The notes below the pieces were generated by a model. The model ran no database searches and was not told the DNA's origin. It saw nothing but the letters and a program-made list of their open reading frames with translations. Made by a program: the position numbers and the translations under genes. From the NCBI GenBank assembly GCA_944324225.1, contig CALUVL010000001.1:124001-188000 (forward strand): a DNA stretch of 64,000 nt, in the 5' to 3' direction. Origin of the DNA: Candidatus Gastranaerophilales bacterium (GTDB taxonomy: Bacteria > Cyanobacteriota > Vampirovibrionia > Gastranaerophilales > Gastranaerophilaceae). This document shows positions 1 through 64,000 of the stretch, in pieces; positions within the stretch are counted from its first letter, which is position 1; the number at the start of each line of letters is the position of its first letter.

Positions 1-1324
1 GTTGTGACTCTTGTTTAGAGTCAATCGTGCCCTGGGTAAACTCTTCTGCCGGAGTTATGTCGTTAAAGTCTATGGTTTCATTCGCAGTTTTTTCGATTTC
101 AGTTTTTGGGTTGTTTGTATTTGCCTCCACAGGCATTATTTCGTCAAAATTAACTATATCATGCGAATTTTGTTGTTCGATTATTCCTGACTGTGAAACA
201 GTTGTTTCGTTTGAGTTGTTGTCTATGATTTTGTCTGCTTCCAGGTTATTGAAATCAAGAGTCAAATCATCAAGATCGCCGAATTCAAGTAAATCATCCG
301 AATTTGTGGCAATTTCATTAGAAACTTTTGCGGAATCTGTGGTTGATGATATGGAGGAATTTTGTTCTGAATTTTCAAGATCCATTAATTCAGAAAGGTT
401 TTCTAAATTGTCAGGTTCTTCTGCCTGATTTTTTTCAGATTTGGTATTTGCTGGTGTAAGATCTGGAATGTTTCTTGCCAAATCATTAAAGCCGTTAATT
501 ATGTCATTCTCATTTGCGATTTTTTGTTCGTTTGTTATGCTGCCGCCAAAATCCATCTGCTCAAGGGCTTCTGCTGTTGCAGCAGCTGCCACATCCAGTG
601 ATGGAATGGCTGACACTTCTGGTTTTTTGATATCCGTGGAGCTTTCTGCTCTGTATGAAATGTTTTCAAAATTTTCAAATTCAATAAATCTGTCTCTTAA
701 TTTGGCGGATTTGACAAGATTATTGAGAAGTTGCTTTTTCTCTTGTTCGGTTATATCCTGATCAATCATGGATATAATCAGCATGTCAGAAGAGTTAATT
801 TCGGATTCGGACAGCTCCTGATCTGTATTTCCTGCAAATTTGCTTATGTATTCTTTAAGATTTGTTGGAGGAGTAAGTTTTTCTTTTTCTATAAAATAAT
901 ATTCTTCATTTTCGTTGTTTTTATTTAAAAGTTTTGGCTCGAAAAATCCAAGGAACTTTACATATTTTTTATCATTTGACATAAGAAGGACAAGGTAAAT
1001 ATCAGGAAGGATTTCATATTTGAAGTGGCTTTTTGGGATGAAAATAAAGTTTTCATTGAAGATTACTCTGACATCTATATGAATGTTTCCGAGCATAATA
1101 TCTGCAATATCAAATTCTTCAAGAATTTTTTTGATGCTGTGAATGTTATAAGTATTTGCGGCATCAACATTTTCGCTTGCAAGAAATTTTTTGATGAGCT
1201 GGGCGCCTAAAGTATTGTAATATGCGCGGTTTTTTACATCATCTTTTGCAAAGTGTTTTGCGTTAATTCCTGCCTCTTTTTTGTCATTTTCATCAATATA
1301 AATTAAAGTTTCCTGTCCTGTCAT
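1..1324 (-). CDS. DUF1822-like protein, truncated by the window edge
   Basis: The minus strand is open without a stop from an ATG at 1324 to base 1, giving at least 441 residues with the C-terminus missing. An AGGAGG lies about 13 nt upstream of the ATG, which is a rather long spacing. The first ~190 residues look globular, with an alternating hydrophobic core around residues 95-150 that includes a YVKFLGFFEPK stretch. This resembles the DUF1822 family of cyanobacteria, but the match is by eye only. From about residue 240 the chain is acidic, Ser/Asn/Glu-rich and low complexity, with recurring LxxLxDL-type acidic patches, so it is probably disordered. No signal peptide or membrane helix is seen. 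Function is unknown. Confidence 0.7.
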   Translation of the reverse strand, partial: MTGQETLIYIDENDKKEAGINAKHFAKDDVKNRAYYNTLGAQLIKKFLASENVDAANTYNIHSIKKILEEFDIADIMLGNIHIDVRVIFNENFIFIPKSHFKYEILPDIYLVLLMSNDKKYVKFLGFFEPKLLNKNNENEEYYFIEKEKLTPPTNLKEYISKFAGNTDQELSESEINSSDMLIISMIDQDITEQEKKQLLNNLVKSAKLRDRFIEFENFENISYRAESSTDIKKPEVSAIPSLDVAAAATAEALEQMDFGGSITNEQKIANENDIINGFNDLARNIPDLTPANTKSEKNQAEEPDNLENLSELMDLENSEQNSSISSTTDSAKVSNEIATNSDDLLEFGDLDDLTLDFNNLEADKIIDNNSNETTVSQSGIIEQQNSHDIVNFDEIMPVEANTNNPKTEIEKTANETIDFNDITPAEEFTQGTIDSKQESQ

Positions 1325-1519
1325 GTTCTTTATATTTCCTCCTCTTTACAATAAGATGACACGGGAATTGAAAATATTCCAAAAATAATGTAAACTTTTG
1401 TAACAAATATTGAAAAAATACACTTTTTAAGACAAAATATTTATGTTTCAGGTTTTATTTTAGTGTTAGAAGTAAATATAATTAAGTAGATGTGTAATTT
1501 TATATAAGGAGGTTTTCTC

Positions 1520-1951
1520 ATGATAAGTGCTGTTTCAGGTGTTAATTTTCGCGGTGAAAAGACGGATTTTAACAGTTTAATCAATCAGCCGGGCAAATAT
1601 GCAGCTGGTGCTCCTGCTTCTCAGCCGGCACAGCCGGAAGGTGATAAAGCAGAGTTGTCTACATCAGTTCCGAAAGAAGAAAAAAGCAATACAGGTAAAG
1701 TTATCGGCGGTATAATCGGTGCTCTTGCTCTTGTATGGATAGGGCTTGGTATTGCTGTTGGACATAAAGGATCAAAATGGACAAAATTAGATGCTCCGGA
1801 AGGTTTAGCTCAGAACGCTAAAAACTTCTTCTATAAAATTGGAAAATCAGCATCTGATGCTTATGACAGCACCCTTGGCAAATGGTTCGGCAAAAAAGCT
1901 GATGATGCCGCAAATGCAGCTGAAGAAGCTTCCACTGAGGCTTCAAAATAA
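1520..1951 (+). CDS. Small single-pass membrane protein with N-terminal NFRG motif
   Basis: This 143-residue protein has a strong AAGGAGG ribosome site. It opens with a short N-terminus containing NFRG (residues 9-12). A Pro/Ala/Gln/Ser linker follows, then one Gly-rich membrane helix at about residues 61-82 ending in HKGSK. The C-terminal half is Ala/Lys-rich and probably helical. It is not a classical signal peptide, because the helix is about 60 residues in. Three other proteins here share the plan (34603, 37961, and 48191 on the minus strand). I do not recognise a named family. A bidirectional terminator at 1979-2007 separates it from hemW. Confidence 0.75.
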   Translation: MISAVSGVNFRGEKTDFNSLINQPGKYAAGAPASQPAQPEGDKAELSTSVPKEEKSNTGKVIGGIIGALALVWIGLGIAVGHKGSKWTKLDAPEGLAQNAKNFFYKIGKSASDAYDSTLGKWFGKKADDAANAAEEASTEASK

Positions 1952-1978
1952 TATCTTTTTAAGATGAACATAAAATTT

Positions 1979-2007
1979 AAAAGCCGTTTCACATTGAGAC
2001 GGCTTTT
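1979..2007. terminator. Bidirectional intrinsic terminator
   Basis: A 12-bp stem with one wobble pair (AAAAGCCGTTTC / GAGACGGCTTTT) and a 5-nt loop lies between two converging genes. It has a run of A on one side and T on the other, so it can work in both directions. Confidence 0.85.
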
Positions 2008-2020
2008 ATAATGCAGTTTT

Positions 2021-3100
2021 CTATTCCAGAAATTCCGACAAAATCATGTTGCTTACAAGAATTCCGTCAACGGTCAATTTACAGCCGCAGTCTGTTTTTT
2101 CAATATGACCCGTGCGAATATATTTGTCCAGAATTTTTGAATATTTTTTTTCAAAATTTATGTTGAATTTTTTATTTAGAAAGTTGAAATTTATGCCTGT
2201 TTTCCTTCTGAAACCGAGAAAAATTTCTTCTTCCAACTGTTCCTGCGGGAGAACATAATGTTCAAATTTTTTCAGCGGATTTGAGATGTAATCTTTGAGG
2301 TTTGTCTGATTTGAATATCTGGTGTTGTTTTCATATCCGTGCGCTGCGGTGCCGAATCCGTAGTAGTGTTCGTTGTTCCAGTAGTTAAGGTTGTGGCGGG
2401 AGTAAAAGCCTTCTTTTGCAAAGTTGCTTATTTCATAGTGGTCAAAGTCCGAGAGAATTTTTATTGCTTTTAAGTACATATCTGCCTGAAGGTCATCATC
2501 TGCAATGTTGTCGGGCGGATGGTTGTAAAAATAGCAGCCTTCTTCTATTTTGAGTCCGTAAAGAGAAATGTGCTGAACTCCAAGAGCTTTTGCGTGTTCA
2601 AGGTCCGAGGCAAAACTTTCGATTGTCTGATTTGGGAGTCCGTATATAAAATCAAGGCTTACGTTCCCAAAGCCAGCGTCAAATGCAAATTCGACGGTAT
2701 TTTCAACATCTTCAGGGGTGTGTTTTCTGCCTATTGTTTCAAGAATTTTTTCATCAAAACTCTGGCAGCCGATACTTAATCTGTTTATGCCAAGGCTTCT
2801 GATTTGTTTTAAATATTCCGTCGTCAGATGTTCCGGATTAAGTTCCATTGTTGCTTCTGTTTGACTGTCAAAATTCAAAACTCCGAGAATTTTTTCAATT
2901 TGTTTAACATCCAAAATCGACGGGGTTCCGCCGCCTAGGTATAAAGTTTTGAGTTTTTCGTCTTTGTAAAAATGTTTGATTTCTTTTGCTAGAGCATCCA
3001 GATAATTTTCTATTAATTCCGGCCGTGCAAAAGAAACAAAAGAACAATATCTGCACTTTTGTCTGCAAAAAGGTATGTGAATATAAACGCTTTCTGTCAT
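2021..3100 (-). CDS. hemW: Radical SAM heme chaperone HemW (HemN-like)
   Basis: At 359 residues the length is usual for HemW. The radical SAM motif is at Cys12, Cys16 and Cys19 (FCRQKCRYCSF). The position of the fourth HemN cysteine is Phe, which marks HemW rather than true coproporphyrinogen oxidase. A GGGTPS glycine motif is near residue 57, and a HemN C-terminal domain fills the last ~90 residues. HemW is thought to deliver heme to respiratory proteins; many MAGs mislabel it as oxygen-independent coproporphyrinogen oxidase. It lies 34 nt downstream of fliR on the same strand and may be read through from the flagellar operon, although the functional link is probably accidental. Confidence 0.92.
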   Translation of the reverse strand: MTESVYIHIPFCRQKCRYCSFVSFARPELIENYLDALAKEIKHFYKDEKLKTLYLGGGTPSILDVKQIEKILGVLNFDSQTEATMELNPEHLTTEYLKQIRSLGINRLSIGCQSFDEKILETIGRKHTPEDVENTVEFAFDAGFGNVSLDFIYGLPNQTIESFASDLEHAKALGVQHISLYGLKIEEGCYFYNHPPDNIADDDLQADMYLKAIKILSDFDHYEISNFAKEGFYSRHNLNYWNNEHYYGFGTAAHGYENNTRYSNQTNLKDYISNPLKKFEHYVLPQEQLEEEIFLGFRRKTGINFNFLNKKFNINFEKKYSKILDKYIRTGHIEKTDCGCKLTVDGILVSNMILSEFLE

Positions 3101-3134
3101 AAAAGAATTATATCACGGGTTGGGCACGAAAAAA

Positions 3135-3917
3135 TTAAAATATATTTGCGTATGTCAGAAAGTAATCTGAAATTACGTCAAGAAGCATCGGTAAAATCCA
3201 GACCATAATTGCCGCTCCGAAAACCGGTTTAAACAGAAAGCTTAACTGGAATACGTTTACCTGCGGGGCTGTTTTTGAGATAACACCGAGAATAATATCT
3301 TGACCCAGTGTTGCAAGAAGAACCGGAGATGCAATTTGAAGACCCATAAACAGTACATTTGAACTCAATTTGACAAGATAATCCATGTTTACTATTTCTT
3401 TCAGAGGAACGCTTGTTGCAAAAAGAGGAAAAATTTCAAAGCTTCTCATAAAAGCCCTTAATAGCCAGTAAATTCCGCCTATGTGGATAAAAATTAAAAC
3501 TCCTAGAAGTGACATAATCCTTGTTAAAATAGATACCTGGCTTGAGGTTGTCGGGTCAAGCACCATTGCTGATGAAAGCCCCATCTGCATGTTTATCATA
3601 TCAGCCCCTGCATCAACCGCAATCAAAATCAATTGTGCAAGATACCCTATCATTGCACCGACTGCAAAATTTAAAAGAATAGACAAAATAAATGAATCTG
3701 TCGTGCCGGCAAGTGTGTCAGGCCTCAAAAACGGCCCGATAATAAATGTGAAAAGCAGTGCAAGACATATTTTAACCATTCCTGGGATTTCTTTTTTATT
3801 GAAAACCGGTGCAAAACGGAAAAAACCAATTAATCTTGCAAAAATATAAATTCCTGTTGCAAGTGCAGCGTTCAGGTGTGGAAACATTTTCATCAATTCA
3901 ATGTAAATAGTATCCAT
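3135..3917 (-). CDS. fliR: Flagellar export apparatus protein FliR
   Basis: This is a 260-residue polytopic membrane protein of the FliR/SctT family, part of the export gate inside the flagellar MS ring. About six hydrophobic segments are visible, and the N-terminal region has the FRFAPVF pattern usual for FliR. It follows fliQ by 8 nt in the order fliO-fliP-fliQ-fliR. The presence of fliO upstream argues for a flagellar rather than an injectisome system. Length is normal and no defect is seen. Confidence 0.93.
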   Translation of the reverse strand: MDTIYIELMKMFPHLNAALATGIYIFARLIGFFRFAPVFNKKEIPGMVKICLALLFTFIIGPFLRPDTLAGTTDSFILSILLNFAVGAMIGYLAQLILIAVDAGADMINMQMGLSSAMVLDPTTSSQVSILTRIMSLLGVLIFIHIGGIYWLLRAFMRSFEIFPLFATSVPLKEIVNMDYLVKLSSNVLFMGLQIASPVLLATLGQDIILGVISKTAPQVNVFQLSFLFKPVFGAAIMVWILPMLLDVISDYFLTYANIF

Positions 3918-3925
3918 CAGATAAA

Positions 3926-4417
3926 TTATCTCCCGATAATAGTTTTTGTTTCATTAAAGTCTGGTGTTGGGTTTGGCATACCGTTAGCAGGAGTATCTTT
4001 CAGGCGTTCCTGACTATTGATAAACGGAATTTTGCCGGGATGACGCATAATGTAGTCTATGTTTGTACTGTCTTTGAATCTATCCTGCATCTCACCTTTA
4101 AACGGGGAAGTGTATTTGTAATAATCACTTGACAGTGCATAATTGTCATTCTTTGTTACACCGTTAAAAGCAAGTGCCATGCCTTCGTAAAAAAGGTTTG
4201 TCAGCATTCTGATAAATCCGAATCCGCCGATTATGATAATCAAAAATACCCCGAGGATTTTCGGAGCAGCCGCGATTGTTTGCTCCTGAACCTGCGTAAC
4301 AGCCTGTAAAATACCTACTACAAGTCCGATCCCTGCAGCTACAAGTACGCATGGCATTGATATCGCAAGCATTACGATAAAACCCTTTGATAAATATTCC
4401 GCTAAAATTTCTATCAT
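3926..4417 (-). CDS. fliQ: Flagellar export protein FliQ with C-terminal extension
   Basis: Residues 1-88 are a standard FliQ: two membrane hairpin helices joined by the conserved loop QAVTQVQEQT. FliQ/SctS proteins usually stop at about 88-90 residues, but this one runs to 163. The extra ~75 residues are polar, rich in Asn, Asp, Pro and Lys, and show no membrane helix. The extension is in the same frame with no stop, so it is not an obvious annotation error. It is spaced 20 nt from fliP and 8 nt from fliR. Confidence 0.9.
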   Translation of the reverse strand: MIEILAEYLSKGFIVMLAISMPCVLVAAGIGLVVGILQAVTQVQEQTIAAAPKILGVFLIIIIGGFGFIRMLTNLFYEGMALAFNGVTKNDNYALSSDYYKYTSPFKGEMQDRFKDSTNIDYIMRHPGKIPFINSQERLKDTPANGMPNPTPDFNETKTIIGR

Positions 4418-4437
4418 ATTTCAAAATCCTTAAATCT

Positions 4438-5079
4438 TTAGTTGTAGCTTGTGACAAGCCCCTGTACGATTAACGCCCAGCCGTCAACGGCAATGAATAT
4501 CAAAAGCTTGAACGGCAGTGAAATAATTGTCGGTGATAACATAAACATACCGAGTGCCAGAAGAATGTTTGCAACAACAAGGTCTAACACAATAAACGGT
4601 ACAAATATGATAAATCCGATTTCAAAAGCTGTTTTAAGTTCGCTTATTATGTATGCCGGTGCCACCTGCCAGATTGTTATTTCTTCAGGAGTCTTTGGCG
4701 GTGTCTTTTGCGAAAGCTCTACAAAAAACGCAAGGTCGTTTTCTCTGGTCTGTTTCATCATGAATTCTTTTAACGGTTTGGATCCTTCATTTACGGCCTG
4801 AATAATATTATGATTCTGTTGATACGGAACACTTCCCATATCGTACATTTTTTGAAAAGTCGGACCCATAGTGAAAAACGTAAGAATTATGGATAATCCG
4901 ATTATTACGATTGACGGCGGAACCTGCTGGGTGCCCATTGCTGTTTTCAGCATTGAGAATACCACAACAAATCTCAAAAAACTTGTCATACAGCAAAATA
5001 CAAAAGGCAGCAGTGAGAACAGAGTCATCACTATAAGCATTTGTATTACGGGATTTATATCTTTTATAACAGAATCCAT
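4438..5079 (-). CDS. fliP: Flagellar export gate protein FliP
   Basis: This 213-residue FliP/SctR protein has the family signature TSFLRFVVVFSMLKTAMGTQQ near residues 32-52. Four membrane segments are visible and a periplasmic domain lies between helices 2 and 3. FliP with FliQ and FliR forms the core export channel. The start directly follows the fliO stop (1 nt gap), which indicates tight co-translation. No cleavable signal peptide of the enterobacterial FliP type is evident, and the protein is on the short side. Confidence 0.93.
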   Translation of the reverse strand: MDSVIKDINPVIQMLIVMTLFSLLPFVFCCMTSFLRFVVVFSMLKTAMGTQQVPPSIVIIGLSIILTFFTMGPTFQKMYDMGSVPYQQNHNIIQAVNEGSKPLKEFMMKQTRENDLAFFVELSQKTPPKTPEEITIWQVAPAYIISELKTAFEIGFIIFVPFIVLDLVVANILLALGMFMLSPTIISLPFKLLIFIAVDGWALIVQGLVTSYN

Positions 5080-5080
5080 A

Positions 5081-5611
5081 TTATTCCTTTACTTTGACTT
5101 TATTTACCATACTTTTAAGTACATTGTTGTTTGATTTTTTCTTGTTTGAAAGTGCCCTGATATCCGGAAGTTCGTCAATGCCTGCAAAAACGGCTGTTTT
5201 ATCCTGCTGTGCCGCTGTTTGAGCCGGCTGGTTTTGTGTTTTTTGAGATTTTTGCGATTGGATGTTCACGGGAGGGCGGTTATAATTTTGCGGGGTATAT
5301 GTAGATTTTGCTGCTGTTTGCAGCTCTCTTTCAAATCCGGAAGGCAGGTTAAAAGAGTCTGACGTTTCCAGTTTTGAAATAAGATTTGTTTTGTCAGCAT
5401 CAGATGCGACAAGAAACTTCTCTCTGCCGGCTCTTATTACGTAAAGGATTTTTCTCGGGCCGATTGAAAGAGTGTCTTCAACGTTCAGAAATTGTGAATT
5501 TTTGGAAGTGAAGCTTCCTGTGGCGAATTTTTTATATACAAACAATGCGAAAAATATCAGTCCGCACATTGCCATTGTGTATACCGCAAAATTCATAATG
5601 TAGCTACCCAT
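5081..5611 (-). CDS. fliO: FliO-like flagellar biosynthesis protein
   Basis: This 176-residue protein has one N-terminal membrane helix (about residues 7-26). A small FliO domain follows with the typical pattern LNVEDTLSIGPRKILYVIRAGREKFLVASD (shown here in two parts: residues ~42-60 and ~60-72). The second half is Gln/Asn/Pro-rich and probably unstructured, with a basic C-terminus. FliO helps assemble FliP5FliR1. Its place between the SPOA switch protein and fliP is the usual flagellar order. A second in-frame Met six codons in could also be the start. Confidence 0.85.
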   Translation of the reverse strand: MGSYIMNFAVYTMAMCGLIFFALFVYKKFATGSFTSKNSQFLNVEDTLSIGPRKILYVIRAGREKFLVASDADKTNLISKLETSDSFNLPSGFERELQTAAKSTYTPQNYNRPPVNIQSQKSQKTQNQPAQTAAQQDKTAVFAGIDELPDIRALSNKKKSNNNVLKSMVNKVKVKE

Positions 5612-5644
5612 AATTTATCCTCTATTTTTTAAATTGATATTGTG

Positions 5645-6862
5645 TTAGATATCTTCGTCTTCAAGTTCAAAATCGCTGTAATCAAATTCTTCTTCCTCGC
5701 CAGGCTGAGGTTCCGGGGCGGGCATCGGTTCAGGAGGTGCCTCTTGCGGCTGAGCCTGCTGCATCTGAGGTTGTGCCTGTTGAACAGGATTTGGCTGAGG
5801 TGCTGTGGATTGCATATCTTCAACTTCCTGTTGACCTTTTTCTACGATATCTGAAATTTTTACCCCGTAGCGGTCATTTATTATAACAAGTTCACCGTGG
5901 CCTATAATTTTGTTTTCAACGCGCAGTGTTACTTTATTATCGTAAAGGGCTGCAATATCTACTACAAGTCCTTCTTCTATTTTTTTCAAATTGCCGAGAG
6001 TAATTTTTACGGGATCGAATTCGGCATACATGTCAACTTCGATACTGTCCCATAAATTAGTATTTTCGGTATTTTCGTCCATTTTGTATCCTCCGTCTCC
6101 GTCAAGCGGATGTTCAAGTCCCATGTTCGGGTTGATGTTAAAATCTTTTTCGTAATCTTTTAAAACAAATCTCATCATATCGAGCCTGCTGTTTTCAAGT
6201 AGAATAATATCTTCTATTGCAAGCTCTTTCATTTCTTTTACGGTAAATCTTGTTGAACCGATTTTGATTTTTGCTTTTATCGGGCACTGGTAAAAGTCTG
6301 AGTATTCAAACTTGTCTTCTTTTGAAACCACTTTGTTTGCTTCCAGTCTGACCGAGGGAATTGAGATAATAAATTTTCCGGCTTCGCCGTCTTCTTTGTT
6401 TTTGACAATAAAGGTCAAATGAATCATGTCAAAGTTTGTGCGTTTAATGTTTACAACAGGGGTCGGGGTAAGGAATTTAGCCATAATTCTAAACATGTAA
6501 TCATTAAATGCAGTTAGAACTTCACCTTCAAGATCTGTTAATTTATTAATATTAAATGTTTTGTTTGCACGTCCGAGGGCTTTTTCAAGAAGCATGCCGA
6601 CTGTTTTTGCGGAAATTCTGAAAAACATATCATAGAGTTTGTCGATTCGGATTTTTGTAACAAAGTAGGGTTCTTTTGTCATCAGCAGGTTAATGTTTTT
6701 GCTGACTGCGACAAGTTCAAACCTGAATCCGGGAAGGAAAAATCCATCGCTGGATTTTTGTGCAGCGATAGGAAAAACTTTTTTAAACCAGTCGTATTCC
6801 TCATATAAGTTATCGCTGACCGGAATTTTTGTATGTTCCAGTGCCTGTAATATATTTTCCAT
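5645..6862 (-). CDS. Tandem-SPOA flagellar switch protein (FliN/FliY/SctQ type)
   Basis: This 405-residue protein has two surface-presentation-of-antigens (SPOA) domains. One is at about residues 190-245 (starting CPIKAKIKIG). The other is at about 273-340 and has the FliN core pattern ITLGNLKKIEEGLVVDI and GHGELVIINDRYGVKI. The N-terminal ~180 residues are a helical, FliM/CheC-like middle domain. The C-terminus (about 345-405) is a Gln/Pro/Glu-rich acidic tail. This layout is closer to FliY or SctQ than to plain FliN. It would form the rotor C-ring/sorting platform. It is the first gene of the fliO-P-Q-R run. The exact orthologue name is uncertain. Confidence 0.82.
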   Translation of the reverse strand: MENILQALEHTKIPVSDNLYEEYDWFKKVFPIAAQKSSDGFFLPGFRFELVAVSKNINLLMTKEPYFVTKIRIDKLYDMFFRISAKTVGMLLEKALGRANKTFNINKLTDLEGEVLTAFNDYMFRIMAKFLTPTPVVNIKRTNFDMIHLTFIVKNKEDGEAGKFIISIPSVRLEANKVVSKEDKFEYSDFYQCPIKAKIKIGSTRFTVKEMKELAIEDIILLENSRLDMMRFVLKDYEKDFNINPNMGLEHPLDGDGGYKMDENTENTNLWDSIEVDMYAEFDPVKITLGNLKKIEEGLVVDIAALYDNKVTLRVENKIIGHGELVIINDRYGVKISDIVEKGQQEVEDMQSTAPQPNPVQQAQPQMQQAQPQEAPPEPMPAPEPQPGEEEEFDYSDFELEDEDI

Positions 6863-6884
6863 TATTTGTTGGCTATCCCTTTAA

Positions 6885-7389
6885 ACTAAGAAATGTATAA
6901 TTTCCCTCTGATACAGTATAATATTTTTTTTATCCCTGTTTCAACTTTGTAATGTATTTTAACGAAAAGTCAATTTAATAAGTGAAGTGTGAAGAGAACT
7001 TCACTGGTTTGAAAAAGCGAGTAAATCCGGCTGTTCCTTTCCCTCTTTCCTTGCGGGATAGGGGAAGGGGTTTATTTCGGTCATTGAGAGTCGAATGCAA
7101 AGCAACACAGTTGAATAAATATTGGTGTGCCTCCGGAATGGTTCACTAAAAACAGCACCCTCACCGGAATTTCTAAACTCACCTTGTTCGTTAAGAAATT
7201 CTATCCTCTCCCGTCATCAGGGAGAGGAATAAAGAGCAGGATTCTTTTGGATTTAGCCTATAAAGTACCTGCTTCCATCTCCCCTTGCGAGGGAGGGGTT
7301 GGGTGAGTGGGATACCAGTAAAAATGCAGAAAATTTGAAGCGGTAGCTTCATTGCTGTACACCTCATCTTTTACTCCACAGCGCTGCGG
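6885..7389. other. Non-coding stretch with degenerate repeats
   Basis: About 500 nt separate the divergent flagellar operon and the first prepilin. It contains a TTTAATAAGTGAAG low-complexity piece near 6975 that recurs near 44690. It also has several CCTCTCCC/GGGAGAGG-type pieces and one good copy of a dispersed repeat at 7157-7228. No convincing gene or RNA was seen. Confidence 0.6.
7157..7228 (-). repeat. Dispersed repeat family B, copy 1 (inverted orientation)
   Basis: The element reads CACCCTCACCGGAATTTCTAA, a spacer, TTAAGAAATTCTA and then CCTCTCCC. It matches, in reverse, the elements at 35688-35745 and 55842-55913. The AATTTCTTA/TTTAGAAATT arms can form a hairpin. Confidence 0.75.
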
Positions 7390-7418
7390 TTGCCAAATAA
7401 AAAAATTTAATTTATAAT
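7390..7418 (+). promoter_or_regulatory. Promoter of prepilin gene 1
   Basis: TTGCCA at 7390-7395 and a perfect TATAAT at 7413-7418 are separated by 17 nt, a near-consensus sigma-70 promoter. Transcription would start around 7425, just upstream of AGGAGG (7438-7443) and the ATG at 7451. Confidence 0.8.
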
Positions 7419-7450
7419 AAAAAAGTAACTAAGTATTAGGAGGCTGAAAA

Positions 7451-8237
7451 ATGGCGCTATTATTGAATTTCAGGGGGGGGGGGGCACCCCAAAAGTAAGC
7501 TCCTGAAAGGTTTTACAATGGCCGAGGTTTTGATAACACTTGGCATCCTTGGTGTTGTTATTGCAATGACTTTACCTGCACTAATTGCAAAACACCATGA
7601 AAGAGTTTGGCTGACCCAATTTCAGAGGGTTTATACAACCTTATATCAGGCATATTATAGTGTTTACACGGATTATGGCACAGCGAACGAATGGGGGATT
7701 GACGGATCCGAAGAATCATTAAAAAGAGCTTATGATATGCTTGCAAAATATCTTAATGTCGGTGTTGAATACGGATTTAAAAGGCCTAATTATATTGTAT
7801 ATAAGGATTTGAATAACGGTGATATTGGGAATAAAGGAAATACATGGTTTTTTAAGGCTGAATCTTATAATTTTACACTGTCGGATGGCTCAATGATAGG
7901 TCTTGAATACGATAGTGAGGTTCCGGGCTTGCTGCTTGATGTAGATATAAACGGCGAAAAAGGCCCTAATGTACTTGGAAAAGATTTATTTTATCTTTCT
8001 CTTGTAAGCAGAAGAAAGGCACCAGCAATATCGGGCTGGCCCAAATGGTGGGTTGCAACTCGTGTAAAATGTTCGATAACACAAGATAGTGATTGGTGGA
8101 ATGGTGGAGCCTGTGCAAACTGGATCATAGCAACGGGTAATATGGACTATCTTCATAGAGAAATTCCTCTTGATGAGTGGCAAAGTATTGTAACTCCTCT
8201 TCTTATTCCTTATAATAAAGATGGTCAGCTGCCATAA
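7451..8237 (+). CDS. Type IV prepilin-like protein 1, leader out of frame at a G12 tract
   Basis: The mature pilin core begins GFTMAEVLITLGILG; prepilin peptidase would cut between Gly and Phe, with the essential Glu at position 5. The uninterrupted ORF starts only at the ATG at 7518, which lies inside the mature protein, so that start cannot give a processed pilin. A well-placed start with AGGAGG and 7-nt spacing is at 7451. It reads MALLLNFRGGG into a run of 12 G (7473-7484) and then stops at 7496. With 11 or 14 G the same start reads HPKSKLLKGFTMAEV straight into the pilin. The pilin frame upstream of 7518 has a stop at 7464 and no usual start after it. The gene is therefore either switched off, rescued by slippage, or affected by a homopolymer sequencing error. 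The C-terminal part has paired Cys and many Trp. Confidence 0.8.
7473..7484 (+). repeat. Poly-G tract (G12) in prepilin leader 1
   Basis: Twelve consecutive G encode the Gly part of the leader. One base fewer restores the frame between the start at 7451 and the pilin. Confidence 0.85.
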
Positions 8238-8286
8238 TCTGAGCGTGATTATTTATGTGAAATGCTGCACACAATAGAATAAATTT

Positions 8287-8394
8287 GTCATTGCGGGTTG
8301 AAGGCGAAGCAATCCAGCCGATTAATTGAGGCTTTAGCCGAAGGATCTCCAAACAACGCCTGTAATACTTCGGGCTGCGCCCTCAGAATGACGG
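8287..8394 (+). repeat. Dispersed repeat family A, copy 1
   Basis: The element starts GTCATTGCGGGTTGAAGGCG and contains GCAATCCAGCCGATTAA. It ends with CCTCAGAATGACGG. The GCAATCCAGCCGAT core recurs at 55921-56039 and, inverted, at 35521-35556. It fills the gap between prepilin 1 and the corrinoid protein operon. Confidence 0.75.
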
Positions 8395-8430
8395 ATCCTA
8401 TAAGGGGCATGTTAATTACGTTTAATAATC

Positions 8431-9579
8431 TCAAAACTGTTTGACAAAATCCGCAATGTCGCAGGCATCGATTGTGCCGATTACTATTTCAAAATCAAGA
8501 TTAGAGGCTTGTATTTCCGCATCAAGTTCTTTTTTCATGTGCGCTAACAATCCGGGAATTATGATTTTTCTCGTCTTAACCTTTGAGGCTAAATCATAAT
8601 CTTTTAATGTTTTAACAACCATTTTTGCAGTGAATTTTTCGGCCGACCAGGCTGTCAGAACACTCATCCCGTCGGCAGGTGTTACGATTAGATACGACGG
8701 TCGGTTCAGTTTTTCAAGTTCAGCGGCTACCGCAAAAAATGTTAATGCAAAATTTGTCGTTAAAAATATAAGCGCGTTTTCGTCTCCGCCGTTAAATTCA
8801 TAAATCTTCGGCTCTACTTTGAGAGGTTTTTGCGGGTCAGTGAAGATGTTTTCTCTAAGCATCATCAATGACGCAAACATCTCTTCATTAAAATCTTCAA
8901 ACAAAAGCATGTTCGCATATTTGCATAAATAAAACGAAGCTTTCGCCGTAAGATTTTCAAAATTTTGTATACTGTTTCCGCCGGACATAAAGTGAACACA
9001 GACCGGATTTGAATAATTTTCGTCCTTTTCTTTTACGGCTTTTTCTCTGATAAATTTCAATTTCTGTGCTGTTTTTTCAAATTCTTTGTCCTCAAGAATT
9101 GTGAGAGGAAGCTTTTTGAATTCTTCAAACGAAATTGTACGATTGTTTACGGGCGGTGTGGAAATATGTTCTGAATTTTTCAGAACAATGAGGTCAACTT
9201 TTTTTGTTTTATTCAAAAATTTTATTTCAAAATCTGTGATTCTGTTTAATTTTTCTTTAAAATTTCTATCATCACAGTCAAGCAGAATACAGAGTGCTGT
9301 CGGATTTATGAAGGTTTTTTCATGTCGGAAAAGAACGTTTTCTCCGCCGATTTTTATGTCTTGAATTTTAATTGTTTTTTGAGATATTTTTAGTGCATGT
9401 GAAACTTTTTCTCTCAAATCTTCCGGCATAAACGGACAGGCGTCAGGAGATACTCCGCCTTTTGCAAGTTTAAGTGCAAAAGACATACAGGTTGGAAATC
9501 CACAGGTTTTGCAGTTTGTGTGTTCTGCTTTTTTTGCGGCAGGAAGGTCTTTGAAAATCTGTAATCCTGAAAGTTCCAT
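8431..9579 (-). CDS. acsC: Corrinoid iron-sulfur protein large subunit (AcsC/CdhE-like)
   Basis: This 382-residue protein has an N-terminal [4Fe-4S] domain with Cys23, Cys26, Cys31 and Cys48 in the pattern NCKTCGFPTC...ACPF, followed by FALKLAKGG. This is diagnostic of the CFeSP gamma subunit. The rest fits a TIM-barrel plus C-terminal corrinoid-binding region but is shorter than the usual ~440 residues. In acetogens this subunit carries the methyl group between methyltetrahydrofolate and acetyl-CoA synthase. It follows the small-subunit gene by 1 nt. No CO dehydrogenase, acetyl-CoA synthase or methyltransferase gene is in the window, so its present role is unclear. Confidence 0.85.
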   Translation of the reverse strand: MELSGLQIFKDLPAAKKAEHTNCKTCGFPTCMSFALKLAKGGVSPDACPFMPEDLREKVSHALKISQKTIKIQDIKIGGENVLFRHEKTFINPTALCILLDCDDRNFKEKLNRITDFEIKFLNKTKKVDLIVLKNSEHISTPPVNNRTISFEEFKKLPLTILEDKEFEKTAQKLKFIREKAVKEKDENYSNPVCVHFMSGGNSIQNFENLTAKASFYLCKYANMLLFEDFNEEMFASLMMLRENIFTDPQKPLKVEPKIYEFNGGDENALIFLTTNFALTFFAVAAELEKLNRPSYLIVTPADGMSVLTAWSAEKFTAKMVVKTLKDYDLASKVKTRKIIIPGLLAHMKKELDAEIQASNLDFEIVIGTIDACDIADFVKQF

Positions 9580-9580
9580 C

Positions 9581-10459
9581 TTATTTAAGCCCCTTTAAAG
9601 TTATGAGTGTCTGCGGCATGTTTATGACAATAAGGTTTGCGCCTGCTGCTCTTATTGCACTTGCGGCGGTAATTTCCAGTAAAACTCGTCTATCTTTTAG
9701 TTTCCCCCAGCTTTTTGAAAAATCTTTGGATTTTGCTTCTTTTGTCTTAAGAGCTTCTTCTCCAGCAAAAGAAATTACCGGCATATTAAGATATCTGTCA
9801 TTTTGCGCCTCCTGCTTTATTTTTTCTATTATACTGTAGCCGTATTCAAAACCGTAGCCGAGACCTCCTATGTCTGTATCAATTATGATTTTGTCAAGCG
9901 GCTGTCCAAGTTCAGATGATAAAATATTAATCTCTTTTGCAATGTTTATGTCAATTGGAGATTTCAAAACAATATAATGTTTGTCCCTTGTATAAGGGAT
10001 TATGTCTTTATAGGTGTTTTCGTTTGCGGAGGCGATTATTGAGGTTTGAGAAACCGCTTTTGCAAGTTCCGGCAAAAGTTCTCTGTCAATTTCGTCATTT
10101 CCGCTTCCTCTTATCATCAGCGGAATGGTTATTTGCTGAGAAATTTCATCTAAAAATTTTAATGCTTTTGATATTTTATTTTTGCTCTCAACATTGAATT
10201 TTAGTCCGAGAATATCAGGGGAATATTTTTGAACAATTTCCAAAGCCAAATCTGCGGCGCCTGCGCTTTCGGAAACGGCTGTTTGCGGTTTAGGATTTTC
10301 GGCGCAGGCGCCTTGTTTATATTCCCGCAAAAAAGGAAATCCGTTTTCAGGATTGAAAATCGGAAGTTCCAAAATGTATTTTGAATTTTGCGGAAAGCCT
10401 TTTTTTGAATCTTCAATAAGGCTTTCCAAACTTTTAATTTTAACAGGATTGTCTGTCAC
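9581..10459 (-). CDS. acsD: Corrinoid iron-sulfur protein small subunit (AcsD/CdhD-like)
   Basis: This 292-residue TIM-barrel protein has the AcsD/CdhD pattern [21 protein letters not shown] near residue 190. It also has the N-terminal pattern for binding the large subunit and the terminal region [20 protein letters not shown]. Family members are about 310 residues. Its start overlaps the end of ftsH by 20 nt on the same strand, so the pair is probably translated from a transcript that also carries ftsH. It should form the heterodimer with the next gene. Substrate and electron partner cannot be deduced here. Confidence 0.85.
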
Positions 10460-12332
10460 TTTTTACTTTTTCCATCAATTCGTTAAAGTCTTTTTCGTCT
10501 AAAGTTTCACGTTCCAGAAGATTTTTTGAAATATATTCAAGCATATCTCTGTTTTCTGTCAGAAGTTTTTTAGCGATTGCGTATCTTTCATCAACGATTT
10601 TCTTAACTTCTTTGTCGATTTCGGCGGCAATTTCGTCGGAGTAATCTCTTTTCATTCCGAAGTCACGACCGAGGAAGATGTTTTGTTCGTTCTGACCGTA
10701 TGCCATGTTGCCCATTTTTTCGCTCATACCGTAAGCTGTTACCATATTGCGGGCCATTTTGGAAACTTTTTCAAGGTCGTTGCTGGCACCTGTTGTGATT
10801 GAATCTTTTCCGTAAACGATTTCTTCAGCAACACGGCCGCCGAGCGTCATTGTGATGGTGTCAAGAATTTGAGATTTTTTCATTGTGAGGTGGTCTTTTT
10901 CAGGCAGAACCATCGTGATACCAAGAGCCATGCCTCTCGGGATTATTGAAACTTTGTGAAGCGGGTCGCAGTTTTTGAGAAGTTTTGCAAGAAGTGCGTG
11001 GCCGACTTCGTGGTAGGCTGTGTTTTCTTTTTCTTCATCAGTAATCATGCGGCTTTTCTTTTCGGGGCCTGCCATAACTTTGTCTATCGCTTCTTCAAGA
11101 TTGTCCATTGTAATAAGCTTCTGGTCGTGGCGGGCTGCAAGAAGTGCCGCTTCATTTAATAAATTCTGCAAATCTGCGCCTGAAAATCCCGGTGTTCTTT
11201 TTGCAAGTGTCTTAAGTTCAACATCTTTGTCGAGAGGTTTGTTTTTAGCGTGAACTTCAAGGATTTGTTCACGACCGAGGATGTCGGGTTTGTTGATTAC
11301 AATTTGTCTGTCAAATCTGCCCGGACGCAAAAGCGCATTATCCAGAATGTCGGGTCTGTTAGTGGCTGCAATTACGATTATGTTTGTGTTTTCGTCAAAG
11401 CCGTCCATTTCAACAAGCAATTGGTTAAGAGTTTGTTCTCTTTCATCATGTCCGCCGCCCATTCCGGCACCTCTCTGACGGCCTACGGCATCAATTTCGT
11501 CAATGAATATAATGCAGGGCTGGTGTTTTTTCGCCTGATCAAACAAATCTCTTACACGGCTTGCACCGACACCGACAAACATTTCAACAAAATCAGACCC
11601 GCTGATTGAGAAGAACGGAACACCTGCTTCACCTGCAACAGCTTTTGCCATCAAGGTTTTACCTGTACCCGGGGCTCCTATTAAAAGCACCCCTTTCGGA
11701 ATTTTTGCGCCGAGTTTAAGGTATTTGTCGCCGTTTTTCAAAAAGTCGACTATTTCTTCAAGTTCTTTCTTTTCTTCATCAATACCCGCAACATCTTTGA
11801 AAGTTGTCTTAACCTTGCTGTCAAGCATTAATTTAGCTTTACTTTTACCAAATGACATTGCCTGAGAGCCACCGGCCTGAATACTTTTTGCCGTTACGAC
11901 GAGAAGTATTATGAAAAGCAGCGGCAGAAGCAGAGAACCTATTATACTCATGATCTGTGAGGATTCGCTCGGCTTTTTGACTGCAATTTCAGCACCAGAC
12001 TCTTCAAGTTTTTTCATAATATCTGGATCATAAGGTGTCAGAACCTTGTATTGCAGTGTTGGTGATTGTTTTTCTACCGCCGGCATAAACGGATTCGGCG
12101 TTACTGCTGTTTCTGTTTTCTTTTCAGTTTTAGGCTGGTCTTTCGGAATTGCAATAAGGAAGTTGTCCGCTTTTTCAATTTTGCTGAATTCTTTGTTGCT
12201 CAGCTTTTCCAGAAAGTTTGAGTAAGATAGTTCTTTTGTTTCGGTAACAGGGCCGCCGATAAATACTGACGCCGTGAAAACTATTACGACGATTGCAAGT
12301 ATTATGTACCCCGCAGATTGACTTTTATTCAT
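10440..12332 (-). CDS. ftsH: ATP-dependent zinc metalloprotease FtsH
   Basis: This is a 630-residue AAA+ membrane protease. Membrane helices are at about 7-25 and 127-148, flanking a periplasmic domain with a Pro/Thr/Lys-rich insert around 65-90. Walker A is GAPGTGKT (218-225), Walker B is IIFIDEID (~273-280), and the second region of homology is near 325-345. The zinc site is HEVGH (440-444). It degrades misfolded and short-lived membrane proteins. It heads a likely transcription unit with the two corrinoid protein genes. Confidence 0.97.
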
Positions 12333-12463
12333 TAAGTTCTCCCTTTAATATTTTTTGTTTCTCAAGTAAATTTATTATACCGCAAAAATTAAATATAGTA
12401 CAGCCATGTAGAAGGAATGTTTTTGTAGTCAAAGAATGTTGTGATTTTTATAACAAAATTTTG

Positions 12464-12492
12464 TTGTCAAATGTGCTGAAATAAATTATAAT
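12464..12492 (+). promoter_or_regulatory. Promoter of prepilin gene 2
   Basis: TTGTCA at 12464-12469 and TATAAT at 12487-12492 are separated by 17 nt. The motif ATAATAAAAAAGTAA after the -10 region is shared with prepilin gene 1, so the two promoters are homologous. Confidence 0.8.
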
Positions 12493-12539
12493 AAAAAAGT
12501 AAACGTTAAATGTAGGATATAGGATATAGGAGGCTAAAA

Positions 12540-13323
12540 GTGGCGCTATTATTGAATTTACGGGGGGGGGGGGCACCCGCAAAATAAGCTCCTGAAAGGT
12601 TTTACCATGGCCGAGGTGTTGATAACACTCGGTATTCTTGGTGTCGTAATCGCAATGACACTTCCAGCATTAATTCAACAGTATCAGAAAAGAGAAATAA
12701 CCGTAGCCTTAGAGAAGATGTACACAACCCTGATGCAGGCCGCAAACACATATCAGGCATTGAATGAGGTTTACATAACAGACTTTGATACGTCTTTATC
12801 CGCTAAAGATTTTATGGAAACGTATTTTAATCCGTTTTTGAATATTTCAATGGTTTGCAAGGACGATAAAGACTGCTGGGAAGGCAAGCGTCAGTCAAAA
12901 GCGATAGACCAGACTACGGACATAAAGTTAGACTATGGTGTAATTCTCGCAGATGGTCGTATTTTGGGAGTAACAAAACATAATGGCGGCGTTTTATTTT
13001 TCTTTGATGCAGACGGCCCATCAGGTTTTAACAGATCAGGTCACGATATATTCAATTATTTTTTAATAAATGCCCGCACCTTAGGAACACATGAAGGCTG
13101 TGAAAACACAATGAAAACCTTGCAATCTGGTATATATCCCGGAAGTTATGGTGCTTGTTTCATACCATTTACAAGCTATTCAAGAGAAGAGCTTCTGGGT
13201 ACCTCAATACACAGATCGTGCAATAAAAATGCGCAGATGGTAAATAGTATGTCCGGTGACGCCTGTGCCGCATTGATTATGCAGGATGGTTGGGAGATGA
13301 AGAAGGATTATCCTGCTTGGTAA
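12540..13323 (+). CDS. Type IV prepilin-like protein 2, leader out of frame at a G12 tract
   Basis: This is the same arrangement as the gene at 7451. AGGAGG (12528-12533) and a GTG at 12540 start MALLLNLRGGG, run into 12 G (12562-12573) and stop at 12585. With 11 or 14 G the frame continues HPQNKLLKGFTMAEVLITLG. The continuous ORF begins only at the ATG at 12607, two residues after the Phe that should be residue 1 of the mature pilin. The mature parts of the two pilins diverge after the N-terminal helix. This one ends with a Cys-containing tail, a DGW motif and DYPAW, as is common in pilins of this lineage. Confidence 0.8.
12562..12573 (+). repeat. Poly-G tract (G12) in prepilin leader 2
   Basis: Twelve G in the same position and phase as in prepilin leader 1. 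One base fewer fuses the upstream start to the pilin. Confidence 0.85.
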
Positions 13324-13379
13324 TATTCCAGCCGGACTATATTGATATTTTGTTTGCTAAAATAAATAAAATTTAAGTA

Positions 13380-13406
13380 AACGGCTAAATCTTAAGATTT
13401 AACCGT
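13380..13406 (+). terminator. Intrinsic terminator after prepilin 2
   Basis: AACGGCTAAATC and GATTTAACCGTT form a 12-bp stem with one mismatch and a 4-nt loop, followed by TTTTT. Confidence 0.85.
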
Positions 13407-13505
13407 TTTTTTATTTTGTAAAGAAATTGTATAGATTTGAAAATCAAGGCAATTTTTTTGTTATTGACGTTTTTATAATATTGTGTGTATTAATTTTTTA
13501 AGGTT

Positions 13506-14600
13506 ATGACTTCAGTAAACAATTCACAAATTTCAACAAAAGATAATTTGATGACCTCCTCTGCAATAGGTCTGCTAAGCGGAGTCGGGTTTGCTATATG
13601 CGGTTATAAATCATTACCGTATATTAAAGATGGCAGAATTTCTGATGAGTTTGTAAGGAGTGTAGAAAATCAGCTTGCCGTCAAAAATTTTGACGGAAAT
13701 ATACCCGCAAAAGCCTTTGAAGAATTTAATAACCTGATAAAACAAATAGGCAAAGCCGAATCTTGTTCTCAAATTGCTGATATTCATTTCGAATACTTCC
13801 GTAAGTTTTCTCCGGATAAATCTTTTCAAGGGATTAAGGATTTTATTAAACAAAGCATAAAGTTTGATATGAGTCTGCATTCCGGAATTAAAAATGAAAA
13901 CATGATGAATGTTATGCTGGACTATTTGTCGGATATTATGAAGGCAAATAATATAAATGAATTGAAAAAAAGTTCTTCTAATTATTATGAAAATTTAATG
14001 CAGTATTTTGACAGCTTTGAACAAATGCAAAGGACTATAAAATACGGTTTGGAACAAAATAAAAATTTTTTGCTGGGGCTTGATCCAGGTGTTTCCGTCA
14101 GGGATATGACAGAAACTCTTTTTGATGTAAAATCCCAAAAATTCGTGAAGGATACTACCGGAAGTATTTCCGACGAATTTTTTAAAGTTGTTGAAAAAAC
14201 TGCCGGCAAAATGCAATGGAAAACAGCCGGCATCTGGGGCGCTACTGCGGCCGCAATTATCGGTGGCGCCATGTTTTTGATACAAAAATTCTCTGCGCCA
14301 AAACGTTCAAATCGTTCGCGGGTTCCGGTTTATCAAACGCAGCCGCGGGCTTCAACGACTGAAACACAGACTACTCCTAAAATCTTGACTAAGGATTCTT
14401 CTGCAGCACAGTATCAGCCTCAACCTCTAATTAAAAAAGCTCCGGTGCTTGCTGAATCAAATATGAATTCCCAACCCTTAATTCAAGCACATTCAAAAAC
14501 AGAATCCAATTTAACTCCTCAGCCGCTGATAAAACAACAGACAGATAGATTGTCACATTTTAATAACCTGCTCAATAGATATAATCAGGCTAAAGCTTAA
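13506..14600 (+). CDS. Unknown protein with two membrane helices and a Gln/Pro-rich tail
   Basis: This 364-residue protein has a hydrophobic segment at about residues 15-33 and a second Ala/Gly-rich helix at about 238-257, followed by basic residues. The ~200 residues between are helical and charged. The C-terminal ~100 residues are low complexity, with the repeated motif (S/Q)QPLI(K/Q) three times (near 303, 325 and 343). It starts with ATG shortly after a GG-poor leader, so the ribosome site is weak. It ends just before a terminator. I do not recognise a family; a surface or cell-envelope role is only a guess. Confidence 0.7.
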   Translation: MTSVNNSQISTKDNLMTSSAIGLLSGVGFAICGYKSLPYIKDGRISDEFVRSVENQLAVKNFDGNIPAKAFEEFNNLIKQIGKAESCSQIADIHFEYFRKFSPDKSFQGIKDFIKQSIKFDMSLHSGIKNENMMNVMLDYLSDIMKANNINELKKSSSNYYENLMQYFDSFEQMQRTIKYGLEQNKNFLLGLDPGVSVRDMTETLFDVKSQKFVKDTTGSISDEFFKVVEKTAGKMQWKTAGIWGATAAAIIGGAMFLIQKFSAPKRSNRSRVPVYQTQPRASTTETQTTPKILTKDSSAAQYQPQPLIKKAPVLAESNMNSQPLIQAHSKTESNLTPQPLIKQQTDRLSHFNNLLNRYNQAKA

Positions 14601-14602
14601 CT

Positions 14603-14636
14603 AAAAAGACGGAATGTTTTTAACTCCGTCTTTTTT
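14603..14636. terminator. Bidirectional intrinsic terminator
   Basis: AAAAAGACGGA and TCCGTCTTTTTT form a strong stem between two converging genes. Confidence 0.85.
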
Positions 14637-14660
14637 ATTATAATTTTAAATTTTCTACTA

Positions 14661-15050
14661 TTACACCTGTGAAACCGAAATGCTGGTTATGCCTGAATTC
14701 CTTGCGCTGTCCATAAGTTTTACGACCGCTCCATGGGTTGCTTCTCCGTCTGTTTCTATCATCATCCCGTCAGGATAGTTTGAAACATTCTGTTTGATAT
14801 AGTTTTCAAGTTCATTTACAGGAATTTCTTCTCCGGCGATATAATATTTGTTATCTGCTGTTACATTCACAGTCAGAATTTTTGTATCCTGTTTAACCTG
14901 TTCTTCCGCAACATTTTCGGGTACCGTCAGGTTCAATCCCTGCTGGTCAAGCAATGGCGCAATTACCATCATGATAATCAACAGGACAAGAAAAATATCT
15001 GTCAGCGGTGTTATGTTTATTTCATTAAATTCTCCACGGTTACGGCTCAT
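14661..15050 (-). CDS. exbD: ExbD/TolR-family biopolymer transport protein 1
   Basis: This 129-residue protein has a short cytoplasmic N-terminus, the conserved EINITPLTDIFLVLLIIMMV helix (residues ~7-26) with its key Asp (D17), and a periplasmic domain. ExbD couples the proton gradient to TonB. It is last in the order tonB-like, exbB, exbD, exbD, with a 2-nt gap from the preceding gene. A second copy directly upstream suggests the two form a heteromeric stator. Confidence 0.92.
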   Translation of the reverse strand: MSRNRGEFNEINITPLTDIFLVLLIIMMVIAPLLDQQGLNLTVPENVAEEQVKQDTKILTVNVTADNKYYIAGEEIPVNELENYIKQNVSNYPDGMMIETDGEATHGAVVKLMDSARNSGITSISVSQV

Positions 15051-15052
15051 TT

Positions 15053-15502
15053 TTAGACTCCTTGTTTATTTTCTTTGAGGTCTTTTTGTTCTTTTTTGCT
15101 TAACGGTTCGCCTGCTACAATAAGCTTTTTATATTCTGCATCCTGCGCCGCATTCATTACTTTCATAATCTCGGCACTTTTTACGCTTTCGTCTGCCTTT
15201 ACAACAACTTCAGGTTTCTCTATGGTTTCTTTTAAAGCAACAAGTTCATCAGTCAATTGTTCTTCTGTGATTGGTGTACCATTCAAATACATTTGGCCGT
15301 CTTTTGTAATTGATATGGTGGCATTCTTTTGCTCAATTGCAACCCCGCTGTTAATCTCCGGAATTGTGATTGCATTGTCCATTGACTGAAACGTCGGCGC
15401 TACAACCATCATGATGATTAACAGCACCAGAAAAATGTCTGTCAACGGTGTTATGTTTATTTCCGTAAAAAGTTTTCCTTTGTTATTTGAACTGAATGCC
15501 AT
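15053..15502 (-). CDS. exbD: ExbD/TolR-family biopolymer transport protein 2
   Basis: This 149-residue paralogue of the next gene has the same EINITPLTDIFLVLLIIMMV helix and Asp. It adds a longer periplasmic domain and a Lys/Glu-rich C-terminal tail. It follows exbB by 27 nt. Together these genes make one ExbB-ExbD-TonB type energy-transducing unit. Confidence 0.92.
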   Translation of the reverse strand: MAFSSNNKGKLFTEINITPLTDIFLVLLIIMMVVAPTFQSMDNAITIPEINSGVAIEQKNATISITKDGQMYLNGTPITEEQLTDELVALKETIEKPEVVVKADESVKSAEIMKVMNAAQDAEYKKLIVAGEPLSKKEQKDLKENKQGV

Positions 15503-15529
15503 TTTAATTTTTCCTTTGTTGTTTTGTTT

Positions 15530-16174
15530 TTATAAAGAAACATTTGAAGCGGTTTTGTTTGATTCGTCTTCTGAATCCACAAAGCTTAAGAATAACAGTT
15601 TAATTAACTGGAAGTCGTCTTCATATCGTTTTACGATTGACTGGAATGAGTTGTAGAATACAACTGCAACAATCGCAACACCAAGACCGAATGCAGTTGC
15701 TATCAAGGCTGAACCAATACCCATTGCAACTGCAGCTGACTGGTTGCCCTGAGTTGCCAGATCCTGAAATGTATAAAGAATTCTTACAACAGTTCCGAAC
15801 AAGCCTAAGAACGGTGCAACACCACCGATTGTTCCTAAAATAGTTAGGTGGCTTTCAAGTTTTCTGGTTGCAAGTGCTGCTGCAATGTCAAAGGATCTTG
15901 AAAATCCGTTTCTTTGTTCTGAAAATATTCTGACTGCTTCTTCTGTAACTTCTCCGATTACTCCGCCGCAGTTTTCAGCAATGCTCTGTGCGCCCTGAAG
16001 ATTGTTCTTGGCAAGTTCTCTTTGTAATTTCGGAATGAACAATACAACATCTCGTTTGTTCTTTTTGTAAAATTGAAATCTGTTAAATACTACCGCTACT
16101 ACCAGTATCGAACAAATCAATATTGGCAGAAGTACAGGCCAGTCCATTTCAATTGAGTGTAATAGTAGTTCCAT
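15530..16174 (-). CDS. exbB: ExbB/TolQ/MotA-family proton channel protein
   Basis: This 214-residue protein has a first membrane helix at about 13-30, a cytoplasmic domain, and two later helices. The family pattern IGGVAPFLGLFGTVVRI lies near 115-132 and GIGSALIATAFGLGVAI near 152-170. It forms the proton-conducting ring around ExbD. It sits downstream of the TonB-like gene and ahead of both exbD genes. Confidence 0.93.
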   Translation of the reverse strand: MELLLHSIEMDWPVLLPILICSILVVAVVFNRFQFYKKNKRDVVLFIPKLQRELAKNNLQGAQSIAENCGGVIGEVTEEAVRIFSEQRNGFSRSFDIAAALATRKLESHLTILGTIGGVAPFLGLFGTVVRILYTFQDLATQGNQSAAVAMGIGSALIATAFGLGVAIVAVVFYNSFQSIVKRYEDDFQLIKLLFLSFVDSEDESNKTASNVSL

Positions 16175-16299
16175 TTTTTTATCCTCTCTTTTTTATTATA
16201 GCTTACGATTTTATTGAATCGTCTTATTTAGATTGCTTCGTAGTTTTTGCTTGGAAGGTTGTTGTCAGATTTTGCTTACAATTTTATCAAATTCTCTTT

Positions 16300-17538
16300 T
16301 TATTGGTATCCCGCAGCTCCGAATACGTTGTAGTCAAAGGTGAATTGAATATCGATGCTTTGCCCTTTATATTCCGCAGGAAGTGGTCTGAACGGAGCTG
16401 TCAGCTTAACTGCGTTCAGGGCTGCATCGTCTGCGCTTTTTAACCCTGATGATTTATATACACTACAGGATAAAAGTCTTCCGTCTTTTGCAATTTTAAA
16501 CAAAAGTACAACTCTTTTGCTTTCGTTGCCTTTTGGAGGATCCCAGTTCATTTTAATTCTTCTCTGGAGTTCTCTCATATAAGGTCCGAAGTCGGGTTCT
16601 CTGATTGTGTCAATACCGGGTGCGCCATTCGGATTCCCTGGACCTGGGTTGCCGGGGCCGCCTGTTCCGCCACCGCCGCCTTTAGCAAGCTTTTGTCCGG
16701 AGGAACTTCCGCCGCCTGTAGGCGCAAGTGAAGGTGCCGGTGTGTATTTTCCCGAACCGCTTCCTGTAAGCGGACCGCCTGAGCCTCCGCCTTTGTTTGC
16801 GCTGCCAGAACCGCTAATCGGGCCTGTTGCGTAAGCGCCTGTCTTTGTTCCGCCTTTGGGAACAGGAACCTGAAATGCTGAACTTGGTTTAGCTACAGGT
16901 TTTGGTGTTGCCGGCGGCTTTATGGAAGGTCTTGCGGTTGGCGGTGCCGGTTTTGCCACCTGTGGTGCCTTTGGCGCCGGCGTGGTGGGTTGTTCCTGTT
17001 TGGGAGGCGTTTTAGGCTGTATTGCCTGCTGAATCTGCTGAGCTATAGTTGGTTTCTTAGCAGGCTGAGGTTTCTGTTGAGGTTTGGGCTGAGATTGTTT
17101 TGGTGCTTGTGGTTGTGTTTTTGAAGGCTGCTGTGGAGCCGGTGACGGTTTTTGTGCCGCAGTTGGCGCAGGCGATGGCATTGAAACTTTCTTGGTCGGG
17201 TCATGATGCCCGCCCGCTCTTGAATCTCTGTCTGAACGATAAGGTGTATTCTTATTTATCGGCGTGCCTTCTTTTTCAACAAGCACAAATTCTATATCTT
17301 TCATCTTCGGTTTTGGTCTGTCAAAAATACTAAAATGTATCCCGAACAATAAAAGAATAAGCGAAATCAGATATATTGCACCCAGAACGGCAGGGTGAAG
17401 TATTGCTGAAATCGTTATATCACGTTTCAAGCTATCTTCTTGCTTCTTCCTGATTACTACAGGAAGAGTAAATCCTTGATTTTCTTTATTGTCATCGTCT
17501 TCTGTTGTGTCAGCGGTGTATTTCCCGATGATTGACAT
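16300..17538 (-). CDS. tonB: TonB-like energy transducer with very long Pro/Gln/Gly linker
   Basis: This is a 412-residue protein. One membrane helix lies at about 47-70. A very long low-complexity linker follows: Pro/Gln/Lys-rich to about 215 and Gly/Ser-rich to about 300. The TonB C-terminal domain (about 310-405) has the pattern MRELQRRIKMNWDPPK and the SSGLKSADDAALNAV motif. The linker would span the periplasm to reach outer membrane receptors. The next gene is exbB, 125 nt away. No TonB-dependent receptor is in the window. Confidence 0.88.
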   Translation of the reverse strand: MSIIGKYTADTTEDDDNKENQGFTLPVVIRKKQEDSLKRDITISAILHPAVLGAIYLISLILLLFGIHFSIFDRPKPKMKDIEFVLVEKEGTPINKNTPYRSDRDSRAGGHHDPTKKVSMPSPAPTAAQKPSPAPQQPSKTQPQAPKQSQPKPQQKPQPAKKPTIAQQIQQAIQPKTPPKQEQPTTPAPKAPQVAKPAPPTARPSIKPPATPKPVAKPSSAFQVPVPKGGTKTGAYATGPISGSGSANKGGGSGGPLTGSGSGKYTPAPSLAPTGGGSSSGQKLAKGGGGGTGGPGNPGPGNPNGAPGIDTIREPDFGPYMRELQRRIKMNWDPPKGNESKRVVLLFKIAKDGRLLSCSVYKSSGLKSADDAALNAVKLTAPFRPLPAEYKGQSIDIQFTFDYNVFGAAGYQ

Positions 17539-17631
17539 ATCCCTTAACCTTTCGTTCTTATAACTTATATTGTTTTTATCTCTGCGGTGTAATTTTATTT
17601 TAATTCGATAACAAAGTTATCACCCTGTTTA

Positions 17632-18435
17632 CTAATAATTGGTATTATAAATTGCAGGGTTCACAGTGATAGCCTGGGTAAGTGTAAGCTGAATTCCTGC
17701 ATTTGCCGGAATTTCCACATTGTCACCTTTATCCCATATAGACTTAACCAGTCCGCCGCCTGCACCTACTGCTGTTCCTAATGCTGTTCCTCGTCCAAGT
17801 TCACCGCCTGACAGTGCACTCATAACAAGTCCTGCTGTTGCGCCTGCCGCCGAACCGACAGCAAGATCTTTGCCATAGTCTTTAACCACGTCCATTTTGG
17901 TTCCTCCGACTAAAACGCCTGTGCCGTCATCTGTTTTAATTACAGCTGATATTGGAATCTGGGTGCCGTATGGAGTTGTAATTTTGGTAAACCTAACCAT
18001 AAGCTTACCATTCATACTTCCTCTTTTGGCCTTGGAAACTTCAAGAACCTGTCCGCTTATGGAACTTCCGGCAGGAGCTATAAGGCTTCCGTTGTAATAA
18101 AAATCAGACCCGAGAGCAACTGTTACATTCTGTCCCAGAGTAAGGTTTTCTGAACTCAGAGCCATTGTTGTTATTACAGGAATATTCTGGCCTGCGGGTA
18201 CTGTGACAATATGTCCTTTGAGAGTTTGATTAGTGTTTACCCTATTTGAAGGTGTATTATAATAATTTTGTCTTTGATAATTATTGACGGGTGCTCCAAA
18301 TTGAGCAGAAGGACTGTTTGCGTATTGCTGTTGATATGCCGGAGTTTGTTCTGTGTAACTAAAATTTCCGGCTGCCACAGAGATATTTGCGCTTAGCAAT
18401 ATTGCAGCCAGCAATATATTTAGTTTTCCTTTCAT
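17632..18435 (-). CDS. Exported VirB10/TrbI-like protein with glycine zipper
   Basis: This 267-residue protein has a signal peptide (residues 1-22, ending SVAAGNF). From about 75 on it has the layout seen in the VirB10/TrbI C-terminal beta domain. It begins VPAGQNIPVIT, has a central IAPAGSSISGQV and an ITTPYGTQIPISAVI strand, and ends IPANAGIQLTLTQAI. A Gly/Ala-rich zipper-like stretch interrupts the domain at about 198-232. No other type IV secretion genes are here. It is paralogous to the next gene on the minus strand (18504). A periplasmic or outer-membrane-linked role is inferred. Confidence 0.75.
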   Translation of the reverse strand: MKGKLNILLAAILLSANISVAAGNFSYTEQTPAYQQQYANSPSAQFGAPVNNYQRQNYYNTPSNRVNTNQTLKGHIVTVPAGQNIPVITTMALSSENLTLGQNVTVALGSDFYYNGSLIAPAGSSISGQVLEVSKAKRGSMNGKLMVRFTKITTPYGTQIPISAVIKTDDGTGVLVGGTKMDVVKDYGKDLAVGSAAGATAGLVMSALSGGELGRGTALGTAVGAGGGLVKSIWDKGDNVEIPANAGIQLTLTQAITVNPAIYNTNY

Positions 18436-18503
18436 ATTTATACCCTTCCCTTCTGATTTTTCTGATAATACTTATAACATTTTATTTTACTTTATGCCTG
18501 TTG

Positions 18504-19100
18504 TCAATTTGTTAATACATGTGTAATTTCAAGCGGTTCGGTTAATATAATCAACAAATCCAGTCCTGCAGGTAGTGTTGTATGTTCACCCATTTTCTTT
18601 TTTTCGCCCGGTTTAAGTTGAAGGGTTGCAGTTCCTTTCAGCCTATGCTGATAATGAGGCATTCTAATCCAGTTTTCAGGTTCTGAAATCCCGCCTCCTA
18701 TCAGATTATTATTTGATGTATAAATATATCCCTTCATCGGTAGTTCATATCCGTCAGGTAAAATCATTTTAGATATCCGGATAATCATAGAGGCATTTGT
18801 TCCGATAACAGGTTCATTCATTTTTTCAATGTAACCTTCAAATAGAGTGTTCTCCGGAATGATTTTTGTTTCATACATAAAAAGATCAGTTGTGGCAATG
18901 AATTTTACTTTATAGCCTTCAGAACAATATTGTGTTGAAATTTCCTGAGCACTGATTACCGGAATGAATGTGCCGGCATTCAATATAACAGGATCAGGCT
19001 CTCTTATGTCAATCTGAATATTTTCAAGAGCGGGCGCTGAATAAGCCTCTAAACCGAAAAAAACGAATAAAATTAAAATGAAACACAATGCTCTCTTCAT
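18504..19100 (-). CDS. Exported protein, short paralogue of the VirB10/TrbI-like protein
   Basis: I place the start at 19100 (MKRALCFILILFVFFG), because the signal peptide begins there. An in-frame upstream extension to 19202 is possible but unlikely. The protein is then 198 residues. It shares order and spacing with the gene at 17632: AGTFIPVIS near the start, PENTLFEGYIEK in the middle, MILPDGYELPMKGYI, a GGG turn and LPAGLDLLIILTEPLEI at the end. It lacks the Gly-rich insert. Function is unknown; the repeated architecture suggests a tandem duplication. Confidence 0.7.
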   Translation of the reverse strand: MKRALCFILILFVFFGLEAYSAPALENIQIDIREPDPVILNAGTFIPVISAQEISTQYCSEGYKVKFIATTDLFMYETKIIPENTLFEGYIEKMNEPVIGTNASMIIRISKMILPDGYELPMKGYIYTSNNNLIGGGISEPENWIRMPHYQHRLKGTATLQLKPGEKKKMGEHTTLPAGLDLLIILTEPLEITHVLTN

Positions 19101-19262
19101 AAGACTAATTATAACATTTTTGAGCCGAAAATCAAGGTTTGTAAGTAATAAATCAGTGCTCAGGATTTGTAACAATTGTAAAAAAGTTTTAAATTCAGGC
19201 AATTTTTAAACGGCAAAATACTTTATATAAATGTAAAGTAGTGTGTAAAAGGTTAAATTATT

Positions 19263-19955
19263 GTGTTTAGTCCGGTAGCATCAACAATATTTGCATATAG
19301 AAATGCTGAAAAAACCAAAGATGGCGAAGTTGGAAGAAGTGTTGTCACAGTCGGCCAGTGCACAGGCGTTATACAGGAAATTGCAAAGTATGACAACGTG
19401 TTTTCAGCTTCAGCCCGAAGCGCACTGAAAGCGTTGGAGAGTTTTGCTGCTGATAACAAATTTGCCGGATATGCAGGCAAGGCTTTGAAGTTTACGGCTG
19501 ACAATGTCAATCCTCTTATTTGTGCATCAAGTGTTTTGAAAGTCGCAATGTCTGATGATAAGGTTCATGATGGTATTACGGAAACGGCTGCTCTTGCAGG
19601 GATGTTTCTGGGAGAAGGCTTGATGAAATTGCATTTTAACGACGTATTTTCGGAATCTGCATTCAAAAAAGCCGCAACAAAGGTACAAAATAAATCAGCT
19701 TTAAAATGGATTGCTGAAACCGTTCTTAATTCAAAACATACAGGCAAGGCCGCATCAATTTTAAAAGGCGTTCTGTTTGTGTGCGGTTCTATGGGGTCAT
19801 ACGCCGCAGCCAAGGAAGTAGGCGAATTCTATGCGGAAGATATTATGAAAAAACTCGGTATAGAACGAAAGGCTGCTGATACAGATAAAGAAAAACCTGA
19901 AAAGACTTCCGAAAAAGCTGAAAATCAATCAAAGGATTTAGACCAAAAAGCCTGA
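19263..19955 (+). CDS. Unknown Ala-rich helical protein
   Basis: This 230-residue protein starts at a GTG (19263). It is rich in Ala and Lys, is predicted to be mainly helical, and has weakly hydrophobic stretches near 95-115 and 165-180. The C-terminal ~35 residues are highly charged (Lys/Glu/Asp). No signal peptide and no recognised family. It ends 20 nt before the SpoIID-like gene and may be co-transcribed with it. Confidence 0.65.
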   Translation: MFSPVASTIFAYRNAEKTKDGEVGRSVVTVGQCTGVIQEIAKYDNVFSASARSALKALESFAADNKFAGYAGKALKFTADNVNPLICASSVLKVAMSDDKVHDGITETAALAGMFLGEGLMKLHFNDVFSESAFKKAATKVQNKSALKWIAETVLNSKHTGKAASILKGVLFVCGSMGSYAAAKEVGEFYAEDIMKKLGIERKAADTDKEKPEKTSEKAENQSKDLDQKA

Positions 19956-19975
19956 GATGTGGTATAATATAAAAT

Positions 19976-20857
19976 ATGAAGAGGGCATTATTTTCAGCTG
20001 CAATAGTTTTTATGCTGTCAATTCCTGCCGCAAATCCCTGTTATGCTATAAAAATAGGGATTCAGACGGGTGTTGACAAAATAGGTATTGGCGCATCAGC
20101 AGAAACTTCATTGATAGACGCAAATACTAACAAAACGGTTTTGACTTTTGAGGCAATGAAGGGATATGAGATTATTCCTTACAAAAACACAATGGCGATT
20201 GCGCTCAAAGGAAAATTTTATCAAATTTATTCGGATTATGTCGTCCTCAAAGCTCCTCCAGGCGGCTTTGTCAGCGCAAAAGGCAAGTGGTACAGGGGAC
20301 TTTTGATTGTCCAGAATAAAAATAAAAAACTTACAGTAATCAACGATCTTGATTTGGAAGATTATCTTAAGGGTGTGGTTCCGTCAGAAATGCCATCTGG
20401 CTGGGAGCTTGAGGCTTTAAAAGCGCAGGCTATTGCCGCTAGAAGTTATGCCCTTGCAAATTTAGGGAAACGAGCTTCATTAGGGTTTGATTTAAAAGAT
20501 ACTCCGGAAGATCAAGCATATGGCGGTGCTTCGGCTGAAACGACAAAAACCAATGAAGCAGTTGAAAGCACTACTGGTCTTGTTTTGACTTATAATATGA
20601 AGGTTGTGCCGGCTTATTATTCAGCGTCTGCCGGAGGCCAAACAATTAATGCTTCCGCCGCATGGGGAAATGATTTACCGTTTATCCGTTCAGTTCCGTC
20701 ATATGATGATAATGTCAAAAAAAATGGGCATGGCGTCGGAATGTCTCAGCATGGCGCAAATAACCTTGCTAAAGAAGGCTATAACGCTTATCAAATATTG
20801 AGTTATTTCTTTCAGAATATAAAATTTGCAAAAGTCAGCGAATCTTCAATAAATTAG
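19976..20857 (+). CDS. SpoIID/LytB-domain protein, compact form
   Basis: This 293-residue protein has an N-terminal signal peptide (residues 1-24). The SpoIID core is LEDYLKGVVPSEMPSGWELEALKAQAIAARSYALAN (about 121-156, given here as DYLKGVVPSEMP and KAQAIAARSYA). The C-terminal motif is HGVGMSQHGANNLAKEG. SpoIID is a lytic transglycosylase acting on denuded glycans in sporulators. In cyanobacteria-like bacteria it is probably a cell-wall remodelling enzyme. The segment between the ASAGG motif and HGVGMSQ is unusually short compared with the paralogue at 30061. Confidence 0.85.
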   Translation: MKRALFSAAIVFMLSIPAANPCYAIKIGIQTGVDKIGIGASAETSLIDANTNKTVLTFEAMKGYEIIPYKNTMAIALKGKFYQIYSDYVVLKAPPGGFVSAKGKWYRGLLIVQNKNKKLTVINDLDLEDYLKGVVPSEMPSGWELEALKAQAIAARSYALANLGKRASLGFDLKDTPEDQAYGGASAETTKTNEAVESTTGLVLTYNMKVVPAYYSASAGGQTINASAAWGNDLPFIRSVPSYDDNVKKNGHGVGMSQHGANNLAKEGYNAYQILSYFFQNIKFAKVSESSIN

Positions 20858-20959
20858 TTTTTGTCTAAGATAGTTGATTTTATTACCATTTCGGTATTGT
20901 GATATTGCCAGATTCTGAATATAAGTAGCCAAATAGCGGAAAAATTTCCTTAAAACCCT

Positions 20960-20987
20960 TGCCAAAATCAAATAAAGTGTTATAATA
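20960..20987 (+). promoter_or_regulatory. Promoter of the HU gene
   Basis: TTGCCA (20960-20965) and TATAAT (20982-20987) are separated by 16 nt. The leader to the ATG at 21077 is about 80 nt and carries an AGGAGG site. Confidence 0.75.
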
Positions 20988-21076
20988 ACTTTGTCGAATA
21001 CAAAATGCATGCGGAAGAGAGAATGGTTTCTGTTAAACCGTAGGCTAAAAAGGTAAGAGTAAGAAGGAGGTTCGTA

Positions 21077-21352
21077 ATGAACAAAGAAGAATTGGTAAAA
21101 GAAGTGTCAAAAAAAGCAAAAGTTTCTCAAAAAGCAACAGGTGATGTAATTGCTGCAACTCTTGAAACTATTCAAAAAACAGTTTCAAAAGGCAAAAAAG
21201 TTACTTTAGTAGGATTTGGAACTTTTGAACCGAGAAAAAGAGCTGCAAGAACAGGCAGAAATCCGCAGACAGGTGCTGCTTTGAAAATTGCTGCTAAAAC
21301 AGTTCCTGCATTCACTGCCGGTAAAAAATTCAAAGAACTTTTTACTAAGTAA
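21077..21352 (+). CDS. hup: HU-family DNA-binding protein
   Basis: This 91-residue protein has the HU signature GFGTFEPRKRAARTGRNPQTG (residues ~47-67) and the proline that intercalates DNA. It is a histone-like nucleoid protein that bends DNA. It is a single-gene unit with its own promoter, a strong AAGGAGG site and a terminator. Confidence 0.96.
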   Translation: MNKEELVKEVSKKAKVSQKATGDVIAATLETIQKTVSKGKKVTLVGFGTFEPRKRAARTGRNPQTGAALKIAAKTVPAFTAGKKFKELFTK

Positions 21353-21370
21353 TTAAACTTTTTTATATAA

Positions 21371-21406
21371 AAAGAGGACAACTTAAAAAAGTTGTTCTCT
21401 TTTTTT
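21371..21406 (+). terminator. Intrinsic terminator after HU
   Basis: AGAGGACAACTT and AGTTGTTCTCT form a stem with an A-rich loop, followed by eight T. Confidence 0.9.
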
Positions 21407-21500
21407 ATGTGGTAATACTCTAAAAATAGAGTTTTTTAAAGTTTATTTAATAAAAACGAAACAAATTGCACTTCAAAAATTTCAGCCTATAATAAAAGTT

Positions 21501-22625
21501 ATGAAAAACGTCAAACAATCAAATATAAATATTCACCGGGACAGCTGGGTTGAGATTAACCTTGATTATCTGGCTCAAAATATCAGAGCGATACGTGAAC
21601 TTACACCGAAAAATACTAAACTTCTTGCGGTTGTGAAAGCGGACGCTTACGGGCATGGTGCGGTTATGCTTGCGCCGACGCTTCTTGCTAGCGGAGCCGA
21701 TATGCTGGGTGTTGCTTCAATTGATGAAGGGGCAGACTTAAGAAATGCAAAAATAACGGCGGATATCCTTGTTTTAGGTGCGGTTCCTGTCTGGGCGGTT
21801 GAAAGTGCCGTCAAACTTGATCTTGCAATTTCAATTTTCTCAAAAGAACACATTCTTGCTTGCAAGCAGGCATTTGATAGAACTGGTGTGAAGCCGAAAG
21901 TTCATGTAAAAATAGATACAGGAATGAACCGTATAGGCGTTGCTGTCAATGATGCTGTTGAATTTATTAATGAAGTAAGAAAATCTGATTTTATTGATTT
22001 TAGAGGTGTATTTACTCATCTTGCAAATGCTGAGGATCGTGCAAAAACTAATCTTCAAATCCAAAAATGGGATAGTGTAATCTCAAAAATCAATACTGAC
22101 GGCCTTCTGTTGCATATTCTCAACACCGCAGGGCAAATGTGCTATAAGGTGCCGAATTCCAATATGCAAAGAGCCGGGATTGCCCTTTACGGATTGTATC
22201 CTGACTTTCCGCCCGACGGGGAAAAGCATATACCGAAATTAAAACAGATTTTGTCGCTTAAGGCAAGAATTGTCCATATTCATGAGGCAAAAGATAATGA
22301 GGGTGTCAGTTACGGTCACACTTATATTGCTCATGGCACAAGAAAAATTGCAACTGTTCCTCTGGGGTATGCTGATGGAATTCCAAGAGGGCTTTCAAAC
22401 AAGATTTGTGGAGTCCTAAATGGAAAAAAAGTTCCGCAGATAGGAAATATCACAATGGATCAGATGATGTTTGACATCACTGAAATCGATGCAAGACCGG
22501 GGGATGTAATTACACTTCTGGATGAAAATAATTCTATTGATGAGTGGGCAAAAATCCTAGGAACAATTAACTATGAACTTACCTGTCGTCTGAAAGTCAG
22601 ACTGCCGAGAGTTTATACAAGATAA
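21501..22625 (+). CDS. alr: Alanine racemase
   Basis: This 374-residue fold-type III PLP enzyme makes D-alanine for peptidoglycan. The PLP lysine motif is VVKADAYGHGA (near residue 46-56), and the second-domain catalytic Tyr lies in NEGVSYGHTY. NITMDQMMFD is near residue 320. Length is usual for Alr. It is followed 26 nt later by the lipoamide dehydrogenase gene. Confidence 0.95.
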   Translation: MKNVKQSNINIHRDSWVEINLDYLAQNIRAIRELTPKNTKLLAVVKADAYGHGAVMLAPTLLASGADMLGVASIDEGADLRNAKITADILVLGAVPVWAVESAVKLDLAISIFSKEHILACKQAFDRTGVKPKVHVKIDTGMNRIGVAVNDAVEFINEVRKSDFIDFRGVFTHLANAEDRAKTNLQIQKWDSVISKINTDGLLLHILNTAGQMCYKVPNSNMQRAGIALYGLYPDFPPDGEKHIPKLKQILSLKARIVHIHEAKDNEGVSYGHTYIAHGTRKIATVPLGYADGIPRGLSNKICGVLNGKKVPQIGNITMDQMMFDITEIDARPGDVITLLDENNSIDEWAKILGTINYELTCRLKVRLPRVYTR

Positions 22626-22651
22626 TTGCCGCAAAAAACGGGGGAAAATTA

Positions 22652-23902
22652 ATGGAGAATTTTGATTTAGGAATTGTCGGCGGCGGGCCTGCCGGATATA
22701 CAGCGGCTTTTCAGGCAAGAAAAAGAGGGATGGATGTTGTTTTGTTTGAAAAAGATGAATTGGGCGGGGTATGTTTGAATCGCGGATGCATTCCTACCAA
22801 AACAATTCTTCATTCGGCAGAAGTTTTTGAACAAATGAAAAGTGCTGCAGAACTCGGTATTGAGTCAGATAATTTAAGAGCAAATTTTTCAAAAGTTATG
22901 GAACATAAAGATAAGATTGTTGAAAAGCTTCGAAAAAATCTTGCTCTTTCCCTTAAAAATTCAGGTACGGTTGTGATAAAAGAATTTGCTGAAATTCTGG
23001 ATTCACATACCATTAAAGCAGGTGGACAAACTTATCATTGTGAAAAAATTATCTCAGCAATCGGTTCTGTTCCGTCGGATTTGCCGGCTGTAAAATTTGA
23101 CGGCAAGTTTATTTTGAGTTCCGATGATATTTTGAATTTAAAGGTACTTCCTAAAAGTATTGTCATTGCAGGATCTGGTGCAATCGGAACAGAATGGGCA
23201 AGAATATTTGCGTCTTTTGGAGTTGATGTGACAGTTGTAGAGTTTGCCCCTCATCTTTTACCGAATGCCGATGTGGAAGTTTCAAAGAGGCTTGAGAGAA
23301 TTTTTAAAGTCGGAAAAATTAAGTATTATACATCAACCGCAGTTGAAAAAGTAGAAATTATTAATAATTCAGTAGTGAAGGTTTATCTTTCAAACGGTGA
23401 AATTCTTGAAAGTCATTGTGTATTACTTGCTACTGGTAGAAAGCCTGTAAATTGCCAGAGAATTGATGGAGTAAGTTATATTGGAGATGTTTCAGGCTCA
23501 ATTCAACTTGCGCATTATGCAATCAGGCAGGCTCTTGATGAGATTGGACAGGTTTCTTATGATGAAAAATTAATTCCATCCGTAATCTATGGATGTCCAG
23601 AAATTGCATGGGCAGGATTAAGGGAACAGGATTTAGCGGAAGACAGTTATAAAAAATCGGTTTTCCTCATCTCGGCTCTTGGTAAATCTCATTGTGACAA
23701 CTGCACTGACGGGTTTGTTAAAATTTTAAGCAGTGACGGATTGATTGTCGGGGCTCATATTGTGTCTAAAGAGGCTTCAGCACTTATTGAACAGCTTATT
23801 ATTGCAATGCAAAATAAAATTCCGGTTGAAAAACTCAAAGAAACATGCTTTGCGCATCCGACATACTCGGAAGGTATATTTGAAAGCCTGTGCAATTTAT
23901 AG
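22652..23902 (+). CDS. lpdA: Dihydrolipoyl dehydrogenase (E3), shortened
   Basis: This is a 416-residue FAD/NAD disulfide oxidoreductase. The FAD motif GGGPAGYTAAFQA is at the N-terminus, the redox disulfide motif is GGVCLNRGCIPTK, the NAD motif is GSGAIGTEWARIFASFG and the C-terminal base motif is AHPTYSE. E3 enzymes usually have about 460-475 residues. Here roughly 25 residues are missing after LLATGRKP, where the strand with RTSVPGIYAIGD normally sits, and the next segment is also compact. All catalytic motifs are present. With lipA nearby it fits a lipoate-dependent 2-oxoacid or glycine cleavage complex. Confidence 0.88.
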   Translation: MENFDLGIVGGGPAGYTAAFQARKRGMDVVLFEKDELGGVCLNRGCIPTKTILHSAEVFEQMKSAAELGIESDNLRANFSKVMEHKDKIVEKLRKNLALSLKNSGTVVIKEFAEILDSHTIKAGGQTYHCEKIISAIGSVPSDLPAVKFDGKFILSSDDILNLKVLPKSIVIAGSGAIGTEWARIFASFGVDVTVVEFAPHLLPNADVEVSKRLERIFKVGKIKYYTSTAVEKVEIINNSVVKVYLSNGEILESHCVLLATGRKPVNCQRIDGVSYIGDVSGSIQLAHYAIRQALDEIGQVSYDEKLIPSVIYGCPEIAWAGLREQDLAEDSYKKSVFLISALGKSHCDNCTDGFVKILSSDGLIVGAHIVSKEASALIEQLIIAMQNKIPVEKLKETCFAHPTYSEGIFESLCNL

Positions 23903-23923
23903 AAATAAAATTGTGAAAATATA

Positions 23924-23954
23924 AAACGACGGCACAAATTTTGTGCCGTCGTTT
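23924..23954. terminator. Bidirectional intrinsic terminator
   Basis: A near-perfect palindrome (AAACGACGGCACAAA / TTTGTGCCGTCGTTT) lies between the converging lpd and secreted-protein genes. Confidence 0.88.
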
Positions 23955-23980
23955 GGTTTGAAAGTATAAAAAATCAAAGA

Positions 23981-24475
23981 TTAATATCCTTGGCTGAATC
24001 CTTTGCTTTTGAAACCTGTACCGCCAAAGTTATAGTGATTTTCACTGGCATTTTTGTTCCAGCGTCTTTTGGGAGCCTGCTCCTGAATGGCAGAAGAATT
24101 TGTTGTAGGGGCAACCTGTTCACCTCTTGCTTGAGCTTCTTTGTATTCAGGAGAATTGATATTTATGCCCTGATTATAATAACGGGTTTGGTTTGAAGCT
24201 GCTGTTCCGCCCTGTGTAGTTCCTGTTTCTGTATATACATAGTGTCCTTCTGGTTGTGTATTTTTGTAGGGACCTGATGTTCCAAAAACTTGCGGATCAT
24301 AGCTGTAAGGCTGTCCCGGAACGTATAAGTTGCTTGAATCCCAGGAATTCAAATCTCTGAAGTATTTATCTGTTTTGCCTACTGAAAGCGGGCTTGTATC
24401 TCTTGTGTAATCAGCTTCAGCATATGCTGTTCCGGTAAAAGCAAGCAAGCATAATATTAAAAGTACCTTTTTCAT
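23981..24475 (-). CDS. Small secreted protein of unknown function
   Basis: This 164-residue protein has a clear signal peptide (MKKVLLILCLLAFTGTAYA). The mature part is rich in Tyr, Gly, Asn, Gln and Pro, has no Cys, and looks extended or disordered. Its C-terminus is basic and aromatic (RRWNKN, then NFGGTGFKSKGF). A good AGGAGG lies upstream. No family is recognised. Confidence 0.7.
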   Translation of the reverse strand: MKKVLLILCLLAFTGTAYAEADYTRDTSPLSVGKTDKYFRDLNSWDSSNLYVPGQPYSYDPQVFGTSGPYKNTQPEGHYVYTETGTTQGGTAASNQTRYYNQGININSPEYKEAQARGEQVAPTTNSSAIQEQAPKRRWNKNASENHYNFGGTGFKSKGFSQGY

Positions 24476-24532
24476 TTTTACCTCCTTGTTATTTTTATTA
24501 TATAATATAATTCAAAAAAAGGTAAGTGGGAC

Positions 24533-25375
24533 ATGCAAAAAAGGTTGCCAGATTATTTAAAAAGGCCGATTATTGACACGGAAAAAACGAAAAATGTAAG
24601 GCGAATTTTGAGAGAGAATTGCCTGAATACTGTCTGTGAAAATGCGAGATGTCCGAACAAAAATGAGTGCTATACTTGTAATACAGCGACTTTTTTAATT
24701 ATGGGTAATGTCTGTACTCGAAATTGCAGGTACTGTAATATAGGATGTGAAAAACCTCAAAAATTAGATCTTAATGAACCGTTACATATTGCACGTGCCG
24801 TTAAAGATTTGGGGTTAAAATATGCTGTTATAACTTCTGTCACAAGAGATGATCTACCTGATGGAGGTGCCGAACATTTTGCTAATTGTATTTATGAAAT
24901 TCGTAAACTTGCGCCTGATGTGAAAGTTGAAATTTTGACTCCCGATTTTAGGGGCAGTAAAATCTCTTTAGATAAGATTATTGAAGCAAATCCTGCAGTT
25001 TTTAACCATAATATTGAAACGGTAAAATCTCTTTTTAAAACAGCACGTCCACAGGGAAATTATGATATTTCGCTGGAAGTTTTGAAATACGTAAAAGACA
25101 ATAGCCAAATTATTATAAAATCAGGTTTAATGGTAGGGCTTGGCGAAACTTTTGAACAAATAGAAGAAACTTTGCTGGATTTGAGATCTTCTGGAGTTGA
25201 TATTCTCACTATCGGACAATACATACAGCCGTCAAAGGCGCACCTTGAAGTTGCTAAATATTATACCCCTCAAGAGTTTGAAGAATTAGACAAACTTGCC
25301 TTGAAAATCGGTTTTACCCACCGCCAGATAGGCCCGCTTGTCAGAAGTTCTTATCGTGCTGCGGAATTGGTTTAA
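24533..25375 (+). CDS. lipA: Lipoyl synthase
   Basis: This 280-residue radical SAM enzyme inserts two sulfurs into octanoyl groups. The auxiliary cluster motif is CENARCPNKNEC (about residues 35-46). The SAM cluster motif is CTRNCRYCNI (about 61-70). The C-terminal RSSYRA serine motif that binds the auxiliary cluster is at the end. Length is typical. No lipB or lplA is seen nearby. It lies shortly after the E3 gene. Confidence 0.96.
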   Translation: MQKRLPDYLKRPIIDTEKTKNVRRILRENCLNTVCENARCPNKNECYTCNTATFLIMGNVCTRNCRYCNIGCEKPQKLDLNEPLHIARAVKDLGLKYAVITSVTRDDLPDGGAEHFANCIYEIRKLAPDVKVEILTPDFRGSKISLDKIIEANPAVFNHNIETVKSLFKTARPQGNYDISLEVLKYVKDNSQIIIKSGLMVGLGETFEQIEETLLDLRSSGVDILTIGQYIQPSKAHLEVAKYYTPQEFEELDKLALKIGFTHRQIGPLVRSSYRAAELV

Positions 25376-25427
25376 AAATTAATTATATATCCGTTTTATG
25401 AATGATTTTTAAAAATTTAATCCTTGT

Positions 25428-25433
25428 TATATT
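25428..25433 (+). promoter_or_regulatory. -10 element of the structured RNA at 25440
   Basis: TATATT lies 7 nt upstream of the first paired base of the RNA. No good -35 is seen, so the call is tentative. Confidence 0.45.
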
Positions 25434-25439
25434 TAAAAT

Positions 25440-25635
25440 GAAAGGGTGAAGCCTCTTGCTCATCTTCCTTTCCGGCTCAGACTGAAAATTTGTTAAACCG
25501 TTGAAAGGAGGTGATAAAGGATGATTTTCGCCACAAGCGAAAAAGCACTAATCATATTATTGCTAATACTGTTAGTGCTTAAACTAATCCATTAAGGGGG
25601 CTTATAAGAGGATGTTAGCGCATCCTCGCCCTTTC
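25440..25635 (+). ncRNA. Structured RNA 1 with end-to-end pairing around a micro-ORF
   Basis: The 5' end (GAAAGGGTG, 25440-25448) pairs with the 3' end (CGCCCTTTC, 25627-25635). CCTCTT (25452-25457) can pair with AAGAGG (25606-25611). The latter bases can alternatively join a local hairpin GAGGATG/CATCCTC (25608-25627), so two folds compete. The ribosome site GAAAGGAGG (25503-25511) can pair with CTTCCTTTC (25464-25472). The layout matches type I toxin mRNAs, in which the full-length form is translationally inert. A second RNA with the same plan is at 44792. Confidence 0.6.
25521..25595 (+). CDS. 24-residue hydrophobic peptide, possible type I toxin
   Basis: The micro-ORF begins at an ATG preceded by AAAGGAGGTGATAAAGG, an excellent ribosome site. 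It encodes MIFATSEK followed by a run of Leu/Ile/Val and a KLIH end, a single short membrane helix. It is the only good ORF in the intergenic region before nusB and lies in the middle of the structured RNA. Such peptides are typical of Fst/Ldr/TxpA-like toxins, but no sequence match to a named family is claimed. Confidence 0.55.
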   Translation: MIFATSEKALIILLLILLVLKLIH

Positions 25636-25759
25636 TTTTATTATAACCCGTTTTTTACAAATTTCAAGTGGATAAAAATTTTTAATTTATCTTGTCGTGA
25701 TTTTTTTTTCATGATAGCATTTCCTCGTGTAGATACAAATTAAATTTAAAGAGGTATAT

Positions 25760-26419
25760 ATGCAAGCCCGCAGAGCAGCCAGAGAATTAGCGTTTATATT
25801 ATTTTCACAATTTGATAAAAAATTAACCAAGTATTCAAAAGAAGAAATGGAAGATATAATCCTGAAATCAGTCAGGATATTAACAAGTAGTGCAACAGAC
25901 GAACTTAAAACAGCCGTAGGATCTCTTATTGCATTTAGAGATCAGATTGAAAACTACGAGGCCGAACACGAAACAAATTTAAACAGACCGATTGGTGTTG
26001 CAAACGTTTCGGTTCCGCTTGTAATGACGGCTGATATGTCAGCAAGAGTCAACGAGATGATTGATATTGCTGATAAAGCTTTGTTAGCTCTTGAAATAGC
26101 GGAATTTACAACGCTTGATTCACAAAACGAAGTCAAAGATTACGCAATTCAAATTGCGGAATACTTCCAGAAAAATCATAAAGAAGTTGACGATATTATC
26201 CAAAAACACGCAAGAAATTGGGATTTACAACGTTTGGTCAAGATGGATAAAGACATCCTTCGTATTGCGATTGTTGAACTTCTCTATATAAAAGATGCAC
26301 CGATGAAAGTTGTTGTTGATGAAGCTCTTGAGCTTGCTAAAAAATATTCAACAGATGACAGCGCATCATTTATTAATGGTATTCTTGCAAAAATAATCGT
26401 TGAAAACGGACTTAAGTAA
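25760..26419 (+). CDS. nusB: Transcription antitermination factor NusB
   Basis: This is a 219-residue protein. The C-terminal half carries the NusB core (DILRIAIVELLYIKDAPMKVVVDEALELAKKYSTD, near residues 173-207, with SASFINGILAKI after). The N-terminus starts ARRAARELAFILF. Most bacterial NusB proteins are about 140 residues; the long middle segment is usual for cyanobacteria and supports the lineage call. It helps form the rRNA antitermination complex. Its stop abuts the ftsY start. Confidence 0.92.
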   Translation: MQARRAARELAFILFSQFDKKLTKYSKEEMEDIILKSVRILTSSATDELKTAVGSLIAFRDQIENYEAEHETNLNRPIGVANVSVPLVMTADMSARVNEMIDIADKALLALEIAEFTTLDSQNEVKDYAIQIAEYFQKNHKEVDDIIQKHARNWDLQRLVKMDKDILRIAIVELLYIKDAPMKVVVDEALELAKKYSTDDSASFINGILAKIIVENGLK

Positions 26420-27334
26420 ATGTTTAATTTCTTTTCAGATAAATTTAATAACCTGAAACAGGCTGTTTCTAATACCGCTCAGGCGCTTGTTGGTAATGTT
26501 GTTAATACTGTTGGCGGGGAGGAAGAGTTTTCGGAATTTGTTCTTGATGATATGGAGGAACTTTTGATTAGTGCTGATCTTGGTGTAAATTATGCCTCGG
26601 AACTTGTCGATAATCTTCGAAATCAGGAGAAAATCAAACCCTCTGCGGTAAAAAATTATCTGAAAAACGAGTTTATGAAAACGCTTGAAGACGCAGGCGA
26701 TAATAAACTCCATTATAAAGAGAACGAACTGAACATTTATTTTATAACAGGTGTCAATGGTGTCGGCAAAACTACATTGATTGGCAAGCTTGCATACAAA
26801 TTTAAACAGGAAGGCAAGCGTGTTTTAATAGCAGCCGGCGACACATTCAGAGCAGCGGCTGAAGAACAGCTTGATATCTGGTCAAAACGTGCTGGCGCCG
26901 ATATAGTAAGACGTGATAAAGCAGATCCTGCCTCTGTTGTTTATGAGGCAATCCAAAAGGCTAAAGACGAAAATTATGATGTAATTCTTGTCGATACTGC
27001 AGGCAGACTTCAGAATAAATTCAATCTGATGGAAGAGCTTTCAAAAATTAAGTCAGTAATCGACAAGAATGCACAGGAACAATTAAGAGAAACAATGCTT
27101 GTCCTAGATGCAAATACAGGTCAAAATGGACTTCAGCAGGCAAAGGTTTTTCTTGATGCCGTGAACCTTACATCTGTGGCACTCACAAAGCTTGATGGTT
27201 CCGCAAAAGGTGCTATAGTACTGGCAGTTGCAAGAGAGCTGAAGCTTCCTGTAAAATTAATCGGTGTCGGCGAAAAAATGGAAGATTTGAAACCTTTTGA
27301 CAGAGAAGAATTTATAGATGCTTTGTTTGCCTAA
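26420..27334 (+). CDS. ftsY: Signal recognition particle receptor FtsY
   Basis: This 304-residue SRP GTPase has a short N-terminal region, then NG domains with GVNGVGKTTLIGKLA (P-loop, near residue 112), DTFRAAAEEQL, DTAGR and TKLDGSAKG motifs. It docks ribosome-SRP complexes at the membrane. The acidic A domain is very short, as in many non-proteobacteria. ATG follows directly after the nusB stop, so the two are an operon. Confidence 0.95.
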   Translation: MFNFFSDKFNNLKQAVSNTAQALVGNVVNTVGGEEEFSEFVLDDMEELLISADLGVNYASELVDNLRNQEKIKPSAVKNYLKNEFMKTLEDAGDNKLHYKENELNIYFITGVNGVGKTTLIGKLAYKFKQEGKRVLIAAGDTFRAAAEEQLDIWSKRAGADIVRRDKADPASVVYEAIQKAKDENYDVILVDTAGRLQNKFNLMEELSKIKSVIDKNAQEQLRETMLVLDANTGQNGLQQAKVFLDAVNLTSVALTKLDGSAKGAIVLAVARELKLPVKLIGVGEKMEDLKPFDREEFIDALFA

Positions 27335-27351
27335 AATTTTGGGGGCAGGAG

Positions 27352-27966
27352 ATGAAGAAAATCAAGAATTGCAGTACGCAGGAAAAAAGAGAAATTGCGC
27401 TATTCGGTAACGGCAAAGTGTGTAAAACTCTTGTAATCGGCGTTTTTCACGGTGATGAACCTCAGGGTGATTTTTTGATAAAAGAATATATCAAAAAAAA
27501 TCCAGAAAGCAGTCTTTATTTTATTCCTTGCCTTAACCCTGACGGAATGGCTGATAAAAAACGGACAAATGCTTCAGATGTAGATTTGAACAGAAATTTC
27601 CCAACGAAAAACTGGGAATATACAGCTAAGGACGAATTTTTTGGGGGAGTAAAACCTGCAAGCGAAATTGAAACCCGCTTTTTGATTGAAGTGCTTAAAG
27701 AATTCCACCCTCAAATGATTTTGACACTTCATGCACCTTTCAAAGTTGTAAACTATGACGGCAATGCAAGAGAAATTTCAGAAAAAATTTCTAAAATAAT
27801 AAATTATCCGGTTGAGGAAAATATTGGATATCCAACTCCAGGGAGTTTTGGAACTTATGCAGGTATTGAAAAGAATATTCCTACAATTACACTGGAACTG
27901 GACGAAACCTGTCCTGTCGAAGAATTGATTTCGCCCGTTCACAAAATTTTTGATATGCTTTCATAA
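27352..27966 (+). CDS. M14-family zinc carboxypeptidase/amidase (MpaA-like)
   Basis: This 204-residue protein has a zinc ligand motif HGDEP (near residue 30), a DLNRNFPT substrate-binding motif, a third zinc ligand in LTLHAP, and a C-terminal catalytic Glu in TLELDE. This set is typical of small cytoplasmic M14 peptidases such as MpaA, which trims murein peptides. It lies 17 nt after ftsY. Activity on murein peptides is inferred from family resemblance. Confidence 0.82.
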   Translation: MKKIKNCSTQEKREIALFGNGKVCKTLVIGVFHGDEPQGDFLIKEYIKKNPESSLYFIPCLNPDGMADKKRTNASDVDLNRNFPTKNWEYTAKDEFFGGVKPASEIETRFLIEVLKEFHPQMILTLHAPFKVVNYDGNAREISEKISKIINYPVEENIGYPTPGSFGTYAGIEKNIPTITLELDETCPVEELISPVHKIFDMLS

Positions 27967-28054
27967 CAAAAAGATTTGGATGAATACAATCATATCAAAT
28001 GATTAATTATTTTTATTAAATCTGATTTGTTGAATTTTGCAGTTTAAATTAGAG

Positions 28055-28540
28055 TTATTTATTTTCATCAAGGAATTTGATATCAAGATGTCCACGTTCT
28101 CCTTGTGCATTTTCAACATTGGCATAAATAATACCGTGTTCAAGAGCATCAGCATCCCCGAATGGCGCCGGATTGTTGTAATCATCCTTTGCAACGTGAT
28201 ATTCGGATTTTACGTTTTGTAATTCTTTGTCTGCATTTTCTGCAAAACCTGCACCTATAAGGTCATTGCTGTCAAGGTATTGCCCGTTGCCGTCACCTTC
28301 GGCGGCTGCCTTAATCAGTGCGGCCTGATATCTTGTGACTTCAATTTCATTTTCTTTAAGAGTTTTGCCGTCTTTGTCGTAGACTTTTCCGTCTTTAATC
28401 GTCCATTCAGCTTTGTTGCCTTTAACTTTAGAATTGGTAAAGTTTATAACGAATGATTTGCCGGAATCTTTATCTTTGACCTTAACACTCGTATAATTCT
28501 GCTTTTGCAGTCCTGCACCTTTCACTTCATCAATACCCAT
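28055..28540 (-). CDS. Unknown charged soluble protein
   Basis: I place the start at 28540 (MGIDEVKGAGLQ), with a GCGAGG ribosome site; an in-frame ORF extends further to 28627 but without support. The protein has 161 residues and no signal peptide, and is rich in Asp, Lys and Gly. It has two short stretches of beta-like sequence (SFVINFTNSKV and WTIKDGKVYDKDGK). Its middle carries EVTRYQAALIKAAAEGDGNG. The family is not recognised. Confidence 0.65.
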   Translation of the reverse strand: MGIDEVKGAGLQKQNYTSVKVKDKDSGKSFVINFTNSKVKGNKAEWTIKDGKVYDKDGKTLKENEIEVTRYQAALIKAAAEGDGNGQYLDSNDLIGAGFAENADKELQNVKSEYHVAKDDYNNPAPFGDADALEHGIIYANVENAQGERGHLDIKFLDENK

Positions 28541-28702
28541 AATTGTACCTCGCTTTTTTGTTTTGTGTGTTAATACTTTATATATATTTAATAAATACTT
28601 TGTTCCATAAAAATTGCCTTTATTCACAATTTGTTTACAATAATTAACATTTAAGATTGTTTGTTGTAAAATTTTATCGAAAGTTAAACGAGGGATTTTT
28701 TA

Positions 28703-30076
28703 ATGAAATTACACAATTCTTATACAAATCAGATTGAGGAATTCAAACCGATAGAAGAAAATAAAGTAAAGATGTATGTCTGCGGGCCGACGGTATATGA
28801 TTATGCACACTTAGGGCATGCAAGATGCTATATAACCTGGGATGTTTTGTACAGATATCTTAAATTCAAAGGTTATGATGTTACATATTGCCGCAATGTT
28901 ACGGACGTGGACGACAAAATCCTTAAAAAAGCCGAAAAGGAAAACAAAACTCCTGAGGAAGTTTCTCAATACTGGTATAAACAGTTTGAAAATTCCATGA
29001 AGGCTTTGAATACCTTAAAACCTGACATTGAACCATTTGCCACAAAGACTCTCGGGGAAATGATAGGAATGGTCAAGGATTTGATTAATAAAGGTTATGC
29101 CTATGAAGTTGACGGAGATGTGTATTTCAGGGTTAAAAAATTTCCTCAATACGGATATCTTTCAAAGCAGCCGATTGATAAATTAGAAAGCGGTGCAAGA
29201 ATTGAAGTTGGAGAAAAGAAAGAAGATCCGCTGGATTTTGCATTATGGAAAAAGGACGAAAAATTCGGCTACAAAAGCCCTTGGGGTATCGGCAGGCCGG
29301 GGTGGCATATTGAGTGTTCAGCAATGAGCCGCAAGTATCTCGGTAAAACAATTGATATCCACGCAGGCGGTGCGGATTTAATTTTCCCTCACCATGAAAA
29401 TGAAATTGCGCAGTCTGAATGCGCAAACGGATGCAAGTTTGTAAATTACTGGCTTCACAACGGATTTGTAACCATAAATAAAGAAAAAATGTCAAAATCA
29501 CTCGGCAACTTCCTGACCATAGATGAATTGCTCAAAAAATACGACTCAAATACAATCAGGTTCTTTATTTTGACAAACCACTACAGAATGCCGGTTGAAT
29601 TTAGTGACGAAGCCTTGTCTTCAGCGTCTGCCGGTGTAAAAAGAATGCTGAATGCAAAACGTACTCCTGCGGATGAAAATTTGGACATCACAAAAACGGA
29701 AGAATACAAAGAATTCACAGAGGCCATGGACGATGATTTGAACACTTCTAAGGCGCTTGCTGTGTTGTTTGATCTTGCAAACAAAGCAAACAAGGACGAG
29801 GAAGGTGCTTTCACAATTCTTTTTAAGCTTGCACAAACTCTCGGCTTTACTTTTGAAAAAGCAACATTGTCAGATGACGAGATAAAAGGCGTTGTAGCGA
29901 GGGTTTCTGAAAAACTTGGTGAAGGCTTTAAGTCGATGGATGAAATTCTTTCCTACCGCAAAAAAGCCCGTGATGAAAAGAACTGGCCTGTTGCGGACAA
30001 AATCCGTATAGCATTTGATGACGAAGGAATAGTTCTGAAAGACACAAAAGAGGGTACAAAGTGGGAATTAAAGTAA
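28703..30076 (+). CDS. cysS: Cysteinyl-tRNA synthetase
   Basis: This 457-residue class I synthetase has the HIGH-like motif AHLGHARCY near residue 35 and the KMSKS motif [10 protein letters not shown] near residue 265. Zinc ligands include Cys27, Cys208 and His233 ([23 protein letters not shown]). Length is usual. It overlaps the next gene by 16 nt, so translation of the two is coupled. Confidence 0.97.
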
Positions 30077-31812
30077 AACACCGGATTTCAGGATGGTTAT
30101 TTCTCGGGGCAATGATAATTACTCTGCCTGCAAATGCGGCCTCGTTTCAGCCGTTTATTCCGGCAGAAACTCTGAAAATAGCACATGAAGCAGAAGTTAG
30201 GGCTTCACAATTGAAACCTGCCTCTGAAGTTGTGCGGGTAGGTATAGGAAAATCAGGTTTTACGGGGTATGACTATACCGAAATTTCCATATTCGGAACT
30301 GACGGAATACAACTTTATAATAACGGAATGTCAACTGCTATTTTTCCTGAAAACAGTGATATAAAGGTAAAATATGAAAACGGGGTGTTTACGGTTTATG
30401 ATTCTGACGGCAATGTGACAGCCGAAATTACGGGGCCTGTTACATTTACATGTGACGGCGGACTTTTAGGGGTTACCGGTTTGAAGCGTGCCGGCAAACA
30501 GACGCTTTATCATGGCGCATTACAGCTTGTCAAAAAAAATAACAGCACTTTTAATCTGGTAAATCTTGTTGAGGTTGAGGAATACCTGAAGGGTGTTGTT
30601 CCGAACGAAATGCCTGTGAGGTTCGGGTTGGAAGCTCTGAAGGCACAAAGCGTTGCTGCAAGAAATTATGTTCTGACTCCCAGAACAAAATCCTCTCCGA
30701 ATTATGACGTTGTGGATTCTGTCGCAAGTCAGGTTTACTACGGTGCCAACACAGAAACTGAAATTTCTGACAGAGCTGTTAAAGAAACAACCGGAATTGT
30801 GGCGCTTTACGGCTGGGACTTAATTCTTGCACAGTATTCATCAACAGCCGGCGGATATACGGAAAGTTATGCATATGCTTTTTCCGACCCAAAGACTAAA
30901 GAATTTCCGTCGGAAGATAAACCGTATTTAAGAGCAAAACCTGATATGGTAAGCCAAACTCCGCTTGATAAGGAAGAGGCGGCCGCAGAATTTTATAAAT
31001 CAACACCGGACTCTTATGATATCAGGTCGCCTTATTTCAGATGGACAAAAGAATGGAATCCTGAAGAATTAAGAACTGCATTGGAAGGAACTCTTCCTGC
31101 CCAATCAGCGACAGGGTTTGTAAAACCTGTATTTAATAAAGGTGACAAACTCGGCGATATCATTTCGCTAGAAGTCAAAAAACGGGGTAAATCAGGTAAA
31201 ATTGTAGAATTAGACATAGTTACAACATCAGGCACTTATAAAGTTTATAAGGAACTTGTAATCCGCCGTCTGTTTACCAAGGATGGAAAGGCTCTGCCGA
31301 GTGCAAATGTCGTTTTTGAACAGCAGTTTGATGATGAGGGTAAACTCTTGTCAATCAAAGCTTTTGGTGGCGGTTACGGGCATGGTGTCGGAATGAGCCA
31401 GTTTGGAGCAGGGTTTATGGGTAGTGAGATGAAACTCCCGTTTTATAAAATTCTACAGCATTATTATAGCGGGATTACGCTTGGAACAAAACCGGTGATA
31501 ATTTCAGCCGACGAAAGTCAGAGGGTTGTAACCCAAGCTTTCTATTTACCGGAAAAACATGCTGAAATTGTTGTTGATAACAAATATCTAGTATCAACTC
31601 TGGTTGCGGATATCAACGGCAAGGAGTACACCTTTGAACTTTGTAAAGGATTTCTCCCGTCAAACCGAATTTGCAGGATTGATATTTCAAAGTATTTAAA
31701 AAAAGGAATTAACACCATAACCTTCTCTTATCCTGAAAATGAAGCAAAGAACAAAGCTTTGAGGTTGTTCGTCGAACTTGTAAAACAGGATGATGCCGTT
31801 TACGACTGGTAG
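30061..31812 (+). CDS. SpoIID/LytB-domain cell-wall protein, large
   Basis: This 583-residue protein starts at a GTG with GAGGG 6 nt upstream and has a signal peptide (residues 1-26). The SpoIID core is EEYLKGVVPNEMP and KAQSVAARNYV. The C-terminal motif is GGGYGHGVGMSQFGAGFMG near residue 440. The extra ~110 C-terminal residues form a beta-rich domain. It is the longer of two SpoIID proteins here; the other is at 19976. Such proteins cleave glycan strands; in this non-spore-former it is presumably involved in cell-wall turnover. murJ follows. Confidence 0.88.
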   Translation: MGIKVKHRISGWLFLGAMIITLPANAASFQPFIPAETLKIAHEAEVRASQLKPASEVVRVGIGKSGFTGYDYTEISIFGTDGIQLYNNGMSTAIFPENSDIKVKYENGVFTVYDSDGNVTAEITGPVTFTCDGGLLGVTGLKRAGKQTLYHGALQLVKKNNSTFNLVNLVEVEEYLKGVVPNEMPVRFGLEALKAQSVAARNYVLTPRTKSSPNYDVVDSVASQVYYGANTETEISDRAVKETTGIVALYGWDLILAQYSSTAGGYTESYAYAFSDPKTKEFPSEDKPYLRAKPDMVSQTPLDKEEAAAEFYKSTPDSYDIRSPYFRWTKEWNPEELRTALEGTLPAQSATGFVKPVFNKGDKLGDIISLEVKKRGKSGKIVELDIVTTSGTYKVYKELVIRRLFTKDGKALPSANVVFEQQFDDEGKLLSIKAFGGGYGHGVGMSQFGAGFMGSEMKLPFYKILQHYYSGITLGTKPVIISADESQRVVTQAFYLPEKHAEIVVDNKYLVSTLVADINGKEYTFELCKGFLPSNRICRIDISKYLKKGINTITFSYPENEAKNKALRLFVELVKQDDAVYDW

Positions 31813-31867
31813 GATTAGGCACGTTTAAAGTAGTGATGAATTTATTTAAAAAGACAAGACCACAAGT

Positions 31868-33475
31868 ATGGAAAATCAAACAGAATTAGATAAAGACACA
31901 AAAACAACCAGCGTTTTGAAAGCTGCGTGGCTGATTGCCGTTGTAACAATTGTGAGCAAGTTAATAGGGTTTGTGCGGGATGTTGTTATCGCAAACTATT
32001 ACGGGGCAACAATGGTATCGGATGCATACTATTACGCATATCAGATTCCGTCGCTGTCTTTAATACTTTTAGGCGGAGTCGGCGGGCCTTTTCACAGTGC
32101 AACTGTTGCTATTTTTTCAAAACTGATCCCGTCGTTAAAAGAAAAACCGTCTGATAAAGTCAACAAACTTTATTCAACATTTATGACGGCGACGATTTTG
32201 TTCTTTCTTGTGTTGTCGGTTTTGATTTTCATTTTTCCGAAAGAAATTATGGGATTGATAATTTCAAACGGATCTCAAGAGATGATTAATCTTGCGTCAA
32301 CTCATTTAAAGATAATGACGCCTCTTTTAGTAATCGGCGGCATTGTTGGAATTTATTACGGGATTTTGATTATATATAAACAGTTTATGCTTCCGAACCT
32401 GTCGCCGATAGTGATGAGTGTTGCAATTATTGTAATGTCTGTGGCGGCTGCTCCTGATGACAAGAAAGGGCTTGCGCTTGCATGGGCAACAACAATCGGT
32501 GCGCTTTTGCAGCTTGTAATCCAGTATCCGAACGTCAGAAAATTAGGCTTTAAACTCAGACCGAATTTTGAATTTACAAACAATCCGCATTTTAAAGAAA
32601 TTTGTGAACTTCTTTTTCCGGCAGTTTTAAGTTCAACCGTCGGGCAAATTCATATTTACGTAGATATGTTTTTTACCTCTTCGATTTCGGAGGGTGCTTG
32701 GACCGCAATAGGTTATGCAAACAGAGTATTCCAGTTTCCTGTCGGAATTCTGGTGACGGCATTTCTTGTTCCGCTTTTTCCGATTTTTGCAAGATTGGTG
32801 GCAGATAAAGATTACGACGGTATAAGAAAATATTTTAATAAAGGTGTAGGGGTTTTATTTTTTGCAGCAATTCCGATAATTATAGGAATTCTTGTTGTTG
32901 GACTGGACAGTATAAGACTTGTTTTTGAGAGAGGTGCTTTTGATAAAGAAGCTACGTTTATGGTTACAGAAGCGCTATGGTTTTTGTCAGCTTCAATTTT
33001 GCCATACGTTTTCAGGGACTCAATCACAAGAGTTTATTATTCTTTCAATGATAGTGCAACCCCTTTTATTATTGCATTTTCGTCAATCATACTGAAATTC
33101 TTTTTAAATATATTATTTATCACTCACTGGCAGATGGGAATCGGTGGAATTACTCTATCAACTTCATTAGTGACACTTTTTAATGCCTGTGTACTTGGAT
33201 TTTTGATGAAGCGAAAGATGAAAATGGATTACAAATCTTTGTTCAGAAATCTTGGCAAGATGATAGCAGCCGGAATTTTAGCGTTTTTGGTATGTATGTT
33301 TGCTGCATACACATTTGACAGTTACGCAAGCCTTCCTCCTGTGATTTTTGAACTGGTAAAAATTGCATTTATTTTTGTACTCTGTATGGCGGTTTATATT
33401 CCGCTTAACCTTGTGATGAAAATGGATTATGCCTCGGAACTTGCCGAAAGGATTAAAAGCCGGCTTGGAAGGTAG
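31868..33475 (+). CDS. murJ: Lipid II flippase MurJ
   Basis: This 535-residue MOP-superfamily protein has about 14 membrane helices and the MurJ hallmark patterns SKLIGFVRD and GGVGGPFHSATVAIFSK near the N-terminus. It flips lipid II for peptidoglycan synthesis. Neighbouring SpoIID and alr genes also serve the wall. Length is normal. Confidence 0.94.
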   Translation: MENQTELDKDTKTTSVLKAAWLIAVVTIVSKLIGFVRDVVIANYYGATMVSDAYYYAYQIPSLSLILLGGVGGPFHSATVAIFSKLIPSLKEKPSDKVNKLYSTFMTATILFFLVLSVLIFIFPKEIMGLIISNGSQEMINLASTHLKIMTPLLVIGGIVGIYYGILIIYKQFMLPNLSPIVMSVAIIVMSVAAAPDDKKGLALAWATTIGALLQLVIQYPNVRKLGFKLRPNFEFTNNPHFKEICELLFPAVLSSTVGQIHIYVDMFFTSSISEGAWTAIGYANRVFQFPVGILVTAFLVPLFPIFARLVADKDYDGIRKYFNKGVGVLFFAAIPIIIGILVVGLDSIRLVFERGAFDKEATFMVTEALWFLSASILPYVFRDSITRVYYSFNDSATPFIIAFSSIILKFFLNILFITHWQMGIGGITLSTSLVTLFNACVLGFLMKRKMKMDYKSLFRNLGKMIAAGILAFLVCMFAAYTFDSYASLPPVIFELVKIAFIFVLCMAVYIPLNLVMKMDYASELAERIKSRLGR

Positions 33476-33479
33476 AACT

Positions 33480-33767
33480 ATGTATGAAAAATTGTATTTT
33501 GTGTATCTTTTAACAAATAAAAATAATAATGTTTTTTATACCGGTGTTACATCTGATTTAGTAAAAAGAGTATTTGAGCATAAATCAAAAGCCGTAGATG
33601 GTTTTTCCAAAAGATACAACTTAAATAAACTTGTGTATTATGAAATATTCAATGATATAGAAGCCGCAATTAAGAAAGAAAAACAGATAAAAAATTGGCA
33701 TAGGGAATGGAAAATAAATAAAATTAAAGAAAAAATCCGGAGTTTAAAGATTTGTATTATGATATAA
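33480..33767 (+). CDS. GIY-YIG nuclease-family protein
   Basis: This 95-residue protein starts at the ATG at 33480, immediately after the murJ stop. It has the YVYLLTN and FYTGVTSDLVKRVFEH motifs of the GIY-YIG fold, with the Arg and Glu of the small UvrC-like class (YhbQ type). The C-terminus is very basic (KKEKQIKNWHREWKINKIK). Such single-domain proteins act on DNA, but the physiological substrate is unknown. Confidence 0.85.
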   Translation: MYEKLYFVYLLTNKNNNVFYTGVTSDLVKRVFEHKSKAVDGFSKRYNLNKLVYYEIFNDIEAAIKKEKQIKNWHREWKINKIKEKIRSLKICIMI

Positions 33768-33865
33768 TATAATCGGCTTTGTCTTTACATGTCATTCTGA
33801 ACTTGTTTCAGAATCCCGTTGAGATGCTGAAATAAATTCAGCATGACAAAGCCGGTTATATTATA
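33763..33865. repeat. Palindromic repeat family C, copy 1
   Basis: A 21-bp terminal inverted repeat with one mismatch starts TATAATATAATCGGCTTTGT and ends at 33865. The interior holds CTGAACTTGTTTCAG and CTGAAATAAATTCAG separated by AATCCCGTTGAGATG. The element spans the GIY-YIG stop and may act as a terminator. Confidence 0.75.
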
Positions 33866-33877
33866 AGAGGAAAAACA

Positions 33878-34468
33878 ATGCTGGAAAACAAGGAAGAAAT
33901 AAAACATATATTAGAAAACGGCGGAGTAATCGCATACGTAACAGATACGGTCTGGGGGCTGGGGTGTCTTCCGGAGAATGAAAAAGCCGTCAAAAAAATA
34001 TACGAAATCAAACACCGTGAAGCGCAAAAGCCTTTGATTTTAATGTCAAACGAGGCATATCATCTTCTTGAATATGTGAAGCAGCCGCTTTCAAAAACAG
34101 CGTCTAAGCTTATCAAAAAATACTTTCCGGGTGCCCTGACGCTTGTGTTGGAAAAAAGTTCCAAAACACCAGACTTTGTGACGTCCGGCATGAATACTGT
34201 CGGGATAAGAGTTCCGGATAATGAAGTGTTCAAAGAAATTTGCGAAATTGCCCCTGACCACGTTCTTGCAACAACCAGCGCAAACCTTTCACATCAGCCT
34301 TCTGCCAAAACTTACGAACAGGCTCTTGAAAATATGAAAGATTTAGCCGATATTGTAATCCCCGATTACGGATATTTTGCCAAAGGTCTGGAATCAACGG
34401 TCGCCGGAATTTTTGATGATGAAATAAAAATCTTCCGTCAGGGTGCGATTAAATTAGAGCTTGACTAA
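33878..34468 (+). CDS. tsaC: L-threonylcarbamoyladenylate synthase (YrdC/Sua5)
   Basis: This 196-residue YrdC-fold protein makes threonylcarbamoyl-AMP for tRNA t6A. Family motifs include GGVIAYVTDTVWGLG near the start, KHREAQKPLILM, FPGALTLVLE and TTSANLSHQPS. It is the short form without the Sua5 C-terminal domain. Length is typical for TsaC. Confidence 0.94.
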   Translation: MLENKEEIKHILENGGVIAYVTDTVWGLGCLPENEKAVKKIYEIKHREAQKPLILMSNEAYHLLEYVKQPLSKTASKLIKKYFPGALTLVLEKSSKTPDFVTSGMNTVGIRVPDNEVFKEICEIAPDHVLATTSANLSHQPSAKTYEQALENMKDLADIVIPDYGYFAKGLESTVAGIFDDEIKIFRQGAIKLELD

Positions 34469-34602
34469 GTTCTTTTAGTGCGTCAATGAGTAAAAAATTG
34501 TCAGGAATTTTAACATTTGTAAATCAAAAAAGCATCAAATTAGCAAAAATGTTCGATTTTATGTTTTTATAAATTCAGGTAGTAAAAACAGAAGGTGAAA
34601 CT

Positions 34603-35163
34603 ATGACATTATCGGTAAATCGTGTAAACAGCAATATTTATTTTAGAGCAAATGAAAGACCTTCGGTTGAAAAAGAGAATACCCCCCCTCCCCCCTCATC
34701 TAAAGAAGGCTTAACAACGGGGCAGAAGGCGCTAGTCGGCTTAGGCGCACTTGCGGGGATAACCTTAGGCGGAATTTTAGTTAAAAAACGGCTTGATATA
34801 AAAGCTGCCGAAAAGATTGCAGAAAAAGCCCAAAAACTTCTTAAAAAGCCGGAAGATTTTACGAGGGCTACTGCGCGTTCAATTGCAGACGAATGGAACA
34901 ACGCAGGCAAACTTGCAGAGGGTGATGTGCTAATCATAATGGGCAAAAAGCTAATGGATGAGCTTGCAGTTGGGGATGCAAAATGGGGTAAACTTTTTAA
35001 AGCAATGAAAATGTCTGACAACGGATTTATGGTTGTTTTGAGAAAAGCTGACGGTAAGATAGATAAATCTACATACAAATATTTTGATCCTCAAAAAATT
35101 ACAGATGATTTAATTGCTAATAGTTTGAAAGATGGCAAACTTGTAGTTTTGCCGATTGAGTAG
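34603..35163 (+). CDS. Unknown membrane protein of the N-terminal FRxN group
   Basis: This 186-residue protein begins MTLSVNRVNSNIYFRAN. Charged/Pro-rich residues encoded by C7 and C6 tracts follow (PPPPSS, near residue 30). A Gly-rich membrane helix is at about residues 44-62, ending VKKRLD. The rest is a compact soluble domain with an IIMGKKLMDELAVGDAKWGK stretch. This plan matches the proteins at 1520, 37961 and 48191(-). No family is recognised. Confidence 0.7.
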   Translation: MTLSVNRVNSNIYFRANERPSVEKENTPPPPSSKEGLTTGQKALVGLGALAGITLGGILVKKRLDIKAAEKIAEKAQKLLKKPEDFTRATARSIADEWNNAGKLAEGDVLIIMGKKLMDELAVGDAKWGKLFKAMKMSDNGFMVVLRKADGKIDKSTYKYFDPQKITDDLIANSLKDGKLVVLPIE

Positions 35164-35225
35164 GTTGGGCTTTCAGCCCAACAAAAGTTGACAGCAAGTA
35201 GGTCGGATTTACTAATCCGACATGT
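35161..35225 (+). repeat. Double-hairpin repeat family E, copy 1
   Basis: The element is GTTGGGCTTTCAGCCCAAC, then AAAAGTTGACAGCA, then GTCGGATTTACTAATCCGAC. It recurs 596 nt away (35757-35822) with the first hairpin in the same orientation and the second inverted. Confidence 0.85.
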
Positions 35226-35282
35226 TATCTGTAACCGTTTCACATAAAGCAAGTGAACTCGTGCTTTGCACTCAATTTTCTC

Positions 35283-35434
35283 AAAGCCATTTTGTCATCC
35301 TGAATTTAGTTGACTGCTTTTGCCGAAATCTATGATTTCGTGCAAAATGTCTGGTTTTCCACAGTATCTCAATGAGATTCCGAAACACAGAGGTTAATCT
35401 GACGTTCAGAATGACAGTCAAAGACAAAATGGCT
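35283..35434. repeat. Palindromic repeat family C, copy 2
   Basis: The ends AGCCATTTTGTC and GACAAAATGGCT are the same inverted arms as in the copy at 51134-51220; the interior is different and more degenerate. Confidence 0.6.
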
Positions 35435-35520
35435 ATTTTGTATATAGCACTTGCTTTGTTTATAGTGAAACGGAACATTGATTGTTCGCTCCGCAAAGGT
35501 CGGATGGTTTTAAAATATCA

Positions 35521-35556
35521 ATCGGCTGGATTGCTTCGCCTTCGGCTCGCAATGAC
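35521..35556 (-). repeat. Dispersed repeat family A, inverted copy
   Basis: ATCGGCTGGATTGCTTCGCC followed by GCTCGCAATGAC is the reverse complement of the 8287 and 55921 elements. Confidence 0.8.
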
Positions 35557-35687
35557 TGGAGATGTTCCCTCGCCCCTTGCGGCGGATTTTCGGTAGGGTG
35601 GAGCGAAGCGGAACCCGTAAGGTGCGGGTCGGACTTTACTCCGCTCCTGTCCCCGCCATCTGCGGGGCGGGCCCGAATAATCCAAGA

Positions 35688-35745
35688 AGGAGAGGGAAAA
35701 ATTTCTTAATGAGCGTAGCGAATTTAGAAATTCGGGTGAGGGGTA
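35688..35745 (+). repeat. Dispersed repeat family B, copy 2
   Basis: GGAGAGGGAAAAATTTCTTA, a 10-nt loop, then TTTAGAAATTCGGGTGAGG. It matches the element at 55842-55913 closely. Confidence 0.8.
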
Positions 35746-35756
35746 GTTAAGTAGCT

Positions 35757-35822
35757 TGTAGGTTGGGCTTTCAGCCCAACAAAAGTTGACAGCATAATGT
35801 CGGATTAGTAAATCCGACCTAC
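35757..35822 (+). repeat. Double-hairpin repeat family E, copy 2
   Basis: The first hairpin and linker are identical to copy 1. The second hairpin reads GTCGGATTAGTAAATCCGAC, the reverse complement of that in copy 1, and its flanks GTAG and AT are also swapped. Confidence 0.85.
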
Positions 35823-35931
35823 ACTTTCTTGCCTGTATAAAAAAGCACCTTATAAACAAAATTACAAATTCTTGACTTGCCCCCTTCAGCGCATACAATA
35901 GTCTTGTATATAACCGAAGGGAGTATAGAAA

Positions 35932-36636
35932 ATGTTGGATCGTATACAACTTACACACGAAGTAGAAGAAATGTGCTGCGTAAAACGCGGCGTAAAAGGC
36001 GAACCTGCTCCGATTCCGCAAGAAGGCGAATGGACAAAGGTTAAAAAAATCGAAGAAATTTCAGGCTTAACTCACGGCTGCGGATGCTGTGCTCCTCAGC
36101 AGGGTACCTGCAAATTAACTCTTAATGTTAAAGACGGTATTATTCAGGAAGCTTTGGTTGAAACTCTCGGCTGCTCAGGTATGACTCACTCAGCTGCTAT
36201 GGCTGCCGAAATCCTTCCGGGCAAAACTATCCTTGAAGCTTTGAACACTGACCTTGTTTGCGACGCAATTAACGTTGCAATGAGAGAATTGTTCCTCCAA
36301 ATCGTTTACGGCCGTACACAAACAGCTTTCTCTGAAGGCGGCTTGCCTGTCGGCGCAGGTCTTGAAGATTTAGGAAAAGGCCTCAGATCTCAGGTAGGTA
36401 CAATCTTCTCAACAAAACAAAAAGGGCCGAGATACCTTGAAGTTGCTGAAGGCTATGTTCTTGAATTAGGTTTGGACAAGAATGACGAAATTATCGGATA
36501 CAAATTCGTTCACCTCGGCAAATTCATGGATGCCGTTAAAAAAGGCGTTGACCCGAAAGAAGCTCTTGAAAAATTCACAAGCACTTACGGAAGATTTGAT
36601 GAAGCCGTTAAGAAAATAGACCCGAGGGTGGAATAA
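35932..36636 (+). CDS. NifU-like iron-sulfur scaffold protein, partner of GGGtGRT
   Basis: This 234-residue protein has Cys at 15, 16, 50, 52, 53, 60, 81 and 110. The central region GCSGMTHSAAMAAEILPGKTI resembles the NifU/IscU scaffold motif. The GCGCC cluster at 49-53 is specific to the group that neighbours GGGtGRT proteins, and the family is usually labelled as an iron-sulfur assembly scaffold. The gene is followed 178 nt later by the GGGtGRT gene. The leader has GAAGGGAG. An iron-sulfur role is inferred; no isc or suf genes are near. Confidence 0.82.
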   Translation: MLDRIQLTHEVEEMCCVKRGVKGEPAPIPQEGEWTKVKKIEEISGLTHGCGCCAPQQGTCKLTLNVKDGIIQEALVETLGCSGMTHSAAMAAEILPGKTILEALNTDLVCDAINVAMRELFLQIVYGRTQTAFSEGGLPVGAGLEDLGKGLRSQVGTIFSTKQKGPRYLEVAEGYVLELGLDKNDEIIGYKFVHLGKFMDAVKKGVDPKEALEKFTSTYGRFDEAVKKIDPRVE

Positions 36637-36639
36637 GCA

Positions 36640-36760
36640 AATTTCCGGTAGAGTGAAGGGCGAAGCCCGAACTCGTAACATCCGCGGCTCCGCTTGAGCG
36701 GCTCAAATTTGAAAAATTTGAGAAGCGAAAACAAGGAGCAGGAAAGCCGGATAATTTGAT
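36640..36760. repeat. Degenerate hairpin repeats between the NifU-like and GGGtGRT genes
   Basis: Contains GGTAGAGTGAAGGGCGAAGC, similar to GGTAGGGTGGAGCGAAGCGG at about 35595, and a CAAATTT/AAATTTG hairpin. The spacer could carry a processing or attenuation site between the two genes. Confidence 0.5.
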
Positions 36761-36814
36761 AAAACAGGCAAAATCAAAAAATAATAAAAGTAATTAAATT
36801 AAGAGGAAATAAAA

Positions 36815-37819
36815 ATGACAGTAAAATTTGAAGGACAAGACAGACGTCAGGCAAAATTGAACAAAATTTTACCGGAATACGGCTTCAAATCTTTAGAAGA
36901 AGCTCGTGACCTTTGTTTGTCAAAAGGCATTGACGTTGACAAAATTGTTAAAGGAATTCAGCCTATCGCATTTGAAAATGCTTTTTGGGCATACACTTTA
37001 GGGGCAGCTATTGCTTTGAAAAAAGAAGCTAAATCAGCTGCAGAAGCTGCAAGTTTAATCGGTGAAGGTTTACAGGCATTCTGTGTTCCGGGATCCGTAG
37101 GCGACACAAGAAAAGTAGGACTTGGTCACGGAAATTTGGCAGCTATGCTTTTGAGAGAAGAAACTAAATGTTTCTGCTTCCTCGCAGGCCACGAATCATT
37201 CGCAGCAGCTGAAGGTGCTATCGGTATCGCAAGAAACGCTAACAAAGTTAGAAAAGAACCTTTGAGAGTAATCTTGAACGGTCTTGGAAAAGATGCTGCT
37301 TACATCATCTCAAGAATCAACGGTTTCACATCTGTTGAAACTAAATACGATTACAAAACAGGCGAATTGAAAATCGTTAAAGAACAACCGTTCTCAGACG
37401 GCGAAAGAGCAAAAGTTAAATGCTATGGTGCCGATGATGTTTCAGAAGGTGTTGCAATCATGATTCACGAAGGCGTTGATGTTTCTATCACAGGTAACTC
37501 AACTAACCCGACAAGATTCCAGCACCCTGTTGCAGGTACTTACAAAAAATGGTGCTTCGAAAACGGACGTAAATACTTCTCAGTAGCATCAGGCGGCGGT
37601 ACAGGGAGAACTCTTCACCCTGATAACGTTGCTGCAGGCCCTGCTTCTTACGGTATGACGGATACTATGGGCAGAATGCACGGTGATGCTCAATTTGCAG
37701 GTTCATCTTCAGTTCCTGCTCACGTTGAAATGATGGGTATTATCGGTATGGGCAACAACCCGATGGTCGGTGCAACCGTTGCAGTTGCAGTTGCTGTCGC
37801 AGGCGCGCTTAACAACTAA
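36815..37819 (+). CDS. GGGtGRT protein
   Basis: This 334-residue protein has the family-naming motif ASGGGTGRTLHPDN near residue 258-271 and a Gly/Ala/Val-rich C-terminus (GNNPMVGATVAVAVAVAGALNN, residues ~313-334). The family (GGGtGRT, Pfam) has no assigned enzyme activity. Conserved Cys are in FLAGHES and in the CFCFLAG region. The gene has an AGAGGAAAT leader and is followed by a terminator. Codon use looks strongly biased, with GAA/AAA/GGT, suggesting high expression, but I did not calculate this. Confidence 0.88.
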   Translation: MTVKFEGQDRRQAKLNKILPEYGFKSLEEARDLCLSKGIDVDKIVKGIQPIAFENAFWAYTLGAAIALKKEAKSAAEAASLIGEGLQAFCVPGSVGDTRKVGLGHGNLAAMLLREETKCFCFLAGHESFAAAEGAIGIARNANKVRKEPLRVILNGLGKDAAYIISRINGFTSVETKYDYKTGELKIVKEQPFSDGERAKVKCYGADDVSEGVAIMIHEGVDVSITGNSTNPTRFQHPVAGTYKKWCFENGRKYFSVASGGGTGRTLHPDNVAAGPASYGMTDTMGRMHGDAQFAGSSSVPAHVEMMGIIGMGNNPMVGATVAVAVAVAGALNN

Positions 37820-37840
37820 TTATTGCTTAATAAAATATCT

Positions 37841-37869
37841 AAAAAAGGCGGATTTTGTCCGCCTTTTTT
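37841..37869 (+). terminator. Intrinsic terminator after the GGGtGRT gene
   Basis: AAAAAAGGCGGA and TCCGCCTTTTTT form a stem with a 5-nt loop. Confidence 0.9.
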
Positions 37870-37960
37870 ATTATGAAGTTTTGTAAGAATAAAATGGAAC
37901 ACTAGCAAAAAAAAATATGTTCATGATTATATATGAATAACAAGAATTAAAGGAGTGTAC

Positions 37961-39124
37961 ATGAAGATTTCAGCAATTCAGCCTAATTATGTAAACAGAT
38001 TTTCGTTCAGAAATAACGGACAGCAGACAGTTACAACAACTCAGACGCCGGTTGAAAATAAAAATAATGGACTTAGTAAAAATACCCAAACAGCAATAGG
38101 ACTCGGGGCAGGGATTGTAGTTCTGGCAGGTCTGGTTTACGCAGGTTATACAGGGAAATTGGGCGCGAAAATACAGAAATTCCTCGGCGGAGTGAAAAAA
38201 GAAGCTGCTAAAGCCACAGAAAACCTTGGAGCTGAAGTAAAACCTAAAGACTCCTCCTTAAAAACTCCGAAATCTGAAGCGCCAGCAGGAACAGCAGAAG
38301 TGGAATCTGTCAAAATTGATACAGATGAAGCTAAATCAAAAAAAGATATTCTTAACGGTATAGATGCTGAAGATGCTGAGGTTGTGGAAGAAATCCCTTA
38401 CAAATTGACGGCTGCCGAATTGCAAAATTTACCGCATGAACAGAGTTTTGCCAAGTTTAAAGACGATATAAATACAATAGTTGGCAATAATGATGATTTT
38501 AAAAAATTTAACGAAAGTTTAGAAAATTATCTTGCAAATCTGGATATAGATATGGCTAATTTAGAATTAACAAAAGAAAACGCAGAATTGTATGACTTTT
38601 TTGTTGGGAAATCAATTGAAAAATTCAGCAAAGAACTTGATAATCTGGGGGAACTAAATAACTTAAAACTTGGCCGTTCAGCTGCTAAGCTTGCACTTGG
38701 TGATACAGAATCTGCACGTAATCTGGTTATGGATGTAATCAATTCCGGTAAAATGAACGATGATAGGGTTGATGCTTTTATCATGCTGAGAAATATTAGT
38801 GAAAAAACAGGCAACCTGGATGAAAGTTCAAAAATTTTGGATGAAGCCATGAATGGTGATGTCCAAAAAATCAATGAACTTAAAGAAAAAATTAACAAGA
38901 TATACGAAGGTAAAACTGGTACCGTAAAAGAATTTACTGCGGAAGAAAAAGCAGTGCTGACACAATTTTCAGACGTGACTTTTTACTATGATTCACTGTT
39001 CAAAAATCTGCGGGATGTTTATGGTGAAACGTATGAAAACGGTGTAATGAACAGATTAAGAGATATAATGCGAGATGCTTTTAATTTTTATAATGGAAAA
39101 AAAATAAAAGCAGCGATTGAATAA
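37961..39124 (+). CDS. Unknown membrane protein of the N-terminal F-R group
   Basis: I start at the ATG at 37961, 5 nt after AAGGAG; an in-frame GTG is two codons upstream. The protein has 387 residues. It begins MKISAIQPNYVNRFSFRNN, then a polar stretch, then a Gly-rich helix at about 46-66 ending in YTGKLG. A Lys/Glu/Ala-rich linker follows, and then a mainly helical acidic domain from about 145, possibly TPR-like (e.g. residues 215-305). The first 70 residues match the plan at 1520, 34603 and 48191(-). Confidence 0.7.
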   Translation: MKISAIQPNYVNRFSFRNNGQQTVTTTQTPVENKNNGLSKNTQTAIGLGAGIVVLAGLVYAGYTGKLGAKIQKFLGGVKKEAAKATENLGAEVKPKDSSLKTPKSEAPAGTAEVESVKIDTDEAKSKKDILNGIDAEDAEVVEEIPYKLTAAELQNLPHEQSFAKFKDDINTIVGNNDDFKKFNESLENYLANLDIDMANLELTKENAELYDFFVGKSIEKFSKELDNLGELNNLKLGRSAAKLALGDTESARNLVMDVINSGKMNDDRVDAFIMLRNISEKTGNLDESSKILDEAMNGDVQKINELKEKINKIYEGKTGTVKEFTAEEKAVLTQFSDVTFYYDSLFKNLRDVYGETYENGVMNRLRDIMRDAFNFYNGKKIKAAIE

Positions 39125-39137
39125 TCGCTGCTTTTTT
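39106..39137 (+). terminator. Intrinsic terminator
   Basis: AAAAGCAGCGATT and ATCGCTGCTTTTTT form a 12-13 bp stem overlapping the stop codon of the preceding gene. Confidence 0.88.
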
Positions 39138-39175
39138 AATATTTGTGCATAATAATTTGATACTCACCAGATATT

Positions 39176-39556
39176 TTAAGACCCTTTTCTGGCCTCAGTG
39201 ATAAGATTTTTGACAGCAATTTCAAGAGCCTCAGTTTCGCTTATGTCGTGTTCTGCTGCGTAGTCTTTAATCTTCTGTATTGCTGCTTCGCTTAACCTTC
39301 TATTAAACGGGATTTTTTTATTTTCGCATTTTCTGCCGGCGCCGTCACGTTTGCCACCCCAGCCGCAGCCTTTGCCTTCGCCGCCATGGCAGTGGCCTTC
39401 ACCGTGTCCGTGGCAGTTGTGTTCGCCGTTATTATTGTCGCAATGCTTTCCTTCTCCATGGCAATTTTCACCGTGATGGCAGCCATCGCCATGGTTATGC
39501 CCGCAGCCTTCTCCGTGTCTGCATTCTTCGTGGTCATGGTTACAATGTTCGTTCAT
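39176..39556 (-). CDS. His/Cys-rich metal-binding protein with RHH-like domain
   Basis: This is a 126-residue protein. About the first 65 residues contain 15 His and 9 Cys in HG/GH/CH patterns, a metal-sponge type segment. A basic patch CGWGGKRDGAGRK follows. The last ~50 residues resemble a ribbon-helix-helix or arc-type domain (NRRLSEAAIQKIKDYAAEHDISETEALEIAV, about residues 84-114). The GGxRxGAGRK lead-in is common before such domains. A Ni, Zn or Cu sensor/store is plausible but unproven. It is a single gene with AGGAGG upstream. Confidence 0.72.
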   Translation of the reverse strand: MNEHCNHDHEECRHGEGCGHNHGDGCHHGENCHGEGKHCDNNNGEHNCHGHGEGHCHGGEGKGCGWGGKRDGAGRKCENKKIPFNRRLSEAAIQKIKDYAAEHDISETEALEIAVKNLITEARKGS

Positions 39557-39704
39557 TTGAATTCCTCCTTATAAATCTATGATAACTCCATTTTTGATTT
39601 TGTCAATACATAATCAAGTTAAAATGTAATTTCCAAAAAATTATGTTTGTCTTAAAATAAAATAAGAATCACAAATTTAATACAAACTTAAGGGGAGATA
39701 AGAA

Positions 39705-40658
39705 ATGGCTAAAAACAGAATTGGAATTGATGTTGGCGGTACGAATGTAAAGATTGCACTTGTTGACACAAAAGGTAAAATAGTCTATTCAAACTCTGTT
39801 CCGACACGTGCGGAGATGGGGTATGAATACACAGTAAACAATATCAAACAGGCAATTTATGATTTGTTAAAAGAAACAAAATTAACTACAAAAGATATTG
39901 AAGGTATCGGATTTGGATTTCCGGGACAGGTTGACTACAAAGCAGGAATTGTCAGAAACGCTCCAAACATCCCCGGCTGGGTTGAAGTTCCGATTGCAAA
40001 ACTTATTGAAGATGAGTTCAAAATTCCGACACGCGTGGACAACGATGTTAGATGTGCAGCATTAGGCGAATTGAAATACGGTGCCGGAAAAGGCTGCGAA
40101 AACATGATTTGTATCACAGTCGGAACAGGTATTGGTTCAGGATTAATCATCAATGGCAAGCTTGTAAGGGGTGCCTCAAACGCAGCGGGCGAAATCGGAC
40201 ATATAAAACTTCAAATGCATGACGGGCCGATTTGCGGATGCGGAGATACAGGATGTCTGGAAGCTTTTGCATCAGGTCCTTCAATCGTTGCGATGGCTGA
40301 AGATTATATCAGAGGCGGCAAGTCTACCAAATTTCGTGAAATGGCAAATGGCGGACAGATTACACCATATCTGGTCTGCGAAGCAGCAAAAGCAGGAGAT
40401 CCTGTTGCACAGAGAATTTTCACTATTATGGGCGAATACATAGGAATCGGTCTTGCAAGCGTTGTAAACCTGTTAAATCCTGAAAGAATTATTATCGGCG
40501 GCGGTGTTGCTGATGCCGGCGATATTCTTATCGCTCCTTTGACCGAAACTTTGAAAAAACGCGCAATGAAAATTGCAGGTTCAGCAGTAGAAGTTGTTCC
40601 GGCTCAGCTTGGAAATACGGCAGGCGTTATAGGTTCAAGCCTTTTGATTGAAAGCTAA
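39705..40658 (+). CDS. ROK-family kinase (probable glucokinase)
   Basis: This 317-residue ROK protein has the ATP motif GIDVGGTNVKIALVD at the N-terminus, the ROK signature GEIGHIKLQMHDGPICGCGDTGCLEAFASGP (residues ~165-195, with the zinc CGCGxxGCLE motif) and GGGVADAGD near the C-terminus. No DNA-binding domain is present, so it is a kinase rather than a repressor. It is next to a phosphohexomutase gene on the opposite strand, and glucose is the likely sugar. Confidence 0.9.
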   Translation: MAKNRIGIDVGGTNVKIALVDTKGKIVYSNSVPTRAEMGYEYTVNNIKQAIYDLLKETKLTTKDIEGIGFGFPGQVDYKAGIVRNAPNIPGWVEVPIAKLIEDEFKIPTRVDNDVRCAALGELKYGAGKGCENMICITVGTGIGSGLIINGKLVRGASNAAGEIGHIKLQMHDGPICGCGDTGCLEAFASGPSIVAMAEDYIRGGKSTKFREMANGGQITPYLVCEAAKAGDPVAQRIFTIMGEYIGIGLASVVNLLNPERIIIGGGVADAGDILIAPLTETLKKRAMKIAGSAVEVVPAQLGNTAGVIGSSLLIES

Positions 40659-40690
40659 GTTTTTATATAACATGCAAATTTATATTTAAT

Positions 40691-40724
40691 AAAAACGGCG
40701 GTTCAATTTTAGAACTGCCGTTTT
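40691..40724. terminator. Bidirectional intrinsic terminator
   Basis: AAAAACGGCGGTTC and AGAACTGCCGTTTT form a stem with one wobble between converging genes. Confidence 0.87.
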
Positions 40725-40749
40725 GGTAATTTGTAATCAGAAAAAATTA

Positions 40750-42123
40750 TTAAGCTAAAATCTTTTTAAATTCTTCGATTTTTGCGGTTGAGTCGCTTTC
40801 AAAATAAATTCTTAACAGCGGTTCCGTGCCGCTCGGGCGCACAAGAACCCAGCTTGCATTGTCTGAAAGATATAATTTAACTCCGTCTTTAAAATCTTTT
40901 TTCGAGATTTTGTAATCCCCGATTTGTTCAAGATTTTTGAAAGTTTCAAGAACTTTTTTAACTTCATCCGAATTGGAAACTTTTTTGTCAATTCTGTCGT
41001 TAAAAAATTTGCATCCGGCAAAATTTTCAAGCTCTTTTTGCAATTCGGTTAAGGATTTATTTTCGTAAGCCATAGCTTCAAGTACAAGCAGGTTTGCAAG
41101 AATTCCGTCTTTTTCCGGAATATGCCCCTGAATACTTAATCCTCCGCTTTCTTCGCCGCCGATTATCGGGTTAAATTTTCTCATTGCTTCTCCCACATGT
41201 TTGAAGCCGACAGCGGTTTCAATCACATCTACGTCAAGCTTTTCCGCTGCTTTGTTCAGCATAAGGCTTGCACCGACTGTTTTAACGAGAGAGCCGGTCA
41301 GGTTTTTATGTTTTTTCAGATGAATAAGTAAAATCGCAATAATTTCATTCGGAGTTACGTACTCGCCCTGTTCGTTAATAACTCCAAACCTGTCTGCGTC
41401 GCCGTCGTTTGCAAAGCCGATTGAATTTGTTTCTGATTTAACTTTTCCAATCAGTTCTTTTAAATATTTAGGCTTTGGTTCCGGCATTCCGCCTCCGAAA
41501 TTTTTGTCGTGCCATAGATGCAAACTTTCAAACTTTATTCCGTGAAGTGTCAAAAGTTTGTCAAAATATCCTATGCTCGCTGAATAAAGTCCGTCAAAAA
41601 TTATGTTTGTTTTAAGAGTTTTAATTTTTTCAAAATCAATCAAACTTTCAAGATGTTCAAAATAATCTTTGCTGAAATCATATTTTTCGATTTTGCCGTC
41701 AGCGAATTTTTCAGGCTTGTCTTCAAGATATGCAATGATTTTGTCCGTAATTTCAGAAGTTGCGGGGCCTGCATAATCCGGAATGAATTTAATTCCCAAA
41801 TATTCAGGCGGGTTGTGTGAAGCGGTAAACATCAAAGCGCATGCATTGAGATGTTTGGCATTATAAGCAAGCACAGGTGTCGGAACAACTTTGTCGCTGT
41901 ACAAAATTTCAAATCCCATTTGAGACAAAATTTCTGCTGCAAGATAAGAAAATTCATCCGCCATATTTCTCGGATCGTACCCGATTATAATTTTTTTTGA
42001 AGCTCCGAAGTTTTTGTAAACATATTTCCCGACAGCATTGCAGACCTTTGTAACATTGTCTTTGTTAAAATCTTTTCCGACTATAGCTCTCCAGCCGTCC
42101 GTTCCGAATTTAATCCCGTCCAT
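40750..42123 (-). CDS. Phosphoglucomutase/phosphomannomutase
   Basis: I start at 42123 (MDGIKFGTDGWRAIVG). An in-frame ORF extends 53 codons further into the pheA leader but lacks family homology and a site. The protein has 457 residues. Family motifs include FTASHNPPEYLGIK with the phospho-Ser, GFANDGDADRFGV for metal binding, GGEESGGLSIQGH, and PSGTEPLLRIYFE at the end. It interconverts hexose-1- and hexose-6-phosphates and fits with the ROK kinase in glycan or glycogen precursor supply. Confidence 0.93.
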   Translation of the reverse strand: MDGIKFGTDGWRAIVGKDFNKDNVTKVCNAVGKYVYKNFGASKKIIIGYDPRNMADEFSYLAAEILSQMGFEILYSDKVVPTPVLAYNAKHLNACALMFTASHNPPEYLGIKFIPDYAGPATSEITDKIIAYLEDKPEKFADGKIEKYDFSKDYFEHLESLIDFEKIKTLKTNIIFDGLYSASIGYFDKLLTLHGIKFESLHLWHDKNFGGGMPEPKPKYLKELIGKVKSETNSIGFANDGDADRFGVINEQGEYVTPNEIIAILLIHLKKHKNLTGSLVKTVGASLMLNKAAEKLDVDVIETAVGFKHVGEAMRKFNPIIGGEESGGLSIQGHIPEKDGILANLLVLEAMAYENKSLTELQKELENFAGCKFFNDRIDKKVSNSDEVKKVLETFKNLEQIGDYKISKKDFKDGVKLYLSDNASWVLVRPSGTEPLLRIYFESDSTAKIEEFKKILA

Positions 42124-42187
42124 AATTAATTGCCCTTTTATCTTGTGTTTGATATAATTATAAAAAAAATACGGAGTTAAGTAAATA

Positions 42188-43033
42188 ATGGATTTTTCAT
42201 CTGTCGAAAGAATTGCATATCTTGGTCCGAGAGGATCTTTTTCGGAAATGGCGGCGGATATATTTTGCGGAAAATACAACATTCATCCTTATCCGGAGCC
42301 TGTGAATACAATCCGGCAGGTTATAGAATACGTTGACGAAAATCCAAATGTTCTGGGTGTAATTCCCCTTGAAAATTCAATAGAAGGCTCTGTGAGAGAA
42401 TCCCTTGACCATTTGATGATGACAATAAATCCGAATATCAAAATCCTTTCTCAGACCGTAATGCCGATAAGACACTGTCTGTTGTCACGCAATACGGAAT
42501 TTTACAGCATAACCGGAGTTATATCACACCCTCAGGCGCTTGCACAGTGTCAGAACTTTATTCATGACGAAATGCCGAGGAACCTTAACCTGATTGAAGC
42601 ATCGAGTACGGCTGAGGCGGCCAGAAGTCTTGCAAATTACAACCTTACGTATGCTGCAATCGGCAGTGAAAAAACAGCTGAACTTTATAATTTGAATATA
42701 TTGAAAGAAAATATAAATGATGACAAATCCAATCAAACAAGATTTGCCCTTATCGGAGATTTTGAAACGGAAGTAACAGGGCACGACAGAACTTCTCTGA
42801 TTTTTGCAACCGAAAACAAACCGGGGGCCTTGCTGGAAATTTTACATATTTTCTATCAGAATAATATAAATCTTTCATATATAGTTTCAAGGCCTTCCAA
42901 AATAAAATTCGGGGATTACAATTTTATTGTGAATTTTGATGGACACGTAAAAGAATCTAAAATTTTGAATACCTTAAAACAAATTAAAGAAAAAACAACG
43001 TTTATGAGATTTTTTGGTTCATATGAAAAATAA
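42188..43033 (+). CDS. pheA: Prephenate dehydratase
   Basis: This 281-residue monofunctional enzyme makes phenylpyruvate for phenylalanine. It has AYLGPRGSFSEMAA at the N-terminus, PLENSIEGSVRESLD near residue 60, a TRFALIGD motif near 180, and a C-terminal ACT domain with NKPGALLEILHIF and YIVSRPSK for Phe feedback. It is divergent from the phosphohexomutase gene. Confidence 0.94.
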   Translation: MDFSSVERIAYLGPRGSFSEMAADIFCGKYNIHPYPEPVNTIRQVIEYVDENPNVLGVIPLENSIEGSVRESLDHLMMTINPNIKILSQTVMPIRHCLLSRNTEFYSITGVISHPQALAQCQNFIHDEMPRNLNLIEASSTAEAARSLANYNLTYAAIGSEKTAELYNLNILKENINDDKSNQTRFALIGDFETEVTGHDRTSLIFATENKPGALLEILHIFYQNNINLSYIVSRPSKIKFGDYNFIVNFDGHVKESKILNTLKQIKEKTTFMRFFGSYEK

Positions 43034-43055
43034 ATAAGTTCTCCTAAATAGCGTC

Positions 43056-43085
43056 TTGACAATTTTTAAAGTTACGTGTTATATT
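43056..43085 (+). promoter_or_regulatory. Promoter before the phage-tail-like gene
   Basis: TTGACA (43056-43061) and TATATT (43080-43085) are 18 nt apart, near consensus. The leader to the ATG at 43155 is about 60 nt. Confidence 0.7.
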
Positions 43086-43154
43086 TGGTTGTTGCGTCTT
43101 ATTAAAATAATTAATTTACAGTAGAGGTTCATCAAATTTGTCAGAAAGGAAAAT

Positions 43155-43970
43155 ATGACAAATTCAATGATACCTTATTCATTTACTCCTGGAACAAAAG
43201 CAAAAGCTCAGGAAGTAAACGCTAATTTTGTAGCACTTGCCGATAAAATTGATGAAAATAATGCAACAGCTATGCATTATAACAGCAGTGCAACAGTAAG
43301 CGGAAATATGACTTTTACCAAGCCGATAGTTTCGAGCGGTATATTTTCTGTTACACAGGGAAATTTAACAGTCAAAAATCTCACAAACGGAGGTTCGACG
43401 GACGCTGTTATTGCAATAAACAGTGACACAAATAAGCGCTGCGGTTCCTTAAGATTTACAAATGGCGATGGATACAATGACGTTATGCTGACGGCGGCTA
43501 AAGAAAACGCGGATATCAGCCCCATGGGTATAAGAAACGACAACGGAAGCGTTTATGGTTATTGTCCGACTTATACCAACTACGCTGACAGCTCAACGAA
43601 AATAGTAACAACACAATTCCTCACCAACCGCTGGGTAACTTCAAAAGCTACAACGAGTTCAAGCGCTTCAAAAGCCCGTCCGGCTGTAGTTGTGACAAAC
43701 TATGTTTCCGGTGCAAGCTGGTATCGTATCTGGTCAGACGGTTGGATTGAACAGGGGGGATTTATTTCAAACGCTTCTAATAATGCAGATACAACAGTTA
43801 CACTTTTAAAGAAATTTAGTAATACAAACTATTCCGTACTTACTAATGCTTCTGTTATGCAGCACTGGGCTCCTGTAACTAAAAAAACGGCTACTTCAAT
43901 GGTTGTATATATATGTGATTACGGGAACAAAAATCCGTCATCTTTTCATTGGCGTGCTTGCGGATATTAG
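43155..43970 (+). CDS. Phage tail-fibre-like protein
   Basis: This 271-residue protein begins MIPYSFTPGTKAKAQEVNANFVALADKI, a pattern common at the N-terminus of phage tail/fibre proteins. Ser/Thr/Asn-rich beta repeats follow. The C-terminus has WYRIWSDGWIEQGGFISN, typical of tail-fibre receptor-binding tips. No other structural phage genes are nearby except the next gene. It may be a leftover or a domesticated surface or tail module. A strong promoter precedes it. Confidence 0.72.
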   Translation: MTNSMIPYSFTPGTKAKAQEVNANFVALADKIDENNATAMHYNSSATVSGNMTFTKPIVSSGIFSVTQGNLTVKNLTNGGSTDAVIAINSDTNKRCGSLRFTNGDGYNDVMLTAAKENADISPMGIRNDNGSVYGYCPTYTNYADSSTKIVTTQFLTNRWVTSKATTSSSASKARPAVVVTNYVSGASWYRIWSDGWIEQGGFISNASNNADTTVTLLKKFSNTNYSVLTNASVMQHWAPVTKKTATSMVVYICDYGNKNPSSFHWRACGY

Positions 43971-43979
43971 GGAAAATGA

Positions 43980-44026
43980 AGAGTGAAGAAGTGAGGTCAG
44001 TTTCTTGACCATTCACTTCACACTCA
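43980..44026. repeat. Imperfect inverted repeat between the tail-like genes
   Basis: GAGTGAAG...AGTGAG on the left pairs with ...CATTCACTTCACACTC on the right around GTCAGTTTCTTGAC. It may terminate or attenuate transcription between the two genes. Confidence 0.55.
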
Positions 44027-44047
44027 AAAAATCGAAAGGAGAGAATT

Positions 44048-44677
44048 ATGGATGAAACATTAAACGAAATAAACGAAACAGGAAACCCGCCGGTTGAAAC
44101 CGAGCCGGAAACAACAAATCCTTCATCTGAAGAAATTCAGGATATAGATATTCCTCAAGAAGAAGAGGAAATTGTCGTTCCGGAGGACTGGAGTGAATGG
44201 GATGAGCACGAGTTCATAGAAGGAGAAATATTCACAACCGAATACCCTCCTCAGGCGGCGGTCTGGTGCAACGAAGGCGGAACACACCACATTGAAGAAA
44301 TCGAGCCTGATGAGGATGGAAACAGACGCTTTCAGATAGTCAAAAATCCCGAGCCGACAGCAGAGGAGATTGCCGAAAGAAAAGCAATGCTAAACCTGAC
44401 GGCGGCAGATGTAGAGCGTGCGATTTACAAAGCCAAAGGAATGGACTTTGACGACGTTGTTGCTCTTGTTGAACAGTACAACCAAACCGCCCCGATGGAC
44501 GCTGAGGGTGAGGGGGCAACTATTGACATCAAGGCTCTCAAAATCGAACTCAAAGCTAACAACTTTTACCGCGGGAACCCCTACATTGACGCTGTCGGCC
44601 AGCTTCTGGGCTTTACGTCCGAACAGCTCGACAACTTCTTTGAAACAGGGGATTATACGAAATTGTTGAATGGGTGA
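44048..44677 (+). CDS. Acidic phage-associated protein of unknown function
   Basis: This 209-residue protein is strongly acidic in its first 65 residues (Glu/Pro/Thr-rich). A segment QAAVWCNEGGTHHIEEIEPDED follows (residues ~75-96), resembling the WCN...I(E)EI pattern in phage tail-fibre companion proteins. A helical C-terminus ends it. AAAGGAGAG is its ribosome site. Its position 77 nt after the tail-fibre-like gene suggests a chaperone or partner of that protein. Confidence 0.65.
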   Translation: MDETLNEINETGNPPVETEPETTNPSSEEIQDIDIPQEEEEIVVPEDWSEWDEHEFIEGEIFTTEYPPQAAVWCNEGGTHHIEEIEPDEDGNRRFQIVKNPEPTAEEIAERKAMLNLTAADVERAIYKAKGMDFDDVVALVEQYNQTAPMDAEGEGATIDIKALKIELKANNFYRGNPYIDAVGQLLGFTSEQLDNFFETGDYTKLLNG

Positions 44678-44782
44678 AAAGTTAAAAGGTTTAATAAGTG
44701 AAGGGTCGCTTCACGCCTCACCTCTCACGCTTCGCACCTTACTTTGTACATTGAAATCGACAACCAGGCAGGATTATGGTAA

Positions 44783-44788
44783 TATAAT
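44783..44788 (+). promoter_or_regulatory. -10 element of structured RNA 2
   Basis: A perfect TATAAT lies 4 nt before the first paired base of the RNA. No clear -35 is present, but the position places the transcription start at the base of the terminal stem. Confidence 0.55.
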
Positions 44789-44791
44789 CTT

Positions 44792-45014
44792 GCAGGGTAA
44801 AAGACAGCTCTTTTTGAAACGGAACTACCTACAATAATTTGTAGCCTTCGGGTTAGTTCCCGACTAGAAAGGGGGTCAATATGGATAACTTCAATATTAG
44901 TTTATTACTAATCTTTTTGATTTTGTGCATATTAAAAAACGGCTCTTACCTGAATAGATAAGACCCGTTAGCCTTCTACAGAGCTGTCGGCAGCTTAGGA
45001 AACTGCCACCCTGT
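44792..45014 (+). ncRNA. Structured RNA 2 with end-to-end pairing around a micro-ORF
   Basis: GCAGGGT (44792-44798) pairs with ACCCTGT (45008-45014), extendable by two A-T pairs. ACAGCTCT (44804-44811) pairs perfectly with AGAGCTGT (44980-44987). A hairpin GGCAG/CTGCC (44989-45007) sits between the two 3' strands, as in RNA 1. In the leader, GGAACTA/TAGTTCC encloses CTACA/TGTAG (44821-44860). A separate strong terminator lies at 45075-45097. The sequences of the two RNAs differ but the fold plan is the same. Confidence 0.62.
44881..44961 (+). CDS. 26-residue hydrophobic peptide, possible type I toxin
   Basis: The micro-ORF follows AAAGGGGGTCAAT. It encodes MDNFNIS, a run of Leu/Ile/Phe and a polar NGSYLNR end, with one membrane-length helix. 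It lies in the centre of structured RNA 2 and just downstream of the phage-like genes. It has the same size, position and hydrophobicity as the peptide at 25521. Confidence 0.55.
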   Translation: MDNFNISLLLIFLILCILKNGSYLNR

Positions 45015-45074
45015 AATTTTATTATTTACGATTTACTGCTGTTTGTCAAGGGGTTGATAATTATTAAAAAACAG

Positions 45075-45097
45075 GGCGCCGGCTTTATGCCGGCGCC
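45075..45097 (+). terminator. Intrinsic terminator
   Basis: GGCGCCGGC and GCCGGCGCC form a perfect 9-bp GC stem with TTTAT loop, followed by TCTCTTTTTT. It is 61 nt after structured RNA 2. Confidence 0.88.
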
Positions 45098-45208
45098 TCT
45101 CTTTTTTGTTCAAAAGGTCAGAAGGCTTCCTATTATGTTAAATATTTTTACTTCTGATGCTCTGCGTTTTTTGTTTTTGATACAATTAAGTCAACAAGGA
45201 GAGAACAA

Positions 45209-46432
45209 ATGGTTGATATAAGAGAAGAATTTATAGAACAGGCAAAAAAACTTTCAAGAGGAGCAGAGGTTCTGCCCGGAGGCATAGAAGAACTTGCAGT
45301 GAAACTTCAGCACGCAAAAGATACAAATACTCCGTTAAGAGTAAAACTCGGAATGGATCCGACCCGTCCTGATTTACATCTGGGGCATACTGTTGTTATG
45401 AGAAAGCTTAGAGAGTTTCAAAAACTAGGGCATAAGATTGTTTTGATTGTTGGCGGCGCAACTGCAATGGTCGGTGATCCTTCAGGAAAGTCTGAAACCC
45501 GTCCGTCGCTTACAAAAGAACAGGTTGAAAAAAATGCCAAGTCTTACTTTGAACAGATGTCAAAGGTTGTTGATGTCAGTAACGCAGAAGTTACAAACAA
45601 TGTAGACTGGCTTCACAAAATGAGCTTTACTGATTTGTTGAAACTTGCGGCGCAAATGACGGTTGCACAGATGATGACACGTGATGATTTTGCCAAAAGA
45701 TATGCAGAAGGAAAGCCTATTTCTGTTCATGAATTTTTCTATCCACTCATGCAGGCTTACGACTCGGTTGTAATTGATGCAGATATTGAACTTGGCGGAA
45801 CCGATCAGAGATTTAATACTCTTTTAGGACGTCAAATTCAAGAAGCATACGGCAAAAAATATCCGCAGATGGTTATGCTTTTGCCTTTGATTGAAGGTAC
45901 TGACGGCGTTGTCAAAATGTCAAAAACTTATCCTGAGCATTGTATTTCTTTGACGGACAGCGCAAACGATATGTTTGGAAAATTGATGAGTATTCCGGAC
46001 ACTTTGATTGTAAAATACTTTACGCTTTTGACAGATGTGCCGGAAGATGAACTCAAAAAGATTGAAGAATCACTTAAAGATCCGTCTGTAAATCCGCGTG
46101 ATTTGAAACTCAAACTTGCATACACAATTACTGAGGAATACCACGGAAAAGAAGGCGCAGAAAATGCTCAGGCTGAATTTATTAATGTGGTATCAAACAA
46201 AGGTCTTCCTTCTGATATTGAAGAAGTAAAAGTTGAACAGGGTAAGAATATCCTTGATCTTCTTGTGGAATTAAAGTTTGTCCAGAGCAAGGGCGAAGCA
46301 AAGCGGCTTATTCAGGGCGGCGGAGTGAAAATTGACGGCGAAAAAATTGCCGATATGACTTATACTCTGAACTTTACAGACAGTGTAATATTACAGGCAG
46401 GGAAAAGAAAATACGCAAAACTTGTAAAATAG
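45209..46432 (+). CDS. tyrS: Tyrosyl-tRNA synthetase
   Basis: This 407-residue class I synthetase of the TyrZ/long type has the HIGH-like motif PDLHLGHTVVM near residue 53, the KMSKS motif VVKMSKTYPEHC near 235 and a C-terminal S4 domain (QSKGEAKRLIQGGGVKID). AAGGAG precedes the ATG. No T-box leader was seen. Confidence 0.95.
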   Translation: MVDIREEFIEQAKKLSRGAEVLPGGIEELAVKLQHAKDTNTPLRVKLGMDPTRPDLHLGHTVVMRKLREFQKLGHKIVLIVGGATAMVGDPSGKSETRPSLTKEQVEKNAKSYFEQMSKVVDVSNAEVTNNVDWLHKMSFTDLLKLAAQMTVAQMMTRDDFAKRYAEGKPISVHEFFYPLMQAYDSVVIDADIELGGTDQRFNTLLGRQIQEAYGKKYPQMVMLLPLIEGTDGVVKMSKTYPEHCISLTDSANDMFGKLMSIPDTLIVKYFTLLTDVPEDELKKIEESLKDPSVNPRDLKLKLAYTITEEYHGKEGAENAQAEFINVVSNKGLPSDIEEVKVEQGKNILDLLVELKFVQSKGEAKRLIQGGGVKIDGEKIADMTYTLNFTDSVILQAGKRKYAKLVK

Positions 46433-46457
46433 CGACTGGCAACATGGCGGAGGAATT

Positions 46458-47111
46458 TTGTTCACAATACTAAAACGCGGAATTACAAAAGTAAAAGAAG
46501 ATATAAAAGTTATTTACGACAAAGATCCTGCCGCAAATAATCTATTAGAAGTAATTTTGTGTTATCCTGGGCTTCACGCACTTGTAGCTTATAGGTTTGC
46601 GCACAGATTATACAAGTGGCATATTCCGCTTATCCCGCGGGTAATTTCTTATATAACAAGGATTATCACAGGGATTGAAATTCATCCTGCCGCAAAAATC
46701 GGCAGAAGATTTTTTATTGACCATGGGGAAGGAGTTGTGATAGGTGCAACAACTATAATCGGCGATGATGTTCTGATATATCAGCAGGTGACACTTGGCG
46801 GAACAGGAAAAGAACACGGCAAACGCCACCCGACTCTTGGCAACAACGTAATTGTCGGCGCCGGCGCCAAAGTATTGGGAAATATTACTCTTGGCGATTA
46901 CGTAAGAGTCGGGGCAGGTTCTGTAGTTGTGGAGGATGTTCCTGAGTATTCTACAGTTGTCGGGGTGCCGGGCAGAGTTGTCAGAAGAAAAATTAAAGAT
47001 AAAAACGGCGTTTTAATGCACAACAGAATTCCGGATCCAATCAAATGCGAACTTAACAGGCTTAAGTATGAGGTTCTTGAATTAAGGGAAAAAATTGAAA
47101 AAATGAGTTGA
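46458..47111 (+). CDS. cysE: Serine O-acetyltransferase
   Basis: This 217-residue left-handed beta-helix enzyme starts at a TTG with GGAGG upstream. It has the HPAAKIGRRFFIDHGEGVVIGATTIIGDD hexapeptide region with the catalytic His-Asp (IDHGEGVVIG), then GAGAKVLGNITLG and GAGSVVVEDVP. It makes O-acetylserine for cysteine synthesis. It follows tyrS by 25 nt and probably shares its transcript. Confidence 0.93.
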   Translation: MFTILKRGITKVKEDIKVIYDKDPAANNLLEVILCYPGLHALVAYRFAHRLYKWHIPLIPRVISYITRIITGIEIHPAAKIGRRFFIDHGEGVVIGATTIIGDDVLIYQQVTLGGTGKEHGKRHPTLGNNVIVGAGAKVLGNITLGDYVRVGAGSVVVEDVPEYSTVVGVPGRVVRRKIKDKNGVLMHNRIPDPIKCELNRLKYEVLELREKIEKMS

Positions 47112-47153
47112 AATTTTTTAAGAACGCACAGTCTGACAGGATAAAAAATATAC

Positions 47154-47213
47154 TGTCATTCAGAGCCGAATTTTATGAAGATTCTTCGCTTCGCTCAGAA
47201 TGACGGAAAAAGG
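47154..47213 (+). repeat. Repeat family D, copy 1
   Basis: TGTCATTC, a central part with ATTCTTCGCTTCGCTC, and GAATGACGGAAAAAGG. The flanks match 51271-51323, but the central part is inverted there. Confidence 0.75.
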
Positions 47214-47274
47214 CAAAGAATCAAAAGAAAAATATAAAACATACAAACGAATATAAAAAGAAAGGGGTGCAATT

Positions 47275-47475
47275 ATGTATCACGTTTACACAGAAAAAAA
47301 TCGTTCAGAACTTACAAGAACATTAATTGGTGATTTTAAAGATTACGACGAAGCAATGGATGCCGCAGAAAAAGCAATTGAGGGTAAACCCGAACTTAAT
47401 TACATAGTTGAAGAAACAGACGGGCACTTCAACAGCTACGGAGAGCTTGTCGCAGAAGTTGTTGCAAGATCTTAG
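47275..47475 (+). CDS. Small unknown protein
   Basis: This 66-residue acidic protein has a strong AAAGGGG ribosome site and no membrane helix. It shows an alternating alpha/beta pattern (MYHVYTEKN..., FKDYDEAMDAAEKAIEGKPELNYIVEETDG). Its C-terminus overlaps the converging DUF2963 gene by 4 nt. No family is recognised. Confidence 0.65.
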   Translation: MYHVYTEKNRSELTRTLIGDFKDYDEAMDAAEKAIEGKPELNYIVEETDGHFNSYGELVAEVVARS

Positions 47476-48191
47476 TCATAGGTTTTAATAGATTTTATGG
47501 TTACACCATCAGGCTCATAGGTTGTTAATTTTATCTCTTTTCCAGTTTTAGAATCGTATTCGGTAACAGATTTAATTATTTTACCATCCAGTTCACTGAA
47601 ATTAGTTGATTTTATCATTTTTTCTGTTTGGGGGTCTGATTCTATTATGACTTTGACTTGTTCGTTCTTGTAATAAGTTACTTTTACAGGATTTCCGGTT
47701 TGGGGATCAACTTCATTAATTGAATTAATTGTTTTTCCATCCGAGTTATATAAAGTAGTTTTTACAAGTTTTCCGGTTTGGGGATCAAATTCCTCAATAC
47801 ATTTTATCGTATTACTGTCATTTTGATAAGCAGTTCTTTTTACCATCTTACCAGTTTTAGAATCAGTTTCTAGGATAAATTTAGTACCATCTAACTGAGT
47901 CTCTACTATAACCCTCAAATTTTGCGGATTCACCTGAGCATCATCTGATGAATTTTTTGCAAGAGTCTTTGCACCTTTGCTGAACCAACCGTTTTTGTGC
48001 CCGATTATACCCAAAGTCACAAGTCCGATTGCACTCAAGCCAAGCATTATATTTTTGCTTGTCAAATATTTTTCAGTAGCATCTTTGTCATTTTCAAAAC
48101 TTCTCTCAGTATTATTAACTTTTTCAACTTCACCTTTAAAATGCGGTCTATAATAATTTGAATATTTTATACCTACTGAATCTACCATCAA
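47472..48191 (-). CDS. DUF2963-type repeat protein with FKG motif and membrane helix
   Basis: This 239-residue protein has an N-terminal SNYYRPHFKGE motif, then a charged stretch and a Gly-rich helix at about residues 48-66 (IMLGLSAIGLVTLGIIGHK). The last ~145 residues contain five repeats of about 25 residues with the core D(P/S)xTGKxxKxTxY and a following (D)GKTIxSIxE. This is the pattern of DUF2963, best known from phytoplasma proteins. No signal peptide. The repeats could form an extended beta surface. The protein joins a repeat domain to the lineage-type N-terminus seen at 1520. Confidence 0.78.
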   Translation of the reverse strand: MMVDSVGIKYSNYYRPHFKGEVEKVNNTERSFENDKDATEKYLTSKNIMLGLSAIGLVTLGIIGHKNGWFSKGAKTLAKNSSDDAQVNPQNLRVIVETQLDGTKFILETDSKTGKMVKRTAYQNDSNTIKCIEEFDPQTGKLVKTTLYNSDGKTINSINEVDPQTGNPVKVTYYKNEQVKVIIESDPQTEKMIKSTNFSELDGKIIKSVTEYDSKTGKEIKLTTYEPDGVTIKSIKTYD

Positions 48192-48325
48192 AGAACACCT
48201 TTAACTTTTACACACAATTATAATAAAACAAAATTCCAAATTAATTTGCTAAACCCCAAAATACATATTTACATTATGTAATAAATTTTTATGATAAAAT
48301 TCTTGAGTATAGGAGAGATTAGAAG

Positions 48326-49291
48326 ATGAAAGCTGTAGTATTTGACGAAGGATTGAAGTTAGTAAACGATTACGAAAAACCGGTGCCGAAAAAAGGCGAA
48401 GCTTTGATAAAAGTGACGCTTGCCGGAATTTGTAACACTGATTTTGAAATCACAAAAGGCTATATGGGCTACAAAGGAATTTTGGGGCACGAAGCCGTCG
48501 GGGTTGTGGTTGACGTGAACGGTGAAGATAAATCTTTAATCGGCAAACGTGTCGTTTCCGAAATCAGCTACGGCTGCAAAGAACCCGATTGCCCTTATTG
48601 TGCCGAAAAGCTTTACCGCCACTGTCCGAATCGTCACACTCTCGGCATCTGGCGAAAAGACGGATGTTTTGCCGAGTATTTTACAATGCCTGTTGAAGTT
48701 CTTTTTGAAGTTCCGGATAATGTAACTGATGAGCAGGCTGTGTTTGTTGAACCTCTTGCGGCAGCGTGCGAGATTACGGAACAGCTTCATATTAAACCTT
48801 TTGAAAAACTGATTATTCTCGGTGACGGAAAACTGGGATTGATTACGGCTTTGACTTTGAATGCTCAAAACATTGACGTCACTTTAGTCGGCAAGCATCA
48901 GAACAAACTTGATATTGCAAAAGCTCAAGGGGTTGAAACAAAACTTTTGAATGATTTGAAAGTTGAAAAGATTTATGATGTTGTCGTTGAGGCAACAGGT
49001 TCTATTTCGGGATTTGAAACAGCGCTTGCACTCACAAAGCCCCGCGGCACTCTGGTGTTGAAAAGCACGGTTGCGGCTTCAAAAGAATTCAACCTTGCGC
49101 CGATTGTAATTGATGAGATTACGGTTCTTGGCTCACGCTGCGGTCAATTCGGGCCTGCATTAAGATTGCTGAAATCAGAAAAAATCGACTTCACTCCGCT
49201 TATTTCAGCAAGATACAACGTCGATGATGCCATCGAAGCTTTTGAAAAAAACAAAGAAAAAGAAACTCTTAAAGTTCTGTTGGAATTTTAA
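48326..49291 (+). CDS. Zinc-type alcohol dehydrogenase (MDR family)
   Basis: This 321-residue protein has a catalytic zinc site in CNTDFEITKG and GHEAVGVV, structural-zinc cysteines in YGCKEPDCPYCAEKLYRHCPNR (residues ~73-94), and a Rossmann motif LGDGKLGLITA near residue 172. It reduces aldehydes or oxidises alcohols/polyols with NAD(P). It is slightly short for the family (~340). Substrate cannot be read from the sequence; it resembles sorbitol- or threonine-dehydrogenase-like members. Confidence 0.88.
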   Translation: MKAVVFDEGLKLVNDYEKPVPKKGEALIKVTLAGICNTDFEITKGYMGYKGILGHEAVGVVVDVNGEDKSLIGKRVVSEISYGCKEPDCPYCAEKLYRHCPNRHTLGIWRKDGCFAEYFTMPVEVLFEVPDNVTDEQAVFVEPLAAACEITEQLHIKPFEKLIILGDGKLGLITALTLNAQNIDVTLVGKHQNKLDIAKAQGVETKLLNDLKVEKIYDVVVEATGSISGFETALALTKPRGTLVLKSTVAASKEFNLAPIVIDEITVLGSRCGQFGPALRLLKSEKIDFTPLISARYNVDDAIEAFEKNKEKETLKVLLEF

Positions 49292-49314
49292 TCATTTTAG
49301 GATAATATTAAATC

Positions 49315-50439
49315 ATGGCGGATTCGGAAAATAAATTTCAGATAAAATTGCTGGATACTTACATCCTGAGGCAGGTTATAGAAATGTTTCTGATGGGGGT
49401 TTGCGTCTTTACGTCAATTATTTTTGCGTCTGACACGTTTATTACTCTTATCAAGCAGATTTCTATGTATGGAATACCTTTTAAGGTTGCATTTATGATG
49501 ATTATTTTGAACCTTCCGCAGGTTATCGTAATGACGATTCCGATGGGCGTTCTTCTTGCAACCGTAATGACTCTGAACGGACTGAGTCTGAAGTCTGAAA
49601 TTACGGTTATGAGAGCCTGCGGTATCGGCTTAAACAGAATAGCAAAACCGATTTTTATTTTTGCGGTCGTAATGTCCATTTTCAGCTTTTTTATCAACGA
49701 AACAATCGTGCCTGTAATGACCAAACAGTCAAAAGATTTGGCGCTGTGGGCACTCGGGCAGAAGAATATTCCTAACGGCAAACAGAATTTTGTATTTAAA
49801 GAACTTAGTGACAACGGGGTTTTGAAACGATTGTTCTATGTTGGTTACTGCGAGGATAAAGTTCTTCACGATATAACGGTTTTGGATTCGTCAAAAGAAG
49901 GTACAATTCAAATACTTCAGGCAGAAGAGGGCAAAACAAGTCCGGAGGGGTGGAATTTCCAGAAAGGTGCTGTTTACACTGTTGACGATGCCGGAAAAAT
50001 TTTAAACACAGCTTTGTTTGAAGATTCGGTATTCAAATTCGGTATGGATTTAAGCAAGCAGATGAACAAAGACGTTGCAAAGGAAATGAATTTCCCGAAA
50101 CTTGTTAAATATATAGGAGAGCACGGCGGACATCTTGAGGCAAAACAGAAAAATATTCTGGTAATTGAACTTTATGACAAACTTGCGCTTCCTTTGACGA
50201 CAATTGCGCTTGTTCTTATCGGAGTTCCGCTTGCGATAACCCCGCCGAGAGTCAGATATAACAGAGGTTTTCTGTTCAGTATTTTGATAATTTTTGCATA
50301 CTATCTGATACGTGCGCTTTCGATCTCGTTTGGAGAAGCTGGAACTCTGCCGGCATTTTTCGCCGCCTGGATGCCGAATATTGTATTGACAATTGTCGGC
50401 GCATTGCTTTACTATAAAAAAGTTTACACAATAGAATAA
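49315..50439 (+). CDS. LptF/LptG-family lipopolysaccharide export permease
   Basis: This 374-residue YjgP/YjgQ permease has three membrane helices in each half and a periplasmic beta-jellyroll between (residues ~125-265). The pattern IPMGVLLATVMTLNGLSLKSEITVMRACG is near residues 70-98. It extracts lipid A carriers for transport to the outer membrane, evidence for a Gram-negative envelope. Only one of the F/G pair is in the window. Confidence 0.9.
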   Translation: MADSENKFQIKLLDTYILRQVIEMFLMGVCVFTSIIFASDTFITLIKQISMYGIPFKVAFMMIILNLPQVIVMTIPMGVLLATVMTLNGLSLKSEITVMRACGIGLNRIAKPIFIFAVVMSIFSFFINETIVPVMTKQSKDLALWALGQKNIPNGKQNFVFKELSDNGVLKRLFYVGYCEDKVLHDITVLDSSKEGTIQILQAEEGKTSPEGWNFQKGAVYTVDDAGKILNTALFEDSVFKFGMDLSKQMNKDVAKEMNFPKLVKYIGEHGGHLEAKQKNILVIELYDKLALPLTTIALVLIGVPLAITPPRVRYNRGFLFSILIIFAYYLIRALSISFGEAGTLPAFFAAWMPNIVLTIVGALLYYKKVYTIE

Positions 50440-50481
50440 AAACGCAAAAAATATTTTGTCCGGTTTTTAGGATAATCACAT

Positions 50482-51054
50482 ATGAACGAAAACTTTTTCC
50501 ATGGAAACAACAAAAGACTAAACGACTACGATTTAAACATCCTCAATGACAAAACACTGAAAGATGTTGATGACGAGTCGCTTCGTCTTGAGCTTTTGAT
50601 ACGGGAAAAAGAAGAAGAGCTTGAAAATATAAATTCAAAGATTAAAGGCAGGGAAGTCCTCGGCAAGCTTCTTGACGTAATGGAATTAAAAATCATGGCA
50701 AAACAGCTTGAAAATGAGATAACCGAACTCAAAGAAGAATTTGCCAAAAACAACTTCAAGATGCGCCTGAAAACACAGACACAAAAATCAAAGAAAAAAA
50801 TACCGCTGTTAAGAAGAATTCAGCGTTTTGTCACCCGCAGGATTTTTGCAAAAATTTCAAAAAAATTCAAATCAATTGCAGATATCGGAGAATCCCTCGA
50901 CACTCTGGAAAGCATTAACGAAAACGTGGATGAACTTATTGCAATGAAAGTTCCATACGGGGAAACAAAGGCAAACTATGAAAAACTTACGGCCTACCTG
51001 TATCGTGCCAACAGAATTCACTCCGAAATCGCAAAGAAAATGAACAAGCTTTAA
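50482..51054 (+). CDS. Unknown coiled-coil protein
   Basis: This 190-residue, highly charged protein (Lys/Glu-rich) has a long coiled coil at about residues 30-90. A basic centre (KKKIPLLRRIQRFVTRRIF) and a helical C-terminus follow. No signal or membrane helix. It is 42 nt after the LptF/G gene and may be co-transcribed. No family is recognised. Confidence 0.65.
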   Translation: MNENFFHGNNKRLNDYDLNILNDKTLKDVDDESLRLELLIREKEEELENINSKIKGREVLGKLLDVMELKIMAKQLENEITELKEEFAKNNFKMRLKTQTQKSKKKIPLLRRIQRFVTRRIFAKISKKFKSIADIGESLDTLESINENVDELIAMKVPYGETKANYEKLTAYLYRANRIHSEIAKKMNKL

Positions 51055-51133
51055 TTGTATCGCAATTATCCATTGACATACAGCGCTATTAGTCAGAAAG
51101 GATGAAGCCCTAATGAATCCGGATTTTTTATAC

Positions 51134-51220
51134 AAGCCATTTTGTCTTAGACGGTCATTCTGAATTTATTTCAGAATCCCCTTGAGATGCTGAAACAAGT
51201 TCAGCATGACAAAATGGCTT
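51134..51220. repeat. Palindromic repeat family C, copy 3
   Basis: Arms AAGCCATTTTGTC and GACAAAATGGCTT are perfect inverses. Inside are CTGAATTTATTTCAG and CTGAAACAAGTTCAG, the reverse complements of the two 15-mers in the copy at 33763-33865. Confidence 0.8.
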
Positions 51221-51270
51221 ATTGTTATTTGTATGTATGTCAAGGAATAATTGTAATTTTTTTATAAAAA

Positions 51271-51323
51271 TGTCATTCTGAGCGAAGCGAAGAATTTTCA
51301 TAAGTTTCGAATGACGGAAAAAG
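51271..51323 (+). repeat. Repeat family D, copy 2
   Basis: TGTCATTCTGAGCGAAGCGA, then AAGAATTTTCATAA and GAATGACGGAAAAAGG. Confidence 0.75.
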
Positions 51324-51443
51324 GTGAAAAATCTCTTAACCCTTCAGCGCGTCAGTTGATAATTCCGAAAAAATTTGCCCGTACGTATTTTTGTTGTAAA
51401 ATATCAGTGTTAAAGTACATTTTTTAAACAGAAGGAAGAGAAT

Positions 51444-53126
51444 ATGAAAACACTTTCACCTTTGCAGATCGAAAGATTGAAGTATCAACCGAAACTTCCG
51501 GCAACACTGGCTCTCGGGATTAACAGCCTTGAGCTTGTTGAGGGAGAACCTACTCAATCAGTAAGAGATCAGGAACAGATTAAAAACTTATTCAAAAACA
51601 CTTACGGCAAACCGGTCGTAACTTTCAGAAATTCTATTTCTATGTCAGTGTCTGAACAAAAAAATGTCGGTGTAATACTTTCCGGCGGACAGGCACCCGG
51701 AGGCCATAACGTAATCGCAGGTCTTTATGATGCTTTGAAACAGGCAAATTCAGCTAATAAACTTTACGGTTTCCTTGGCGGCCCTTCAGGTATCATTGAC
51801 GGAAAATACGTTGAGTTTACAGATGAATTTATTGACAGTTACAGAAACACAGGGGGATTTGATATTATTGGATCCGGCAGAACCAAACTTGAAACAGAAG
51901 AACAATTCCAGAAATCTCTGGAAGTTTGCAAAAAGTTAAATATCAAAGCTGTGGTAATTATTGGCGGTGACGATTCAAACACAAACGCAGCACTTCTGGC
52001 AGAATGGTTTGTAAAAAATAATACAGGTATTCAGGTTATCGGCTGCCCGAAAACAATCGACGGCGACTTGAAAAATGATCAAATCGAAATCTCTTTCGGA
52101 TTTGATACTGCAACAAAAACTTATGCTGAATTAATCGGCAACATTCAGCGTGACGCAAATTCAGCTAAAAAATACTGGCACTTTGTTAAAATTATGGGCA
52201 GAAGCGCATCTCACGTAGCTCTTGAAGCCGCTCTTCAAACTCAGCCGAATATCACAATGATTTCCGAAGAAGTTGAAGCAAAGAAAATGTCGCTTGAACA
52301 AATTGTAAATTATATGTGTGATATTATTGTCAGACGTGCCGACAAAGGTAAAAACTTCGGTATTGCAATTATTCCGGAAGGTTTGATTGAATTTATACCT
52401 GAAATGAAATCAATGATTGCAAACCTGAACGATATTATGGCAACACTTGAAAATGACCCTGATTTTGTAAACGCAACTACAATCAGAGAAAAATTTGATA
52501 TTGTTGAAAACAGATTGAACCCGGAGAATGCAAAAGTTTACAACTCACTTCCGGTATTGATTAAAGGCCAGCTTCTTGCAGATCGTGACCCTCACGGCAA
52601 CGTTCAGGTTTCTAAAATCGAAACTGAAAAATTGTTAATTGAAATGATTGAAACAAGACTTGATGAATTGAAATCACAGGGTGACTATATTGGCAAATTC
52701 TCAGCTCAATCACACTTCTTCGGATATGAAGGAAGATGTGCATTCCCGTCAAACTTTGATGCTGATTACTGCTATTCATTAGGTTTCAATGCATTTGCCT
52801 TAATCAACTTTGGATTGACAGGATACCTTTCATCAGTAAGAAATCTTACACAACCCGCAGACGAATGGGTAGCAGGCGGTGTACCTTTGACAATGATGAT
52901 GAATATGGAAAAACGTCACGGCGAAATGAAGCCTGTAATTCAGAAGGCGCTTGTTGAACTTGACGGCCCTGTATTCAAGCAGCTTGAAGAAAACAGAGAA
53001 GACTGGGCAATGAATGACAGATATTTGTTCCCTGGAGCAATCCAATATTTTGGACCATCATGTGTTTGTGATATCACAACATGCACTCTTCAGCTTGAAA
53101 AAGGCAAAGCGTTGGTTAATGCGTAG
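51444..53126 (+). CDS. pfp: Pyrophosphate-dependent 6-phosphofructokinase
   Basis: This 560-residue long-form PFK matches plant beta-subunit-like bacterial PPi-PFKs. The phosphate-donor site reads [13 protein letters not shown] (near residue 173), where Asp replaces the Gly of ATP-PFKs. The catalytic motif is [10 protein letters not shown]. It converts fructose-6-P and PPi to fructose-1,6-bisP reversibly, which saves ATP in a fermentative cell. It is a single-gene unit with a terminator after it. Confidence 0.93.
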
Positions 53127-53158
53127 TTGATTTGAGAGGCAAAAAATAAGAGATAAAA

Positions 53159-53187
53159 GGCGCCTGCCGTTAAGGCAGGCGCCTTGA
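53159..53187 (+). terminator. Intrinsic terminator after pfp
   Basis: AAGGCGCCTGCC and GGCAGGCGCCTT form a perfect 12-bp stem with GTTAA loop. The following sequence has few T, so efficiency is uncertain. Confidence 0.75.
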
Positions 53188-53377
53188 TTTAAAAAAGCCT
53201 CTCTTTGATAATATATCCGTTTGGGGAACGAATGTTGTCGACATCAGAAGAAAGGTTAAAAATAATATTAAAAAATCAATGTAATAATACATTAAGAAAA
53301 GTGTATAGTCAAGTATCCATTTGGCTATTATTTATCTAAATAATGTCTTATACAAACCAAAAGCGTATTATAAACTT

Positions 53378-53611
53378 ATGATAAAAAATAGGTTTTCAAT
53401 AGTTCTTGGCGAAAAGAGAATGGATAAGCGTGACATTGTAAAAATAACGGGGCTTAATAGGCATACTGTTGCAAATTTATTCTCAAACCAGACAAAGGGC
53501 ATTGACTTTGCCACTCTCGACAAGCTCTGCTTTGCTCTTGACTGCACCCCGAATGACCTCTTTAGATACATCCCAGATGAACTTGCTGATAATCCTATGT
53601 TTAATGATTAA
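53378..53611 (+). CDS. Xre-family (HTH) transcriptional regulator
   Basis: I start at the ATG at 53378, since the upstream extension begins at a weak TTG. The 77-residue protein is a single helix-turn-helix of the HTH-26 type (RDIVKITGLNRHTVANLFSNQTKGIDFATLDKLCFALDC, about residues 18-56). It ends PDELADNPMFND. Such proteins resemble phage or toxin-antitoxin regulators. It stands alone, with no partner gene beside it. Confidence 0.82.
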   Translation: MIKNRFSIVLGEKRMDKRDIVKITGLNRHTVANLFSNQTKGIDFATLDKLCFALDCTPNDLFRYIPDELADNPMFND

Positions 53612-53669
53612 ACTCTCGTAATTCGGAAAACCGGAATTTATATAGCAATATCTACAAAGATTTTCAAAA

Positions 53670-53738
53670 TAACGTCATACTTAGCGTTAGCGAAATATCT
53701 GGATAAAAGCTTCTTTAGGGTAAAGCCCTCAGAATGAC
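53670..53738 (+). repeat. Degenerate repeat related to families A/D
   Basis: GTCATACTTAGCGTTAGCGA at the left and GCCCTCAGAATGACGAAC at the right; the inverted ends pair GTCAT/ATGAC. Confidence 0.5.
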
Positions 53739-53826
53739 GAACTTTTAATAGTATCTGCGGAATTTGTTATATAAGTCCCGTAAAATCATATTTGTTTCAC
53801 CCATAAGTTTGTGCTAATAATTAATT

Positions 53827-54783
53827 ATGGCAGTTTATTTTTTCTACGGCGACGAAGATTTTAATATAGAAAAAGAAATCGACAAACTAAAATCCGGACT
53901 TGATAAAAATTTTCTTGAAATGAGTTTCAAAACTTATGATAATCCGAAGTTTCCGGAGCTTGTGTCAATCCTGCGCTCCCAGCCTATGATGTTCGGAAAA
54001 ATGCTCGTTGTAATTAATTGCCTTGATTATTTTACTAAAACTTTTGACGATAAACAGATTAAAGAAATTGAAGCGGCTTTAGAAAATAATAACGAAAACC
54101 TTGATATAGCCTTTGTTGCAGCACTTCCACGAGATGGCGGAAAAAAGCTCGACAGCCGAAAAAAATTCTTTAAAATCCTTGCAAAACACAATGCAAAAGA
54201 ATGCGCCGCAATTCCGAGTTATAAAACTGCGGAACTTGAGGATTGGGTTAAAAGGTCGGCGAAGTCAAAGTCGTTGAAGATTAATCCGGATGCCGTAACC
54301 GCATTAATTTTTCAGGTCGGAAACAGTCTCCGCCAGCTTGACGGAGAACTCGAAAAACTCAAACTCATGTGTTATCCCGATAATGTTGCAACTAAAGAAC
54401 TTGTTAAAGAAATCTGTATTTCCAATGAAGACTTGTTTGCGTTTTCAGATTATTTAATGGTCGGCGAAAAAGACAAGGCGCTTCTGGAATATAGAAAACT
54501 TTTAGAAAAAAAATATCCGCTTGAAATACTCTCTACTCTTCAGACAATGCTTAGAAGGTGGATAATAATTAAAGCAAAGGCATCTGAACTTACACCGTTT
54601 GAACTTGGCAAACTCACAGGCCAGCATGAATATGTTGTAAAACTTTCTATCCAAAAATTGAAAAAAACTAATCTGAAAGATCTTGTGAATATGAAAAAAA
54701 ATCTTACAGAAGCCGAATACAGAATAAAATCAGGCCGGTCGTTTAATGTGGAAGATGAGGTGGAAAATGCTTTCCTCAAATAA
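53827..54783 (+). CDS. holA: DNA polymerase III subunit delta
   Basis: This 318-residue clamp-loader subunit has the pattern YFFYGDEDFNIEKEIDKL at the N-terminus, PMMFGKMLVVINC near 58, and a C-terminal helical collar domain with LRRWIIIKAKA. It opens the sliding clamp. The gene overlaps holB by about 17 nt, and the two are translated together. Confidence 0.9.
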   Translation: MAVYFFYGDEDFNIEKEIDKLKSGLDKNFLEMSFKTYDNPKFPELVSILRSQPMMFGKMLVVINCLDYFTKTFDDKQIKEIEAALENNNENLDIAFVAALPRDGGKKLDSRKKFFKILAKHNAKECAAIPSYKTAELEDWVKRSAKSKSLKINPDAVTALIFQVGNSLRQLDGELEKLKLMCYPDNVATKELVKEICISNEDLFAFSDYLMVGEKDKALLEYRKLLEKKYPLEILSTLQTMLRRWIIIKAKASELTPFELGKLTGQHEYVVKLSIQKLKKTNLKDLVNMKKNLTEAEYRIKSGRSFNVEDEVENAFLK

Positions 54784-55636
54784 AATCAGAGAAGATTATC
54801 CAAAATTGATCGAATATTTTGAAAGTGGTGTAAACAACGCTGAAAGAAGCATTGCACATTGTATCCTCCTTTACGGGAATGATTTGAATGCGCAGTATCA
54901 AATTGCTCTTGAAGTTGCAAGAATGCTCAATTGCAGGGGTGACCACACTCCTTCCTGCGAATGTTTGAACTGCCGCTGGATTAGAGAAAATAACCACCCG
55001 GAAGTCAGAACTATTTCAAAAGTTGACAACAAGCCCGCTGACGACGACGCTAAAACCGTAATTTCCATTGCGCAGGCAAGAATGATTAAAAACGATCTTC
55101 TCGTAACTTCGGAATACCATAGAGTCCTAATCTTTTGCGACAAGGACAAAGACGGAAATATCTGCCCGCTGAATGAAATCAATTTCCCCGAAGCTGCCGC
55201 TAATGCGCTTTTGAAAACTTTTGAAGAACCGCCCTCCGGCACAACGTTCTTTTTCCTTACCAAAGACAAAACCGATGTCATTACAACCGTTCTCTCCCGT
55301 GCGCAAAGCTTTTTTGTCCCGTCAAAACTTTCGGAAGACAGAGATTTTTCAATTGTGAAAGACGTGATGGATTTCTTTATGGAAATTGAGCGCAATCAGG
55401 TGCTGGATTTTAACGAAAAACTTTTTGCCCTGACTGCAGAACATGAGCCGCTGACGATTTTAACCGGGATGCAAAACTATCTTGCCTCGGTCGTTACTGG
55501 CGGTCAGTTAAGCCGTGCAAAACAATATGAATTTATCAAATATATGAAATTGATTGAAACCGCCAAAAAAGAGTTTGAAGTTAACATGAATCCTCAGACT
55601 GTTTTTGAAACCCTGAGCCTCAATATGGTGCTCTAA
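54767..55636 (+). CDS. holB: DNA polymerase III subunit delta-prime
   Basis: I start at the ATG at 54767 (MLSSNKIRED), which has GAGG upstream; the frame is open further to 54746. The ~289-residue protein has the clamp-loader zinc-binding Cys set (CRGDHTPSCECLNC, near residues 47-60) and FPEAAANALLKTFEEPPSGTTFFFLT plus TVLSRAQSF. It lacks a P-loop, as delta-prime does. It overlaps holA. Confidence 0.9.
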   Translation: MLSSNKIREDYPKLIEYFESGVNNAERSIAHCILLYGNDLNAQYQIALEVARMLNCRGDHTPSCECLNCRWIRENNHPEVRTISKVDNKPADDDAKTVISIAQARMIKNDLLVTSEYHRVLIFCDKDKDGNICPLNEINFPEAAANALLKTFEEPPSGTTFFFLTKDKTDVITTVLSRAQSFFVPSKLSEDRDFSIVKDVMDFFMEIERNQVLDFNEKLFALTAEHEPLTILTGMQNYLASVVTGGQLSRAKQYEFIKYMKLIETAKKEFEVNMNPQTVFETLSLNMVL

Positions 55637-55841
55637 GAAATCCCCGCCCATTGCGGAGAGGGCATGGGGGCGATTTGGTTAAAGGGTTGAATACGTGAAG
55701 AGTGAGGAGTGAAGGAAGCTATTCCCTACCCGACTCGGGGAGGGGTAGGGTGAGGGGGTAAATTGGTTGAACAGTTGAAGAGTTGAAAGGCTGAATACGT
55801 GAAGTGTGATGAGTGAGGAGTGAAGGGTGCATTGCACTATT

Positions 55842-55913
55842 CACTCTCCCCTTGAGGGAGAGGGTAGAATTTCTTAATAAGCGCAGCGAATTTAGAAATT
55901 CGGGTGAGGGGTA
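55842..55913 (+). repeat. Dispersed repeat family B, copy 3
   Basis: CTCTCCCCTTGAGGGAGAGG, then AGAATTTCTTAA, a short loop, TTTAGAAATTCGGGTGAGGG. Close to 35688-35745 and to 7157-7228 in reverse. Confidence 0.8.
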
Positions 55914-55920
55914 TTTCCCG

Positions 55921-56039
55921 TCATTGCGAGCGAATGCGAAGCAATCCAGCCGATTAAATAAAAGTCATTTTGCTGGCAAAGCCGGAAGTAGCCTATGAAA
56001 ATTTGAGAGGATTCTTCGGACTACGTCCTCAGAATGACA
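55921..56039 (+). repeat. Dispersed repeat family A, copy 3
   Basis: TCATTGCGAGCGAATGCGAA, GCAATCCAGCCGATTAAA, and an end CCTCAGAATGACA. It closely matches 8287-8394. Confidence 0.8.
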
Positions 56040-56177
56040 CCTCATTCCCTCTCCCTATGGGAGATGGTCGGGGGGAGGGGGCAACTTGATTGAACGGTTG
56101 AAAAGTTGAAGGGTGTGGGTTCAAAAAGTTATTTTTAACAAATTGATTATGTTCCTTTTATTATTTATAATTTGATT

Positions 56178-57836
56178 ATGAAAAAGTTTGAGATATTCAA
56201 TCGCTTTAGGGATGCGGTAATCGTCGTAAATGTCAACGGCGAAGTCGTTTATAGAAATAATAAATTTAAACGCTGGTTTCCTGAGTTTTCGGGATTGAAA
56301 AAGTTTTCGCACAACGCAAACTTTGACATCTGTCCGCTTGAAACCGATGACCTCCGAAACTATTCGCCAGTCTATAATGCAATGAATTCAAGAGAAGATT
56401 TTTCCGCAAGAATTTCTTACCAGAATTCAAACGGCAAACTTCAGTTTTTTGATCTGTTTGCAACAAAAAGATGGAAATATACTCTTATATTTTTCTCGGA
56501 CATAAGTGCCGAAGCTGAATTAAATTCTGTCGAAAATCTCAATAAAAAGCTCAAAGAACGGATAATTTATCTTGAAAATCAGAACAATGATTTGATGAAA
56601 ATTAAACAAAAAGCACAATCTCAAGCTATCCGAATTGCTCTCATAAACAAAGTTTCCAATATAATCAGAGGCTCCATGGATCTGTCGGTAATTTTGAATT
56701 CAGCCCTCAAAGAATTGTCTGTAATGTTTGGAACTTTTAAATCTTATTATGCGTCTTATAATGAAGGTAAATTTCGAATTGAAGAAGTTTATCCGTCTAA
56801 AAATTCAGAGTTAAAAAAAGAATTTGATTTTGAGGATGAAACATCTGAAACTATTCTCTCACGCAGAATTGCGGTTCAGTATTCCATGAAAGAATACAAA
56901 AATTCGGATTCTTTTAAACAACCGGTAATGCGTATTGCTGTTCCTGTGTTTCATCTGCAAAACTTAATTGGTGTCATAGTTTTGCTGAGTTACAACAAAA
57001 GAGAATTGATTGAAGAATTGGAAATTTTGGAAGCAATTTCTTCGCAGTTAGGCAATGCAATTATCAGGGCAGAACTTTATAATAAGAATATTCAAACTGT
57101 CCATCAGCTTCAAAAAGCCATGAAAGAATTGAAAGAAACACAGCTTCATTTGATAAATTCAGAGAAGATGGCATCATTAGGACAACTTGTAGCAGGTGTT
57201 GCGCATGAAATTAACACTCCGATAGCTTCCATAAAATCAAACAACACAATACTATCTAAATTTATTCCACGTATAGAAGACCCTGAAATATCCTCGATAC
57301 TTGCTGATATCAACGAGATTGACCGTGAGGCAATTCAGAGGATAAGTCACATGGTTACTTCTCTCAAAAAGTTTGTTCGTCTGGATGAAGCCGAACTTCA
57401 GGAGGCGGATATTAACAAAGAGCTGGAACTAACACTGGACTTGATTCGCCACGAAACAAAGAACAGAATAGAAATCGAAAAACACTACGGTGATTTGCCG
57501 CTTATAAAGTGCTATCCGAATATGCTAAATCAAGTATTCACCAATGTTTTAGTCAATGCCTGCCAGGCAATAGAAGGCAAAGGAAAGATAACAATTATGA
57601 CATCTTATACCCCCAAAACTTTGACTGTGTCTATAAAAGACACCGGAAAAGGCATAAAAAAATCTGAAATCAATAAAATTTTTACAGCAGGATATACTAC
57701 AAAAGGAGTAGGTGTCGGCACCGGATTAGGATTAGCGATTTCTGCGAAAATAGTAGAAAAACACAAGGGTAAAATTACTGTAAACAGTGAGGTTGGAAAG
57801 GGGACGGAGTTTGTTATTACTATCTGTAGTGAGTAG
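56178..57836 (+). CDS. Orphan sensor histidine kinase (PAS-GAF-HisKA-HATPase)
   Basis: I start at the ATG at 56178. The 552-residue protein has no membrane helix. A PAS-like domain covers about residues 8-110, a coiled coil 115-155, and a GAF domain about 155-300. The H-box is GVAHEINTP near residue 338, with phospho-His about 341. N, G1 and G2 boxes are NVLVNACQAIEGKG, DTGKGI and GVGTGLGLAIS. It is a soluble cytoplasmic sensor with no response regulator next to it. The ligand is unknown. Confidence 0.88.
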   Translation: MKKFEIFNRFRDAVIVVNVNGEVVYRNNKFKRWFPEFSGLKKFSHNANFDICPLETDDLRNYSPVYNAMNSREDFSARISYQNSNGKLQFFDLFATKRWKYTLIFFSDISAEAELNSVENLNKKLKERIIYLENQNNDLMKIKQKAQSQAIRIALINKVSNIIRGSMDLSVILNSALKELSVMFGTFKSYYASYNEGKFRIEEVYPSKNSELKKEFDFEDETSETILSRRIAVQYSMKEYKNSDSFKQPVMRIAVPVFHLQNLIGVIVLLSYNKRELIEELEILEAISSQLGNAIIRAELYNKNIQTVHQLQKAMKELKETQLHLINSEKMASLGQLVAGVAHEINTPIASIKSNNTILSKFIPRIEDPEISSILADINEIDREAIQRISHMVTSLKKFVRLDEAELQEADINKELELTLDLIRHETKNRIEIEKHYGDLPLIKCYPNMLNQVFTNVLVNACQAIEGKGKITIMTSYTPKTLTVSIKDTGKGIKKSEINKIFTAGYTTKGVGVGTGLGLAISAKIVEKHKGKITVNSEVGKGTEFVITICSE

Positions 57837-57947
57837 TATATATTAAAAAATGTTACAAAATTGATTTATATATTATTGAATTTCATCATATATTAAAAAA
57901 ACAATCATTAAATTTGAACAAATAATATAACAGACCCATGACAGAAT

Positions 57948-57977
57948 TTGAAAAATAGTTTATATTATAAATATAAA
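57948..57977 (+). promoter_or_regulatory. Possible promoter of the HEAT-repeat gene
   Basis: TTGAAA (57948-57953) and TATAAA (57972-57977) with 18-nt spacing lie in an AT-rich 299-nt gap after the kinase. The leader would be about 150 nt. Confidence 0.5.
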
Positions 57978-58135
57978 GTGTGTGTGTTACCCTTTATCAA
58001 AACACAATATCCCAACAGTAAAAGATTGAATTGTAAATAAATTTTAATAAAAGTAGGTAAAAAAGGCAATAATATTCTAACCAAATTTTTTATAAAAGTA
58101 TAGTGTGTAGAATATTTTTGTAGTGTCGGAGGAAA

Positions 58136-58996
58136 ATGATGACAATTAGTGTGAACAGCAAGAAAAAACAGGTAAAGAAAACTTTTGATGAATTGTTGAT
58201 GGATTTGAAAACAAGCAACTCAGAAAAAGTTCGATATAATGCTGCCCGTATTTTAGGTGAAATGGGTGATTCAAAAGCTGTTGAACCGTTGATTGATGTT
58301 TTGAAAAATGATAAAAACGGTTCCGTCAGATTGTATGCAGCACGTGCCCTTGGCGAACTTGGCGATTGCAAAGCTACAACTCACTTAATTGAATCTTTGC
58401 GTGAAGACAGAAACGTTGATGTCCGTGTCCGCGCAGCCCGTGCATTAGGCCGTTTGGGCGGTGCTATTGTTGTTGAACCGCTTGTTGAAGCTTTGAATGA
58501 TGAAAACCCGCAGGTTTGTATTACAGCTACAGATGCTCTTATAGAAATCGGTGATGTTGCAACCGATGCTTTAATCGCTTCTCTTGATCATGAAAAAGTT
58601 AATGTTCGCTGCGATGCAACCAGAGCTTTGGGCGAAATCGGCAACAAAAAAGCTGTTGATAAAGTTATTAATATGCTTTACGATGAATGGGTCAACGTTA
58701 GAATTTATGCGGTAACTTCTCTTGGCAAACTTAATGACCCAAAAGCAGTTCCTGCATTGATTGACGTTATGAAAAACCGTAACGAAAATGAACTTGTAAG
58801 AGCCGGTGCAGCTGCTGCTCTCGGTGTTCTCAGAGATCAAAGAGCTTTGCTTCCGTTGAGAGAACTCATTATGGAAGCTGAAGAACTCGGCGAATTGGAA
58901 GATACAGCTTTGAAATCTTTCAAGAAAATTATGGCTGCAAACTGGCAATCAATTCCGGGCGCAACTGCTCAGAAAAAACCGGCTAACGCTTTTTAA
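58136..58996 (+). CDS. HEAT-repeat protein
   Basis: This 286-residue protein consists mostly of about seven HEAT/PBS-lyase-type repeats of ~31 residues, with the recurring motif (V)RxxAARALGELGDxKAxxxLI. It resembles cyanobacterial phycocyanobilin lyase-like scaffold proteins, but no bilin enzyme is expected here. The repeats probably bind a partner protein. GGAGGAAA precedes the ATG; two adjacent ATG codons could start it. Confidence 0.87.
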   Translation: MMTISVNSKKKQVKKTFDELLMDLKTSNSEKVRYNAARILGEMGDSKAVEPLIDVLKNDKNGSVRLYAARALGELGDCKATTHLIESLREDRNVDVRVRAARALGRLGGAIVVEPLVEALNDENPQVCITATDALIEIGDVATDALIASLDHEKVNVRCDATRALGEIGNKKAVDKVINMLYDEWVNVRIYAVTSLGKLNDPKAVPALIDVMKNRNENELVRAGAAAALGVLRDQRALLPLRELIMEAEELGELEDTALKSFKKIMAANWQSIPGATAQKKPANAF

Positions 58997-59040
58997 TCAG
59001 AAAACCAATAGTTTGAAATAATTCTCAGTAATGTATGTAC

Positions 59041-59070
59041 AAAAAAGACCGCTTAACCGGCGGTCTTTTT
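59041..59070. terminator. Bidirectional intrinsic terminator
   Basis: AAAAAAGACCGC and GCGGTCTTTTT form a stem with a short loop. Confidence 0.88.
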
Positions 59071-59127
59071 GTCGGAAAAAGCCTGTGTGAAAATTCAAAA
59101 TTATAGCCGCCTTAGCGCCATGGATAA

Positions 59128-59775
59128 TTATTTTAAGAATATTTTTGCTGTTTCAATATCAAATTGGGTTGTGATTTTGATATTTTTGTAGCTCCCGTCC
59201 AGAATGTAAACCGTTTTTCCTAAAGCCTCGAGCATTCCGGCATCGTCCGTAAAATTCTGGTCTTTAAGAGTATCGTGTGCATGCTTAATCATGCTGTATT
59301 CAAACGCCTGCGGGGTTTGTGTATTGTAAAGTTTTGAACGGTCAATTGTACGGATAATTTTGCCATGCTCCACTTCCTTAATCGTGTCAATAGTTTTGGT
59401 GGCAACCGTCAGGGCTTTCATATCCTTAACCATTTCAATACAGTGGTTGACCATATCGGTCGTAATCATCGGGCGTGCGCCGTCATGAATGATTACATAA
59501 TCGCATTTTGAAAATTTCAGCCCGTTGTAAACTGACTGTTGGCGTGTAGAGCCGCCTTCCGTCAAAACAACTTTTGGGTAATTTTTGAAAAGCTGTTTGA
59601 GTTCATCCATAATAGAAATATGTGAGCAAACAACAATTTCATCGACATTTGAAGTTGCAAAAGCGTCAATTGTATAATTGATTATTTCTTTTCCATAAAC
59701 TTTTTCAAGCAGTTTATTTTTATTCCCGAATCTTGAGGATGTTCCTCCGGCAGTGATTATTGCATTAATTTTCAT
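59128..59775 (-). CDS. ispD: 2-C-methyl-D-erythritol 4-phosphate cytidylyltransferase
   Basis: This 215-residue enzyme makes CDP-ME in the MEP pathway. The N-terminus has the nucleotide motif AGGTSSRFG, then KVYGKEIINYTIDAF; the middle has VIIHDGARPM; and TPQAFEYSMIKHAH is near the end. Length is near normal (~230). It is divergent from rpmB and preceded by a ~200-nt gap. Confidence 0.92.
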   Translation of the reverse strand: MKINAIITAGGTSSRFGNKNKLLEKVYGKEIINYTIDAFATSNVDEIVVCSHISIMDELKQLFKNYPKVVLTEGGSTRQQSVYNGLKFSKCDYVIIHDGARPMITTDMVNHCIEMVKDMKALTVATKTIDTIKEVEHGKIIRTIDRSKLYNTQTPQAFEYSMIKHAHDTLKDQNFTDDAGMLEALGKTVYILDGSYKNIKITTQFDIETAKIFLK

Positions 59776-59924
59776 TAGGAAACTCCAGTAAAATGGGTAA
59801 TCAAATATTTAGTCTGAGCGTTTTTGTGCAACGGCTAAGAAAGGCCGCACAATCATGCTCGAAAAACTTTTTCTTACATTCTAATTTTATCATAAAAATG
59901 TTGTAATCAAATTTAACATGACAC

Positions 59925-59952
59925 TTGATTTATTTGATTTTTAATATATTAT
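59925..59952 (+). promoter_or_regulatory. Possible promoter of rpmB
   Basis: TTGATT (59925-59930) and TATTAT (59947-59952) are 16 nt apart, about 35 nt before the ATG. Confidence 0.5.
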
Positions 59953-59987
59953 AGTGATACACAACTAGCTAGAAAAGGAAATTTATT

Positions 59988-60179
59988 ATGTCAAAAAAAT
60001 GTGATGTATGCGGAAAAGAATCTTTAAAGGCAGCAAAATTAACATTCTCTCATAAACAAATCGTGCACCGTCAGATGCCGAACCTTCAGTCTGTAAAAGT
60101 TAATGTTAACGGGCAGACCAAGAGAATTAATGTTTGTACATCATGCTTAAGAGCAGGCAAAGTACAAAAAGCTGTTTAA
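59988..60179 (+). CDS. rpmB: Ribosomal protein bL28
   Basis: This 63-residue protein is a zinc-ribbon (C+) form of L28: CDVCGKES at the N-terminus and CTSCLRAGKV at the C-terminus. GAAAAGGA precedes the ATG. It is monocistronic with a terminator after it. Confidence 0.95.
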   Translation: MSKKCDVCGKESLKAAKLTFSHKQIVHRQMPNLQSVKVNVNGQTKRINVCTSCLRAGKVQKAV

Positions 60180-60206
60180 GTTTTATAATTTCGCATAAAA
60201 TTATTT

Positions 60207-60238
60207 AAAAAGAGCCTTGATTTATTCAAGGCTCTTTT
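60207..60238. terminator. Bidirectional intrinsic terminator
   Basis: AAAAGAGCCTTGA and TTCAAGGCTCTTTT form a 13-bp stem shared by rpmB and the converging gene, overlapping the latter's last codons. Confidence 0.9.
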
Positions 60239-60815
60239 CAATTTCATAAGGGTTAATAAATTTTTTGCCAGAGGGCTTCTGCCTTTGCGGAGTTTTTGGT
60301 TTTACCTGCTTGGCTGGTTTTCCAGTATACGTTTCTTCTTGGATGGATGGGGCTTCTTGAGAAAAGAAAGAATCAAGATTAAACTCCATGTTCAAATCAA
60401 GATTGCTGTCAGCAAGCATTTTAATAAGTTTTAGAATATTCAAATCCATATTGAGTACAACTCCGAGTTCTTCACCGTCACTAAAAGTCGGTGCAGGGTA
60501 TGGTGAAGATTGTTTTATAGCCGAAATTACAAGATTGTCATAGGCCTGATTGCCTGAAGATTGTGTAATTTCGTAATCAATTAGTTTCCCATTTCTGTCA
60601 ACTGTAAAAGTCACAAGTGTTGCCAGATTTTCATTTGTTTGCGGAAGATCAAAGTTTTTGATGATTTTTTTTCCGACTTCAAGCGAGTATGCCTGCATCT
60701 CAGGAGAGCCTAACAGTGGACTTATTGCTGTCATTGATTGGAACATATCATCAGCCAGGGCCTTTCCTGACAAAAAGAAACTTAAGATTAGTATGACAAA
60801 TAATTTTTTCAGCAT
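60222..60815 (-). CDS. Exported TonB C-terminal-domain protein 1
   Basis: This 197-residue protein has a signal peptide (residues 1-22, MLKKLFVILILSFFLSGKALA). A TonB-C-like domain follows, with NENLATLVTFTVDRNGKLIDYEI, QSSGNQAYDNLVISAIKQSSP. A Pro/Lys/Gln-rich tail follows. It has no TonB-type anchor and no Pro linker before the domain. It follows the next protein by 8 nt and is probably in one operon with it. Confidence 0.82.
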   Translation of the reverse strand: MLKKLFVILILSFFLSGKALADDMFQSMTAISPLLGSPEMQAYSLEVGKKIIKNFDLPQTNENLATLVTFTVDRNGKLIDYEITQSSGNQAYDNLVISAIKQSSPYPAPTFSDGEELGVVLNMDLNILKLIKMLADSNLDLNMEFNLDSFFSQEAPSIQEETYTGKPAKQVKPKTPQRQKPSGKKFINPYEIEKSLE

Positions 60816-60823
60816 AAAAATCC

Positions 60824-61585
60824 TTATTTTTTATTTACATCAAGAACATAATAATCAAAAGTCATTAATATGTTTATTTCTTTTAAATCTTTATTTACAT
60901 TTGCCGGGAAAGATTCAAAAGGTTCAGTTGTTTTAATAGCTTGAATTGCGCTGTCATCATTGGCTTTAAAACCTGAACTTTGTTTAATTTCGCATGAAAT
61001 TAATTTTCCTTCCCTGTTTATTTTGAATTGAACTTTTGCAACTCCTCCGTTGTTTGTGACAGGAAGTTGCCAGTTGTGGCGGATTTTGTTTTCAACTGAT
61101 ATAATGTAATCCTTCATTTGCGGATATTTTTCAGAGTATTTTTTTATGAGTTCGCTGTTATTTGTTTCGGTGGATTGTTTCCTTAGCTGTCTTGTTGTCA
61201 CAAGTTTTTGCACCAGTTCATCATCTTTCACAAAGTGGTTTATATTATTAAAGAAAGACTCTTCATCTACTTTCTTCATAAAAGCATAAGATTCCTGCCA
61301 GCTGTCGGGCGATTCATATTTGTCTTTATTGTACTCTTTAACTTTTATAATACCTATTTTGTCTTCATTAATATTATATTTTATAAAAGCAAGTTTTTCT
61401 TTGTCGTTTTTATTTTTAAACCTGACGACATAATAAAGGTTATTTTCGTTTTTATATATGGAGTCATGATCAAGATAAATGTATTTTTCTGTGTTTGTAA
61501 TGTTAAGTCTAATCCAGTCTGCTGCAAAAACGACAGAATTAAAAGATAACAAAATCATGCATGTGATGATTATTTTTTTAATCAT
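60824..61585 (-). CDS. Exported TonB C-terminal-domain protein 2
   Basis: This 253-residue protein has a signal peptide (residues 1-21). An N-terminal domain of about 110 residues follows, with WIRLN..., YLDHDSIYKNENNLYYVVRFKNKN. The TonB-C domain is at about 150-245 with VENKIRHNWQLP and KQSSGFKANDDSAIQAIK. The N-terminal domain is shared with the protein at 61663. It may act as a periplasmic scaffold or sensor; no TonB receptor is present nearby. Confidence 0.8.
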   Translation of the reverse strand: MIKKIIITCMILLSFNSVVFAADWIRLNITNTEKYIYLDHDSIYKNENNLYYVVRFKNKNDKEKLAFIKYNINEDKIGIIKVKEYNKDKYESPDSWQESYAFMKKVDEESFFNNINHFVKDDELVQKLVTTRQLRKQSTETNNSELIKKYSEKYPQMKDYIISVENKIRHNWQLPVTNNGGVAKVQFKINREGKLISCEIKQSSGFKANDDSAIQAIKTTEPFESFPANVNKDLKEINILMTFDYYVLDVNKK

Positions 61586-61621
61586 TAGCTTTTCCTCATA
61601 ATTTTACACAATATTCAAAAA

Positions 61622-61653
61622 GAGAAATCATCAATTCAAATTGATGATTTCTC
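61622..61653 (-). terminator. Hairpin after exported TonB-C protein 3
   Basis: GAGAAATCATCAATT and ATTGATGATTTCTC form a 14-bp stem. On the minus strand the downstream bases are CTTTTTGAA-like, so it may be a terminator between genes 3 and 2. Confidence 0.7.
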
Positions 61654-61662
61654 ATGAAAAAA

Positions 61663-62412
61663 TTATTTAACGTATTTTCTAAAGAATTTTTGTTCAAATT
61701 TAATAGGAATGTTAATAGCTGCAGCCTCTAAAAGAGCTCCATTCGGGAATGGATTGAAAGGGGTAGACAGTTTAATTGCGGCAACTGCGGCCCTTTTTCC
61801 TCTCTCATCAGCAGACGATTCAAGAATTCTATATCCATTAAGACTTCCGTCAGGATTGATACTTAACATAATATTAACATCTGTGTAAACAGTATTAATT
61901 GATGTTGTCCAATTGGATAAAATTTTGTTTTTAATATCATCTACGTAGGCTTTAAATGTTTCGTTATCAAAATTTGGACCGCTGGTATAACCCCCTTGAG
62001 TGGAAGCTAAGCTTTCAGGGTATGCCGGTGCAAATTTTTCTCTGTGCGTAGACAAAGCATAGTTGTGAGCCGGTAATAATATTCCGTTATTTTCAGCATT
62101 TTTCAGGAAAGCTCTTGAATGTTTGCTGTAATATGCCGGATTATATTTTTCTTCATCAAAGTCTTCAACATGTATAATACCGACTTTGTTTGTAGCGTAA
62201 TCCGATTTTGCATAAATAACTTTTACAGAATCATTTCCTTTTTTGTATAAAAGGGCATAAGTACATGTGTCAGTAGATATGTATTTAATGGACTCATTGT
62301 CAATAAAGAGTTGAATGTTGGGATCTCCGGTATCTACAGCGAGCCAAGTGGCTGCATTTGCTGACATTGCACTGAATAAACACATTGATAAAATTAATAA
62401 TTTCTTTTTCAT
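61663..62412 (-). CDS. Exported TonB C-terminal-domain protein 3
   Basis: This 249-residue protein has a signal peptide (MKKKLLILSMCLFSAMSANA). Its N-terminal domain is like that of protein 2 (TWLAVDTGDP..., LFIDNESIKYISTDTCTYALLYKKGND). The TonB-C domain has DDIKNKILSNWTTS and KRAAVAAIKLSTPFNPFPNG near residue 210. Together with the two downstream genes it forms a minus-strand cluster of three related secreted proteins. Confidence 0.82.
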   Translation of the reverse strand: MKKKLLILSMCLFSAMSANAATWLAVDTGDPNIQLFIDNESIKYISTDTCTYALLYKKGNDSVKVIYAKSDYATNKVGIIHVEDFDEEKYNPAYYSKHSRAFLKNAENNGILLPAHNYALSTHREKFAPAYPESLASTQGGYTSGPNFDNETFKAYVDDIKNKILSNWTTSINTVYTDVNIMLSINPDGSLNGYRILESSADERGKRAAVAAIKLSTPFNPFPNGALLEAAAINIPIKFEQKFFRKYVK

Positions 62413-62599
62413 ATTAAACCCTCATCTTTTTCAATAAACATTATAATAGTAAACATAGGATATGTGCAAGTTTTTAAAATTATAATGTACAAACTTAACA
62501 AAATTTTATTAAGTGATGTTACAAGATTATAAAATTAATTTGTTTTTTTTGCTGGAATAAAATAAAATATAATTGGGAAATTTGAGGGATTAAATAAAT

Positions 62600-63118
62600 A
62601 TGTTAAAAGAAGAGGTTAAAGAAAAAACTTTATCACCGCAACAGGTTAGAGCTATATTGAATGCGGATAATAAGGAAATTGTTGAACTCTGTAAACGTGC
62701 ATCGATCTTGCCTAAGAAAGATAAAAAAGGTCAAACTTATTTTTCTTATGAAGAAGTACGTAATTTAAGAAGATTGCAAGCTAAAAAAGGTGTTTCAAAT
62801 CCAATAGCTGTATCGGCGCCTGTTCCTGCAGAGGCAGCAGCGCAAAAGCAGGCATCTGCAATAAAAAACATATTGGTTTCGCTTAAAGAAATGGAAACCA
62901 AATTGAGTGACAGAATAGCCAAAGTAATTGATGAAAAGCTTGAAGGCATGGATGAGGTTGTAGTTGAACTCATACGCTGTAAAACAGATAATGAAACTTT
63001 GCGCCAAAAAATTATAGATTTGAACAAAGAGATATACCAGCTTAAAAATGATTTAGGTTGTTATAAACATGTCGGTTTTGGCATGTATAGAAAAAAAGAA
63101 AAAAATGTTTGGGAATAA
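62600..63118 (+). CDS. MerR-like HTH protein with coiled coil
   Basis: This 172-residue protein has an N-terminal DNA-binding-like domain (SPQQVRAILNADNKEIVELCKRASILPKKDKKGQTYFSYEEVRNLRRLQ, about residues 12-60), a winged HTH of the MerR/excisionase type. A Pro/Ala linker and a coiled coil at about 90-155 follow. Its targets are not known. It is the gene before recA, separated by a terminator-like hairpin. Confidence 0.75.
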   Translation: MLKEEVKEKTLSPQQVRAILNADNKEIVELCKRASILPKKDKKGQTYFSYEEVRNLRRLQAKKGVSNPIAVSAPVPAEAAAQKQASAIKNILVSLKEMETKLSDRIAKVIDEKLEGMDEVVVELIRCKTDNETLRQKIIDLNKEIYQLKNDLGCYKHVGFGMYRKKEKNVWE

Positions 63119-63125
63119 GCATTAT

Positions 63126-63161
63126 TAATTAAAAACGCCGATAATTCGGTGTTTTTAATTA
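63126..63161 (+). terminator. Intrinsic terminator before recA
   Basis: TAATTAAAAACGCCGA and TCGGTGTTTTTAATTA form a 16-bp stem with one wobble. Confidence 0.8.
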
Positions 63162-63213
63162 TAAACCAAATTATTACCATATAATGATCAAAACAAAAAG
63201 ATTAGGGAATACA

Positions 63214-64000
63214 ATGGCAACTAAAGAAAAAGAAACGGAAACAATATCAAACGTTGATGAAAGAAGTAAGGCACTAAAACTTGCAATAGAAAAGATAGAA
63301 AAAGATTTTGGTAAAGGGTCGATAATGAAACTTGGCGACAAAGTTTCAGTGAATGTCGAAGCAATCCCGACTGGTTCACTAGCGCTTGACGTTGCGCTTG
63401 GCATCGGGGGAGTGCCCAGAGGCAGGATTATTGAAATCTACGGGCCAGAAAGTTCCGGTAAAACAACTCTTGCTCAGCATATTGTTGCAGAATGCCAGAA
63501 AAGAGGTGGAATTGCTGCTTTCGTGGATGCTGAGCATGCTCTTGATCCTGAATATGCTAGAAATTTAGGGGTAAAAGTTGACGATTTGTTGATTTCACAG
63601 CCTGATACAGGTGAACAGGCGCTTGATATAACAGAAGAACTTGTCCGCTCTGGTGCTGTTGATGTAGTGGTTGTTGACTCTGTTGCAGCTCTTGTTCCTA
63701 AAGCCGAAATCGAAGGCTCAATGGAAGATCAGCAAATGGGCTTGCAGGCTCGATTGATGAGCAAGGCATTGAGAAAGTTGACTGGCGTTATAGGAAAAAC
63801 AAATACAACAGTAATTTTTATTAACCAGTTGAGAATGAAAATTGGTGTTATGTACGGAAATCCAGAAACAACTACCGGCGGTAATGCTTTGAAATATTAC
63901 GCATCAGTTCGTATGGAAATCAAGCGTACCGAAGGTGTGAAGGGGGACGACGGTGACGTCGGTAACCATGTAAGAGTCAGAGTTGTTAAAAACAAAGTGG
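63214..64000 (+). CDS. recA: Recombinase RecA, truncated by the window edge
   Basis: The open frame from the ATG at 63214 runs to the edge (262 codons). It has the Walker A motif [11 protein letters not shown] near residue 80, [22 protein letters not shown] (residues ~150-170), and [33 protein letters not shown] near 205-237. The family is about 340-350 residues, so the C-terminal ~80-90 residues are missing. It has no preceding SOS box that I can identify. Confidence 0.97.

Follow-up and report, generated by a model that had tools for sequence, protein, structure and literature searches.

Out-of-frame type IV prepilin genes behind poly-G and poly-C tracts in Gastranaerophilales: probable slipped-strand switches

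Introduction

Most of what is known of phase variation comes from cultured pathogens. In Neisseria, the pilus gene pilC carries a poly-G tract early in its coding sequence, in the region of the signal peptide, and slippage in this tract switches the reading frame.

A comparable arrangement has been shown experimentally for the sortase-dependent pili of Bifidobacterium breve UCC2003. Tracts of G10–G11 put the operons of both bbr_0113 and bbr_1889 out of frame; the loci are OFF as sequenced. Omitting a single base brings leader and pilin back into one frame, and in mice there is enrichment for the ON length (Penno et al. 2022; PMC9187656). Poly-C and poly-G tracts are also mentioned in type III methyltransferases (PMC3711429).

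The window examined here is a stretch of 64,000 nucleotides of DNA from a Candidatus Gastranaerophilales bacterium (GCA_944324225.1), a gut organism related to cyanobacteria but non-photosynthetic. Like the B. breve operons, its first prepilin gene has an intragenic G tract that separates the pilin frame from a translated leader, is OFF as sequenced and belongs to a gut commensal. B. breve, however, is an actinobacterium with two such operons, encoding sortase pili with a Sec signal, whereas in Gastranaerophilales, which are cyanobacterial relatives, the genes encode type IV prepilins, reach up to 67 copies per genome, use either G or C, and have the tract inside the prepilin leader peptide. 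Compared with Neisseria PilC, a pilus-associated adhesin present in few copies, it is the pilin subunits themselves that carry the tract, and they form large families. Methyltransferases of the phasevarion type, which also occur in the window's genome, share the intragenic poly-G tract and the mixed phase among copies; unlike in the prepilin loci, the tract lies inside the enzyme domain and no single wrong frame dominates.

Literature searches, confined to open-licence papers, returned no earlier report for Gastranaerophilales. If the tracts act as argued below, an uncultured gut bacterial order places tens of its type IV pilin genes under the control of homopolymer switches; most of these genes are OFF, and the repeated base is G or C according to the gene.

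Architecture of the prepilin genes in the window

The first gene has the following features (a slash marks the prepilin cleavage site).

7390–7418, plus strand: sigma-70-type promoter, TTGCCA-17-TATAAT, 11 of 12 matches
7438–7443, plus strand: Shine–Dalgarno (SD) sequence, AGGAGG
7451–7498, plus strand: leader reading frame as sequenced (OFF state), MALLLNFRGGGAPQK followed by a stop; ATG at 7451, TAA at 7496–7498
7473–7484, plus strand: G12 tract, putative slip site; the ATG frame is one nucleotide too long for the pilin frame
7485–8237, plus strand: pilin frame from the tract onwards, HPKSKLLKG/FTMAEVLITLG..., type IV prepilin (TIGR02532), stop-free region
7499–7504, plus strand: GCTCCT, complementary to the SD sequence; possible start-site hairpin, suggested only by locus-matched complementarity

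With 12 or 13 G, the ATG frame ends after 15 or 18 amino acids, respectively. With 11 it encodes a prepilin of 261 amino acids, and 14 gives the same frame as 11. Upstream, the pilin frame is closed by TGA at 7464–7466, 48 nucleotides before the F codon (7512), and no ATG, GTG or TTG was found in this frame from that stop to the mature protein. These results bear out a preliminary description of the locus, according to which the start at 7451 has AGGAGG and a strong promoter, reads to a stop at 7496 with 12 G, and would be joined to the pilin frame by 11 or 14 G, that frame having no usual start of its own upstream of the mature protein, given the TGA at 7464. That description drew the cleavage as KGF/TMAEV, which needs correction: prepilin peptidase cuts before F, i.e. 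KG/FTMAEV. A restart at ATG 7518 was also considered and rejected; the leader peptide would be lost, and relatives with FTLAEV mostly have no start there.

The second gene is built in the same way.

12464–12492, plus strand: promoter, TTGTCA-17-TATAAT, read by eye
12528–12533, plus strand: SD sequence, AGGAGG
12540–12587, plus strand: leader reading frame with GTG start, VALLLNLRGGGAPAK followed by a stop
12562–12573, plus strand: second G12 tract, in the same phase as the first
12574–13323, plus strand: prepilin frame, HPQNKLLKG/FTMAEV..., TIGR02532 above cut-off

On both strands of the window, G runs of at least eight occur in two places only, 7473–7484 and 12562–12573. They account for 10 overlapping 8-mer matches, compared with a mean of 0.49 and a maximum of 5 in shuffled sequence. 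Both precede prepilins, and their leaders are near-identical.

Both products have the cleavage and methylation motif GFxxxE followed by a hydrophobic helix, as required of a type IV prepilin. TIGR02532, the domain for prepilin cleavage and methylation, scores above cut-off in both, and in L021, an in-frame relative from the window's genome. With Pfam N_methyl the two window genes fall just under the cut-off, with L021 above it; the latter also matches PF20318 (DUF6613, 1e-18). A prepilin peptidase gene (PF01478) is present in the same genome at C17:36258.

Size and spread of the family

The window's genome (G000, 1.93 Mb) contains 20 G runs of at least nine. Most belong to prepilin leaders of the type described above, four lie in DNA methyltransferase genes, and one is outside any evident gene. 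There are approximately 13 poly-G prepilin genes, only one of which is in frame. Exact matches to the prepilin motif number 40, and those without a tract mostly have an ordinary in-frame start close to the cleavage site, only a few codons upstream. The copy number of tract genes in this genome is a lower bound, because repeats break the assembly at contig ends; identical tract leaders are seen at the ends of contigs C1 (231473–231484) and C8 (71521–71532) and at the start of C14 (47–58). At L016 (C13:57230–57241) a G12 run has neither an evident reading frame nor a prepilin leader. Three further loci of this genome (L010, L017 and L019) have leader-to-pilin joins of 188–383 nucleotides, which resemble translated dispersed repeats (CHPEP...RPQND) and are kept open in the pilin frame.

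Related loci were sought with a pattern consisting of GGAG, a G run and the prepilin motif, which is blind to frame. Because the pattern needs a run of eight or more G or C, shorter tracts were sampled only via neighbouring genes and motif searches; the genomes compared are metagenome assemblies, one per species. The poly-G pattern is matched by 13 of 14 genomes of the window's genus and, in the whole family, by 69 of 383 genomes in 10 of 41 genera. None of 79 genomes from other families of the class matches it. The poly-C version is found in 38 of the 383 genomes (four genera). In one genome, G210, there are 49 poly-G and 18 poly-C matches. Named records that match are mostly Candidatus Gastranaerophilales or Melainabacteria metagenome-assembled genomes, and viral contigs gave no match.

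Reading frames and tract lengths

The frame of each locus was taken as the number of nucleotides separating its SD-backed start from the pilin motif, modulo 3. Among the 86 loci of the window's own genus, 71 are +1, 10 are in frame and five are +2. Among all 206 poly-G loci, the corresponding numbers are 123, 22 and 61. Poly-C loci are mostly +2 (47 of 58, with five in frame), and in G210, 31 of the 32 loci fetched are +2 with G10, the remaining one being in frame with G11. Altogether, 28 of 296 G and C loci are in frame, hence 268 are not. After dereplication by assembly and lengths, with assemblies grouped by hand, the in-frame count is 24 of 244, whereas chance would give one third (P ~8e-18, to be taken as a guide since the loci are not fully independent).

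The frame offset is conserved within a lineage and opposite between genera, with ~10% of copies in frame. Each lineage has its own prevailing wrong frame, irrespective of the base: +1 in the window's genus, at G11–G13, and in genus g7 the other one, at G10 and C10. Tract length is near-constant within a genome, and ranges from 8 to 15 across out-of-frame loci of both bases and many assembly projects. The 86 loci of the genus comprise 43 distinct combinations of leader and spacer length, 34 of which are +1; the state one base below the in-frame length is absent there. The nearest orthologues of the window gene (L024, L028) are all OFF. Permuting tract lengths among loci of the genus gave P <=5e-5 for maintenance of the frame; this test is not relied on, because a substitution at the tract edge exchanges leader length for tract length without altering the frame.

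State of the out-of-frame genes

Between tract and motif, the pilin frame is free of stops at 193 of 193 tracts, although frame was not used as a condition. In the other two frames, stops occur at 159 and 176 tracts. They are also more frequent than codon shuffling predicts, with 163 and 178 of 197 observed compared with 110 and 130 expected. An open pilin frame flanked by two stop-rich ones implies that ribosomes are meant to arrive from upstream, and that those in a wrong frame soon terminate.

The genes behind the tracts are well preserved. Out-of-frame pilins are intact in 168 of 173 cases, and dN/dS is 0.13–0.38, even for pairs in which both copies are out of frame. Judged by these substitution patterns, the out-of-frame pilin genes are not dead and are under purifying selection. 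Promoter-like sites are found upstream at 141 of 200 related loci, compared with 10.7 in shuffles.

A hidden start in the pilin frame can be ruled out for most loci. After the last stop, ATG, GTG and TTG are all absent from this frame in 120 of 184 out-of-frame genes, and the rest mostly have a TTG without an SD sequence. Intact prepilins without a tract of at least eight have an in-frame start in nearly all cases. One locus, L280, has its tract cut to G4 and a broken pilin; this is a single case.

Tract differences between close copies

Comparison of G lengths in related genomes had been proposed in the preliminary description as a check, and near-identical copies do differ at the tract. L021 is in frame, and L025, from a different genome in the genus, is out of frame. 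Their alignment covers 2307 bp and contains four mismatches and only two gaps, both flanking the tract. Copies with identical or near-identical leaders also differ in G count elsewhere (L032/L083 and others; also G128:C3), and both ON and OFF lengths are present among close relatives (L021/L025; L032/L083).

Slippage and alternative explanations

The best reading of these data, and in our judgement a probable one, is that a repertoire of prepilin genes, mostly OFF, undergoes slipped-strand phase variation. On sequence grounds, the anatomy, the conserved out-of-frame state, the intact and selected pilins, the dependence on long G or C runs, and the tract indels between near-identical copies are established; reversible switching within a population is inferred. 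A simple repeat of sufficient length for slippage, positioned to determine the frame between start and pilin, is the criterion for a slipped-strand gene, and it is present in the window gene and family-wide. The same mechanism had been put forward in the preliminary description from one locus, and is now supported by comparison: the arrangement, with either G or C, recurs in hundreds of related prepilin genes, near-identical copies occur in different phase, and the B. breve pili provide an experimental precedent. That G and C runs are both used, that at least eight bases are needed, and that the same genome has methyltransferase genes in mixed phase all favour slippage at the level of DNA.

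According to this model, the G12 tract would be an ON/OFF switch operated by replication slippage in the leader-peptide region, and the prepilin gene behind it one of a dispersed repertoire. In the G12 state, translation would begin at 7451 and end at 7496, and no pilin would be made. Slippage to 11 or 14 G would bring the leader into frame with KG/FTMAEV, and the product could be matured by prepilin peptidase. With most copies one step from in-frame, few pilins would be expressed at a time per cell or lineage. Surface diversity or adhesion is the inferred use of such switching, which suggests that the kind of pilus made in the gut is chosen by low-frequency switching. It is also suggested that standard annotation loses tract-led pilin genes or assigns them wrong starts.

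Two observations are not predicted by plain slippage, namely one wrong frame per lineage (71 to 5 in the genus) and near-constant tract length. Slippage would also be under some restraint, because the genus as a whole has the mismatch repair genes mutS1 and mutL. If each lineage had a typical set point for tract length, and selection on the flanks kept the genes OFF at that point, most of the frame preference and constancy of length would be accounted for, though this is an inference. The conserved wrong frame raises the question of whether the tracts are poised DNA switches or sites of recoding.

Programmed recoding would leave the DNA fixed out of frame and set a low level of pilin via transcriptional slippage or ribosomal frameshifting. 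Transcriptional slippage had been named as an alternative from the outset, and recoding remains a live minority rival, since most loci within a lineage share one wrong frame instead of having random phases; we consider it unlikely. It would account for a wrong frame maintained through many leader and spacer lengths and for purifying selection on pilins that are out of frame in both species compared. It would also accommodate L198 (~5682, minus strand), where a tract interrupted as G6AG4 lies one nucleotide out of frame before an intact pilin of 212 amino acids; this single case is unexpected if slippage is the sole route to expression. Against these points, the sign of the offset is opposite between genera (+1 with G11–13, the other with G10 and C10), most well-sampled genomes contain in-frame copies, and bacterial transcriptional slippage has been described for A or T runs, not for G or C (PMC3711429). 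Ribosomal slippage would not need eight or more identical bases, nor would C and G suit it alike; together with the opposite signs, this disfavours ribosomal frameshifting as the sole mechanism. The genome-wide form of recoding, in which dozens of wrong-frame prepilin genes per genome would be expressed at a set low level through transcriptional slippage or frameshifting on poly-G and poly-C tracts, is slightly more doubtful again.

A large repertoire with few in-frame copies would also be expected if the out-of-frame copies were silent cassettes, i.e. donors without expression of their own until recombination or gene conversion transfers them to an in-frame copy. L146 and L224, from two related genomes, could be taken as an example: they are near-identical from the G tract through the pilin and unrelated upstream, with the junction at the tract. 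This may represent either exchange of promoter and pilin cassettes at the tract or a chimeric contig. Every copy has its own promoter, SD sequence and start, unlike promoterless donors, and the explanation is improbable.

Homopolymer errors masking ordinary in-frame genes, the other alternative named in the preliminary description, can be virtually dismissed even though all sources are metagenome assemblies without raw reads: 268 of 296 loci are out of frame over many species and projects, lengths of 8–15 and both bases, random errors would not hold one frame per lineage, and tract-less genes of the same genomes read in frame.

Element complementary to the Shine–Dalgarno sequence

An element after the tract is complementary to the SD sequence in a locus-matched manner, with a mean longest helix of 5.81 compared with 5.23 when arms are swapped between loci. 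Helices of 9–10 bp occur, and their sequence differs between lineages (e.g. L137, L135 and L227). Individual leader RNAs did not fold better than shuffles. The element may form a start-site hairpin; the evidence is suggestive at most, common descent of the two arms may play a part, and the single-locus folds do not speak in favour.

Methyltransferase genes in the same genome

The methyltransferase genes mentioned above lie at L014 (G000:C8:21500–33000), with G runs at 23279–23290, 24608–24617, 25267–25275 and 31311–31320 of C8. One methyltransferase-like gene is of the cytosine type and three are of the adenine/N4 type, each interrupted in its coding region by G9–G12; one is in frame and three are out. 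From its gene content and tracts, L014 is likely a phase-variable methylation cluster.
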